From contig NC_087385.1 of assembly GCF_963675165.1 (NCBI RefSeq), forward strand, positions 2,232,501 through 2,296,500: 64,000 nt of DNA, in the 5' to 3' direction. A model generated the notes under the pieces. The model worked only from the letters and a program-made list of their open reading frames with translations. It did not search any database and was not told where the DNA came from. This DNA is from Halichondria panicea. Taxonomy: Eukaryota; Porifera; Demospongiae; Suberitida; Halichondriidae. Within the stretch, counting starts at the first letter, position 1. Every line of letters begins with the position of its first letter. Positions 1-64,000 of this stretch are shown piece by piece. The position numbers and the translations under genes are program-made.

Positions 1-3000
1 CAGGGAGAGATAACAAGTGCTTCAACAGCCTTCCACCAACCAGATGCATTCTCAGGCCTGGTACGAAATGTGATTATGAAGATAGCAACTTGCAAGACAG
101 GTGATGTTCACAAAGGAATGAGGGAATTCACCAATCTTGTTGTGCACAACCAGCAGACATACCTTTACTCACAAGTTGTGTTACATTCTCTCAACTCGAC
201 TGATAGTATAAAAAATCTCCAATTATGGGTACGAGAGGAGCTGCAGAAAGACGCTCAAGGAAGAAATCGTGATGTGACAAATATGAGTCTGTATTTTCGA
301 GGAGTGGGTAGCCATGAAAAGTTATTTGAAGCTATGGCGGCCATGTTATCTCGGAACGCTCTCAATCCTGCTGACATGTCCATCCTGTACAAGCACTACG
401 CTGACCAGAGCAGTTCACCTCCCGTTCACTACCTGCATATTCCGCATCTCCTAGGTACAGTAGAACAAAACTTGTCAGTGAATTTGCTTTTTCATTATGC
501 GTTGTGACAGGATAGTGCATGTTTGTATTGGTATAGCCACGGGTTTTTCCAAAGTGGATACACAACCATTATTTTCTATGGTCACATTGAACGTACCTGC
601 ATGATCACATTGCTTCCCTGCAGAGCTTCTGATTCAGGCTTTTTTCAAGCCAGGCTCTTCTATCAACCCCGACCACAGGGACAAGTACATCTTCATCCTG
701 GCCTACTCTGTGAGTGTGTACGAGCACCAGATGATTGGAAACCCTTGTCTAGATGACTTGGAAGCTACAAAGAAGGCGATTGAGACTGCTCATGTTATCT
801 GCTCCAGAGCAAACGCTTCACACGCTGAGCTCCAGGTCAGAAAGTGCTACATATAGTGGATTGACTGATTTTGTAATCTTCTCAATGGTAGGTTTCATTG
901 CATGTATTAAGTTATCCCTGTACCTTCATAGAAGTAGTCTCTTTCTCATGACACTCTTGTGTGTGTGTCTACTAGCCTCCATTGCCTTGTACTGGCCTCC
1001 CCGTGGTCATGTACAGTACGTACGTACCTATAGTACTAGAGAGGCTTAATTGGAGCAATATTATGTGCTAGTGACAGCTACTCTACTCAGACTTCAGCTA
1101 TTACATGCAAGTCAGAACTATTTTACTGCCACAGAGTTTTTCTCATTATGCTCTAAGCAAAATAATGGTGTATTCTGCAGGTGGAGGTCCCCACGCTGTT
1201 TGAATGTGTCAAGTATCCAGTGGTAGCCATGGGTGTGGTCCGGTGGGTGGAGCACACTCTACTGGACCCCATGTTCTTTGAAGAGGCGGCAGAGAGCTCA
1301 GCTTTGTTCCTAGTACTACTGGATGAGGTTAGCCTATATTTGTTGTTATAATGTACATGTATGTATGTGTACAATCATTGTCAGTGTGTCATACAGGAAG
1401 GAAAGGGGGGATATCTAGCAAAGCTCCAATTTCCCCCCTAACAGTTGCATTCAGGTACTAGTAGTATGACTAAATTAATGTCCATAGCCCGTAATTTTAC
1501 GTACTAACAGGGTATTGAAATAACCGTTTACCTTTTTTTTAGCAAAATGTTCTAGTTACTTTTCTTCCCCTCTACTTCAAAATCCTGTATGACACCCTGA
1601 ATTTGTACACATACATGTACACAGGAATACATTATGTACTCTTGATGTACAATATAAATTATGCACTAACAACAAATGTACAGGGTACAATGTAGAGCAT
1701 TAGCTGCATAGATCTGTAAGGAGCCTACATGTACAGACTCAGCTTGACGTTTTCCCAATACAAGATAGACAAATATTGTCACTTCAGCTACATGTACCAA
1801 TCACAATTGTACTTACATGTATTATTATGCTACTCTATGTGTGCCTGTCCTCTACAGGTTGCAGCTTGTCATCAACTACAGCATCCGTTCATTCTTGAGC
1901 TGCTCAAGAAACTGACAGAAGGCTCCTATCCGATGCTGGAAGTCAGCGTTCAGGTACAATCAGTTACACTGTACAAATGCAAACAGAGTAAACCATACAA
2001 ATATTTATGACACTTGGAGAGCTGATTTTTGGACAGAATTACAATGATTGTACAATGTTCTCTCCTTGGTATTGAGAGAAATTACAGTCATGTACATGTG
2101 CATGTACTGTAGTATAGTATCCTTTCTTTGGAGGGTTATTTTACTGTATTGTTTATTGTCCTACTCTTTTCTTTTATTTCCTTGTACTTGTGTAGATGGA
2201 GTTGAAGAAGAGCCTAGTGGATCATTTGGTGCACCTGCTGAGCTGTGGACACGTGCTCCCTGTAGTGCAGTACATTGCCCAGTGCATGGAGATGGGCGCC
2301 CTCGACCAGTCACACATCAGACACTTTGTAACCGAGGTGAGCTGGCTTGCCCTAGTCCAGAACCAGTATCGAGCTTAGAGTAGAGTGCTTTCTTTTTGTG
2401 TTATAACACATTTTCAAGGTAGCAAGCTTGTAATAATAGTCCTGCAGTCCCTTCCTTGCTTGATGTATTGTACATATAATTATAGGTGATTGATGTATGT
2501 AATTGCACCTCTCAACAAAATTAATTCTGATATAATTATCTGTCCTCATCAGCTAGTTGAGCTATAGCTAGTGGTCCACATAACATGCAGTTTGTGGGGT
2601 TTGGAAAGTGTGAAGTATAGTACGATGATTATTATTGTGCAAGTTCATAATTTTGAACTTACTGTTTCTATATGCATGCAGGTTCTGTTAATAGTTGGAT
2701 CTCCATACTCTGTGGACTTTGGCAGTGCCTTTCTGCCCTTGGTACAGAACCAGGAGATCACAGCTCCCCTCACCAACACTGACATGACTGACCCAGTCTC
2801 CCTTTTCTTAGGTATAATAATGATCATATACATGTGTAAGCCAATTATAATCATACAGGTATCATAATAATTATGGTATATATAATAATTTAATTATAAT
2901 TTAATTATAATTTATAATAGGATGCATAACTACTTGCAAGTGATTATATACGGCATTGGGAGTATAATTGTAATTCATATTTTGAATACTGTCATTCATG

Positions 3001-3150
3001 TGTACACATGTCATTCATGTATTTTGCTTATACGCTAATAATATTATGTGCACAGAAATTATAGTAAGTGCAACGTAGAAAGTAAACTTTAATCGTCCAC
3101 ATGCAGCTGAATGTTCACGAAAGTCGAAGAAAAAGAAAAAACGTACATAG
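1..3150 (+). CDS. NELFCD: NELFCD (TH1/TH1L), negative elongation factor subunit C/D, 3' part
   Basis: Seven exons read in one frame: 1-454, 624-835, 1181-1327, 1858-1953, 2196-2336, 2682-2811 and 3107-3150 (408 codons with TAG stop). The 5' end is cut off by the window edge, so roughly the first third of the protein is missing. Conserved stretches typical of the TH1 family are visible, including LNPADMSILYK, KYIFILAYSVSVYE, YPVVAMGVVRWVEH, MELKKSLVDHLVHLLSCGHV and HFVTEVL. The family forms, with NELF-A, -B and -E, the NELF complex that holds RNA polymerase II in promoter-proximal pausing in the nucleus. The last exon is inferred: it joins in phase after the donor at 2812 and gives AECSRKSKKKKKRT, which aligns with the start of the family C-terminus but ends in a lysine run. 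The alternative is read-through of the donor to a stop near 2867. The neighbour HYDIN is convergent, with 265 bp between the two stop codons. Confidence 0.93.
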
Positions 3151-3264
3151 CTGTACTTTTTTTTACGACTACAATTCGTATATGTGATAAATTTTTTCTC
3201 AATCACACAAATATTATACTGTTTCACATAATCATTTCCGATCCTTAATTGTTTCAATGGTGAC

Positions 3265-3270
3265 AATAAA
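3265..3270 (+). promoter_or_regulatory. Candidate polyadenylation signal AATAAA for NELFCD
   Basis: AATAAA occurs 115 bp past the inferred NELFCD stop codon, a normal distance for a short 3' UTR. On the opposite strand, ATTAAA at about 3275-3280 could serve HYDIN, so the two convergent 3' ends may overlap. This is a motif call only. Confidence 0.4.
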
Positions 3271-3415
3271 ATTTTAATGAGTATGCACATTTTACGGGGC
3301 ACGTCATGTAACATTAAATATACAATAAGCAAGTAAAAGTGAGTTTTTGTTGCCAGGATGATCTACATAATAATTGCACGTATTCAAGTGTTAAAAGTTC
3401 TGACATCGATAGTTT

Positions 3416-6400
3416 TTAGGCTGGAGGCAGTCCTTTGAGATAATAGACCCATGAGATTCCACCGGACTTTCCTCGTCCCTCCGGCTTGGCCGATTGCTGG
3501 CTAGTCACCGTAAGTTTTCCAGTTCTGGCCACATTTGAGTCGGCCTGCTTGGCATCGTACGTAATCATTATATTGTACGTCTTCCTGGCTTTGAGGATGT
3601 CTCCAGCTTTCACACTAAAGGCAGGGTTGTCCACGCTGAAAACAAACTGTGTGCTCTGTGTGAATATGTTCCTGAAGGCAATGCTGATGTTACAGCCTGG
3701 TTTTATATTGAAGGGGCCCTGTGGTTTGGGGGCGAGGCAGTGCCCGTGCAATGGAATAGAGTAGTCACCTCCGCTGCTAGAGGAAATGGTTAGGTTAGCA
3801 GGGGTGTCACCAAGGTGGGAGGGCTCAAAGTTTACATCGACGCTAGCTTCAGTACCACTGCTTCCAGCCGAGGCCACTGTGATGCTTCTCTCAACATGGA
3901 AGTCACTGTTGTCTACCTGTAGAATAGAGGCAGACACGCATGTTGACACGTTAAACTTTTGAACCGTGGTATTGTAGTGCTTAGGTGGTACGTGATGTAT
4001 CATACGTTTAGGAGGCTGTAATAATTTTTTATTGTACAAAATCACATCATTGTACAGTGGAACCTCTCTATAATTATAATGGCCCCCTTGAGCAAGGACT
4101 ATAAAACTGCGTGACAAATTAATAGGCACCCATGCAAGTCCAAAATACAAAAACAAGCCATATATGGCTAACTCTGTTCCCCAGGTAATTAATGTAAGAT
4201 TATAATAATAGTTGCAAAGAAACTGGTTACTGTAGTACCGTATAGCGGGTAATTTTCGTGGGGTAAAATATTCGTTATTTTCGTGGGCAGGCTGACCTCC
4301 ACAAAATTTTATCGTAGGCATGGCTTATCTGAACGTAGGAATGCCGTGCAGCCACGAGACTAAACGAAATTTTTACTCACGAAAACTACCGTTTCTCGAG
4401 TTGAATGAATTTTTTACCTCACAAAACTTACCCGCTATACGGTATGTACATGGTATGTATACAGATCGACTCACCTTGCAAATATACTCAGTTCTTCCCC
4501 TGGCATAGCTCACAAACCTCACGGCCTGCTGTTGACTAACCCCTAGACTGGTAGTGAAATGGATAGGCCTCTCAGGAGGGGGACAGGTGGACCGTAGGTG
4601 GAGCTCGTACTGATAGACGCCCAAGTCTGAGTTGCTCAGTGTTAGCTTACCAGTAAACTCACCAACTTTGAGTGGGAGGTACTCAAACATACACTTGCCC
4701 TGTGTCAGTGCGTAATACAGGTTAATTATAATTTTTATCATACAGTAAAAGGTGATTGAATACTTCAAACAGGTACATGCACATGTATACATAATTATGC
4801 ATACTTAAGCACACCATTATATATACAAAATGCCTCTTTTACATATAAACATACGTAATAAATACTGTATGCTGGAAAATTTGGTGGGTATTATAATTAT
4901 TTGGCGAATGAGCCATTTGAACTGACTCAAATTTTTAAATTTGGCGTCTCAAGCGTGGCTGTTACAACAATGACATTGCGTCCACAAGAAAACTTTGATT
5001 TGCAATCTTCGGTAAAATTCGCCAAATCGCCAAATTAAAAACACCCGTCAAATTTCAAGTTATATTACGGTAGAACAAATTACTACATGTAACTGTAAAG
5101 TAGAGTGCATACATGTATGTACGTACGTAATTATCTATACACGTATGTAGCTACATATATATACTCCAATACCTCACTCTGAGCTCCTACTAGGAAGTTG
5201 GTTGGCATACTAATGTCAGAGATATTGCAGTTGGTGGTTAGTGTGACTGGAGTGGGTAGGGGGTTGGTGATGGTGAACACATGGGACGCACTCTTGCGTA
5301 CGGGAGTGCTCAGTTCAATTGTACCCATGATGCCAGGTGGAGTGGACTTGAAGCTGACGTGATAATAAAGGTACTCTCCGCTCAGCTCATTTCTAAATGT
5401 CACCTAAAAACAACACACATTGTACATTTTGATAGAAGGCAGAATTTAATATCACAATCTTTAAAGGAGCCTAGTTTATAAAGTACCAAAGACAGCATAA
5501 GCGTACACACTGTACAGTACAGTACTACGTAGCTACAATACTTTACTATAATACATGTAGTTAGCCCACCTTGGCCAATATGGAGCACTCTTTGAATGAG
5601 TAGAAGTGCAGCTTGTAGTCCCTCTTCCCTAGTGCAGGCACATCAATGTAGTCTAGACCGTGTAGACTCACAGAACGATCCAGTTTCTCGGGCCTCACAA
5701 TGTGTACATCAACTCTAAACCTTTGAGGCCGGCGCAGCCAATTCTCAACCGTCAGTAACTCAGTATGTGCAGTCTTACACGGTATCTCTTGTGTAAGAGA
5801 TCCCACAACTTTAGGAGGCTCGGCGGTGCCTTGCAGATTGTACAACACCCCGGTACCGTCTGGTTGTGGAAAAAAGATAGAGCCATAATGTTTCTGCGAG
5901 TCTGTGGTCATGGTTAGAGGGTGGTAGGTTAGTTCATAGTGTCGGGACTGGTTGCTGCCAACGCTGAGTGTTTCAGGGCCACTCCACTGCTCTCCTTCTA
6001 TGAGCGGACGTAGGAGCCAGTGAGAGTTGGTCTTGTTGGGGATGGTGAGATTACGAGTCTCCTTATTGCGCACATTGGTAGTGAATGGGAGCACCTACAG
6101 TTATGCAAAACATAATATAGGTACAGCACAGCTAAGTTAACACATGAAGTACATATGTAAGGTATACAGATCCTACAGCCACTGCAGACACATCCACTAG
6201 GCCGACTAGGGTGTATCAACAGATCATGTAGAGTCTAATAAGTTTCTATATTGTATATCTGTTGTGTATTCATGGACTCTTGGTTGTATGTATCGCCTCA
6301 GGCTATGCATTTTAGGGCGCACTCGGTTATCTATAGATCTTAGATTGTCATTGTAAACAATCATGTAGCCCGGCCTCCACTCGTTATATTATTTTGCACA

Positions 6401-9400
6401 AGGGACATGTTCATTGTTGCGTCAATAGGTGATCTGGGGTCGAATATTCCAACTACTGTAATTAAGATGCCACAAAAAATAAACGCACAAATATATAGAA
6501 TGGAGAAAAATACATACGTAAGCCTCAACTGGCGCCTAGCGACAGCCACGTTGACATTGCATGATAAATAGTTTTGATGGCTTCAAGTGATACCCAATTA
6601 GAACAAAGAAAAATTAGACTGTTGAAGTTGGCGCTACGATTAGAGTGGCGCCTTAATTAGACGGTTTTACGATATATATGCGTGTACAAAGGTATACGAC
6701 TACAACTTGTGCTCTTTATACATGGCCTCCACTCGTTATATTATTTTGCACAAGGGATGTTCACTGTTGCGTCAATAGGTGCTACTACCGTAAAACTTTA
6801 AATTAAGGCGCCACAAAAAATAAAATATTGACGCACAAATAATTATACATGTATATATAGAACGAACAAAATACATAAGCCTCAACTGTAATTCGTGCAG
6901 GAAATTTTTTTCGTGGGCAAGCTGACCTCAACGAACATTTTCAACGTTTGAGGCGTGGTTTCCCAGAACGCATGCAATACAGTGCACGTGATGAAGCCAG
7001 GAATCACTGCATTCAAGGTAAACGAACGTTTTACTCGACGAACATTTCTCATGGTATGGTAGCAGCAATCATTGTCCATGTATAGTTGTACCATGTATGG
7101 CTACATGTAGCTAGAGCTTGTATTGAGTTCATACTCAAGGGCAGTTGTATGTATTCATGGCAGCTCTAGGGAATAGATACAACTGCACAAGGGTTCAAAC
7201 AACAATACACCGCTAGGCTATAAGATAGCCATGGTACAGGTACTTAATTGTACTATGAGAACATCACAAATGTAATTTAAAGAATGGAATATTAACTACT
7301 GCTAGCTTTGATCTTGCTCTTTTTTTAGGACCCATTCAGTATCACCAGTAGGGTACATCTATAGACCGTATGTATAGCGTGCATAGATATAGACCCCTGC
7401 GGACTATACGTGTCTAGTGGGTATGGGATCTGTACACTGTCCTATTTGGTGGTTTTCCTTTGATATAATAATCATCCTGTCACTTCTGAATAATGTTATA
7501 TGTAACTTCTGTAACAGACATAATTAAATACATAATAATTATCAAACACTAATTTTACTAACAGTTTCTATCCACCCTATAAAACTACAGAATATTGAAA
7601 GTAAGTTTTTTCGAAGCTACAGCGTACAATGTCACATTGTATCAATATGTGGTGCACCACAAAAACAGGTTTTGGAGTTTCCGTTGCTCAAGCACACTCC
7701 TTCATGTCGATAATTAACTGTCTTAGCAAATAAGAGCGGTACTAGAGTACTTGCAAGCAGTGCCTTGGCCTTGAGAATACAATCAGGCTTTCCATGATAC
7801 TTTTTGAAGAGCCTCATTGTCGCAATGGCACCTTTTACAGGATTTTTGTTGTCAGACAGGAAATCATGAGTATTTACCTTTGCGTAAAAGGATGTCAGCT
7901 TCATGGCATAGTGGGTACTGATAGTATCTTCCCCGTTTGTAGGTTTTGAAAACATCAGCAAGCTCTATAACATCTTCAAAATCTCTGTGCTTCTCTAGGC
8001 GCAACCAAAATATATCCATGTTGAACCCCTGACCAACTAGGATCACATGAGGGCCAAGCAATTTCTTCACTTGAGCAAGTACGTCCTCTATACTCTCCCC
8101 ATCGTCTAGATCGCCTTCTTTGAGTCCAGTTAGTGGAGTGATGTAGCTAACAACTGCTGCAGAAGGTTTCACTGTCTTTTGAAGTAGAACGGTTTCATCA
8201 TAGTCAATTACAGCAACAAAGCAAATAGCTCTAGCATCATGACGTAGTCCAGTGGATACACACTTTACTTCTAAGCCTATGTATCGATGATCTGGTTTGT
8301 TAGCCATAGCCAAAGCTTCAAAATGGAGTGATAAAGAAATTCGTGTTGAATACGATCTGCATGCATGATTGTCGGATATGTATAGTTTCTATTTGTCACA
8401 TGCCCCACATTGTGCATTGCTTACATACTACGACAACCTTTGCACTATTGGCTCACAAAAACAAAATATAATGAATATAATTATATAGTCTAAGCAGAGT
8501 GCATGGGTGTGAACATAGAAAATTTCGATACGCACGAATTCGAATAAACAAGATACAAGCATGTATATACTAGCTAACATGCTCATTCGTCCAAATTTTG
8601 TCATGCAGCTTTATTAAGTATGGCAGCCATAATTAGGCATGGATATACACGTCAAGAATTAGTTACTCATTGTATAGCGCTGCATGTGTTACAAGCATAA
8701 ATAATTATATAGGACTATAACATACAACAACGCAAACTGCATGGTAAGTGACAACATAATTATGTCCTACAGACTATGTATGTAGTCATTAAAATTAATA
8801 CAGTATTACACAGTATTACACAGCAAATGTAAAGTTTCACTGTGCGTGGAAAGTTAAAACCTTGGGGCTCCACAAGTACACCTCCTGCCACCCATACAGA
8901 CTCCTTCATATAAACTGTTATTCCTCTTGGCAAATGACGGCTCAAAACGAGTGCTTGCAAGTTTCCTTTTTGCCTCTTCAAGCAAGACAGTGTTTCCATG
9001 GTAAAGCTTGAAAAGCCTCACACTCGCAATTGCTTCTTTTACAGGATTACAACCCATCGATAGAAAACCTACGTATGTAGTAAGTTAACAAAGATATTCT
9101 AAGGACGATAGTTTAAATTAGTATTGTAATGGTTATCCTACCTTCTGACAAAAGAGTATTAGCCTCATGACGAAGAGAGTGGAAAGTGTAATTTTCATAG
9201 CGAGAATTGTATGTCTTAAACATATCTGCAAGCTCCTCAATGCCACCGTAATCTCTGCCCTCCTCAAGACAAAGCCATTCAATGTCTTTGACCAGACCTT
9301 GACCAACGAGAATGACATCAGGGCCAAGCAAAGCCTTAACTTGAGCAATGACCACCTCTGTGCTCTCGGCTCCATCTAGATCACCTTCCCTAACTCCCGA

Positions 9401-11536
9401 TAGTGGGGTGAGGTAGCTAACTATTGGAGCTTCAGGCTTGACAGCTTTTTGGAGAAGAATATTTTCACCATAATCGATCACAGCAACAAAACACACAGCT
9501 CTAGATTTAGCATCATGGCGCACTCCAGTGGCCACACACTTCACGTCTAAAGCTATGTAACGTTGATCAGATTGAGCAGCCATTATACTAGTTTGATACT
9601 ATCCACTGAGTGCATGCATGCTACAACTTAAATACGCACTACTTTGGTTTTGGTTCTTGGAACCACTTTTTCTCAGACCTACATGTACACTATATTCACG
9701 AGATACCAATAAAGCTTGAATCTCGTTATGTACGAATTCGAATCAAGGCACATGTACTATCTACACTCTTTGATGCCTCAACGTGACTTAACATTCAGAT
9801 ATTCATACTTTCCTTTGTACTTGCATGCAATGACGGAGCACATTATGTGAGCTCCATACAAATACCTTCAAAGTGTACAGTTAGTGGTTACCTACATGCA
9901 TTTAGGCTCCATAGACGTGGCATATATATACATGATAATTATTGTGTAGGCATTGGTCAACCAGCAAACAAAGGGACGGAGGCCTTCAAACTCAGAGTCT
10001 GTGCTACATAGGCAAGTTACTACACAATACCCAGGGTGAGCCCCCCTCCCCCAAAGCAGACCAAAACCATCAAGGTTTAGACATGATTTTATAGTACATC
10101 ACTGAACAGTACCAGTAACATGTACTATCATGTACGCACTGACCTCTTTGATAGGGACCTTCTCAATGCAGACCCCAGTGAGTGTGAGGTGTAGGGGTTT
10201 AGCCCGGCCCTCAATGTGACACGGGATCTTGTCATAGCGAATATCGTGACTCAACTTGCTAGGTCTGAATATCAGGTCAAAAGTTATCTGTTTTGGGAAA
10301 TGGCATCGATAAGTAATATTAGTTGTGTGCTAAAAAGAGAACACACTGGTTTGTATACAAATCACAAACAATATTCTGTATAATATTATGTTCTACTCGA
10401 TAGAATCTGCCAAAAATGATCGACAAATCAAGGGCACATTAAGAAATTGCATCCTGTCCTAAAACGATTTACCTGCATTCCTGGTGAGATGTATCCATCC
10501 AAAGGGGTGAGTTCAAAGTCAGGCCCAAACCTGTTCTCCCACGAGAATCTTGCCCCTATGTCTCCAGAGTTGATCATGAGGATTCTCCGAGAGCTCTGAC
10601 TATCTTGGACCACCGGACCAAACGGTATGTAGCTAGTGTCGAGGGTTATCTCTAGCCCAATGCACGAGCCGGACACAACAAACAGTGGCTGAGAGATCCC
10701 TAGACACTCCAATGTTACCTGGGGGAATGAACGGGATATGTTAGCTACTGTAGTCCATTGTCATAATGCTAATAATAAATTATTAGCATGTATGTCAGTG
10801 AAATAAATATTCAAAGTCAATATGAACTGGCAGCACATGTGTGTGTACGTACATGCGTACATGTACAACGCATTTTCACCAACAAAGTACAAGAATAATT
10901 GAGTTGCCACAAATATCGTGGCAAACGTTGCACGAGTCTCCACACGGGGTTTGACCAGTCTACTGTTCGCCGTGCAACAGTGACGGCTTGCGAGTCTAGT
11001 ACATGTACGTGTATTACTCATAAAATTCCAGGCATGGTACATTGTAAGAGAACATACGTACCTCTTCAGAGAATTGTGGTACTCTGGTCGTGGGGTTGAA
11101 TGCAATGCTGACGGTGCTTTGTCCTCCATTACCCTCGACGCTGATCTCCTCAGTGGGACTCACACACAGCACACCATCCTTAAGCAATGCAGGAGTGCTG
11201 GAACTAGGCAGCAGAGACAATCGAAACAAGAGTGGTATGGGACTATGGTTGGCCAGTTTCAATTCTTTCTTGACCTTTTCGCCGATACGTAAAGCTCCAA
11301 ACTTGATTTCTTTATGTGCAGGGTCGGCTAGCTCTATCTTCATCTGAGCACCGTCGCCTCTGATAGAGACTGATTTTCTGGAGAGGCCGTTTATTTCGAA
11401 TACTACAGACTCTGAGTAAGAGATGGTATCTCGAGGTCTGAACTCAAAGATGGCCTGTGCCTCTTCTTTGGGTGCTAGAATACAGGACATGAACTGCACT
11501 GAGAGGTGAGGCTGGTCCTTGTACAGACAGTGAACA
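3416..11536 (-). CDS. HYDIN: HYDIN exons 44-50: C-terminal ASH/MSP array
   Basis: Exons: 11536-11062, 10718-10473, 10329-10144, 6094-5570, 5403-5173, 4699-4475 and 3916-3416 (TAA stop). Conserved family sequence is dense: VFEINGLSRKSVSIRGDGA, IPFGPVVQDSQSSRRILMIN, LFFPQPDGTGVLYNLQGTAE, LRRPQRFRV, YYHVSFKSTPPGIMGTIE and GPFNIKPG. Intron 46 (6095-10143) is over 4 kb, far longer than its neighbours, and hosts two separate same-strand genes. Intron 43 (11537-13218) carries a GC-rich minisatellite and inverted-repeat elements. Confidence 0.93.
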
Positions 11537-14500
11537 CTGCATGGGATACATACAGCAGTTTTAAGCACCTTTGCAACACACACACACAAATAGGTAAACC
11601 ACAATGTAAACCCACAATGTAAACATGGACTACATGCAGGACTTACTTGAGCGGTTTCTTTACTAATTTGCAGTATCAAATCAAAATTGGCCAATGTACT
11701 AACACAACAACTATAGATCTAGCTATACAAGGTTGCAGTATAAGGCCTACTCCACAGACGTGATATGGAGAATGGCCACTGTACCAGAGGTGGGTACTTG
11801 GTCTATCTCATATCACACAGAAAAAATAGCTAGCAATTTGAAATGTGACCATAAGTTATAGTTATAACACGGGCACAAGGGGTGTATGGAATATATTGCA
11901 CTGAAGCACGAGGGCGTAAGCCCCGAGGGCTGAGTGCAATATATTCCATGCAGCCCGAGTGCACGTGTAATAACTAGTTTATATCCCGAGGGCATAGCAA
12001 CATAACACTGTCTTAGTAACACAATATAAACTGCACAAAAAGACGACAAAGACAACTCTAGACACAGCTCCATCTCTTCTCTCTCCTAGACGCCAGTATA
12101 TGCAGCGTATAAGATTGGCATGACCGACAAATGGCTTGACACAAAATTGTTGGAGTTCCAACGACGCTGAAACCACTGCAAAACAGCCCCACCCCACTTC
12201 TGGTGCTGCAAAACAGCCCCACCCCGCTACTGCTGCAAAGAAACAGCCCCACCCCATTTACTGCTGCGAAGAAACAGCCCCACCCCACTGTACTACTCAT
12301 CAGACTGATGATCAGTGTAACTGCTGCTCAAACAGCCCCCTCCACTATCCTCGGCATCACAACCAAGCCAAAGAAGCTCGCCTCTACACTGCTGCAAAAC
12401 AGCTCAAGCCCCCTGCAAAAAGAGCCGCTTCTAGTGCTATGGTGAAGCCAGAATTGACCGTGCATCAAGAAGTGGAGGACTAGGTCTAGGAACACAGAAT
12501 CTTCACAAAATGAGCCTGGGACGATTTTAAAACCTGCATGGTTGCAAAGAAGAAACTCCAGCAGTGCTGAACATTCCTGCATGGCTGGACTTACTTTGAT
12601 ACTTGTTATTTCTCGTGATACAATATTTAATTTAATTATGCCAGAGGGGCGTTTTGTGGTTAGTGCAATATGACTTTGCGGTCAGTGCAATATGACTTTC
12701 AGCAGTGCATTATGCTGCATATTGCACTTGGCAACAACGTAGCAACGGGATATAATTATTGACAGCAGTGATAGCAGTGGTGTAGGAAGAGAGTTATCAC
12801 TTAGAGAGCATGGATAGTTTGGAAGGGGAGCTGATATACGCATGTGCACACATATTGGGGTTTTGGGGTAGTCCCCTAAAAAATTGTGTATATGCTCTGG
12901 GATTGATTTGTGTATAAAATATGCGTACAATTAAAAGCTTGATTCAATTGAGCTTGCATTGGGCAAAAAGCAAGCATGCAGTGTTAGGGGCCTGGTTCCT
13001 ACTTTTAGTACTGTAGTACACCACTGGACAGTACTGCAGATGGTCTCCCATGCACCAAATTTAAGTAACCACAATTTAAATTACTACAATAGTACATTGT
13101 GGTTTCATGCTTGTGTGTTCATATGTTGCAAAGGTGCTTAAAACTGCTGTACATGTACATGTACCTTGCTAGTACACTATTGGATATACGCCCAAGCAAA
13201 TGTGTTATATCTAAGCACCTAATGTCCTTTTTGTCGTTATTGATGATGTTAAGAGTCTTGCGTGTTGCGGGCATATCTGATCGATGGAGGAAGTGAGGCC
13301 CAAAGTCATGCTCCTCAAAAGAGAACTCCACCTGAGGCTCAACACCCATACCACGCAGAGATATTGGGAGAGTGGGCCCATTCACAATCTGTGGAGAGTC
13401 ACACAGCATACACGTACATGTGGCAAGAAATTATGACAATGTATTTTAATGGTTTCAAAGCGCAACGATTTTCCTTGAAAGTGAGTGTAGGTACGTATAG
13501 TGATACAGCTGTGAGTGTCACACAATAAACGAAGCCAACCAAACTAACTCACCTGTAGTTGAATCTCACATCCCTTGAGGACCATTTTTGAGGGTGGAGA
13601 AAAAGTGACCTCGAATTTGGCCCTATCTTGAGGCACCACAGTTCCCTCAATTGGAGACAAACACACCAAATCACCACCAGCCTTTGTTTTGCATTTGCTG
13701 GACAACACCCACTTGTACTCCATATTGTACTCTCCATTATTGAACACTGAGATCTGGCCCAGGGCTCGCTCATTGACTGGTACAGAGCCAAAATTGATAA
13801 CTCTTGTTTCTGATTTCCCCACAGGTAGAGATATTTCAGTGCCACCAGGAGAAGTGTAGGAGAGGGCAGTGTTGATGGCATAGCCCTTAGCCTTTACGTT
13901 AAGTACCAGAGGGTCCGGTTTATGCTTAATTTTGCAGTTGAGGCTGAAGTTGTAGTCTTGTTCGTGTCGAGCAGTGAATGAAACAGTGACTGGAATCCTG
14001 GATATATTAATATGCACAGTAAATAAAATGTATAAAGTGCAACATTTTTGCTGTTTTCGAGGATTAGCAATCCTATGAAAATTGTTCCACGTACATAGTT
14101 AACGGCGTACGTAATGTCATTGACACACATTTAACCGTTTTTAGAGGAAATTCAACAAAAATTAAGTGCCTCGAAATTTTACACTATAACGGTAGTCCAT
14201 ATACATTATGTTAGCTCACTATGACATGTCTGTTAAGTATTGTACATTGAGGCCCATACACAAACATGTACGTACAAACGTACGTGTACATGCACACACA
14301 TACTTTGTGTTTGGTTGAATTGTTCCAATCATTGGCTCCACAACCAGCTGCCCTGAGTGCCCGTCACAGTGACAGCTCTTCTCATCAAAGGAAAACTTGT
14401 ACGGAGTTGGCTCATTGCTCACCAGATACACAGTATCCTTCATCTTTGAGCCTATAATGAGGTGGGTAGCATGTACACCTTCACGCAATAGAGAATGAAT

Positions 14501-17500
14501 TGACTCACCAATGAGCATGGCCTTGAACGTGAGATAGGCCCTGTCTAGGTGGACTGAGGGCTCGTCAGTGTGGCCAGCCAAGAGGAACGAGTGGGAGAGA
14601 CAGATGGACGGGATTGAGAACACCCACACACTCTCAACACTCTCCAGAGAGGACGGCGTATACTCAAACGCAATCTAATGTAGAGATGCGATAATACACG
14701 CAGACCCTATAATTATACATGTACATGTGCAATATATCCATATTATTTGCTAGCTACATGTACAGTACATGTGCGTATCTGACAACACATGCATGTACAG
14801 ATGCATATAAGCACATCACTTTCAGTGCTAACCATGTTAACTTTAGCTAAGACTAAGAGTTGGACAGTTTAGTACACACACATAACCACACCCACCTCAA
14901 ACTTTTTGCCACCCTCTACGTAACCCTTTGGAGTGAGGCACTTAAACTTGTTGTTGAATTGCAGAGAGCTGCTAGCAGTCCATTGGAACTCATAGCCAGA
15001 GCTAGTCGGATTGATGATATCAAAACGTCTATATTGAGAAAGAAAACGATTATAGGTAAACAATTATAAAAGGGATATTTAGTTTGTCAATAACCAATGA
15101 CTATGTGAAAGACTATCATTAGAGGAAAGATCATTAGGTATTGACTTGTAATTTTAAACTTGCAGCCTTGAAATCCACATAATGGTGTACATATTTTTAC
15201 ATGCATATATATATGGTACGTACATGTGCAATGTACGTAAGATTATGTAATGTAGAATGCTTAAAGCTCCACCACCAGGAGAAATGTACATGCTAATAAT
15301 GTAAAATAATGTACAGTCTGTAGAACAAACAAGAACATACTTTGTATTTTTGACTCCCACTCCACATGAGGTAAACTCAATGACACGTGTGCTGGCAGGA
15401 TCCACAGTTCCGGACGATTCAAAGCTCCTCCGACCATCACCACTTCTGCGTGAGAAGTAGTCAGTAGTGTGCTCCAGCTCGAAGTGGCAGTAGGGCATGA
15501 GGGAGCGACCATGCACTGAGAGGGTCAGTGGCTCTAGGGATCCATCAAGATTGGGCATGCTGTACAGGTAGAGGAATGATGTACTGGATGTATTAGTACT
15601 TATAGAGATAGATGTACTGTACAATCATGAGATATTTGGAAGGCCACATACGTACATACATGTATGAAAAATTTATTAAGTCACACTACCTCAACATTGT
15701 GCTACAGAACACGAAAATACGTGCATGCATGTACAAGCATGGGTGCATAGGTATGGTGATACACGTACTTGCATCTGAAGGTAGACTGCTTGTTGAATAC
15801 ATCTAGAGGAGCAAACTTCACAGTGAAGTTCGTCTCAGTATCAGGCTGAATGATCCCAGTGGAGGGTTCAATCGAGAATGGCATGCCCTTATCTTCCGAT
15901 TTCAAATCACCGTCAACCATCACCCATTTATAGGTCACTGGAATAACTCCATTGTTTTTTATCGGGAAGCTAAACACTTTAGACTGATACATGAGTGTGT
16001 CTTTGAAACGAATTTCCTTCACAGGGCACACAAACTTTGCAAAATCGGCCACAGCTGATATAAGCAGCTCTAAATCGCGATGACTCTCATCCACCACGGA
16101 ATGGGCTGGCTCTGTGTCCGTTTCAATTACTTTTTTCTTGGCCGGTGTTGGCACACGTCCTGTAATGCTTTGTTTGAGCACACTACTAGTGCCACTACTA
16201 TCTACAGACAGTAGTTGAGGTTGCGCAATATTTACCCAACGAACTGACTTCATACGGTCATCCCAGTCAGCAGGCTGAGAGAGCGAAATTTTCCAGATTT
16301 TCCCAGCAATTATTTGAGCTGAGAGTGATTCAGAATTAGCTTGAGCTTTGAACGTGACTGTGATGTCTTTGGATGATCCTGGTTTGATGTGGCCCAGAGA
16401 GGGTGCAAAGGTTAGACAAGGGAGTGAAGTGGGCCATTGAAACTTGACCGTTGTGTTGGATTTAGACCTGTTTGTCAGTGTGAATACAATCTGCCGACTC
16501 TCGCCAACAGCAATACTCCCAAAATGGAGATGGCTCTCTACAGAGGCTGTAAAAAAAAATAGTGCAAGGTTTAAAAAAGGTACTGTATAATTATACTTAA
16601 TTACTAAAATCAATGTGGCTTTACAAAAACAACACACGAGACTCTATCCTATACATGCACCAACAATGCAACCTTACTATGATATCTGTTCATATACAGT
16701 ACAGGGTATTTGTACTGTTTAAGCCCATGCAACCGATCGACTCACCATTAGTGTCGTCAGTAACCCGCTCCTCTGCCCCCCAGTTGGCCACTTCCCCTCG
16801 CACATTCTCCAGACACACGTCATCCTCATAGCCTTCCCCCACCAACTGGATCACTGGCTTCTCAAACTGGTTGTCTTGGATACACACACACACCTCACCG
16901 TGGTATTTGTTAATGGAGCAAGGATTGAAAACTGCAAGGCAGTCTTTGCTTTCATTCACATCAAGACTCACAGAACACAGACGACTCGATTCCTTGTCTT
17001 GAGAATCTGCTGAATCTTCAAAAGTCGCAATTTCATCTTCCATACTCGTCACAGTAAACGCTTTATCGCCTGTGTTTTCTAGCAGGACATTTGCAGGTAT
17101 AGTACCAGTGTTCTTAAGAGTAATAGTCAAAGTTTGGGACTGGCGCAGCAGTAGCCTCTTAAAGAGCAATATTGGGTCGCCTTTAGCATTGTGCAGGGTG
17201 GGCCGTGTGATAGACACTTGAGGGAGATTGCCGTCTCCTTGTAATTCAAATACCAGACACTTGCTTTTGGTGGCACCTTCAGGAGTGACTTCAAAGGTTG
17301 TATTATAGATTTGCATGGCTGCTGGTTTGAAACTGACAATGGCGTAAATGTGTGAGTGAGAGGGAATGGCAATTTTAGAGGAGGGTTGGACTTCGAATAC
17401 CGGATCACTACTGCCTTTCTGCTTGACTGTTGGTGACTTCACAGACACAAGCACATCACAAGCGATCTATTGATTAAAACAACACTAATCTATGCAATCT

Positions 17501-20500
17501 TTTTACACATTAGGGAATTTTATGTTCCAGTACCGTATAGCGGGTTATTTTCGAGGCACTACCTACATTTTTGCAGATTGCCCAAACAAAGCATTTCGAG
17601 GATTTTATTTTCGAGGATAGCAGTTCAAATGACCACACCACCTACAGTAGAGAGGTTTTTCAATGCCAATTTTGAATTTTCGTGTTTCTGGGTCAATCCT
17701 CGAAAACCTCGAAATAACCAGCTATATGGTATTAGGGCAATGGGGTATTTTGTACGTGTGCATGTACTGTACTGTATATACACACGTACATTGTAGCTAC
17801 ATGTACACCTGTACATGTACAATAACAAATACCTTGTTGTTGTTGCTGATCTTGAACCTAGCTTTTGCCAACTGACCGACAATGACACTCTTGAATACAA
17901 ACCTCCTCTCTTCTTCCCCGTACACACCAATACAGCCCTCACCATGGAACTGATGCTGGGCGAGCACACCTAGCCGTCTGCATACACGATGCTCCTCAAA
18001 TATAGACGCCACATCCACTGTATTAATCTCGGGATGTAACACCTCTCCACAAATCTTGTAGCTGAGTGGAGGAATATCTATTTGTCTATCACTGACTTCG
18101 ATGGAAAGGATTTCCTCACGAGGTCCAGACTTGTCATCAGCTATACAGTCCACAGTGATGATCTGGGATTGCCCAGCCAATATCGATCCCATAGCTGAGT
18201 TGACGGTGAACATACCCAGGACCAAACGTTGACTCCCACCTATCACTTCAGTCCTGAGTGAAGTGAAATCATATGATTACACCAGAAGCAAATTACCAAG
18301 CACATTTTGTGCAATGACAAATCAAGCTGCTGACTTAATTGCATGACAGATAAATGTGTAAAACAGGTTTCCTACTACTATATACACTGTAAAGTAGCAA
18401 GTAATTTTTAAGGGATTAATAGAAATCAACGAGACAGCGAAAATTTGAACCGCTACTAATTAATAAGCATAGTAAAATCGCGAAATTTGCGAAACACATT
18501 AGTCCTTAGAAATTTACCCACTATACAGTCAGTCTATGTGCTCAGCACAAGGGTGTATACATGTACATGCACATACATACACATGTACCGGTCAGATGAA
18601 GATAAACACACTGTACCTTAGTGGTCCTCCTTCAGACAATTTATTCTTAATTCCACTTGGTTTAGTAAAACTCATTCGAGCAGTAGAGCTCTCCCTCCCG
18701 TCTCGGGACTTTGTGCGATTTTTTGCTGCTACTGCAGCCATGCTGATAGCCCTTATCTTTTGCTCCTCGGAAGACATCTTCTTAGTTATGGCATACTTAA
18801 ACTCAAATTCCCCTTTGTTTTCGAGTGTGAACGAAGCACTTTTACGCGCGTTGATAGTCATGGGCCCAAAGTTGATATCGCTAGCTGGTGAAACGAGAGG
18901 GTGTGAGAAGACAGCCTTAGCGCTGACTCGTATGGGGATGTTGGCAATTACCTCTCCCTGATCACCAACATGGGCATCTATGACCTACATAGATTAAGTT
19001 TATGAAAAGCAAGGAGTGAATAATCCATTATCAAGGCTCATTAAACATTAAATACATGTGAATGCACGTTTAATATCTACATGTATTGTGCGTAAACGAT
19101 AGATAATTATTATGAACTCTTGTTATTATCAAACAAGATCAGTTTTTTATTGAAATTATGTTCAACTGTATACTATGCTCACCTGACATTTCAAGATGGG
19201 CATGTTTACAATTGTGACCTCCTTGTTGGACTTAAAGACAACACTGACTGGCTGAGCCTTCTCTCCGGGGTAGAGGGTATTGTGAGTGGGGGAAAAACTG
19301 AAAATCTTGGTGTAGTCCACCCCAGTGTCTGACACATCAAACAGGAAACTGCAGGAGGAAAAGGAGGATAACACTTAAGCGGAGTGTGTCTACATTTACT
19401 TCCTGCATGATCTGTATGATTTTTATTGCATGCATGCATCGATGTACAGGATTATTAATGTACACAGCTTCAAGCGAGTGCTTGATTAGTAAAGCCAATG
19501 CCCATCGTAAACTGTGAGTGCATAGATATATACATGTACATGTACCGTACTTAGTTTTCAATTCTATGGCAAACTACTACATGATGTATAATTATACTTA
19601 CAACAACCTTGATGAAATGTCTTGGTTCTATACTCACTTGTATGCAATGTCATATTTTCCCTTATTCTTAAGGAAAATCATCAGCTTCTGCTCATCACAA
19701 GCACGAATACATTGAAAGTCAAGTCCTCCATCCGTCCCTTTTGGAAAGCTGATGTCTAGTGCCACGTCATACGCCTCGGCAAAGATTTGTATATTCTCTA
19801 CATGCATGAGACCCATTATTTTCTCCACGTCAGAGATCTCAATCTTGAAAGCTTTCTTGGCGTGATTAACCTGCTTGGCGGCTCTGAAATTGACTGAGAG
19901 TGGAAAATCTGACCTTGGTTGAACTACTCCCTCGACTTGACTGAATGAGAATTCTTCCCCGAGAGATTCAAGTCCACTCAGTTTCCAGGCAACAGGCAGC
20001 ATGGTGTGATTGTGTAGATAGATCACATTGGTCTGTTTTCTATGGAGCAGGACTTTCTTGAATTCTATGAGTTTGCGGTCGATTTTAAGGTCTGGTTCAA
20101 CTCCATTGCACACAAGTTTGAAGACGACTGGATTAGGGTTGTGTTTGATACAGCAGACAAGAGCGTCTTTGATCTCATCCGCTGATTTAGGGTATGCCCA
20201 GATTCTGAGAGTCTACACAGGGATAAAAGAAATCGGCACATAATGAACTCTAAAATAAACATTTTCTGGTACAACTGGTAATACAGACACACACACACAC
20301 ACACACGCACAAGCTCTGTTATTTGGTGGTCGCTGCTTAGCGAAAAACAATTATTTGACCACAAAAAGGCTTGTGGGGGTCTAGATGACCACACGAACCA
20401 ATTTTGTTAGAACCAGGTGCACTCGACCATGACATTGTATATTGTACACCCGTAACATGTATGAAAAATCAAGTACAGACTAGTACATATACATGTGCAT

Positions 20501-23500
20501 ACGCACAACACAATACCTCACTCTCTCCGGACTTCAAAGTCATGTTGGGAGGGTCCAGTAGGAAAGTGTTGGCATTTTGGTCCTTCATAAAGTAGAACTC
20601 CGCATCAACTGTACTCAGGCTGATGTTCTTAATTTGCATAACCTCCATGTTCTCAGGATATCTACAGTCTTTGTATCTGCAATGATAAGTATTGCTGCTT
20701 TGTGTACTGCGGCCTAAATGTGCTTAACAATAATTATGAACTGTCATGTGCATCTAAATACACATGTTCAGCTGTAGATTAGGCTCTGTCGATAGATTAT
20801 ACACACTGCAGTTTATAACACTGTACACAATTATACGTACCGATCTCGGGTCTTGCCGCAGTGCAGTGGCCCAAAGTAGTAGGTATTTTCACTCAACACA
20901 AACTTCTTATGCACGATCTCCTCCCGGGTCTTTGTTCTTTTCCGAGAAGGAAACACACTCCTAATTAAGGTATGGCAAAAAAGGTACACACTTCATAAAA
21001 GCTAAAACAGCCAATTTGTAGGAGGGAAGTATTACCTAAATTGTATGCTCATCCAATACAAGAGTGGCCCTAAAATCCATTTAAGAATACAGTCATGTAT
21101 AATATAGCTCACGCAAGGCATCACTTACAGAGGCATTTTTACAATTTACGGACCTTGGCTCTTGGCAAATTGTAGGCATCTCGCAGTGACCACGGCAGAA
21201 CAGTTGAGTCCTCCTTCTGGTACCAGTGATCTCAAAGTTGAGTGTCTGATCAAACTGTCCGATATCTGCCTGAGATTGGAAGAGCAGCTTGAGCTTTGTC
21301 TCTCCACTAGGGGGAACCACCCAGCGAAACCTTACTAGTCTGTGAGGTACATGAAACTTCAGTAATACAGTATCAGATCAATAATACCAAGGAATGTACA
21401 TGTATTCATGCATACGTGTCGTATACCGTATAGCGGGTATTATTTCGAGGGTATAAATTTTAGCGGATGGACCTCTACAAAGGATTTCGCGGATTTTATT
21501 TTCGTGGTCTGAGTTCCAGCCTTTTGACGCATGCGCACATCAACATGCAGCTGTACCTCTACACCGTTAGCCTCGAATCCAGGCCTAGCCTGTATAAAAT
21601 AATAGAATCGGTGAGGCACTATGTCCTCCATCTCTAGCAGAACGTTTGCTGTGCAGGCCATGGTCAGGGGATACAGTAGACGTAGAGCAAGCTAGCTGGC
21701 TATATATACCGGCGTCCTTGTCTCTAGATTCCCTTTTCTTTCCTCTTATTGTAGATAGGTGTGGTCAATAATACTGAACACGCCTACTATTCAATAAGAT
21801 ATAAATTTTCGAGGTACAGGCTCAATCCGCGAAAACCGTGAACATTTATACCCTCGAAATATACCCGCTATACGGTACGTACATATATAATTATTATGTA
21901 CATAATGCTTCCATGATACCTGACTGTACAAACATTGGATTCTAGGGAAAAGTTCACTTCAGCATGTTCTATAATTTACTGGTTTACTAATACAGTAAGG
22001 ACTCACTTGACTGGCCCCCCGGTTGGTTTTGTCTCAGGTGTCTCAGTCTTGGCCACTGGAGGTGTCTCTTCCCTTGCGGAGACAAACTGAGAAGGAGAGG
22101 GAGAGGGAGATGCAATCTTCACAGTGCTCTTCTTACGACTCGTCTTCTGCGGTGACTTTTTGTGACCAGTTGAATCACTGTTCTCGGCGGACCGAACGGA
22201 GGCAGTGCGTTTGGAAACTCTGGATGAGTGGTCTCTCTCACTTGGTTCACTGGGTGGCTCTTCAATAGGCTCAGGTGGGGACTTGGGCGCCTCTTCTTTG
22301 GGGGCATTGCTATGAGGGGACAATGTATGATTATAATTATAAGACGAGGTATCACCTCAGTAATACAGTTGTATGAACGCACATACATGTATGTACACAT
22401 ACAAACCATGTGACGTTTACTACGTAGCAAGCATGAACTGTTTTACTACAATGCGACATACAGGAAACAGAATGCAACAAATAGCTACGTATACATGTAC
22501 ACGTACATATGTACAGTACTGTAAGCTCTAAAAATTAATTTAAAAGTGCAAGTAAACAAGAGTAATAAAATTAAAACTTACGGGTCATCAGGCGAAGATG
22601 CAATGAAGCAGAACCTTTCTTGTGGGACATGGCGAATGTTCTTCCTCTTGAGTGGCAAAGGATACACTTGAAAGTCAACAGGCCCAGGAATAGGCACTCC
22701 ATCCGTACTAAGTCCCAAACCATCAAGAATTGACTCGGTAGAAGGCAGACCCAGATCAAACAATCGTCTTGTTACAGCCTCCATCTCTTGGTTTGCTTGA
22801 ATTTCTAACAGTGACACCCCCAGTCCTTCTCTGCTCTCTTCCGGTTCTGGTATTTCAGGACAAATTTCGATATGCTCCTCTTTCAGCTTGCCACCTTTGA
22901 CCTTTCTTGATGGGGTGATTTTGGTTGTTGGTTCTTCAATTTCTAAAGGTTTTTTAGGGCGTAATACGCCTTTTTGTCGATCCCAGTCTTCTATTACACT
23001 CTTAATGCTGTCAATAAATGTGGTGTAATGGTTGTATTTCTTTTGTAAAAGAGTGCAACATTCAGTCGGTTGGTCGTCTTCGAGTATTGACCGAGCACCA
23101 CCTTTCTTGGGTACTTTCCTTTTTGGTGTGCCGCCTCCTCCTGGAGACTCGAGCACAGATTGAATGCTAACTCCTGAAGCGGTCATATTACCTGTTCCAC
23201 CAAGATTCAATTGTCCATGAGTAGGGTGGTGAGATGAACCAGGTCGTGATTGGCCTGGTGAAGTGCCTGATTGATGCATTAGTACTGTGACTGCTGGAGG
23301 TTTCGCTACATTACTGGCACGGTGCTGTTTGTTTGGGTCTTTACGTCCCTTCTTTTTCATTTTCTCCTCTTCAAGCCTTCTCATTTCTTCCTCACGAAGC
23401 TCCATTTCTCTTCGTTTTTGCTCCTCTTTTTCCTGTTTACGTTTCTCCCGTTGTTCTTTTTTAATTCTAAACCGTATTGTGTCGATTTCTCTCTGTTCCT

Positions 23501-26500
23501 CAAGGCTCTTTGCTTCATACTCATCTTCGTCAAGTGCTAACAATTTTTCAATCCTTTCCTTCTCGATTTTTTCTATCTGCAGCAGTTCTTTTTGCAAATT
23601 TTCTTCTTGTAGTTGCTGGATCTCTTCAATATTGTCCAGCCTTTTCTGAATATCAACAAAATCCATTTCGAGGTTCACAAAATAGATGTGTGCACGATTA
23701 CTAAATGCTCGCAGTACAATACATGTAGATAATTGAATACTTGCTGCAAAATGTGATTCAATCCCATCAAAAACAACTCCTCTATAGCAGTCAGACTGCT
23801 GCAATCGTTCAGCCAATATTTCATAAGCAAGGTTTTCAGGTAGAGCTATAGGCATAAGTTGACCTTCAGGGACTGCAAAATCGCTATTTTGTAGCACATC
23901 AACATTGAAGTGAGATGGTGGTACAGGAAGAGGTAGTACTTCGATTGTAGTTTCTTTGTCTTTCTCTTTCTCTTTGGCATTGAATTGTTTCTTTGAGAAA
24001 ACTGATAGGCCGGAAGGTGCATCATTTACATCTTCTTTGATAGCAACACTATCTATGAGGTATTTACGTGCTTTTCGGCCAAACTCAGTTCTAGCGCTTG
24101 ATATTGCCTCAATAATTACCTCATCCATGACCAATACAGTGGCTCCATACGCTTCAGCTATACGCTTGGCTTGAGTGGTTCGTCCTGATGAAGGTGGGCC
24201 ATGCACAATAATAGCGGCTCCTTTTCTTTTTTCAGCTTCTGCCGCTTCTGGTGACAAATCGATTCCCAAGTAGTGTGCAATTGCCTGTTTCACGGGAGAC
24301 AACATTTCAGGTAGGCTAGTTGCAGTCACTGCAGTTAGCTGTGTAAGTGCTGAGAGAGATTCGATAACGGGTAAGTTCATAGTTGATGCCAGCGCACAAG
24401 TGCTTTGTTGAACACTTTTTGGATCATCGAGTAAATCATGGGTAGTTTGAGACTGGCCTTGAACAGAAACGGTGCTTTCAAGATTGGCATCACTGGGTAA
24501 ATTAGTCTCTGTGTCTGTTCGCTGATCATGAGGGTCAGGCTTTTGACCTTTGTAGGCTTTTAAGATTTCGTTGGGTAGGGACTCCCCCAGAGTGGGGGGT
24601 GGGAGCATCAGTCGCTGCTGACTGTCGTACTCCTTAATGTCACGGAGAATCTACAGTGAGAGACAATTCAGATAAAAATTGCATGGTATAAATAGAAGTG
24701 AACGTTTATAAGTAGATGTTACTGGCAATTGTAACATGCCTGTGCCGTGTACTTAATTACAATGTGTAGCTACAATGTATGTACGTATGTTACACATACT
24801 ATGTACAGTACCTCTTCTTCCTCCAGGTACTGCTTATCAAACTCAAGAGAATAAAACTCGACGGGGTAGGGCATTGGGTTGCTGACAGTGATCTCAGTTT
24901 CTGAGCCTGGTGAGAATGGCAGTACTGGCTCATACTTTACGAGAGTGGGACTGAATACAAGTTGTGGTTCGCTGCCTCTCCCCTCCACGTGTAGACACAG
25001 ATCACTGTCTGGATTCTGGTGAACAGAGAATGGAATCTCATCCACATAGTGAATCTAGGGAAGAGGATGAAAACAGTACAGTTACTGAATTCAAAAATAT
25101 GATAAAAAAGGAACACTTTGTATAATTCGTCACATAACCAAAAAACAACACCATGTGAACACTCCTCAGCTAGAGAATGCAACTATAAGTGTACTCATGT
25201 AGTTACATGTATAATTATAGGAAGAATTACTGATCGAGACAAGTTACATGTACATGTACTTACACGCAGACACATAATTATACACATACACTTATTGTAT
25301 ACCTCTTCACTCGGCATGAAGATGATCTTGATGTCGGTTGTTTTTCCCGGTAGCAGCACTCCAGAGGAGGGACTGACCTCAAAGAAGTTTGGAGGAGGTT
25401 TCTGCTTCATCTTCTTTCGAAGATGGAGCGGAACATGGCGAGGAATCTTCTTAGGAGGCTTGGCAGTCACAGCAGTCCACATACAACTGGAGCAGAGAGA
25501 TATACATGTACATTGCATGATAAATTTTACTTTGGTGGTGTCTAAAGATCTTGTAGATTGTGTTACCATGAATCAAATAGGACGTTAGGCCTCAAATATA
25601 CTGTACATGTACGATAATGCTCTTGCTAAACTACATGTACATTGTATACGTGCAGTTTTTCAACCCTACCACCATTTGCTATCATGTGCATACACACACA
25701 CAGATACATGTACATGCAGCAACTATTCACCTGACTGTGACAGGGTTGGTGAGCCTGATGGTGACGAGTCTGCACTGACCACAGACAACCGTCCCAAAGT
25801 CAATATAGCTCTCAGAGAACTGCATGCTGGGCCGAGTGACTTGTGCAGTGAACATGACAGAGTAGGATGGACCACCAACAAGCTGAAAGACAAAACCTTT
25901 GAAACCAAATAATTATGTACAGTTCTACACATGTATATTGTACGTACATACGCACGTACACCATGTAATGTATGTTTATAAAGAAACCATAGAGCTCTAC
26001 AATACTGTAATAGGGAATTGATTAGGAGGATAAAAACTGGTACGTACATTTACATATACGTATGTGCAGATGACATGCACGAGCACAAAAACTCACATTG
26101 AAAGGGACCTCAATGAGCCTCTTTCCATTAGAGCATTTAATAGCCGCTGGGTCAAAGGTCACAGTGAAGTCCAGGCTCTCATAGGGGGGCAATGCCTTGA
26201 CCTTTTCTCCTAGGTCCACTGAGAACCCACTGTGCTGTAGTAGCTTGTGAGGGGTGGTGAAGGAGACAGGGATGTGACCAACGTTGGTTAGGTGGAAGGT
26301 TCGTGAGGCAACCATACCATACACTACATAGCCAAAGTCCAGGTGGAATCTGGGTAAGCCCCTGTAGTAAAGTACATAATTATACGTATAATTATAGGCA
26401 AGAGTAGATAAGAGTACTTGATCTAGATCTACTCTTGAATGACACGTGAAACATAAAATGTAAAATGCTTACCATAACATAATTGTAATATTTTGTATTG

Positions 26501-29500
26501 TGTGTGAAGTGTAAAGACATTTTGTACAGTTGAACATACGTACCAGTGTGTACGTACATGTACCTGAATGACTTCTTCTGTGCTTTAGTAGTCTGGTCTT
26601 GAGCATAACCACGAACAAGAAGTCTCTCAACCTCTGCCTCTAGCTCTTGTACACCGCTCTCACCCTCTATTGAAGATAAATTTGTCTTGGCTTCTTCAAT
26701 AACAGCCTCTGCAACTTGTGACAAATCACGTTGAATGTCGAATGCAATGCGGGGAAATACAGCCTCTCCAGTTACAGTGATGATGTCAGGCTCAAAATGT
26801 GCCACTTGTATATGCAGACTCTTTTCAAACACAGATGGGGTACCGGGTAGAAAAGTGATGGTGATAATTTGCTCTCCCAATGCTGGGATGTGGCCCATAG
26901 GAGGGTGTACGGATAAAGATCCAGGTGTAGGGGCATGAAGGGTGGAGTCAATAGCTCCCAGGACACAGTAGTCCAGATCAACCTTCCCAGAGTTGTAGAG
27001 CAGTATTTGAGAAGTGTGCACATGGTCGTACATCTGTGGAGAAGTTAGAACGTACGTATCAGATAAACAAGAAATAATTAAAATACGATAATAGTGATCT
27101 AGTACATACGTTATCGTATACTATGTACCATTAATTTATACACGGTAGACATGTACTGATGAACCGACTACGTACCTGTATTCAATGCAGGCAGTTAATT
27201 TAAAAGCAGGGGCGTATCTAGCACGACATGTAAAGCTAAATAGCTAGTCTAAGAGCAGAGCATAAACTAAAAGCTCTAGAACTGCTTCGTCCATTTGATT
27301 TCCATTTTCTAGTTACATGTACGCCCTTGGTTAAGGTACACAAAAACACTGACCGCTTTTCCCAAGTCAATCCACTTCCTACTGAATCGGTACTGCACCT
27401 CTGAAGCCTCTCCACTCAGTCGGAGTTGGTAGGTGGGTCCTCCCTCCACACGACATGCTGCAGTTACCTCTGTAGCCACTCCAGAGTGACCGTAGAATGA
27501 GAATTGGACCTGCTGGGATGTGCCTGGCTCAAGCACCCCATGCAAAGGCAGGATGTCAAATATCTGTATGGAGGAAAATATTGTGTACATGTACATGTGT
27601 TGGTTAATGAACACCGCATATATAGAACAAAATCAGAAATCGTAAACACTTACAATGTAAGGAAAAGTTTATGTGGAGGGAAATACACATGTAGCACGTA
27701 ACAAACATATTTACGTACTTGCTCGATCCTGGTGGGTGTGAAGGGGTCAGCAAGTAATTCCCAGGGCTGTGGCTTGATCTCAATTATTGCACTCTTACTA
27801 CCACCGTCCAGTTCAGCTTCATCAGCAGTATCAGCATCTAGAGGTGGAGACATATCCCTGGAATGTGCTGAAGACATTGTATTTAAATTCTGAAGCTCTG
27901 GAGAGCCACGTACACCGTCTTTGACCGCAGATAAACTTTCTATGCTGTGAGAAGTAGTCGTACCGTCCGTCTTAGAGCCTGGACTGCTCTGTTGACTCCT
28001 CTTATGACTGTTACAACTTCTCAACGAAGGGGACACTGTAGAAGAATGATTACTGGGAGAGTTATCGTTATCTTGTTCCGTTGTTTCACTAGTAGCATCA
28101 AGCGATGTATCATCTTCTTGGTCACTTTGTTCATCCAGTGAGTCTGTTTCACATTCGCTCTGCATGTCCACTCCTTCGTCCAATTGACTAGGGTCCACAT
28201 GCTGTGCTGGGGGTTTCTTGAGGAAGGACCAGCTATAGGCGACATCCAGTGGGCTGTTGTTAGTCATTGTAATGTGCTGGATGCTTTCAGTGTCATTAAG
28301 GATACAGCCAAAATCCAGTTCCATAATCTCAAAGCTCAAGTTCGGGAAATGGACCTCTGATTTTAGAGCAATGCGATCCTGTAATATTGTTGTTATAAAA
28401 ATTAATGTCAAATTCAACCATTACAAAATACGGATACCATCTAGCTTAGCTATATTATTAGAAATTTGTCCAAATCATTTCCTAAGCTCCTAGAATTCTA
28501 TTCTTAGTTTAGTACTTTTTGAGTGAGTTCGGTGCATGCATACATACAATCTGTATAAACACCTTTTGTGAATGTTCTTTGTAAGCCACAGCCAAATAGG
28601 AGTCCTCTTGTCTGGAGTGTTTATCTGCACAGTACGTAGAGTCATAAAGGACTGTGATGGTGGAGTCCTGTTGGGGCTTCAAGGCCAGCTCCTGGAGAGT
28701 ACAATGCAACAAGTGTGGTGCGCAAATTAATGCCATGCATGGTCACAATGACACAAATTACCGTATAGCGCGAAATTTTTTAGGGGGTACTGTTTTCGTG
28801 GGTTAACAATCCTACACGAAAATTGCTCGTTAATTAGAATTATCTGCTATAACGTGCAAAGATGGAAGGCATGACCTGTGAGTGTTTCTGGTAAGCAGAT
28901 CAACCCACGAAATTTATTCAACGAAATGCTTTTAGAGGAAATTTAGAGGACATTTCATGAAATTTAAGTGCCTTGAAAATTTTGGACTATACGGTATTTA
29001 TGACAACAAATGCGTGTACACTAAAACATGGGGTTCTAATGGGCTGTATCGTGGGTAGATATACCTTTGAAATAGCGAAATGCTAGTACACGTACCTCTA
29101 AGAACAGAAAAATTCCCCAGATCGCAATCATAGCTACACTTCATGCATATGGATACCATGTGAAAGACCCACCACTTGTGCTCGAGGCAGTCCATCCCTG
29201 ATGATGGAGAAGGGGTACTCACAGAGGAGCAGAGAGGTCACAGGGAGGGGAGAGATGTTACGCACTCCCAAGTTTTGACTGTGATGGATCAGCTTACTTC
29301 CAGGTGGCTATAGTAAGAAGAGAGGTCAGTAAACGACATGTAAATTGTTACACGTGCATGTGGATGTATAGTTCTACAGACTGATAAATAGCTTTGTATT
29401 AAAGTGTGTACGTACGTACGTACATGTACATACAGTGCACCTATAATAATTAAAAGCTCCAACAAAGTATTGAATTGTACCTGATGCAGTTTAAAGAGCA

Positions 29501-32500
29501 GCTCTTGTGAGGAGAACTCCAGGAGAGGCGCCACAAAGGCGGCACGCACATCGACTGTCATGATCCTCTCTTTCAGGGGGTTCATGCCAATAATGGCATG
29601 GCATATCAGCCGCTCATTCACTACCTGAGGACTGGAGCGACAGAATTAGAGTAATAGTGAGCATGGAAAGAAAGATGAGTGCGGGTTAGCGGGTTAATTT
29701 CCACCAGCTTGAAATTTTCTGCCACCCGCTTGGAGAAAGTACTTGCACCTTGTCGATCACCCGCTTGATATTTGCAATAACCAGCTTAATATTTGGAACC
29801 CACATTTTCACCCACTTGTGCAAAATCCCCTGCTTATATTGCCATGTATAAATGCATCTTCGTAAACGCGTAGACAAAGTAACAATTAAAGCGGACGATT
29901 TTACATGTACATGTATATAGCTAGCTTACATGTCCGAGTGTCCAATAAGGGTGACCACTACTGACTGGTAGGGCTCCAGTATCCACTTGTTGGGGGTCAT
30001 CTCAAACAGAGGCTTCTTCACCTCAAGAAACTTGCTGAAGGAGTGCTGCAGAGAACAAATAAACTCTGAGTGATTGCAGACACAAATGTATATAACGTGT
30101 TTAAAACAAGGGTTAGCAATGTTAAAAGACAATGCAATCTGGTATAAGTCATACCTTGACTACCATGTCCTTCTTGTCCCTGCCCCTCTTCTCAAGCTCA
30201 GCTTTCTTTAGCTTGGCCGCAGAGAAACCCTCAGTGGACCAAGAGAGGGCTTGTACTCGTCGCCCCCTGAGAGGTAAACACAAATTTAATGGTGAGAGTT
30301 GATTTTAGAATATGTACTTGCATTACTTTGGATATTAACATTGTGAATCAAGCGATATTTAGCATAGAAATTGTAAAGCTACAGACAATAATTATAGCTG
30401 GTGTAGACAAGTACAGTGCGTGCCTTCAATCATCCACATGAGCATCCATAAACTACATACCTATTAGTGAGAATGAAATTGTTCTGACAGGGTCCGTTGC
30501 TGAAGTAGTGTCCGAGGTCCACACCTGGCTGGAGGGGAGGGTGACTCACGATGGTGGTCCCCTGGCCCTCGGCACTCAGAGGCACAGTGAAGCTCACTCC
30601 ATCAGACACAAGTATGGTCAGCTTGTCAGAAAACCTAGTACATCACAACAGTGAAATTTACAGTGCACACACATCATGTGCTATACAAACACAGGTGAAA
30701 TTTCCCAAGGGCACTTGCATGTAGAATGAATATCACTATAGGGAGCTCACACAATAATTATGTACACATTAAAAAAATTATTCTAAGAGAAGGACAGGTA
30801 CTCGGTTCGGTAACATACATACATGTATATAAAGATTGCTATCGCATTTTATTGCCTCACTTGAGGGAGTCATCAACTAGAGCAGTGACAGAGAGCTCCA
30901 GGGACTGGTTAGGAGGAATCACAGCAGATATCGGCTCCACTGAGAATATGGTTTTCTCACGAGCCTAAAGAAAAGAAAACAGCATACATGTACATACTAA
31001 TTAACGAAAACTAATTAATTTTAGTGTCACTATAGATCTTGCACATGCAGTAAAACGTCGCAAATCAATATGCACACATACACTGTATAATCAAACTACA
31101 CGTAATCTCCGATTTTACTTACCAGCGTGCATTCGAACTCTGCCGGTATAATGGATTCGTTTGAGAGCATGATTGTCTTGGTGATGTCACTCAACACGGG
31201 ACAAATACCCCATTCAAGTGAATCAGGCCTCACATTAATTACAGGGCCCTCTCCAATACAGCAAATGGCCACTTCCAATTGCGGATCGGTACCTCCAAGA
31301 ATATCAATGAGAGCAGTTGTTATGATCTCTCCTTGACATTGAGTCTCAATGAGTAACTCGATACTGTGTGCAGTGTGTGGTGCTATGACTCCATTGGATT
31401 GTGCCGAGGAATAGATTAATGAATTCTTGTCCACTTGTGGACACATCGAGTACTTGACAGGAAACTCAGAGTCGTTCAAGAGCTCAATATCGTGAGAGTA
31501 ACAGTGTTTGAGGAAACAGCGACCATAGTTTAGTAATGGTGTGAGTAGTTGTATCGGAGGGACAGTGGCTTTGGCATTGATAGGTAAAGAGAAGACATTT
31601 CTGCCAGCTTCTTGAATGTCCACCACCAGCATGGCAGAGTAGGCCTTGACGGAGGAGGGGGTAAAGTGAAGCTGGGAGGGTACAGAGAGTGTGAGACAGT
31701 GTGACAAATGTTCTGTAGTGTATATGTACATGATGTTAACCAAGGGAAAAAAATCGACCGACTAGATTTGAACTCAAAACTTTGGGATATACTGACAAAT
31801 TAGAAGTACATTGTACTTACCGGTGAGCTACGTACAATAGCATCCACAAAACAGCAGATAACGAAATTATGACTACACAAGGTTAAACAACAACAACCGG
31901 CACTTACCTGGATGACTTGATGGAAGTTTGGTGGTAAGGTGCCAGACTCAGGCGATATCTCAAACTCTTGGGGGTCACCGGGGTCACCAGACCCAGGTAC
32001 ATGGAGGGTAAAGGTCATGGGGATCTCTGAAGTGTTGGTCAGCACCACCTCCTTAGTTGTTTGGAAACCTGGGTTGAAAAATTACAACACAATATTTAAC
32101 TTTGGTTTTGGAACCTAGGCTAATGACATACATGTAATACCGTGCAAAGGCCTTACGGTAAGCCAAGACAGATCTATGTGAATTCTCCACTACTCACCAT
32201 ATGGCACTGTTCCAAAGTTGATCTGACTGGTGTCAAATTGGAAAGTTGGTCCGATGACCTCTCCTTGTATCTTGAGACGCAGTGGCTGGGGGGAGCCCTC
32301 GATAAACCACTGGAACTCCTCGTTGAAGCCACCCAGTTCTGACGAGGAAAATGAGATCTGAAGAGAGAAAGTGTGGGGTTTGCTGGTACCACATCTGTAC
32401 ACAGGCCTAGTGAAATGCATTAACATTTACAGACATCTGTATCGCATTCACAGCACATTTTCTGCAGTACATGGGAAAATATAAATGGGAACCGACTTGT

Positions 32501-35500
32501 ACCACAAATTACACAATACATGTACAGAAGCTATTGTAAACTGTAACATGATTGTGCTTGCTTATAATTATAGCTACACGTTACCTGAACAGCCTGTAGT
32601 TTTCCAGGACTCAGCACGCCATTACTGGGGGCAAAGGTGAACTTGGGCCCAAACAGAGACTCCGATGGAACAAGTGAAAACAAGGCCTCAATATCTCCTT
32701 TATTCTCAATCACCACCTCATAGGCATGAGCAGAATTGACAAACACGTTCTGAATGTCCAGAGTGTCGAATGAGAATACACAGCGTGGGCCGACACCCTC
32801 CCCTCGAATTTTGAGAGGCAGTCTAGATTCTCTGCCAGTGATGTCACAGTAGAGCACCCTCGAGTAGGAGGTGGCCTCCTCGGGTTGGAACATCACTGAA
32901 ACCTCGGCCTGAGAGTTGGGCCAAATGTCTCCTTCCTGGGGGCAGAGAGATAGTGCACAGTAAATGTAAGTGATGAACATGCATGTACATGTAGTAAACA
33001 TTTCATTATGAGTGAACTTACGATTGGGTCTAGAGTGATTGCTTCATCAGAATAGAGAAACTTCTCTTCATCCAGATACTATTATAGGAGAGGAAAATTA
33101 CATGGCAAATACAGCGATGATCAAAGCAAAGAAACTACCGAATTAAAAAGCACCATGTGTGCTCGCTCCTTGAGAGCTACTTGATGTACACATGCAGTAA
33201 CTCCAAATCATCCCTTATGACTCAGCCTACCAAACACACAGGGTCTCTGTCATGCGGACATACTGAAGTCGAACATGTGATATGCATACTCACCTTTTTC
33301 TTGATGTCCAGGTTCCTAGTGAGGATGGGCAGTCTATCTCTGATGAATGGGTCGTGCATGCAGCGATCAAAGAATGTTTCTTTAGACAGTGCTTCCTCCT
33401 CTGCCAGCTGACGGGCTTTGCTGTGTAGAGAGAGACCATAACGGTAGCATCCAGGCAGGCATTGCCATATAGCGGGTATGTTTCGAGGGTATAAATGTTT
33501 TCGCTGATTTTAAGCATGTACCACGAACATTTTACCCACGAATTAATATCGCATGGCATGCTGCAAAAAAGCTGCTATTCTGCGAAAACCTTTGCAACGG
33601 TCTTTTGACGAAATTTTATACCGTCAAAATATACCCGGTATACGATATAATTACTGTACTTACACTGACTGTGTCTAGCTATGAATACAATGTACAAAAC
33701 CTGCATGTGCAAAAGCAACAACACTGTACTATTGAAGTAATGCCTAGTATAGTTACCAGCAAGCTTACGGCACTCGAAAAAATGTGCACTGATTTTCAAA
33801 TTATCGTAAAGAAAGAATAATTCCTCTACATTGTCATACACATACACGGCACAGTGCACAGCATTTAAGGCTCACTCTTGTCTCCTGACATTCTCCTCCA
33901 GCTCACTGGCAAAGGCCTTCCACTGATAGTGCACCACAACATTGCTGCGATTATGCAGGACCACACTGCGCTCTGAGGACAGACCCAGGTAGGTGTTGTC
34001 CAGTGTGAGGGAGCTACGATCCAGTCGCACATTGACGTCCACCGCACTGCCATACAGCTGGGTATATACCTCCTCACCTGAAAAGAGATGAGCGGAATTT
34101 TTTAGAGTTGATCAGTGTTGTGGGGTGAGAAGGTCACACAAACATGATATGATTGAGCCATGTACTACAGAACACATTGTACCCTTAAATTTTACAGCGA
34201 CTCTTCTTGCATGTGCATTAGAACAGGGCACTGACACAGTAGAGATGCAACTACATGCATGCAGTAGTATACACTCACCAGTTTCGTAGTAGATGATTAA
34301 TTCTTTGTTATGGTCACCTAGCTTCTTAGGAGTGAATTCCACACTGACTTGCATGCAGGCACCCACTGCCAATGTGGAGGTGGTAGGAGTCACAGAGAAA
34401 GGCCTACATACAATGAGTGTTTCTATGTAATTCAAGCACTGCACAAAATCCATAGCATAGCTGGAAGGCAGTATCGCTCAGAAAGGTCAAATGGGGGATC
34501 AACTAAGAAAATGTACACGTGTAAGAACAAAAAAAACGGAGAGGTACTACCCTGGGGGGGGGGGGGGGGTAATAACTGTAAGATTTAACACACACAAATC
34601 CATCAAAGGGCTGGGTAGACTCACAGCTCTGTTTTCAAGTTGAATTTCCCCTCACGGTTTCCCACATTTCTCACAAGAACAGTATTAGTAGAAGCATACT
34701 ACAATGGGGACATTATGAAGGCAACAGTATACTTACAATTCCACCAAAAAACACCGTTATACAGAAAATGTCCATTCTATGTGCACATACATGTACCTTG
34801 ACTGGAGCTGCAGAGAATTTTACATCATCTGGGAAATCCAACAGGGCTCTGGCACCGATGGCTTGAACTGGAACTATAAATTTCTCTCTCTCAGTCACAA
34901 ACACTAGCTCCTGAATGTAATCCTACATGTAGGAGGGCAAATGGCTTACATGTAGGTCCTGTATGTGCGTTTTGTTGCGCCATTGCGCCAGGAATGTACA
35001 ATAGTTAGGTTGTTCATGGGAAGAGAAATCTACACACAACCTACAGTATGGCTGGGAATGTACAGTGTGTATGAGAACAATATGTATTTTAGAGGTAATG
35101 CAATAAACTATTCACCTTGTTTTCATCTGGTGTGAAGGTGATTTGGTATGTGATCTCCATACCAGGAGCAACTTTACTACCAGCCAGTTTCTGACAAGTC
35201 ACAGTGAAATATGGGGACTCATCATAAGTCACTTTGATATGACGGGCTACTCTGTCCAGGTTTCTAAGTTGGAGTGGGAAGACATAGGTCTTGCGGGGCT
35301 CGAATTGTTGAAAGAACACCTCTGAGGGGTAGGGCTGAAACAGTGCTTGGTCCACATCTAGACTCACATCCTATACCACAAAAGAATGGATGATCTCAAA
35401 CAACAATTGATTATCAATAAAATTACCCGTGAAACATAAAGTATATACTAAATTGGCTTAAGTTCAGCAAGAGTTTGGGTTCTGTTTAGGTTCTGTTTGG

Positions 35501-36025
35501 TTTGCTAGGGATATTATTCAACAGTCGTTCACAATGCACATTACAACCTTTTGATGAGATGAGGTTCCAATGTCCAGTAGCTCTACAATCTTTGGTGGAT
35601 ACATCTCTCGAGTGTTGGCGAGTTTCTCTTCAGTGGATTGTTTCATCTCAAACAAAAAATTTGATGGAGTTCTCTGAAGAGAGAATTATTATTATGTTAG
35701 ATCTAGCGTTATGTTAGATCTAGCGTGCTATCTACATATTTTGTTGAGCCCTACCCCTAATTCTAAGCGCCAGTAATAATATCATTCAAAAATTTATTTG
35801 CCGCTCAAATAAAAAGGACATGGCGTTTCTATTAGAGTGGCACTGTGATAAGAAGAAAGACGGTATGTACTGTGCTTAGTGGTGTAATTTAGTTTGCTAA
35901 AAGCTCACCTTAGCTTTGATTGCAGGACCATTTATCATTTTGGTGACCTTAATGGACGACTTTGCATTTTTTGAAGTAGCAGGACCACTGATTGTGGATT
36001 CTCCAACAGCTGCTTGATAAGACAT
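3416..36025 (-). CDS. HYDIN: HYDIN, axonemal central-pair apparatus protein (whole gene, 50 exons)
   Basis: The complete gene was assembled as 50 exons totalling 15,114 nt (5,037 codons plus stop); vertebrate HYDIN is of almost the same length. The family is a giant protein of the ciliary central pair (C2 microtubule projection) needed for normal ciliary beating. It is built from many ASH/MSP/papD-like immunoglobulin-fold domains, seen here as repeated patterns such as FGPVVQ, FGTVVCG, GEGVGPR and VxFxP, with an adenylate-kinase-like domain near the middle. Order along the protein matches the family from end to end: an N-terminal NTREMYPPKIVELL segment, the ASH array, an acidic linker, the kinase-like exon, a second ASH array and a final GGISWVYYLKG motif before TAA at 3416-3418. 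ATG 36023-36025 was chosen because an in-frame stop lies about 40 bp upstream. No premature stop or frameshift is seen. Exon coordinates are given in the five sub-entries. Confidence 0.96.
4236..4444. mobile_element. MITE, family A (ends TACCGTATAGCGGG)
   Basis: A 209-bp unit whose ends are inverted copies: TACCGTATAGCGGG at the left and CCCGCTATACGGTA at the right, continued by imperfect inverted sequence rich in TTTTCGTGG / CCACGAAAA. It carries no coding capacity, lies in the last HYDIN intron and is the best-preserved full copy of the family in the window. Confidence 0.85.
4876..5055. mobile_element. Small inverted-repeat element (ends AAATTTGRYGGG)
   Basis: About 180 bp in a HYDIN intron. 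The left end, AAATTTGGTGGGT followed by ATTTGGCGAAT, is mirrored imperfectly at the right end by ATTCGCCAAAT and ACCCGTCAAATTT. It is short, AT-rich and non-coding, consistent with a degenerate MITE. Confidence 0.6.
6363..6895. repeat. Two diverged direct repeats of about 175 bp
   Basis: The segment at about 6367-6540 (beginning GCCTCCACTCGTTATATTAT) recurs at about 6723-6893 in the same orientation. It shares the start, the GTTGCGTCAATAGG block, the CCACAAAAAATAAA block and the AAGCCTCAACTG end. Small indels separate the copies. Both lie in the long HYDIN intron 46 and neither is coding. Confidence 0.7.
6896..7060. mobile_element. Degenerate family-A-like MITE
   Basis: The sequence has internal blocks shared with family A, such as TTTTCGTGGGCAAGCTGACCTC, GAGGCGTGGTT and ACTCGACGAACATTT, in the same order as in the copies at 4236-4444 and 60382-60592. 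The terminal TACCGTATAGCGGG motif is missing, so the boundaries are approximate. Confidence 0.45.
7632..8313 (-). CDS. Exonuclease-fold (REXO4/ISG20-like) protein, probable pseudoenzyme, copy 1
   Basis: Nested on the same strand inside HYDIN intron 46. Two exons, 8313-7878 and 7831-7632, with a 46-nt GT-AG intron, give 211 aa; the total is a whole number of codons. The fold is recognisable from a beta-strand block IGLEVKCVSTG, then AICFVAVIDYDETVLLQKTVKP, a TPLTGLKEGDL turn, VILVGQGFNMD and a final RLFKKYHG helix, matching the DEDDh RNA-exonuclease family. Family catalytic positions are altered: the DxE of motif I reads ExK and the H..ED of motif III is gone, leaving only the motif II Asp. 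The protein ends in a Cys-containing tail (CFCGAP). If the short intron is not spliced, the product would stop after 149 residues. Function unknown; expression unproven. Confidence 0.7.
8854..9583 (-). CDS. Exonuclease-fold (REXO4/ISG20-like) protein, probable pseudoenzyme, copy 2
   Basis: A tandem paralogue of the gene at 7632-8313, also inside HYDIN intron 46. Exons are 9583-9142 and 9068-8854, separated by a 73-nt GT-AG intron, and give 218 aa (whole number of codons). It shares MAxxxDxRYIxLxVKCVxTG, the TPLSGVREGDL turn, VILVGQGLVKD and RLFKLYHGN with copy 1, and a CTCGAP tail. Motif I keeps the first Asp (ALDVKC) but the expected Glu is Lys. Motif III reads CNPVKEA where active families have H..VEDA, so nuclease activity is unlikely. 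This copy retains the FLSMGCNPVK segment that copy 1 lost from its coding frame. The role is unknown. Confidence 0.75.
9590..10143. other. Upstream flank of copy 2 within HYDIN intron 46; no feature seen
   Basis: AT-rich sequence between the exonuclease-like gene and HYDIN exon 46. It must hold the promoter of the nested gene if that gene is independently transcribed, but no core promoter motif can be called with confidence. Confidence 0.3.
10973..10997 (+). repeat. Solo arm of the micro-hairpin element found at 40325-40382
   Basis: 25 nt beginning TGCAACAGTGACGG and ending GCGAGTCT are identical to the right arm of the 58-bp perfect hairpin at 40325-40382. The left arm is not preserved here, although ACTGTT just upstream could be a remnant. 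It lies in HYDIN intron 44. Confidence 0.6.
11861..11974. mobile_element. Palindromic MITE-like unit (ends GTTATAACACGGGC)
   Basis: 114 bp in HYDIN intron 43. The left half, GTTATAACACGGGC through GGAATATATTGCACT, is mirrored by AGTGCAATATATTCC through GTGTAATAAC. The centre has CACGAGGGCGTAAGCCCCGAGGG. Related TGCAATATA and GAGGGC blocks occur at 12665-12735, 46236-46700 and 50236-50853. Confidence 0.65.
12176..12292 (+). repeat. GC-rich minisatellite, four units of about 27-33 bp
   Basis: Four imperfect units, each built on CTGCaaAACAGCCCCACCCC followed by a variable 6-10 bp spacer, lie in HYDIN intron 43. The strand transcribed into HYDIN RNA reads GGGGTGGGGCTGTTT in each unit. The overlapping plus-strand open frame is a by-product of the repeat and is not annotated as a gene. 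Confidence 0.8.
12640..12760. mobile_element. Degenerate repeat with tandem GTGCAATATGACTTT blocks
   Basis: It has two adjacent GTCAGTGCAATATGACTTT-like blocks, then a mirrored GCATATTGCACTTGGCAACAACG end. The GTGCAATAT core is shared with the 50236-50853 element, so this is probably a fragment of a related element. It lies in HYDIN intron 43. Confidence 0.45.
13219..22309 (-). CDS. HYDIN: HYDIN exons 29-43: disordered KSP-rich segment and second ASH/MSP array
   Basis: Exons: 22309-22007, 21339-21154, 20960-20841, 20676-20517, 20212-19638, 19348-19183, 18984-18617, 18253-17833, 17466-16746, 16546-15769, 15559-15341, 15028-14896, 14674-14304, 13997-13553 and 13388-13219. Exon 29 is Pro/Glu/Ser/Lys-rich and low complexity. 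From exon 30 on the family core resumes: GQFDQTLNFEITGT, YYFGPLHCGK, AEAYDVALDISFPKG, LVGQLAKARFKISN, GDGNLPQVSITRP, LVGEGYEDDVCLENV and VIETDTEPAHSVVDES. Two donor choices were settled by frame and family alignment. Exon 30 ends at 21154 (EPR joined to SVFPSRKR), not at the later GT near 21128. Exon 43 ends at 13219, not at the later GT near 13164. Confidence 0.92.
14050..14191. mobile_element. Degenerate family-A MITE
   Basis: Shares TTTTCGAGGATTAGCAATCCTA...GAAAATTGTTC and the right end AAGTGCCTCGAAATTTTACACTATAACGGTA with the fuller copies at 28759-28996 and 48264-48491. The left terminus has decayed. It lies in a HYDIN intron. Confidence 0.6.
17531..17731. mobile_element. MITE, family A
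   Basis: 201 bp in a HYDIN intron: TACCGTATAGCGGGTTATTTTCGAGG at the left is mirrored by CCTCGAAATAACCAGCTATATGGTA at the right. A non-coding interior includes a second inverted pair, TTCGAGGATT / AATCCTCGAA. Confidence 0.8.
18395..18531. mobile_element. Decayed family-A-like MITE
   Basis: The right end, GAAATTTACCCACTATACAG, and an internal GCGAAATTTGCGAAAC block resemble family A. The left end is only weakly similar and the boundaries are uncertain. It lies in a HYDIN intron. Confidence 0.35.
20283..20306. repeat. (CA)n microsatellite
   Basis: A run of CA dinucleotides in a HYDIN intron, immediately downstream (in HYDIN orientation) of exon 32. No other content was recognised there. Confidence 0.8.
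21424..21877. mobile_element. MITE, family A, enlarged copy
   Basis: The ends are TACCGTATAGCGGG and CCCGCTATACGGTA with extended mirrored TTTCGAGGGTATAAAT / ATTTATACCCTCGAAA. The unit is about 454 bp, twice the usual length. The middle part holds unrelated sequence (about 21530-21790), suggesting an internal insertion or a longer parental element. An open frame inside (21440-21661, minus) has no family signature and lies between HYDIN exons 29 and 30. Confidence 0.7.
22582..24650 (-). CDS. HYDIN: HYDIN exon 28: adenylate-kinase-like domain and long coiled coil
   Basis: A single 2,069-nt exon. The order of parts is a linker, a helix (VKQAIAHYLGIDLSPE), then a P-loop-type strand-loop-helix reading HGPPSSGRTTQAKR at about 24176-24205. 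The domain continues with ATVLVMDEVIIEAI and CYRGVVFDGIESHFA, which match the nucleoside-monophosphate-kinase-like fold known inside HYDIN. The Walker A lysine (GxxxxGK-S/T) is arginine here, so catalysis or nucleotide binding may be altered; this is inference. After the domain come roughly 100 residues of heptad-rich Glu/Lys/Arg/Gln sequence, a strong coiled-coil candidate, then a basic disordered stretch and the conserved VYPLKRK-like region. Plus-strand open frames here are only the antisense shadow of the coiled coil. Confidence 0.95.
24812..28378 (-). CDS. HYDIN: HYDIN exons 21-27: acidic Ser/Asp-rich linker and ASH domains before the kinase-like exon
   Basis: Exons: 28378-27719, 27563-27354, 27033-26564, 26361-26097, 25882-25731, 25486-25303 and 25054-24812. 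Exon 21 opens with a conserved ASH strand set (LDFGCILNDTE) and then carries about 130 residues dominated by Ser, Asp, Glu, Thr and Gln, predicted disordered. The same position in vertebrate HYDIN is also a low-complexity insertion, so the insertion site is conserved while the sequence is not. Exons 22-27 return to ASH-type repeats (FYGHSGVATEV, VEGGPTYQLRLSGEAS, VTGEAVFPRI) and end in the LEFDKQYLEEEE motif that precedes the kinase-like domain in the family. Confidence 0.9.
28563..36025 (-). CDS. HYDIN: HYDIN exons 1-20: N-terminal leader and first ASH/MSP array
   Basis: Exons in transcript order: 36025-35909, 35673-35548, 35370-35116, 34910-34797, 34698-34625, 34403-34279, 34077-33876, 33420-33294, 33078-33022, 32935-32585, 32357-32198, 32068-31908, 31671-31123, 30964-30861, 30634-30461, 30266-30155, 30045-29930, 29631-29481, 29307-29176 and 28691-28563. 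The leader is followed by successive ASH-type beta-sandwich repeats, recognisable by FxP-turn strands (for example ITFTPDENK, VEFTPKKLGDH, VMFQPEEATSY). A short charged helix (AKLKKAELEKRGRDKK) sits in exon 16. Introns are short (tens to a few hundred bp), one of them containing an inverted-repeat element. Frame was carried through every junction. Confidence 0.92.
28759..28996. mobile_element. MITE, family A
   Basis: 238 bp in a HYDIN intron. The left end TACCGTATAGCGCGAAATTTTT is mirrored by AAAATTTTGGACTATACGGTA. The internal blocks AACGTGCAAAGAT, GGCATGACC and CGAAATGCTTTTAGAGG match the copy at 48264-48491. Confidence 0.8.
33463..33647. mobile_element. MITE, family A
   Basis: About 185 bp: CATATAGCGGGTATGTTTCGAGGGTATAAAT at the left and ATTTTATACCGTCAAAATATACCCGGTATACGATA at the right form imperfect inverted ends. 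It lies in HYDIN intron 7. Confidence 0.7.
34554..34569 (+). repeat. Poly-G run (16 G)
   Basis: An uninterrupted guanine homopolymer in a HYDIN intron between exons 5 and 6; it is poly-C in HYDIN RNA. Its length should be treated cautiously, because homopolymers of this size are error-prone in assemblies. Confidence 0.7.
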
Positions 36026-36263
36026 CTCTTGCAAGTATCGGCAGAAGCTCAGAACCTTTAGCTACATAAGATATGACAAAATCTCTCTTCTCTCATCTTC
36101 TAATTAAGATCAAAAGTTACTATGGTAACGATTTCATTGCAAACCAAAGAGTTAAATTATGGTTGTCGCGTGACGTGACCACCATGCTGCTAAAGCAGTG
36201 AAGTTCAAAGGTCGAAAACAAAGGCTTTTTGGCTTTCTTGGTCTGAGTCAAGTTGCTCACAGG
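36026..36263. promoter_or_regulatory. Shared head-to-head promoter region of HYDIN and SS18
   Basis: Only 238 bp separate the HYDIN ATG (minus strand) from the SS18 ATG (plus strand). The region must hold both 5' UTRs and both start sites, so a bidirectional promoter is likely. It contains TGTCGCGTGACGTGACC (36164-36180) with a TGACGT half-site, plausible for a CREB/ATF-type factor. No X-box motif of the RFX type could be called with confidence. Confidence 0.5.
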
Positions 36264-39200
36264 ATGTCTGCAGCTACTGCTCCTCCATTTAATAAATCTG
36301 AATCGACTCCACAGTCCATACAGAGGGTAAGCTATATAGATGCTGTTTTGTGTAAGATGCCTCTACCTGTACCTATGCTATAAAGCTAACTGTACACAAT
36401 CTACCAGCTTTAAACAATGCATGTGTATTTTTTCTAGCTATTGGATGAAAACTCGCAGTTGATAAAGGTGAGCTATTCTCGAATACGGTCGCATCTTTTT
36501 CATCCAGCACATGTATAATTATGTGTTCATTATGCACATCAAAATAAATTATTAACTCGTATGCAGGCACTTGTCGAGAATATGACCAATAAAGGGAAAA
36601 GTATGGAGTGCATACAGTGAGTGCTTTTAGTCACCATAGCGACAAACTATTGTTTTTGTTTTCACTGACTAGGTACCAACAGACGCTACATCGAAACCTA
36701 GTGTTTCTTGCTGGACTGGCTGACCCAAATCTAAACATTCAGGCTCTTATTCCAGTAAGTTGAGAAATTGGCGCCACTTGTTAAGAATTATACAGCAGGG
36801 CTTCATCTAGTGGGGAGGGGCAGGGGTGAACCTTTGCCCTCAAAATGCTCAGCTTCCCCCCCAAAATGTTGTAGAATAATGATATCATCACATTATAGTA
36901 CTGTCTCTATGATGTGCAATATGTAACTAGATCTACTGTGATGCACTAGCATGTATTATGGGGTGTGGGCAACAAATGTGGGAGTGGTCAAACGTTTTGC
37001 TGCATGCTTACGCGCGCCCCAAAACCCCCCCCCCCCCCAATTTTTAATCCTGTACATAGATAGCTAGATACGATTATGGATTATGGATAGACAAATCATG
37101 TGTATGCTTGCTTGACAGACTTCTATCAGTTGAGCCTCAATTATCCGAACACCTGGTGTCGCCACCTCATCCAGATGGCTGAAATATCGGATACCAGAAT
37201 GACTCTAAATGAGCCACGCCCATCAATGCTTCAAGTAGCCTCTGCATGCAAAATCAGCAAATGATTTCCGGAGCTCTTACAAATCTACTATATTAATATA
37301 GTCTTGGATTATAATCAGAACAAGGTAACAAGCTATACTGTTAGGCTAATCTGAAGCGTTAGGCTGCTTCTGCTAATCAGAATGCAAAAAGCTTTCAACC
37401 ACGTGGACACTTAATGCGCATGTGCGAGTAGGTGTTTGATCATTAAATGTGGCCGAATCTTTCGAATTCGGATGATCGGAGTTCAGATAATCGAGGCTCA
37501 ATTGTACTGTGAAATACCACTTATTGTGCTTCATTCAATTAGTCCTCCACCTAAATGGAATCCTTACCATGTGTTCTATTATGGGCTACCGTAGAAACTG
37601 GATTATTAGCGCTTACTTGACTATAAGCGTATCTTCATTTAAGCGCATGCTTAACTGCAGGTTTTTTGTACTCTAATTGAAGGCTTTTCCAGAAGGATAT
37701 TAGTGAAAATTTTGAATTGATTCAGCTAATTATTTTTGTTTATCTAGGAGCTAGCTAGCTTGTACAGTGCATGGTAGCTATATAGCTGGTGATATCCATC
37801 TGGAAAGACTGGGCATGCTGCTACCTTGTCTAAATGTTGTGAAATGAACTGTAAAATGGACTGTAATATAATAGTATGATATAGATCCAGTTAGGGCTGC
37901 CTGCTTGCTCACTTTCTAGCTAGGTTACGAGTCAGCTCTCATCACAGAGACATCCGGTTTATAGGCACATTCTCGAATATAAGCGTATAGAGGTCTGCTA
38001 TTTACCCCATGAGCGCATGCGCTAATAATCCAGTTTCTACGGTATCTCGCCTGTGCATTTACAGTGACATGTTTGGTTTGGTTTAAAGTACATGTACGAT
38101 CTATAATCCTATAATAAAGCCAGTTTTTTCTTTTAATGTTACCTGCTTGTTGCCTCTTTTCACAGAGTCCTGGTAGCAACCCGATGGTCCCTAGCTCCAC
38201 TTCCCCCCTTCCCCCCCCATCCAGTGGTCCCCCCTATTCCACTAATGCAGGCTCCTCCCCTGGTTCAACTCTGGCCGGGGCCGTCAGCACAGGCACTGGT
38301 CAACAGACAGTCAGACAGCCACAGGCTACAATGAACCCTCCGTCAACTTCTCCTGAGACAATCTGGTCTGCTAATTCACAAACTGCCCGAGCTACCCCAC
38401 CATCTACAATGTCTGCAGGTACATCATTACTCCCAATTGCATTTCTTATGCCTCGGTGCACATGCACAAGCGAGGTATACGGTAGTGTGTTTGTGTGTCT
38501 CTGTGTGTGTAGACACACAAACACACTACCGTATACCTCGCTTGTGTGTGTAGACTGCTACAGCTGCTCAAGGATCAATGAAGTGCAAGTAAGAGTTTCT
38601 ATAGGCTTCTAGTCATGTTTTCTTGGATTTGCAAAATAATGCTTCGTTCTCGAGTTATGCCTAGTTTTGCTTACTTGGAATGCCATTGCAGCCTTTCAGA
38701 AAATTGCGTAGCAAAACTTGTTCACCGAGTGTTGCTACTCTACGTAGTAGTTAGCTCTGCACTAGAACGCCAGCTATTGGTAGCTGCAAGCGTGAGAAGA
38801 GACCTGCAAGGCTGCTGGTGCACCCATTAATTTAGACTTGAACTTTTGGTTTTAACACAATCATGGTTGATCATTACCCACTCTTTTGAGTTTGCATGCA
38901 GCAAAAGTAATGTGTGTATAAAAACTATTAGTAGCTTTATGTTATGTAGCTTTGGCACCTCTACCGAGGCATCAGCACCCGCGGTGCTTTCATTTTGTTA
39001 TCGTTTTGCATATTCTTAATTGACCGATTGCATCTTTAGGTCAATTTCCACCTGGTGGTGGTATGCGCAGTTTTGACGGAGGAATGTGGAGTAACCAAGG
39101 GCAACAGCAAGGGATGTATGGAATGCAGCAGAGCAGCGGTTTTGGGTCGATGATGTCACCAGATGATCGTCAGAGACAACAGCAAATGCTTCGTATGAGA

Positions 39201-39407
39201 CAAGAGCAAATGATCCACGCACAGCAGATGCGTAGAATGCAAATGCAGCAAAGTGGTACTCCCAGTTCAGTTCCAGCTGGCAGTGGAATGTACCCCGGAA
39301 TGGGGCCACCTTCAGGAATGCTACCTCCAGGTGGAATGCCTCCTGGTTATCCCCAGACGAGTATGATGCAGATGTCAATGCCTCCTGGACCAATGAACAT
39401 GCATTGA
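36264..39407 (+). CDS. SS18: SS18 (SSXT), BAF chromatin-remodelling complex subunit
   Basis: Six exons in frame: 36264-36326, 36438-36467, 36567-36616, 36673-36754, 38166-38418 and 39040-39407 (TGA), giving 281 aa. Exons 1-4 encode the SSXT/SNH domain (QRLLDENSQLIKALVENMTN, QYQQTLHRNLVFLAGLADPN), the part that anchors the protein to BRG1/BRM in nuclear SWI/SNF-type complexes. Exons 5-6 encode a Pro/Ser/Gly/Thr-rich stretch and a Met/Gln-rich tail (RQQQMLRMRQEQM, MRRMQMQQSG). The tail is shorter than in vertebrates and lacks the long QPGY repeats. ATG 36264 fits the family N-terminus; an in-frame upstream ATG at 36198 would add 22 residues. Introns 4 and 5 contain several MITEs. Confidence 0.93.
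37021..37038 (+). repeat. Poly-C run in SS18 intron 4
   Basis: A cytosine homopolymer of about 14 bases follows AAAA. It has no coding role and its exact length is uncertain. Confidence 0.6.
37130..37501. mobile_element. MITE with pogo/Tigger-like ends (TTGAGCCTCRATTATC)
   Basis: 372 bp in SS18 intron 4. The left end TTGAGCCTCAATTATCCGAAC is mirrored by GTTCAGATAATCGAGGCTCAA at the right. The ATTATCCGAA motif resembles termini of pogo/Tigger-type Tc1-mariner elements (family knowledge). There is no transposase frame, so the element is non-autonomous. A partial relative is at about 59336-59420. Confidence 0.8.
37587..38044. mobile_element. MITE (ends TACCGTAGAAACTGGATTATTAGC)
   Basis: 458 bp in SS18 intron 4. 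The ends TACCGTAGAAACTGGATTAT and ATAATCCAGTTTCTACGGTA are exact inverted copies. Mirrored ACTATAAGCGTATCTTCATTTAAGCGC / GAATATAAGCGTATAGAGG blocks lie inside. No protein is encoded. Confidence 0.88.
38447..38993. mobile_element. MITE (ends ATGCCTCGGTG), copy 1, in SS18 intron 5
   Basis: Begins TATGCCTCGGTGCACATGC and finishes near TACCGAGGCATCAGCACC, so ATGCCTCGGT forms inverted termini. It contains a local palindrome around a CACACA core (GGTATACGGTAGTGTGTTTG / CAAACACACTACCGTATACC at about 38477-38538). The sequence is repeated in inverted orientation at 39747-40107. Confidence 0.8.
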
Positions 39408-39746
39408 ACTTGATTATTGTGTATTGCGTACAATCATGTTTTATGAGTATTAGTGTGTACCATTAGGTAGTAACATCTTCTATTCAATGTTCTCTGTATA
39501 CGTATACCGAGTGACTGTATGATGGATAGAGGCGCAGCTTGATCTAATACTTGTTTAGGTAATGATCTTGACCATTCCCGTTATTGTGCCTTAGGCTACA
39601 CGCCGTAGCCGCACGAGGGATATGACTGTGTGTGCATATAATATATAGCTATAGATACTATTACATGTAGTATATACAACCATAGATGATACAGTACTGT
39701 TTCACATCCACGTCAGTACTGTATCATCTACATGTATGCTATAATA
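39408..39746 (+). other. SS18 3' flank / likely 3' UTR with a perfect 17-bp stem
   Basis: Non-coding sequence after the SS18 stop codon. TAGATGATACAGTACTG at 39683-39699 is exactly mirrored by CAGTACTGTATCATCTA at 39714-39730 with a 14-nt loop. No canonical AATAAA was seen before the inverted MITE copy begins, so the transcript end is not located. Confidence 0.45.
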
Positions 39747-40107
39747 ATGAAAGCACCAGAGGTGCTGATGCCTCGGTGGAGATGCCAAAGCTACATGTAC
39801 ATAACATAAAGCTACCACTACTAATAGCTTAATTCACATGATGAACATTTTTGCATTACACACACAAATATTGCCGTTAAAAGTTAAAGTTCAACTCTGA
39901 AAAGGCTGCAATGGCATTCCAAGTAGGCATAACTTGAGAACGAAGCATTATTTTGCAAATCCACGAATTGAAATCTAAGAAAACATGACTAGAAGCCTAT
40001 AGAAACTCTTACTTGCACTTCATTGATCCTTGAGCAGCTGTAGCAGTCTACACACACAGACACACACACTACTGTATACCTCGCTTGCGCATGCACACCG
40101 AGGCATA
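39747..40107. mobile_element. MITE (ends ATGCCTCGGTG), copy 2, inverted
   Basis: An inverted partial copy of the element at 38447-38993. AATGAAAGCACC...GATGCCTCGGT at one end and GCATGCACACCGAGGCATAA at the other correspond block by block to copy 1, including the ATGACTAGAAGCCTATAGAAACTC region and the TACACACACAGACACACACAC core. It is shorter because of deletions. Confidence 0.8.
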
Positions 40108-40186
40108 ACTATAGGGGATGCTGGAAGCATTGTGTGAGGCGAGCCTAGCCTTAGCGAAGACAAAGAAGTTGTAGTGAGTTCCTTCG

Positions 40187-40505
40187 TTTCCTAAAGATCT
40201 CTCTAACTGCAATTCTCTTTTCCTCTTCAATTCGAACCTTTTGGCGACAGACGAGCTTCTGTCTCATAGCTCCTACATGTACTTGTTGTTAAATTTCCCT
40301 TAGCCTTGCCAGCAGATGGTGTCTAGACTCGCAAGCCGTCACTGTTGCAGGCGAACCTGCAACAGTGACGGCTTGCGAGTCTAGATGGTGTCTTTGATAT
40401 GGCGTAGGGAATGCCATTCCCTGAGTTGTTGAGCTGTATCAGTTTCATCTTACTGTTTCGTAAAGGTCTCTCTCTCTAACTGTACTCTCTTCCATTTACT
40501 CTACA
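40187..40505. repeat. Tandemly duplicated non-coding segment, copy A and start of copy B
   Basis: Copy A (about 40187-40454) begins GTTTCCTAAAGATCTCTCTAACTG and runs through GCCAGCAGATGGTGT and GTTGTTGAGCTGTATCAG. Copy B restarts at about 40455 (GTTTCGTAAAGGTCTCTC), is interrupted after about 40505 by the retrotransposon, and resumes at about 43041-43190 with CAGACGAGCTGAGTTTCTGTCTC through GAGCTAGCTGTATCAGCAG. No gene is recognised in it. Confidence 0.7.
40325..40382. mobile_element. 58-bp perfect hairpin insertion with 11-bp target-site duplication
   Basis: Two exactly complementary 27-nt arms (AGACTCGCAAGCCGTCACTG... and its reverse complement) surround a CGAA loop. The unit is flanked on both sides by AGATGGTGTCT (40314-40324 and 40383-40393). 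The duplicated host copy at 43117-43127 has the uninterrupted site AGATGGTGTGT, so the hairpin is an insertion rather than original sequence. One arm also occurs at 10973-10997. Confidence 0.75.
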
Positions 40506-42771
40506 AAGGCTCACCTTCTGTGTGAGCTGTTAGAGGAGTTCAACCTTCAACAACTTGTGACAGAGCCCACAAGAAATACCAGTATTTTGGACCTGCTCCT
40601 TACAAATAGGGAGGACATTATCCAAGAAAATGAAGTTGTAGATGAAATACCTGGATCAGATCATGAATCAGTACAGTTCTCCATCAACCTTACCAATTAA
40701 GAAAAAGATCACCAGACACAGGAGGCTGATGTACAATTTCAAAAGAGCTGATTTTAAAGCTTTTAGGGAGCTCCATGAGCAAAATACCATGGAACTGCTG
40801 CTTCCTCACAGAATCAATTGAGGACTGTTGGATACACTTTAAGGATGTTCTTCTATTGGCGGCAGATCAGTGTATTCCCAAAGTCACCCTGAAACCGAAA
40901 AAGAGGATGTCTTGGCTCTCGGATGAAACACTTCTACAAATAAAGAAAAAGAGAAGAACCTATAAGCTGGCCAAACGCACTCAAAAATCGCATCACTTTA
41001 GTAAGTATAGGGCTATCTCTGATAAAGTCCGCAACATGACCAGAAGAGACCACCTTGATCATTTGCAGGTTATAACATCCAACCTAAGCACTGATCAAAG
41101 ACCCTTCTGGCGATGGATGAAAAACATCAGAGGACACAGTTATCAGATTCCTGAAATCCATCATGGAGGTGCTACCCTCACCAATCCCTTTCAGAAGGCG
41201 GAGACATTTTGTAGATTCTTTGTGTCAAAATTAGTAAAAGAGGATACAAGTTCCCTGAAGAATATCAAGCAAGACCTGGACAAAACAACCAGTGAAATGA
41301 AAACATCAGACATTGTCATACTTGAAAGATGAGGTTTACAAGCTGTTGAGCAAGATAGATACATCGAAGGCTAGTGGACCTGATGAACTTCCTGGCAGGC
41401 TTCTGAAGGAAGGAGCTCAGTGGATTGCTAGCCCCCTGTCCAAACTATTCTCACTATCTCTAGCACAGGGAAAGCTACCGCAAGATTGGACATCAGCTAA
41501 TATCACTCCTATATTCAAAAAGGGAAACAAGCACTCTGTATCAAACTATAGACCAGTCAGTCTAACGTGCATCACAGTTAAACTTCTTGAACGTATCATA
41601 TTCAACCATGTGACTGCATTTCTAACAACAAACAAAAAACTAAGCCCATTTCAGCATGGATTTCGTAGTGACCACTCGTGTCAGACGCAACTGCTGGAAA
41701 CAGTTCATCAATGGGCAAAAACACTCGATAATAAGGGCAGCACACACGTCGTATACCTAGATTTTTCAAAAGCATTTGACACTGTACCGCATGGACATCT
41801 ACTACTCAAACTGGACCACATTGGTATAAGGGGTGACCTGCTTGAATGGATCAGAGGTTTCCTGCTTAATCGCAAGCAGCGGGTCCTATGTGACAGGGTC
41901 ACATCTGATTGGGACAATGTTCCTTCAGGGGTGCCACAGGGCTCTATACTTGGCCCCCTATTGTTCATCATCTACGTCAATGACATTGGAAATACCTTCT
42001 CCTCTCAAGCTAGACTATATGCAGATGACTGTACAATTTTTAGGAATGTTTCCTCACAACAAGATCAGATATCGCTACAAAGAGACTTGAACCAGCTATT
42101 TGAGTGGACTCAGAGCTATTTGAGTGGACTCAGAAGTGGCATTTGGCACTGAACATTACTAAATGCAAAGCAATGATTATCTCCAACAAAAGGATAAATA
42201 TAACACCATTGAAAGCATATTCCATCAACAGCAACCAACTTGATTGGGTGGAGACGTATAAATACCTGGGTGTGATCATTCACAAGAAACTATCCTGGAG
42301 TAACCACATCCTTCAAGGGTCCTCCAAAGCCATGAAAGTGTTAAACCTTCTACGTAGAACCATGCGCATGGCACCAGCAAATCCTCAAAAGAATTGGCAT
42401 ACATTGCTTTGGTATGACCTCACTTGGAGTACTGCTCACCAGTCTGGAATCCCCACCAAAAGAAATACATCCAAGATTTAGAAAAGGTACAGAAAAGAGC
42501 TGCAAGGTGGGTGGGTGGTGTTCGCTGGGATAGCTCGACTAAAAGCTGGACAGAATCATACAACACAACATGCCTCAAACTTGGATGGCTATCACTCGTA
42601 AACAGAAGGACGTACTTGGACTGTTATCAGACATTTAAAATAATCAATGGTTTGGACTGCATTAATTTTAAAGACTACTTCAAACAGAACAAGGGTAACC
42701 TCAGATCCAACTCTCACAATCTTTTTTTTTTAGTCAAGTATCAATGCCTTCAGATACTCCTACTTTGTTAA
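40506..42771 (+). pseudogene. Reverse transcriptase ORF remnant of the LINE element
   Basis: Frame-shifted remnant. The endonuclease tail lies at 40506-40700, the linker at about 40700-41330, and the RT palm with fingers at 41313-42113 shows LPQDWTSANITPIFKKG, YRPVSLTC, FQHGFRSDHSC, YLDFSKAFDTVPH, GVPQGSILGPLLF and the catalytic LYADDCTIF (motif with two Asp). Thumb-like and C-terminal parts follow in other frames at 42104-42481 and 42424-42771. Frame breaks are seen near 40700, 40775, 41320, 42114 and 42450. The break at 42114 is caused by an exact 20-bp tandem duplication (42094-42113 and 42114-42133). It cannot encode an intact protein. Confidence 0.88.
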
Positions 42772-43046
42772 TGCCACCCATGTATGGAATGAGTTACCAA
42801 TTTCAGTTGTACAATCACAAGGACCTAGCTTTAAACAAAATTTATTAAGTCATTTGTCATTAGGTTCTTTTAATTACAGTACTTAATTAAAACTTCTCTT
42901 AATTATTTCCGTTTGTTTTGTTCGTTGTGTGTGTGTATATGTTATGGGGAGCACCTAGATAGGAATACCTTTTGTGTAACCCTTTCCATGTATGTATACG
43001 TATACATGTATGGATAAAATTATTTCAATTCAATTCAATTCAATTC
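40506..43046 (+). mobile_element. Decayed non-LTR retrotransposon (Jockey/CR1-like group)
   Basis: A 5'-truncated LINE-type element inserted in copy B of the duplicated host segment. It starts within the endonuclease region (NTSILDLLLTNRE, GSDHESVQFS), continues through the reverse transcriptase and a C-terminal region, and ends in short ATTCA-type repeats (TTCAATTCAATTCAATTC at 43024-43046). Terminal microsatellites of this type are usual for such elements. No long terminal repeats are present. The clade assignment is tentative. Confidence 0.85.
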
Positions 43047-43190
43047 CTCTTCAGACGAGCTGAGTTTCTGTCTCATTAGCTCCTTTTGTTGTCAAACTTC
43101 CCTAAGTCTTGCCAGCAGATGGTGTGTTTGATATCCCAACGCCATTGCCTCACTACCTTAATATAATAGTTGTTGAGCTAGCTGTATCAG

Positions 43191-43743
43191 CAGTGAGTTC
43201 GAGTAGAAATTAAATAAACCATGCATGTAAGACAAACAGATGTCACGCTAAAAAGCGTGCAAATGGAGCGATCGTCATGCTAAAAAGCTTCAAGCGACAG
43301 ACAAACAGACAGACAGACAACATTCAGACGGATATCCGGTCGCTGGATCTAGGCGGATCTAGCTAGTATGGCTATTATGTGCTGATAGGGTTAGGTCCAG
43401 TAACCATTATATTATAGACACCAAACACAACTAGCTGTCAACAGATTCAGCGACAGAACTAGAAACCGTGCTGAAGTATTGTCTCATGAATCAGTTTATA
43501 ACGTAGACTCGTGATTAGGCCGCCCAACTTTTAGAGGGCGGCTGAAATAGAGACTAGCAGAGAAACAGTTAGACGCTACTGCTGAGTCAGCAAAAACGAA
43601 AAGCGGCCTTGTAAATGGGACTCGCCTCAGGGCTCGCCCTAGCCTCGATCCCAGGCCGCACTTCCCTTCAGGCTAGGCTCGCAGCTAGCTGTTTGGTAGT
43701 CTCATGAGACTAGCTGTTTGGATGGAGTCCAACCAACGCACAT
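43191..43743. other. Non-coding stretch in transposon island
   Basis: Contains an (ACAG)n-like run (CAGACAAACAGACAGACAGACA at about 43298-43319) and short duplicated phrases such as GACTAGCTGTTTGG. No gene, RNA or complete element was recognised. Confidence 0.4.
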
Positions 43744-43896
43744 GTAGGACCAGAAAGCCAGAAATCGGAAAAGGCTGAAGTGAAAGGTAAATGAGTGGGC
43801 GTAGCAGGGCAATGCATTCCAAGGTTAACCCTTAACTTTTCACAGATATGCGATCTCACTTCTGCCTTTTCCTATTTCTGGCTTTCTGGTCCTACA
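43744..43896. mobile_element. MITE, 153 bp (ends GTAGGACCAGAAAGCCAGAAAT)
   Basis: The termini GTAGGACCAGAAAGCC and GGCTTTCTGGTCCTAC are exact inverted copies, and similarity continues for about 33 bp (AGAAATCGGAAAAGGC / GCCTTTTCCTATTTCT). Flanks ACGCACAT and ACGCGCAG could be a diverged 8-bp target duplication. It has no coding capacity. Confidence 0.8.
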
Positions 43897-43968
43897 CGCG
43901 CAGGTGTATAAATTGGTTTTGTGCCGAAGACAAATGAAGAGAAGGTATTGAAAGAAACAAGCATACTA

Positions 43969-44800
43969 GAGTAAACAATAGAACTTCGCACGACACATAT
44001 TTTCGAACGATTTAGCACCACGGTAAGCAAAACAAACAGCGATATGCAGAATCTGACCCTACACAAGCCGACTTACATGCCTTAGGAACAAGCTGGGTTG
44101 AATAGCAACGTCGTAGCTCTTGCAATGATGACGTAATAATCCAGAAAACAAAAGTGTGCGATAGTTGGAATTTCGAAAAAAGTAATGTATCCCCGAACCG
44201 AGGTACTTGCCGCTTTAATTAGCTAATATCGAGCTTCCCATCAGCTTTAGTATGTCCTATATAGTATGTAGTGAACATAAGCAACACTAAAATTACTTCA
44301 CTGCTACTCAAAACAAACAATAAACTTTTGAACAGTAAGTGCTGAATCAGCACTTTTAACACCCACGTGGATGGTTGTGTACAGCAGATTTTTATACAAC
44401 CATCCACGTGGGTGTTAAAAGTGCTGATTCAGCACTTACTGTTCGAAAGTTTATTGTGGAGTAGCAGTGAAGTAATTTTAGTGTTGCTTATGTTCACTAC
44501 ATACTATATAGGACATACTAAAGCTGATGGGAAGCTCGATATTAGCTAATTAAAGCGGCAAGTACCTCGGTTCGGGGATACATTACTTTTTTCGAAATTC
44601 CAACTATCGCACACTTTTGTTTTCTGGATTATTACGTCATCATTGCAAGAGCTACGACGTTGCTATTCAACCCAGCTGTTCCTAAGGCATGTAAGTCGGC
44701 TTGTGTAGGGTCAGATTCTGCATATCGCTGTTTGTTTTTGCTTACCGTGGTGCTAAATCGTTCGAAAATACGTGTCGTGCGAAGTTCCATTGTTTACTCT
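43969..44800. repeat. Near-perfect 0.8-kb palindrome (two arms of about 410 bp)
   Basis: The left arm 43969-44382 and right arm 44391-44800 are reverse complements with few differences, separated by about 8 bp. Differences include AACAAACAATAAAC in the left arm against a shorter GTTTATTG in the right. Small opposed open frames in the two arms are copies of one sequence and are not considered genes. It may be a foldback transposon or a recent inverted duplication. Confidence 0.88.
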
Positions 44801-44954
44801 ATTTAATATGTAAGTAATACTAGTACCAATAGCATGCCTATCGGCATGGTTAAAATGAAACAATACTCTGTGTAGAACTCTGATGGCTGAGCATGAGTAC
44901 GAGTTGAACTGACTATAGGCCTAATTATTTTATCAATTGTGATATTTACAGAAG

Positions 44955-45884
44955 ATGACTGCCTTCTATGGAGTTCGCAGAAGATTCTTCTTCACTGGAT
45001 GTACTACACTACTTTTTTGTGTAGGATGGAGCATTTATCTCATTGGGCTTATCGTTCTTGCACTTCAAACTCAAAGATCTGATTGTGGACTTAGCCTAAC
45101 GCCATGGATATTGATATTATTTGCAGCTGGAGCACCCTGCTCATTTGTTGCCCAGCTATGCGATTATGGTGTCTCTATACATCCCGTGATACAATTCTTC
45201 TCAACATTATTAGGTGTGTTGTTTAACGTTTCAATTGGTGCTATGTTGGTGGGATATTACACAGTTCCAGAATTTAATGGAACTTTTGCTAGATGCATAA
45301 TCACAGGGTCAGTTATCTGCATCCATTGCTGGTGTATCAATCTTACTTTGTCGATTTACAAAGAAAATACTCTTGAACCAGACAAAATCCCTTGCAATCG
45401 ATTGTTTCATGGATGTGCAAGAAAACTTGCTATCATACCGAGCATTCTATTGATATTCGGGGGCGTACTGGTGTTATTATATTCACCTGCATTAGGAGAT
45501 ATTTGGATTAGTCGTCGATTTTTTTGGCTGCATTTATTTTTTGGCTTGTCGACTGTGATCCTCATCTTGTCTCATGCTGGATCATGGGGTGTTACGAGCA
45601 TTGTTATAGGATTAGTCAGTTCATACATGGTTACAACATACACAGTATGTATGGGATATGTCTTCTTTGTCTGTCTGAATTACTTATTGTTTTCGAGTCA
45701 ATTTGAATCACCAAGCATGTTCCTGATGTTTACTGGCTCTCTTTTGTCTATCTTTGCGATGGTATTTGTTCTTTTACTGTGGCCATACTATACAAAATAT
45801 GAATTGGATACAGACAACAAGACACAAGACACTGATGCCATATGCATTCTTGCACTAGAACAAAACACAAGCAAAAGTAATTAG
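44955..45884 (+). CDS. Intronless multi-pass membrane protein, unrecognised
   Basis: A single uninterrupted frame of 309 codons plus stop. The protein is strongly hydrophobic, with about eight or nine candidate membrane segments near residues 11-36, 48-68, 79-101, 113-134, 158-177, 187-206, 211-247 and 254-277. The hydrophilic C-terminal tail is about 30 residues (YELDTDNKTQDTD...). A basic N-terminus (VRRR) suggests a cytoplasmic start. Cysteines are frequent in the membrane parts. No diagnostic family motif was recognised: it lacks the DRY and NPxxY signatures of rhodopsin-type receptors. It sits alone between a large palindrome and MITE-rich DNA, so a retrocopied or lineage-specific gene is possible. 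ATG 44955 is the first Met of the frame. The length and consistent hydropathy make it unlikely to be random. Confidence 0.7.
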   Translation: MTAFYGVRRRFFFTGCTTLLFCVGWSIYLIGLIVLALQTQRSDCGLSLTPWILILFAAGAPCSFVAQLCDYGVSIHPVIQFFSTLLGVLFNVSIGAMLVGYYTVPEFNGTFARCIITGSVICIHCWCINLTLSIYKENTLEPDKIPCNRLFHGCARKLAIIPSILLIFGGVLVLLYSPALGDIWISRRFFWLHLFFGLSTVILILSHAGSWGVTSIVIGLVSSYMVTTYTVCMGYVFFVCLNYLLFSSQFESPSMFLMFTGSLLSIFAMVFVLLLWPYYTKYELDTDNKTQDTDAICILALEQNTSKSN

Positions 45885-45966
45885 TTTGGTCAACTTTTTT
45901 ATGGCCTCTTACATAGTCTTTATAATAATTATTACACATGCATATCATAATTATTTGTGCACGTAG

Positions 45967-46207
45967 TATGTTTATTCATTATCGTATAATATCATAATTA
46001 TACCATCTTGTGTGCGTCCTTTTGTGGTGTCTACATGAGTCAACAGTGAAAGACTTTCCACTTGTCAGTTAATGTCGAGGTATACTAACTAGCATGTTTA
46101 TTCAATATCATAATTATACCATCTTGTGTGGGTCCTTTTGTGGTGTCTATATATATATGAGTCAACAGTGAAAGACTTTCCACTTGTCAGTTAATGTCGA
46201 GGTATAT
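45967..46207. repeat. Tandem duplication of about 115-120 bp
   Basis: Two adjacent copies of a unit starting near TGTTTATTCA and containing ATCATAATTATACCATCTTGTG, GTCCTTTTGTGGTGTCTA and GAGTCAACAGTGAAAGACTTTCCACTTGTCAGTTAATGTCGAGGTATA. They differ by a few substitutions and a TATATATA insertion in the second copy. It lies just after the membrane-protein gene, possibly in its 3' flank. Confidence 0.8.
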
Positions 46208-46235
46208 ATACTGGCTGTAAACAAACTTATTATGT

Positions 46236-46700
46236 ATTAGTTATATTGCCCAGCACGAGCTGTAGCCCCGAGGGCATTATGTTGCTCCAGTGCAATATAT
46301 GGCATGTTGCACAAGGGCGCCTACAATAACTAACTTAATTGTTGCCCAATGACGTCAAACTCTTCTGATTAGTTAGGTTTTCCCTACAAATTACATGCAT
46401 GTGTTTTGAGTGAAATTTTAGTGCAATATGCCATATATTGCTATATATGATTGCTATGCCGGTAGTGATGCAACATGCCATATATCTGGATATTTCTTTG
46501 ATCTGCCCACTCACTGCATGGGCAACAAACAGTTATACGTATATAAACATTATTTTTTGATAATAAAATAGTTATTGCCCAGCACCGAGTTCAACATGCC
46601 ATATATTGCACTGGAGCAATATAATGCCCGAGGGCATTATGTCATGCATCCAATGCAATATAATTATGGCATGTTGCACGAAGGTTCCTGTGGTAAATTT
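46236..46700. mobile_element. Element related to 50236-50853 (end ATTAGTTATATTGCCCAGCA)
   Basis: Shares the blocks TTGCCCAGCACGAGC, GAGGGCATTATGTTGC, TTGTTGCCCAATGACGTCAAACTCTT and GGTAGTGATGCAACATGCCATATA with the element at 50236-50853, in the same order. The right terminus is not preserved. A second start (GTTATTGCCCAGCACCGAG) at about 46570 suggests rearrangement or nesting. Confidence 0.65.
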
Positions 46701-47899
46701 ACCAACAACCAATTTACCAGACAGCATAATTATGCATGGTTTTGATGCAGTTACTTTGTAATTCCAAAACGACCAAATTACAAATTTTTTTTCTCGTATC
46801 TACGCATTCTATGCAGGTTTCTATATGCAGAAAATGGTTTTCAAGGCGACAAATTAGTTATTACATGCCGGGCAATTCGTTCAAGCAGTTATTGGCCCGG
46901 TAGTAGATTGTGGTCAAGGGCCTTTCTCATAGCCATGTAATAACTATTACATGCTTATACATGACATGTTGACATGTATATATATAGCCGCATAATTATA
47001 AAATACCACATGACGGTCAGGAGAGCATTATGAGCTCGATCCTGATATGTAATTCAGGGATGTATATACCCACATGCACTTGGTATAGTTGTATACAAAC
47101 AACCACGCACCATATAATTATCAAGAATTGGTCAACAATAGCTCATAATGCTGGATATAATTATAGTTAATGACCATGCATGTACGGGGATTATGAGTGC
47201 GTCATTCTATATGTACGCCCACATCTGAATCTTAGCCCATGTATAATACCTACCTATATATAGCGGCAGTAGCGGGCCCATACATGGTGATGTCAACCCA
47301 CTACACCATACTAATTTACATTGCCTTACTTCTGATCCTAAGGTTGCTATTTATATAGACGGGCACCGGGTATACATGTAGTAATTTTAGCGTTTTATTT
47401 TTTTTGACGGATTTGCAGCAAATTTATTAGCACAATATTTGTCAGAAGAGATTGAATGTAAAGTTTGGTAGTCAGATTATTATAGAGATGAAACAAGGGC
47501 TAGCCTGCTTTTAGCATATTATACTCTCAAAAGTATATTTAGAGTATTAGCGTTTTATTATTTAGCGAGGACATAATTACAAATTCTCTACCCGTTTTTA
47601 TAATAGTCTTGTAAAAATAATAACAGTGTTCCAAGTCCCAGAATAGTCCCTTATAGGGGGAGCGAAAAATAATGGTATAATCCAAAAAGACTGCAATAAT
47701 GAAATTCCCACACTGTACTGCAATCGATAGTCTTTGCTGTATACGTACTACATGGGTTGATGTCAGATCCCCAGTGACTCGTGCAAGGCGCCCACCTAGT
47801 TCTCTTAACAAATAGCATAGACTGATATCTGCATGAAATTGTTATCAAATGAAGTATGTGCAAATATTAAAGTGATGGCACAACGATATTGCACGATGA
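46701..47899. other. AT-rich intergenic sequence downstream of the PPR-like gene
   Basis: No gene was recognised. It includes several TTATTACATG and TATATATA-rich stretches and a repeated phrase (TTAGCGTTTTATT at about 47389-47401 and 47548-47560). Short open frames around 47540-47860 lack family signatures. The 3' UTR of the minus-strand gene at 47900 should lie at its right edge. Confidence 0.4.
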
Positions 47900-50800
47900 T
47901 CAAATAGCTAGTGCAGTGCCTAAGTCTTCATAATCAGTATACGTAGTTTGCTCTGTTTCAACATACTTCTCAGCACAACGAACCAAGTCTCTAATGCATT
48001 GATCCATTGACGTGGACTGCACAGCTGTGCTGATGAGGAATTGGGAGGCTTTAAACAGATACCCAGGAGCTGATGGGTGGGAGTTTTTCCTCTTCATAGA
48101 TATTGCTTCACTACAGTAGAAAAACATGCTTGAGAACCCATCAGTGACACTAAACTGTAATTATATATGCATGCATGTGTCCACATAACCACCAGTACTT
48201 CCGTTAGGCCTACAAAATGTTTATACTATGATTCGTACTGATCTGTATTTCCAATCTACCTAATACCGTATAGCGTGAAATTTTCGAGGGGCTTAATTTT
48301 CGCGAATTTCGTGGGTTAGAATTCTACACGAAAATAAGTCCACGAAAATTGTTAAATTACTGCTATAACGTGCAAAGATTTAAGGCGTGGCTTCCGGTTA
48401 GCAGTCATTCCGCAAACATTGTGCAACGAAATGGCTTTTAGAGGCCAATCCACGAAATATAAGTGCCTCGAAAATTTCGCGCTATACGGTACATAAAAAA
48501 ATTCTGATGTGCTATTAGTGACTGGAGAGCGTACAGCAATTAATCCCGTATCACATTCGGTTCAGTAATTGCACGTCGTCACTGACAGCGTGCAATTACC
48601 TGTCAAGTAATTGCACACTGTAAAAGACAACGTGTTGTTTTTGAATAACGGCCGTGGCCGAAAATGTTAATAAAAACTGCAGAGAACGTCATCATTCACG
48701 ATTAGAAATCAATAGTATGGTTACTCATGCAATAAGGGATTAATAGCACTCATAACAAGCACTGGCAAGGTTAATAGCACTCGGCTACGCCTCGTGCAAT
48801 TAGTAGCCTTGCCATTGCTTGTTACTCGTGCTATTAATCCCATATTGCACTCTTAGCCATACTATTAATAAGCCATTTTGAACCAATTGTCTTGGGCATG
48901 CATGGCTACTATGTCAATGACGGTGCGTCCTTCGCCCAAATAGCCAACATTTGCCGATAGCTCAAACTACATGTGGAGACTCATTACACAAAGAGAGGCA
49001 AAACATGTTTCAGTTATGAGTTATGAAATGCATCGAGACTCACCAATTGTAATGATAGGCTCGTGTTAGAGCTCTGAATAGCGGATCTTGGAGAGCATTG
49101 ATCTGCTTCTTGTTCAAGATGGTGGTCATTTCTTCAACCAGTGTCTACAGAGTGAAAGTGTACAGCTGTTTCAAATAATATTAACACACAACAAAATAGG
49201 TGTTGCTACCTAGAGACAAAAGTCATATAACAATAAAGGAACAAGTGATCACCTTTGCTATACTACAGTACAAAACTCCATACCAGGTCAACCTGTTTGC
49301 ATTTATGTTAATGAGACCCCAAAGTCTCCAAAGGAATCTGTATTAGTAGTCACTGTTTGGTTTACCTAAGAGTGATCACTAAACAATTTACACCGGGGAG
49401 GGGGGGGGGTACATGTACGAATGCACTTACTGGTAAGTAGTCGGTCAGGTCCTTGCGTGATTTGACCAAGCTGAGCATTTTCTCAAACACTCGGACCCAG
49501 TCTAGCGGCCTGGCAAGTGTTCCATACATGGCCTTAATGTCTGTTAGCAAGTCTAATGCAAGAGTGGTGTTTCCAGTCTTTTGTGCACATTGGAGCAGTG
49601 AATAGAACAGGGCAGGATCCCACAAGTCCCTCAGAACATCTGGAGAGAAGTTATGAGAATGAGAATGATAAACCTGAGATGTGTGTATGGCCATAGCAAT
49701 ACATGTACATCTAATTTCATTGTGAATAAAATCTTATCATTCCAAATGGGTTCATGCCACACTTAGATGTGGTGTTATGGTTGGACTTTAGTACGTTTCA
49801 GACACACCATAAACACTGTATAGTACATTTTGTATGGCTTCACAACAAGCTGCTAAATTCCTATTCAGTAGGGCGCCCTTCCTTACTGAACAATGGAATT
49901 AGCACAAAAACCTGCCAATTCTAACCACCACGTATAACCCGATATGCCTCATGCATTGATATGCCTTATCGTTGAAATTGGACGAACAAAATTGAATCCA
50001 TGTGAACCTGCTAAATGTATTTCTTTGTATCCATTGCAGTACTCCTCTGCTGCTCTCCCCGAGGCCTTTATCTGTGTTGAGCATGGAGAGTTATATCAAA
50101 ATTATTCTTGTTTGGGAGATCAATACAACATGAATACAAAGTGTGTGATGACTATACTATACCTACAGAGGATTTCAGGTTGTAAGTTGAAGTGCAGTCA
50201 ACCATCACTAATTGTGTTATGAAGTAAAACACATTATTAGTTATTGCCCAGCATGATGTGGCCCTCGGGTATTATGTTGCACAAGGGTACCTAACTTGTT
50301 GCCCAATGACGTCAAACTCTTTTGATTGGTTAAATTTTTCTCAATAATAGACATGTGTTTTGAGCGAATTCATTAGTATCGCCGAATTTCATAGTGAATT
50401 CAATTAAGTTTCCTTAGGTGGGAGTGTGGGGCATAAGTCAAAAAGTAGATTTCATCCGCTGCATTTACACACAGTGCAACATGCCCTATGTTCTGGTATA
50501 TTCCAGTGCAATATTATGGTTGCTATGGTAGTGATGCAACATGCTATATACAGAGCACTGGATTGCTTTGATCTTTCCACTCACTGGGCAACTGTATTGA
50601 GTGGGTGCACGTCTCCATACACATGTAAGCATACGCTAAACATGGCAGTTTCACCTTGCCCCAGTGCAATATGCACTGTGATCTCAGAGGTCAAAAGGCA
50701 ACGAGTTTGTATATTTTTATTTGTATGTGAATGAAATAGTTGTGCATGGCCAACTTTTAACTTCTGCAAACCAACCTGGAACTGTGCCCCGAGGGCATTA

Positions 50801-53800
50801 TGTCATCCAGTGCAATATATGGCATGTTGCACTCTGGCTGGGCAATAACTAATACTTATCTCAAGTGGTTTTACTATTTGCCCAAACTTCCAAGTGAGCT
50901 TCAAAGGCAGTATATGCACTAAAAAAAAGCAGAGGAGATTGATTATGATATACTCACCATTTCTTTGTATCCGTTATTTTTTAACAACAGAGTGAGAGGT
51001 TTTGCCATCTCTGGATACACCCACAATGGAGGCTGCCCATCAAACACATGCAACGTGTCTGAAATTAAAACAACCAGTAGAGAAATGGGCACCCTCGTAC
51101 ACAACATGTATATCTGAAACCATAATGTTGTTTGTGTATGCATCAAGGAGTAACTGTGTGCATGCATGGTTACCTGTCAGTAGTTGGCTGCAGAGTGCTA
51201 GTCTCCACTGGTGAGGTGGCTTAGTCCCCAGGGTCTGAACTAGCATCCTCGTCACAGAACTGAATGCCTATAGCCAGAACACAAGTCATACATACATTCA
51301 AGCATACTATTGAGCAGAGATTTAATTATCTCTATCCATTGCAGACCATCTGGACACTTTAAACTAGTGAGGGAAAATTACAATACCATTTGTAAAGCCT
51401 ACCATACACACACTTCTGGATTCCCACCCCTTAACAATGAACAGCATCTGTGCTATTTACGTGACCTCTGGCTGCATACATATATTGCAAATTACCAGCC
51501 TTGAAGTCTATGTTTGTATATAATTATATTATGTACCATTCTTGTAGGTGGGATTCTGTATCGCCTGGTCATGCAAGTGTAGAGTCCAATGCAGCGTTGT
51601 AGTTGATTAGCTTCCACACAGCCTAGGATCAGCCGCTCAAATGTTATCCTTGAGGGTAATCCATCCGGGTCTTCTGAGATCAGTCGACTGAGTGAGGGCC
51701 GGGGGACGCCCTCTGTGTCCATGTAGGCCTCAACCACAACTCTGTATGGTGAAAACACATACATTGTAAATGTACATAATTTTTCCTATAAATGCACTAG
51801 TTATAATACTGTACACCATAATCTGTACTCTCTCTTTATAAGTGAGTGGCACATATACAACTGTACATGTACATCCAACATATATAACACATAGCCGCCA
51901 ATAATATTCGGTCATTAAAATCTGTAAAAGCCAGTGCTCTTTTACAGTTCGTACGTTTTGTCAACCGACATTCTTAATCCGTACATCAGAACACACAACC
52001 ACCACAACCACCTGAGAGCAAGTGCATGACTACAATCACATACACTATGCACAACCACCTGAGAGCAAGTGCATGACTACAATCACATACACTATGCACA
52101 ACCACCACCACAACAAAAGTCTGACTGAAACCAACCTGAAAACATGGCTACAACCATTATAACTAAGCAATAATCATCATGTGCTCACTCTTTGTCCAGC
52201 TTTGGTTGGATGCCAGTCCTCTTGAAGTGTCTGTACAAACTGTCCACTTGAGTTGAGTTAGTTGATGCTTGGAAAGCACTCGAGTAAGCGGTCGAGCGAA
52301 CCTCCTCTTTTCCCCAGTCTTGGATCATGTAATCCACCATCTCCATGACAACATGCGTCTTAGTGCCTTGCTCGCTCCCAGAATTTATGAGACTGAGGCA
52401 AAGCTTGAGGAGTTCACTGTATGCTTCTCTGTGTGTGTGGGGGGGGGCAGATGTGCTTATGTGGGTGTAAATATCTGAATTAAATAATAGTTAGACATTG
52501 TTTTAGGGTGTCCAAAGGCACTGATTTAGTTCCTGAGCGTAGCGAGGGTACTACAAGTGGCTGAGGGATTCTAAATCACATGGACACCGACAAAACAGTG
52601 TCTAACTCATAGTACACTACTAGTGCGCATTTTCAAACCTTGCCCTTGAGGCTTCTTATCAACTAGTGTCTAAGGGTGGAATAAAGCCAAAAAATATATG
52701 GGGACTAGAAAAAGTAATAATTCCATCCTACTACCCTAAAGCCAAAAAATATATGGGGACTAGAAAAAGTAATAACTCCACCCTACTACCGTATATCTTC
52801 TAATTTATCGGACACTCTAATTACCCCGGACACTCTTTTGGGCAATTTTCATTGTTCTAATACAACGGACAATCCAGTGCTTTAATATTACATTTGTTCT
52901 AAATATCCGGACAATACCCTTGAAAAGTTGATCATAGACGGCAAGTAAGACTTAGAGTGCTGCAGTTAGATAGCTTTGAGAGCTAGTTTTAGATAGCTAT
53001 TGCAACTATTCAGTTGTACCTTGTTCTATTAAACTTAGCTAGCTCGCATGCAGCTGCTTGCTTGTTCTAATTATTCCGGACACTTTGCATGCTCTATAAA
53101 AATCTGTTCCAATTATACCCGGACAATTTCCAAAATAATTATTTTTTGCTGTCCGATAAATTAGAAGATATACGGTACCCTACTACCCCCTGAACTGGAT
53201 TTTGGTCTTAAAATGTAATGTAGTTACTTGATTAAACACCCATGGTAAAGCTCTATCTTTGTTAATAAAACGCCCATCTTGCCCATGTATGGGGCGTGGA
53301 GCTGAAGTAGCACGTGGAACAAGTTGCAAGCATGGCGGCATAGAATTGTTTATGATGGCAGAGAGATACTGACACAGAGGGAGAAACACCACTCCTACGT
53401 CTTAAGATTTAAGCTGAGAGCTGTGTCACCAGCCAGGAATAGTATAATAACTTCTGCTGTGCAAGAGTTTAAAGTAGACATAATTAAGCACCCATCTCGT
53501 TTGAACGCCCCTCTACAGATGTTGCTAGGAGATAAACGCCCGGGCGTTTAATCAAGTACGTACGGTATTTAAATAAGTTAATGAACATTATAGGTACTAT
53601 TTACTAAGATAGTAGCTTTAAAGCAGGCTATCAAAAGTACAAGTACATTTTACCCTGAGGCCTGAGGCTATAATAATATACAGTGGTTTCTAAGGGTTTG
53701 TGGCCTAGCCAGGTGTGCTGCTAAAATTGATAACTTACCACCACATACATTTTTACATATAAACAAAGTCTATTTGTGTTGAGTTCACTGGTTAATTATG

Positions 53801-56194
53801 GCTTCATTTATACTTTATGGGACTTCTCTACAGATAAAAGCTAAAGTGAAGCTTATCAATTCTACAGCATAGAGATAGAAGCGCCTCAAGGAATCCAATG
53901 GTATCATACTGAAACAGTGAAGTATCTAAATGAAGCCAAATAACTTTTGAGTGAACTCAACACAAATAGTTACATGTGATGGTGTTAATTCAATTTTGCT
54001 AAAAATGAATTGCGTCATCTCTACACCTGGCTAGGCCACATTAGAAACCATTCAGCAGGCATTCATACAGTGTCAGAGGAGATCCGACAGGCACAGTGCA
54101 GCTCAAGCAATTAGCCTCAGCAAAACTTATGACGTGGGCGGGCGTGGAGGGATAATTATTGCTCAATCAAAGGCTAATTGCTTGAGCTGCACCGCACCTG
54201 TCGTACCTCCTCTGATACAGTGTACATGCAGCCTCAGGCCTCAGGGTAATTTTGATAGGTTTTAAAAGCTACTATCTCAGGACCTATAATTTTTATTAAA
54301 TACTGTATTTACTTGATTAAACGCCTGGGCGTTTATCTCCTAGCAACATCTGTAGAGGAGGCGTTTAAACAGAAACTTGAAATCTGGCTTCTCCTACTGT
54401 ATTTTGATACCCGCGCGATATTTGGCTTTATTCTCCCCTTAAAGTGCCACTACAAGAAAACACTACGGCTGCGAGACTATGTACGAAAATGTATAGTTTT
54501 AATTATGATCTATAATGAGGAAGTGCTGTAAATACATAATTATGTGCCTATAGTAATTGCTTTCGATTGTATGCCACGAATTTTTTTACAGCTCAGGTTA
54601 AACTAAACATTGCTTATGTCTAGAGGTACACGTTCAACCGATATGCAGAGGTGTAAGCTTATGTAGCGGGTTATTTTCGTATTTTTCATAATTATTGTGC
54701 AGCATCATCAGAAAAAAAAACTACGAAATTATACAGTCACCCCAATCTAAGCTGTGCGAATATTTAGAATACACATTAGTATGCGATAACTTGTACCGAC
54801 GAAAATTACCCACTACACGGTATTTGAAACAGGCCACAATTTATTTAGCGTATACCCAAAACGAAAGTGTAGCGGAATGGATAGAATGGATATAGGTGGT
54901 AGGTGCAGCATACTGTGTGTACACATTGTGTGTGGTGCTGTTTGCCATTCATTGGTGCAGTCTGCCGCCCTTCCTAGGGGAGACAACCGTCTGAGCACTT
55001 TAGTCTGAAGGACATTGCACAATGGAATGTTAATGTTTAATTATTACGTCAGTGACATAAACCAAAAGTAAACCTGATTGTTCAATGCATGCAAAGGTCA
55101 ATGGTGAACACTTGCTATAAATTTTTGTTTGGCTGGCTCCAAGAATGATGTTAACTAAAGCACTGAAGTGCTAACCCTCAGCTGTTGACATGATCTACAA
55201 GTGTATAAAATGTAGCAACCAATTATACAATAAATGTTGGCTATAAAGCAGCAAGTAACAGGAGCTTTCTACTTTAGTGACCCTGTTCCATTGTTCCTGG
55301 TACGGGATCACTTCAGCTGTAAATACGTAACTCAAATAAAGGCCGGGTGTATAGCTAGCTAGCTCAAACGTGTAAGTTCAAGCCAACTGACCCGTGGCCA
55401 CCCACGGGCGCCTGGGGCAACAAGAAAAATGTTGCACAGGCCTACTCGACTTACTATAGCTCCTTGACTGACTAACAGTAGCCATAGTTAGGCTGACTAG
55501 CGCTAGCTATAAAATAATGTGTCCCACTGCATACGCCTTGTTGTGATTCTTTATTTCCTTCAGTCAATCTTTGCTCTGATTGGTCAAGTTAGAATTCCGA
55601 CCTAGCCAAAAAGTTCAGACTAAAGTGCTCAGACGGTCTCTCCCCTAGGAAGGGCGGCTAATTTATGAGACTACCATTGGTGCTCTGAACACAGCTTACT
55701 TGGACAGCTTATCCCCACTCTGTTTGCTCATACTGGCTAACTCAATAAGGTCCACCACAGTCAGCCTGGACTTGTGTAATGCCGTCACCCGACCTCCTAC
55801 CATCCTATCATCTTTAGGAGTCACCCTTCTTTCCCGACTGAGTGGTCCTGGTCTTGGTAGAGCACTACACAGGCTGACAGACATCAGTGAGGCTAGCGTC
55901 TTCAGCGTGTTGTCGGGTGGAGTGGTCTCCCAGTGGAAACTAGTAACGAACTTGATAACATCACTCAGCTCAGCAATACCAGAAGCAGGTAGAACTCTCT
56001 ACATTAAATAATAAAATAATATTATAATTTTAGATCTGAGAGATGTTAGATCTATTACATGTAGTTACAAAACTTACTGCTTGTTTTAATGGAGACTCGG
56101 GTAACTGGCCATGCTTCTTCTGAGCAATCTTGAGAGCTCTACTAACCAGAAAAGACCTTGAAGACTGCTTCAGAGCTCCAAGTCTGTGAGTCAT
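47900..56194 (-). CDS. Nine-exon helical-repeat protein with PPR-like motifs, probably mitochondrial
   Basis: Exons in transcript order: 56194-56078, 55998-55700, 52429-52189, 51741-51537, 51267-51174, 51058-50958, 49639-49431, 49144-49044 and 48110-47900. Total 1,578 nt, exactly 526 codons with stop. The N-terminus (MTHRLGALKQSSRSFLVSR) is basic and free of acidic residues for its first 30 residues, as in mitochondrial presequences. Later segments look like pentatricopeptide-type helix pairs: SAFQASTNSTQVDSLYRHFK followed by RTGIQPKL, ITFERLILGCVEANQLQRCI then RYRIPPTRM, and LFYSLLQCAQKTGNTTLALD. I cannot assign a specific orthologue; a PTCD-type RNA-binding protein is one possibility. The gene is divergently paired with NDUFAF6, and intron 2 (52430-55699) is full of transposons. 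Confidence 0.72.
48264..48491. mobile_element. MITE, family A
   Basis: 228 bp in the last intron of the PPR-like gene: TACCGTATAGCGTGAAATTTTCGAGG at the left is mirrored by CCTCGAAAATTTCGCGCTATACGGTA at the right. The interior shares AACGTGCAAAGAT and CGAAATGGCTTTTAGAGG with the copy at 28759-28996. Confidence 0.88.
48731..48846. mobile_element. Palindromic MITE-like unit (ends AATAAGGGATTAATAGC)
   Basis: 116 bp in the last intron of the PPR-like gene. AATAAGGGATTAATAGCACTCATAACAAGCA...GGCAAGG is mirrored by CCTTGCCATTGCTTGTTACTCGTGCTATTAATCCCATATT around a short TACGCC centre. The preceding 100 bp repeat a TAATTGCAC motif in both directions. Confidence 0.7.
50236..50853. mobile_element. Non-autonomous DNA element, 618 bp (ends ATTAGTTATTGCCCAGC)
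   Basis: The left end ATTAGTTATTGCCCAGC and right end GCTGGGCAATAACTAAT are exact inverted copies. Inside each end a GGCCCTCGGG / CCCGAGGGC block and a TATGTTGCA / TGCAATATA block are also mirrored. The small open frames inside (for example 50426-50734) show no transposase motif. It lies in an intron of the PPR-like gene. Confidence 0.82.
52003..52096. repeat. Exact 47-bp tandem duplication
   Basis: The unit CACAACCACCTGAGAGCAAG...ACACTATG occurs twice head to tail without mismatches (52003-52049 and 52050-52096), followed by a partial third start (CACAACCACCACC). It lies in intron 3 of the PPR-like gene. Confidence 0.9.
52682..52790. repeat. 55-bp tandem duplication
   Basis: TAAAGCCAAAAAATATATGG through CCTACTACC occurs at 52682-52736 and again at 52737-52790 with three or fewer differences. 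The second copy abuts the left end of the MITE starting at 52787. Confidence 0.85.
52787..53177. mobile_element. MITE (ends TACCGTATATCTTCTAATTTATCGGACA)
   Basis: 391 bp in intron 2 of the PPR-like gene. The left end TACCGTATATCTTCTAATTT is the exact inverse of AAATTAGAAGATATACGGTA at the right. The interior repeats CCGGACA / GGACAAT motifs on both sides. No coding capacity. Confidence 0.88.
53222..53568. mobile_element. MITE (ends GTACTTGATTAAACGCC)
   Basis: The left end AGTTACTTGATTAAACACCC is mirrored by GGGCGTTTAATCAAGTACG. A second pair (AACGCCCATCTTG / CACCCATCTCGTTTG) lies inside. A relative in inverted orientation begins at about 54308. It is in intron 2 of the PPR-like gene. Confidence 0.75.
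53681..54054. mobile_element. Nested MITE (ends AGTGGTTTCTAA...GGCCTAGCCAGGTGT)
   Basis: The left CAGTGGTTTCTAAGGGTTTGTGGCCTAGCCAGGTGT is mirrored by ACACCTGGCTAGGCCACATTAGAAACCATT. A second inner pair (AACTCAACACAAATAG / CTATTTGTGTTGAGTT) confirms the foldback structure. It lies within the outer element at 53569-54308. Confidence 0.8.
54067..54223. mobile_element. Nested MITE, 157 bp (ends ACAGTGTCAGAGGAG)
   Basis: The left ACAGTGTCAGAGGAGATCCGACAGG...GCAGCTCAAGCAATTAGCCT is mirrored by AGGCTAATTGCTTGAGCTGC...CCTGTCGTACCTCCTCTGATACAGTGT, an inverted repeat of about 50 bp around a short centre. Confidence 0.85.
54661..54823. mobile_element. MITE, family A, diverged
   Basis: TATGTAGCGGGTTATTTTCGTA at the left and GACGAAAATTACCCACTACACGGTA at the right are recognisable family-A ends. 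The interior is shorter and AT-rich. It lies in intron 2 of the PPR-like gene. Confidence 0.65.
54964..55659. mobile_element. DNA element, about 696 bp (ends GCCGCCCTTCCTAGGGGAGA)
   Basis: The left GCCGCCCTTCCTAGGGGAGA...CCGTCTGAGCACTTTAGTCTGAA is mirrored at 55614-55659 by TTCAGACTAAAGTGCTCAGACGG...TCTCCCCTAGGAAGGGCGGC, terminal inverted repeats of about 46 bp with few mismatches. Its interior has no transposase frame. It lies in intron 2 of the PPR-like gene, directly upstream of exon 2 in plus coordinates. Confidence 0.82.
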
Positions 56195-56285
56195 GCTGAG
56201 CACACTGTATGTAGGTAAAGATCATTGATAAGCAGCCATAAGCTCAAGGCCTACAAAGAATGCAACTTACAAGGCGATCTTTACC
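56195..56285. promoter_or_regulatory. Compact bidirectional promoter between the PPR-like gene and NDUFAF6
   Basis: Just 91 bp separate the two start codons, which point away from each other. Both 5' UTRs and any core elements must lie here or extend into the first exons. No TATA box or clear factor site was identified. Confidence 0.5.
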
Positions 56286-58265
56286 ATGAAGTTAGTTAAT
56301 GGTGTACAGTGTTACAGCAGGTTTCCACAGTTTGTTTGCTTTTTAAGGCAATGGAACACTAGAACTTCTTCTACATCTTCAAATAACAGTTACTGCATCC
56401 AAAGTGTGAGGTAAGTTGCTCATGGCTAGTGGATAATTTTGTGTATTATATTTATGGTATTTAATCGTGAAATTATCCAGAAAACACGACTATGACCACT
56501 ATCTGTGCTGCTTGCTTCTACCAAAGTCATCCCAAGCTTCGGCATTTTCCATCCGTGCTTTCAATATTGAAATTGCACAGGTAATTGTTTTTGATTGATC
56601 TACTTTAACTTATTTTGTGTCTAGATTCAAAACCAAGTGTCTGAGCAGTCTATTGGGAAGATGCGACTGCAGTTTTGGAAGGATGCACTCAATAACATTT
56701 ACAAGGTAAGTATATGCCTACACTTCCTTGTATTAAATGCTAACTGATTACAGGGTGCTCCCCCTCTCCATCCTGTAGCTCTTGCCCTAGCAGAGGTGAG
56801 TGAGTAGTTAACTCTAATGTATTGTTATGAACTCAAGTTTTTCAGGCTGTGGGCAAACACAAATTGACAAAGAAATGGTTAACGAGAGTAGTTGAAGCTC
56901 GGGTGAGTCGTTTCAATATTAATACGATCGATTCAGTTGGCTTGTGTCTCCCTGTACTAAATAGACAGCACTGTGCCTATTATGGTCACCCTATAAGCAG
57001 CCCACTTTTTAAATAGCCCCTAAAGTCCCTAGCATGTATTTCAACCGTTTGCCAGCTACCTCTTTTATGGATATCGCTGTGATTTATCCCTTCACAGTAT
57101 ATTTATTCACACACCCCCATGTACAATAATGTATAGGACTCCACTCAGACTAGGTTGTTTCGATCTACTGAAGAACTTGAAACGTATGCTGAGCACACAT
57201 TCTCATCTCTGCTGTACCTAACTCTGGAAACTCTCGGTAAGTGACTCTTACAAACTTAAAAATAATTATTATTACAAACTTAATTATAGTGCGTACCGGA
57301 TAGGCTCACACTAATAGTATAAAAACTGATACTGATGGAAAATGTCATGTGGACTCTCTGTTTGCTATAGGAGTCTGGGACAAAGTCTTGTTAATTCCCC
57401 ATTGTGCAAAACATTAGTCTAAAGCACCCATGCATTTCATTCTTAACTCAAGGAATTTCTGATTGCCGTATTGACTCTATTGTACTGCACCGCAGGAGTG
57501 AGGGATGTGAATTCAGACCACGCTGCCAGTCATGTGGGAAAGGCAGAAGGAATTGTCACCCTCCTGAGAGCCAGCAACTTTTACAGGGCCAGCAGGCACG
57601 TCCCCATCCCAATGGATATAATGATTAGAGTGAGGGAGTAATCATTCCAACACCAGTACCACAGTATTGACACTCAGTGTCGTTAGACATAGATTATAGC
57701 AAGGTAGATTGTATATTAGAAGATAGTTGTTTTGGTAGAGAGAGCAGTTTCAAGTAAGTTTTGGTTTAACATTTCATACTAATAAATGCTTGTAGAAAAG
57801 TTTTGCTTGTAAATGTTGAAATGATTATATTCTGCGGTCTCCAGCATGGTGCCAGTCAAGAGGACTTCATCCGGGGTCAACTCTCTCAGCCTCTGCAGGA
57901 CAGTGTTTATGATTTTGCCAGCTTGGCCCACACACACCTAAACAAGGTATATACACTAATACAGGCGAGTGCTGCCAGGTGTCATTGTGCTCACTCTTGC
58001 TAAAACAGGCTCATTCACTACGAAACTCAATTCCATCTGATGGCTGGCGAGCTCTTTTACCAGCTGTAAGTATTAAACTCATTGTGTTGTTGTGTTGTAA
58101 ACAGTGTGTGGGTAAATATGATGCTATCTTATGTAGGTTGTGTGTGAGTCGTTACTTAAAAGAATTCAGCAAGCTGATTTCGATCCGTTTTCCCCTCAAT
58201 TGATGACAAGACCTCCACTTCTTCCATTGCAGTTGCTCTGGAAAAGACTTAGTAGAACATTTTAG
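56286..58265 (+). CDS. NDUFAF6: NDUFAF6, mitochondrial complex I assembly factor 6
   Basis: Ten exons: 56286-56410, 56481-56580, 56625-56705, 56754-56795, 56846-56902, 57137-57236, 57496-57629, 57845-57946, 58009-58065 and 58137-58265 (TAG); 927 nt, 308 aa. Family signatures throughout include YDHYLCCLLLPKSSQASAF, RAFNIEIAQ, IGKMRLQFWKDAL, YAEHTFSSLLYLTLE, DHAASHVGKAEGIVTLLRA, VPIPMDIMIRHGASQEDF and the final PPLLPLQLLWKRLSR. The protein has a phytoene/squalene-synthase-like all-helical fold and acts in the mitochondrial matrix side in early assembly of NADH dehydrogenase (ND1 module). The N-terminus is Arg/Ser/Asn-rich and lacks acidic residues, fitting a presequence. The length is slightly below that of vertebrates. 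No breaks. Confidence 0.95.
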
Positions 58266-58918
58266 TTTAATCAATCTCTGTGTCTTATATGAAGTATCCT
58301 GTTTCTTTGCATATTGTATGTGGAATCATAGATACTATGGTGGAATCAGGATACCGTGTGGGTAATATTAATTACCCACAAGAATGCTGCGCATGCTCAG
58401 TGGTGTGTTTGGCAACTCAACCAATTTTCATGCCAAGCTGTCAGAGCTAAGTTCGGGACTTAGTTTCTGAGCACGAGTGAGGACTTAGTCTCTGGAGGGA
58501 CTTGGACACTTAGTCAAATTTTCTACTTTTATTTCTCTGACCCCATTCAAGTGTCATTGCTCAGTTTTGAGCGCTTGTGAGTGATGATTATGTTGTTTAT
58601 TACTGTACAAGTGGAACCTTTTGTCTTTCTTTTGTGTGTGGCTGTCAAAATGGAGTTCATAAGTTTTTATCTACTGGTACATGGTGTGTGCTTCATACTT
58701 GGGAAATGTCTCCATGTATCGGTCTTTGTACATGCATTTCAATCTGTGAAAGGGGAAATCTTTGTACACATGTCGATGAAATATTTGGTGTAGCCAGCTT
58801 AGGCTAGCTATGTACTTGGCTAATAATTATTAATGAATTTACTCCATTTAATTTTTTATCTTTGTGAATTCAATCAGCTGAGTTTTTTGTTTCACAGTTT
58901 GCGTCTACTGTGTTCATC
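58266..58918 (+). other. NDUFAF6 3' flank and TOP1 upstream region
   Basis: 653 bp between the NDUFAF6 stop and the TOP1 ATG. Overlapping open frames at 58577-58807 are cysteine- and phenylalanine-rich without family features and are treated as chance. A canonical AATAAA occurs only inside TOP1 exon 1 (58927-58932). No core promoter motif stands out. Confidence 0.4.
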
Positions 58919-61900
58919 ATGGACTCAATAAAGGTAATTCAATACACTCGGTATTTGGTGGTTTATCTCACCTTCATGAAAAAAATGGTTTCTCACGTGG
59001 TAGCTGCTAATTCTTGACAGAACTTTCTATTTTCCCGGAATTATTTTAGCTGGACCTGTAGATATTTAGCCCTATCGTTCAGTATTAATATTGGTAAGGA
59101 TGTACGTGACCAAAAGTCTTTCAGCTGTATGTGTTGTGTCGAAAAATTGTAGCGAGAAATTAATTACCGTACATGTAGTGCTAAAAATTAATGTGTGATA
59201 CTAACTAATGATATTTACACGAGCCTCTATCATAATCATATTGCATATATTGCACATTTAATTCAAGACCTATCGGCATAAATAATATTAGTGTCGCGGA
59301 ATATTTTTGGAGCCTTAAATTGGCTTTTACATGTACAGTAGAACCTCGATTATCCGGACACATAGGTTCCAGTGGCAGGTCGGATACTGAATACGCCAGA
59401 GAGCCTTGATCCACCCACTTAATTGATAAACAGCGCAGAGGAAATGGTTCGTGTTGTACATGTCAATAAGTAGGGCACGTGGGCATATGCGTTCATGGTA
59501 ACAACTGTTCATTGCGCATGCATTAAGGGACACACCCATTTCCAGATAAATCCATCTTCTACTGTATTCTCGCATATATTTCAGCACTGTACAGTTACAA
59601 TTTTGTTCTTCGTGTGCAGGTCAAATCCCACCACCCATTGCCAAATGACCACTCACAAGCAGGTACAGTATTAAAATACTCTGTGTTTGTTTGAAACTCA
59701 ATATGTTTGTGTGTACACACACACATACACACACACTGGCATCTAACGAATGGCGAATCCACATTAATTTTGTCAGAACCAATGATTATTATAGGAACTA
59801 TACATTTGTAGCATGTAAGATGATACCTAGATAGGGGATTCCCATGAGCCTCACATGGTTATAAGAACTCAGGGAAATGCCAGCCATCACGTGGGTTATT
59901 CCTGACTGCTGTACATAGAAATAAGCTAAGCATTTTAAAGTGCCTCCTAACACCCAAAAATAAGTTTGCCCTAGCTGCATGCTTTTAGTAGTCTATGGAC
60001 TCGACACAAATGAAAGTGATCCCGCCGCTCTTTGAGCTACCCACGCGTCAGGAATTAAAGTGGCCAAGTGGACTAGCAACTACAGGATTGGTACTCTCCT
60101 GAAAAAAATTGATTGTCCTTATTTTATTTTCGAGCATGGATATTCAGAGATGGAAGTCTTTACAATACCGGAAGTAAACGATGACTCCAAACTTTCGAGG
60201 AGCATAATTTTCGAGGTTTGAGTCAATTCGCGAAAACCGCGAAATTTATGCTTCTCGGAAATTGGGCGCTATACAGTACATACATGATACATGTGCACGC
60301 AAATTAATGTAGACACACATGCACACACACAGGATTGCCTAAGAAACCGAAACTGCATCACCACGAGTAAGTGCAAAATCACACTACCGTATTAATAGCG
60401 GGTAATTATCTTTTCGTGGGGTAAAATTATTGGTTTAACTTGAAAACGGTGATTTTCGTGAGTAAACATTTTGTTTGACTTCACTGCATTGCATGCGTTC
60501 CGGTAAACCACGCCTTCGTTTTTGGGTGGGAAATTTTCGTGGAGGTCAGCTTGCCCACGAAAAACAAATATTTTACCCCACGTACCACAAATTTATTATT
60601 CACAAGTACATGTACAGTAGTATGCTTTGCAGTCTCAGTATAAATGTAAAGTGCTCTCAATTGTACAGTATTTGCTTTACCTTACTTAGCTATGGCTTCT
60701 GAGTCTATCTTAAACGGTATCATTTCCTAATGTTGACGTACTATTACATATACACAAACCGTGTTTGTGTGGTGAATTTAGAAACCTCAGTCGGTAATTC
60801 CAGATTCTAACATGATTGTATCCCATAATTATGTGTTTGCTTGTGCAGTGGGAAGCCCAAGAAGCACAAATCTGACAAGCACAAATCTTCCAAACATGAC
60901 AAAAGCTCTGTCCCTGTCAAAAAGGAATTGCCCTCACCCATTAAGGTGAGACTCTATTGCACTGTACATTTATTGCGCTGTACATATGTACATATAGTCA
61001 TTACTTACTAATTTCTACAGAGGAAACCAATGATTTCAGAATCTGAGAGCGAAGATGACATCCCTCTGGTTAGTGTAATAAAAAAAGCAAATTCGTAAGG
61101 GTTGCACATTTTTTTGTACATTGCAATGTGATGTGGACAACTACAACCTGTACTAGCTTCTAACATAAATTCATGCTGTATATTTACAATGTACGTTCTA
61201 TTTATTCACTAGTAGTGATGGAAGTATGTCCCTCTCTCAGTCTATACAGAATGCCAACGTGATGAGTCAGGCGCCGCCCACTCGGAGCGAGTCGCCCCTG
61301 GCAACCGTAAAAATGGAAGGCAAAGTGGAGCTTGGCTCACAGATGGGAAAACAGGAGCCCTCTCTTGCAGTAAAAAATGAGAAGAAACTGCTATGTGATG
61401 ATGACGACATACCATTGGTAACCTTGAGTACAGTACTGAACACCCTAATAATTATAATCTTATTAATTTGGTAAAGTATATAATTGGTTTTGGAAGAGAG
61501 TAGCCTACTGCATGTCTACATCTCCGTGTATATTGCACTGGAGAATTTAGTAGCCTTGGTGTCTTTCCTTTCACTGTTTTAGTTTTAAAGTACGCCAGTG
61601 GGGAAAACTTAATGAGCAATGCACTGTCTCACAGGCCCAGCTCAAGAGTAAACCCAGCAAGGCCAAGGCTGGAGTGAAGAGGAAGTCCAAGGCTGATGAC
61701 AGTGACAGGGATGATGACGAGGACTACAAGGTACATGTAGGGTCTATGATGTATTTGCACCATAAAATATTAGTTTTAAAGTACACCAGTGAAGCAAGCC
61801 ACGCTGGTCAATGCTGCACTGCTTTAATCACAGGTTCAGCTCAAGAGTAAGCCCAGCAAGGCCAAGGCTGGAGTGAAGAGGAAGTCCAGGGCCGATAACA

Positions 61901-63896
61901 GTGACAAGGATGATGACGAGGACTTTAAGGTGGGGTGTATGACTACTCGTACACGTACATGTAGTATACTGTACCAGTTATTTATGTTAGGTCACCGTCA
62001 TGACTTCACTTACAGAATTGACACACCAATATTCATTACTTTCGCTATGCTGATGATGACGTTTATACAAAGTTAATGTGCAGTGTAACCTCTTTTTTGT
62101 CATAGCAAACATGGTGGCCTTTGTTGAGAAGTTGTTTTGTCCACTAACGGACCTGTAACATTGGTATGCCTGGCCTATATAATTGTATTGCAGTTGACCT
62201 CTCTTCAGGGATGGCTGTTAAGAAGGGTTCCACTGTTTAACAGTTGTCCCAATGTTACATGCACACATACATGTACATGTACGTACGTGTAAGTACACAC
62301 ACACACACACACACACACTGATACTCACAGCCCAAGAAACCTAAACCAACTCCTCCGTCCAAGACCAAATTAACCATTCCTAAATCTGCACCTGCTAGGG
62401 GCAGAAAGACAAAAGCTCCCCCCAAAGGAGCGGCTAAAGCGGCATCAGGGGCCTCTGCTGTTGTAAGTGTTTATCTACAATATCTCCTTGTTGTCTGGTT
62501 GTCTGGCTGTTATTCAATACTTGTTTCAATACAGATAAGTGTCGAATGTGTGTATTTCTCACCATTTAAATACATAATGTATAATTATTGGTTATTAGTC
62601 GCCAGTGAAAGGAGGTCGTAAAAAGAAGGAGGAGGAGCGTGAGGTGTGGAAGTGGTGGGAGGAGAAGCCCCACCCAGAGGGAGTCAAGTGGCTCTCGCTA
62701 GAACATAAGGTACACTGCAACTAGCAAATCGCCATTTTTGTGTGGTAGAATTTGAACTGCTGTACATACATGTATTCGTAGTACAGAAGTACATGATAAT
62801 ATCTTTACACAACGTGCTTGCTATTAGACAGGATAGAAAGCCACACGTTTTGGTATGAAACTTTTGGTTTTTACACCCACCCATACAGGGCCCGTACTTT
62901 GCACCCGCCTACGAGCCGCTGCCCAAAGATATCAAGTTTCGTTATGACGGTAAGGTGATGTCCCTCTCCACTAATGCAGAGGAGGCTGCCGGGTTCTTTG
63001 CCAAGATGCTCGACCACGAGTACACCACCAGAGATGTGTTCTGTAAGAACTTCTTCCAGGACTGGAGAAAGGTATATACAGTGTCGAGAATGGTTACATG
63101 TGTGTAATTGCTAGCACTGTGTTCGGCAGCCTGGAACCAATCTACATGCATGTTTCATGCAACAGTGGCTGTGTAATGTACTGTACATGTACGTAGCTAT
63201 ACTTTGTTACTTTCAGTTACTAATCCATGACATGAGGGTTCATATCACATCCCTCAATTGATGCCCTCACCACACACCCTTCTAGGAGATGACTGCCGAG
63301 GAAGCTTCAACCATATCAAAGTTTTCCAAGTGTGACTTCAAGGAGATCCATGCCTACTACAAGGAGAGGTCCGAAGAGAGAAAGGCAATGTCAAAGGACC
63401 AGAAAGCAGCTCTCAAGGCTGAGAATGAGGCGATTGTGGCTGAGTATGGATGGTGCATGATCGATGGGCATAAGGAGAAGATTGGCAACTTCAAAATAGA
63501 GCCTCCAGGTCTCTTTCGAGGCAGGGGAGACCATCCCAAGCAAGGCAAGATCAAGGTGAGCAGTAATAACTATGGTCAGGCCTGCTATGGTAGATGTTGG
63601 ATTGATTGAGTGCTCTGTAACAGGTGCTCATTAATTTTTACGAGAAATTTTATGGGAAAATATCTATTAATTGTGAGCATGCGTGAACAGTCAGTAGCAG
63701 GCCTTCTCAAGAGGGAGGCCTGTGAAGGAGGCTACGTGTATACCAACTGTCTTGCCTGTTCTATACGGTTATTTGGATATGACGCCTCGTACTGTATTTT
63801 TTGTTTTGTCAATAAAATGTGAATGCAGCAATGCATTTGTCTTCTCTCTGTACAGAAAAGAATCGAGGCTGAGGATGTTATCATCAATATTGGCCA
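58919..63896 (+). CDS. TOP1: TOP1, DNA topoisomerase I (type IB), 5' part
   Basis: Thirteen exons: 58919-58933, 59620-59662, 60333-60366, 60849-60945, 61021-61094, 61216-61417 (or from 61213), 61635-61730, 61834-61929, 62331-62462, 62599-62709, 62889-63071, 63286-63555 and 63856-63896. The gene runs past the window end. The first nine exons encode about 263 residues, mostly Lys/Ser/Asp/Glu-rich (PKKHKSDKHKSSKHDKSS, SESESEDDIPL), the disordered nuclear-targeting N-terminal domain. The core begins with [34 protein letters not shown] and continues through FFAKMLDHEYTTRDVFCKNF and GNFKIEPPGLFRGRGDHPK, all hallmark eukaryotic topoisomerase I sequence. The enzyme relaxes supercoils via a tyrosine intermediate; the catalytic tyrosine and linker lie beyond the window. 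Exons 7 and 8 are tandem copies. Confidence 0.95.
59336..59420. mobile_element. Fragment with pogo/Tigger-like end
   Basis: AGAACCTCGATTATCCGGACAC followed by GTCGGATACTGAATACG in TOP1 intron 1 resembles the left part of the element at 37130-37501 (CCTCAATTATCCGAACAC ... ATCGGATACCAGAATG). The opposite terminus is missing or unrecognisable. Confidence 0.55.
60160..60280. mobile_element. MITE, family A, short diverged copy
   Basis: ACTTTCGAGGAGCATAATTTTCGAGG, TTCGCGAAAACCGCGAAATT and the right end GAAATTGGGCGCTATACAGTA match family A. The left terminus (ACCGGAAGTAAACG) is degraded. It lies in TOP1 intron 2. Confidence 0.55.
60382..60592. mobile_element. MITE, family A
   Basis: TACCGTATTAATAGCGGGTAATTATCTTTTCGTGGGGTAAAATTATTGG at the left is mirrored by CACGAAAAACAAATATTTTACCCCACG on the right. 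The internal blocks CGTGAGTAAACATTT, CGTTCCGGTAAACCACGCC and GTGGAGGTCAGCTTGCCCACG match, in reverse orientation, the copy at 4236-4444. It lies in TOP1 intron 3. Confidence 0.7.
61580..61930 (+). repeat. TOP1: Tandem duplication containing TOP1 exons 7 and 8
   Basis: The intron stretch TAGTTTTAAAGTACGCCAGTG before exon 7 (about 61580) recurs before exon 8 (about 61772) as TAGTTTTAAAGTACACCAGTG. Each is followed by a 96-nt exon beginning (GCC/GTT) CAG CTC AAG AGT AA and ending GATGATGACGAGGACT-A/T-TAAG. The two exons differ at only about nine positions and both keep the frame, adding 32 residues each (QLKSKPSKAKAGVKRKS...). Confidence 0.9.
62295..62319. repeat. (CA)n microsatellite in TOP1 intron 8
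   Basis: A CA dinucleotide run just upstream of the acceptor of exon 9 (ACTCACAG at 62323-62330). Confidence 0.8.
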
Positions 63897-64000
63897 GTGA
63901 GTTATTGCAACTGTGATGAGGCTTGACACAGCAGGATTTTGTTTTGAATAGGACAGTTAGTTTTAGAGGCTTCTTGGCACAGCAGGAACTTAGACATTCA

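Follow-up and report, generated by a model that had tools for sequence, protein, structure and literature searches.

The perfect 58-bp hairpin at positions 40325-40382 of the window (the whole 64,000-nt stretch of DNA analysed here) was most likely left by the repair of a double-strand break, in a one-off templated foldback insertion, rather than by a transposon. The insertion event as such is well supported by an 11-bp target duplication and by an unoccupied paralogous site. The first-pass annotation had held that the hairpin moved on its own. The duplication and the empty paralogue uphold the insertion, but self-mobility is not supported, because a second arm, a hairpin and a flanking duplication are all absent from the other copy in the window. 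If the repair reading is true, a hairpin with a target duplication and an empty site is insufficient ground for naming a transposon, and the locus is a clean natural case that unites a distant template, snap-back and a staggered-end duplication.

Structure of the hairpin and its insertion site

As had been noted at first pass, the two 27-nt arms are exactly complementary around a CGAA loop, and the pairing carries on for 3 nt on each side through TCT/AGA, giving a 64-bp palindrome (40322-40385) with 30/30 pairs (Table 1). The flanking direct repeats noted earlier were likewise borne out. The exact 11-mer AGATGGTGTCT stands on both sides of the hairpin, and on both strands of the 64-kb window it was found at these two positions only. 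The RNA fold of 40314-40393 reaches -68.6 kcal/mol, compared with a mean of -24.7 kcal/mol in 200 shuffles (z -15.0). When the window was subjected to eight dinucleotide shuffles, the longest arm (with loops of up to 10 nt) measured 9-12 nt. Since shuffled arms never exceeded 12 nt, a palindrome with 27-nt arms is not a product of chance. The hairpin is not the longest of the window; a 36-nt arm is found at 38465-38546.

Table 1. Features of the filled site, the putative donor locus and the empty site (window coordinates)
Feature	Position	Strand	Basis or remark
Left direct repeat AGATGGTGTCT (11 bp, target duplication)	40314-40324	+	Last 3 nt (TCT) pair with the right copy
Left arm AGACTCGCAAGCCGTCACTGTTGCAGG	40325-40351	+	27 nt
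Loop CGAA	40352-40355	+	Also present in the 10965-10999 copy
Right arm	40356-40382	+	Exact reverse complement of the left arm
Right direct repeat AGATGGTGTCT (11 bp)	40383-40393	+	First 3 nt (AGA) are the presumed joining microhomology
Putative donor CTAGACTCGCAAGCCGTCACTGTTGCA(C)GGCGAAC	10965-10999	-	34/35 columns identical to 40323-40356, one gap
Putative HYDIN intron containing the donor sequence	10719-11061	-	Splice motifs and reading frames
Empty site AGATGGTGTGT of the diverged host paralogue	43117-43127	+	One mismatch to AGATGGTGTCT

A nearby empty duplicate of the host sequence had also been reported. The insert is indeed absent there, but the duplicate is not an exact copy: the empty site reads AGATGGTGTGTTTGATAT and the filled site AGATGGTGTCT...AGATGGTGTCTTTGATAT, with one base different. 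On its left side (43062-43124) the duplicate is 80% identical over 70 aligned columns (BLASTN), which points to an old paralogue rather than an allele. On its right side, the BLASTN match extends over 18 nt only (43117-43134), with patchier likeness to about 43200 (MAFFT). The comparison of filled and empty sites uses the BLASTN pieces; MAFFT gave the insert as no single clean gap. The empty paralogue argues for insertion over loss, because the filled site holds the 11-mer twice. With 30/30 pairs intact, the insertion is probably recent relative to the 20% divergence of the host duplicate.

A single-armed copy in a putative HYDIN intron

About 29 kb from the hairpin, the arm recurs on the minus strand. 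The first-pass annotation had located 25 nt of it at 10973-10997; this second place exists, and the exact match is in fact 27 nt long (10973-10999). The wider match of 35 columns spans CTAG, the arm, the loop (GGCGAAC) and one base past the loop. On the far side it ends after CT, where the next donor base is A and position 40322 is T. Exact 26-mers common to sites more than 5 kb apart were seen in the window in this case only (3 blocks, 6/63,975 window positions), and a search with the arm at up to 3 mismatches returned three matches in the window, namely the two hairpin arms and 10974-10999.

At 10965-10999 the loop bases are kept and the other arm is missing. Neither hairpin nor RNA structure beyond that of shuffles was found at 10920-11005 (z 0.72 on one strand and 1.25 on the other), and a hairpin or structured RNA was rejected as the identity of this copy for being no better than shuffles. 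A tRNA-derived element was rejected as well; ARAGORN found zero tRNA in the window. Five boundaries were tried for the copy, and exact direct repeats abutting it were at most 3 nt long with any of them.

The copy lies within what appears to be an intron of HYDIN. The predicted donor site is AG/GTACGT and the acceptor ...CCCCCAG ends at 10719, with an alternative candidate AG ending at 10769. Positions 10965-10999 fall inside the putative intron under either acceptor, and the matching strand is its sense strand. The adjoining HYDIN exon, in ORF 11014-11694, codes for HYDIN-type Ig domains (Pfam, E 7.7e-08), and the Hydin adenylate-kinase domain is coded on the same strand at 22578-24608 (Pfam, E 1.5e-26); the Pfam scan took in nine of the 19 window ORFs of at least 150 aa. 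Together with the LINE described below, HYDIN indicates a eukaryotic host that has cilia or flagella, probably an animal. The 10965-10999 copy looks like the source of the hairpin arm, although both loci could instead descend from a third source.

Palindromes are prone to fold-back artefacts during library making, and the hairpin might on that ground be ascribed to sequencing, cloning or assembly. However, exact 11-bp duplications around a 35-column match to a locus 29 kb away are not what a fold-back would produce, and the flanks run on normally on both sides of the insert. We regard an artefact as highly improbable.

A repair model and its main rival

Directly observed are the insert, its duplication, the empty paralogue and the donor match over 35 columns; the direction of copying, the enzyme and the order of steps are what we infer in the following model. 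Two nicks 11 bp apart would create a break with complementary 3' overhangs, the left one being AGATGGTGTCT. This left overhang, which ends in ...CT, would then prime on the HYDIN intron sequence CTAGACTCGC..., and 32 nt (40325-40356) would be copied through GGCGAAC, with one donor C lost. The nascent 3' end may subsequently snap back, C40356 pairing with G40351 over the CGAA loop, so that the polymerase would copy its own strand through the arm and 3 nt into the overhang, with AGA as the new end. This AGA would anneal to TCT at the 3' end of the opposite overhang, followed by fill-in and ligation. The expected outcome is a perfect hairpin flanked by an 11-bp duplication, the latter derived from the filled-in 11-nt overhangs. 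Polymerase-theta type end joining fits best as the pathway; the data are also compatible with a single strand that folded back at the donor and was captured whole.

What a templated foldback should leave behind is seen here: a donor match (34/35 columns) and an inverted copy (30/30 pairs) across a 4-nt gap. The match to the donor takes in arm and loop and ends one base past the loop, where snap-back would be expected to start. The donor is single-armed and without duplication, which also speaks for repair. Against repair stand the distance of the donor (29 kb), the absence of a deletion, and the one donor nucleotide that is missing from both arms. In addition, just one donor C pairs with G before the loop, and the fold uses 1-2 nt; the second C that pairs with GG must be either the first copied base or an added base.

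A tiny palindromic transposon is a possible but doubtful alternative. A MITE of 58-64 bp that retains just its pair of terminal inverted repeats, with transposase acting in trans, would have generated an 11-bp or 7-bp duplication, and 10965-10999 would be a truncated relic. The perfect terminal repeats, the clean target duplication, the unoccupied paralogous site and the presence of the arm at a second place are all consistent with such an element. A 62-bp element CTAG...CTAG with the 7-bp duplication ATGGTGT is a self-consistent reading, under which the AG before and the CT after the 7-mer (239/63,989) as well as the T-A pair 40322/40385 would be chance. However, the sole other copy in 64 kb kept the loop bases and lacks a second arm, a hairpin and a duplication, and a terminal partner at up to 3 mismatches is absent from the window. 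The first-pass annotation expected other copies of a mobile family to carry the flanking repeat, and within the window this expectation fails, the other copy being without duplication. Further copies with both ends and a duplication of their own were not found in the 64-kb window.

Neither viral_contigs nor genome_contigs contained the exact arm 20-mer (0 matches each), which says little because these collections are viral, bacterial and archaeal. Queries with the LINE reverse transcriptase or the HYDIN ORF recovered no other same-host contigs from viral_contigs. We consider it unlikely that the hairpin represents a nuclear family of 58-64 bp palindromic elements, nearly all terminal repeat, with an unusual 11-bp (or 7-bp) duplication and half-elements in introns. 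If the family reading is nevertheless true, the hairpin is a very small nuclear mobile element.

The junctions bear on the choice between repair and transposition. In the repair model, CT (2 nt, at donor entry) would be the priming microhomology and AGA/TCT (3 nt) the joining microhomology, though the letters fit other readings too. Such microhomologies are expected under repair, whereas under a 58-bp transposon with an 11-bp duplication they would be chance. The 63,989 11-mers of the window include 1,180 that allow the palindrome to reach 3 nt into the duplication, 4,078 that have CT in common with the donor, and 66 that combine CT with the 3-nt extension. The junctions favour repair modestly only, because the junction reading was chosen after the sequence had been seen, and because the 58-bp and 62-bp transposon readings cost about equal.

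Comparison with known systems

In the available parts of the reports cited here, each step of the repair model has a separate published precedent, and none of these precedents unites all steps in one event. At yeast breaks, foldback insertions from distant loci consist of two inverted fragments of one donor, with a junction microhomology of median 2 bp (range 0-4), and distant inversions have 2-11 nt (median 6) at the fold (PMC11724301). As in our model, two copies of a remote donor, inverted relative to each other and separated by a small gap, are placed at a break (PMC11724301). Distant inverted insertions in yeast were reported mainly in rad27 and RPA-related mutants, and a flanking duplication is not described in the available text (PMC11724301), in contrast to the event studied here, which has a 1-2 nt fold and an 11-bp duplication and is found in an assembled genome.

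Purified Pol theta extends stem-loops from two 3'-terminal base pairs and works better with two, an activity that may account for inverted repeats in repair products (PMC11292364). Breaks with 3' overhangs give tandem duplications; those made by theta span nearly the whole overhang and show microhomology more often (PMC8355091), and 3'-overhang tandem duplications occasionally carry inserts templated in cis (PMC5730883). The likeness to the hairpin thus comprises snap-back from about two terminal pairs, an inverted repeat, joining by microhomology and duplication at 3' overhangs (PMC11292364, PMC5730883, PMC8355091). The snap-back inserts described for Pol theta derive in cis from the break end itself, whereas the source proposed here is 29 kb away.

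Other published observations count against the repair reading. Small tandem duplications in wild-type mouse cells arise mainly via CST-dependent NHEJ (PMC8355091). At transposon breaks in worms, templated inserts matched sequence near the break, and theta-mediated joining left small deletions of about 7-13 bp and no duplication, as far as the available text reports (PMC4490562).

Among mobile elements, MITEs resemble the hairpin in having terminal inverted repeats and a target duplication. They differ in that a family, a transposase and a second hairpin copy were not found in the window. The mobile palindromic GC clusters of yeast mitochondrial DNA are also short palindromes with a putative target duplication (PMC4478555). 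According to the accessible text of that report the clusters are mitochondrial and multi-copy, whereas the hairpin has nuclear genes as neighbours and occurs once in the window. A literature search on palindromic MITEs in sponges and other animals gave no matching nuclear hairpin family among the matches listed, as far as their available text goes.

The neighbouring LINE

A non-LTR retrotransposon, apparently 5'-truncated and with an AATTC-repeat tail, occupies about 40490-43046 (ends judged by eye), and its reverse transcriptase domain (PF00078) lies in ORF 41313-42152. The diverged host duplicates flank this LINE on both sides. The right duplicate starts at the LINE tail, so that the two duplicates may represent an old target duplication of unusual length.

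We also considered the hairpin as a by-product of LINE activity, in which the LINE endonuclease would make staggered nicks and a short RNA from the HYDIN intron, its 3' end folded back, would be copied, yielding the 11-bp duplication. A duplication of 11 bp suits LINE insertions, a LINE with a reverse transcriptase domain (E 4.5e-31) adjoins the site, and the strand that matches is the sense strand of the putative HYDIN intron. Human templated insertion polymorphisms include a LINE-type class 1 with duplications of at least 5 bp, and in these polymorphisms, too, a distant piece, introns included, was copied in the germ line or early embryo (PMC5110952). Unlike what is seen here, the main text of that report does not contain the word 'inverted', and the insert in the window has no poly(A). 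Neither poly(A) nor a LINE-like tail was found between the duplications, and the fold would require self-priming from the RNA 3' end. We rate this origin as distinctly unlikely, and the templated foldback insertion remains the preferred reading.

RNA family and bacterial hairpin searches

A REP/RAYT-type palindrome was rejected on account of the host: the window has HYDIN exons, putative introns and a LINE. RAYT was not among the Pfam results for the nine ORFs scanned (9/19 of at least 150 aa). The Rfam scan of the window at gathering thresholds gave 0 matches; a relaxed scan of 10900-11030 gave a single match, osmY, with E 5.3 and far under the gathering score.

A gapped hairpin pattern was absent from viral_contigs (0 matches) and matched 24 loci (25 places) in genome_contigs. 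Of these, 22 loci with 23 places belong to Verrucomicrobia and have the sequence GACTCGCAAGCTCG..., while the other two are from Schlesneria and Gemmataceae, which we take to be Planctomycetes. The bacterial hairpins were rejected as unrelated: what they have in common with the arm is the 11-nt ends of the query pattern, and a further match to CGTC (one base skipped, many loci) was taken as chance. As an observation in its own right, the hairpins of the Verrucomicrobia MAGs typically have the form (CG)GACTCGCAAGCTCGTCCCTCCA...TGGAGGGACGAGCTTGCGAGTC(CG) with variable loops, and they are dispersed and REP-like; 15 of the 22 loci are in the single MAG JAAZZB01.

Other palindromes and repeats in the window

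Large interrupted inverted repeats, with arms of 88, 59, 51, 47 and 34 nt, extend over 38446-40108 and enclose an apparent glutamine/methionine-rich coding end (about 39040-39407, by eye). The hairpin with 36-nt arms mentioned above lies within this region and is perfect. At 39683-39730 there is a hairpin with 17-nt arms that has TACATGTA on both sides (39662, 39729) and is possibly a small inverted-repeat element.

An 835-bp near-perfect palindrome occupies 43967-44801, with arms of 219, 66, 65 and 62 nt at 97-100% and an inner perfect 49-nt hairpin at 44330-44444. Near its ends, exact direct repeats are limited to ATACTAG, at 43963 and at 44817, and the latter copy does not abut. Finally, a diverged dispersed repeat around CCGTATAGCG...TTTTCG occurs in both orientations at 4235-4445, 17516, 21423-21892, 28759, 33465 and 48471.
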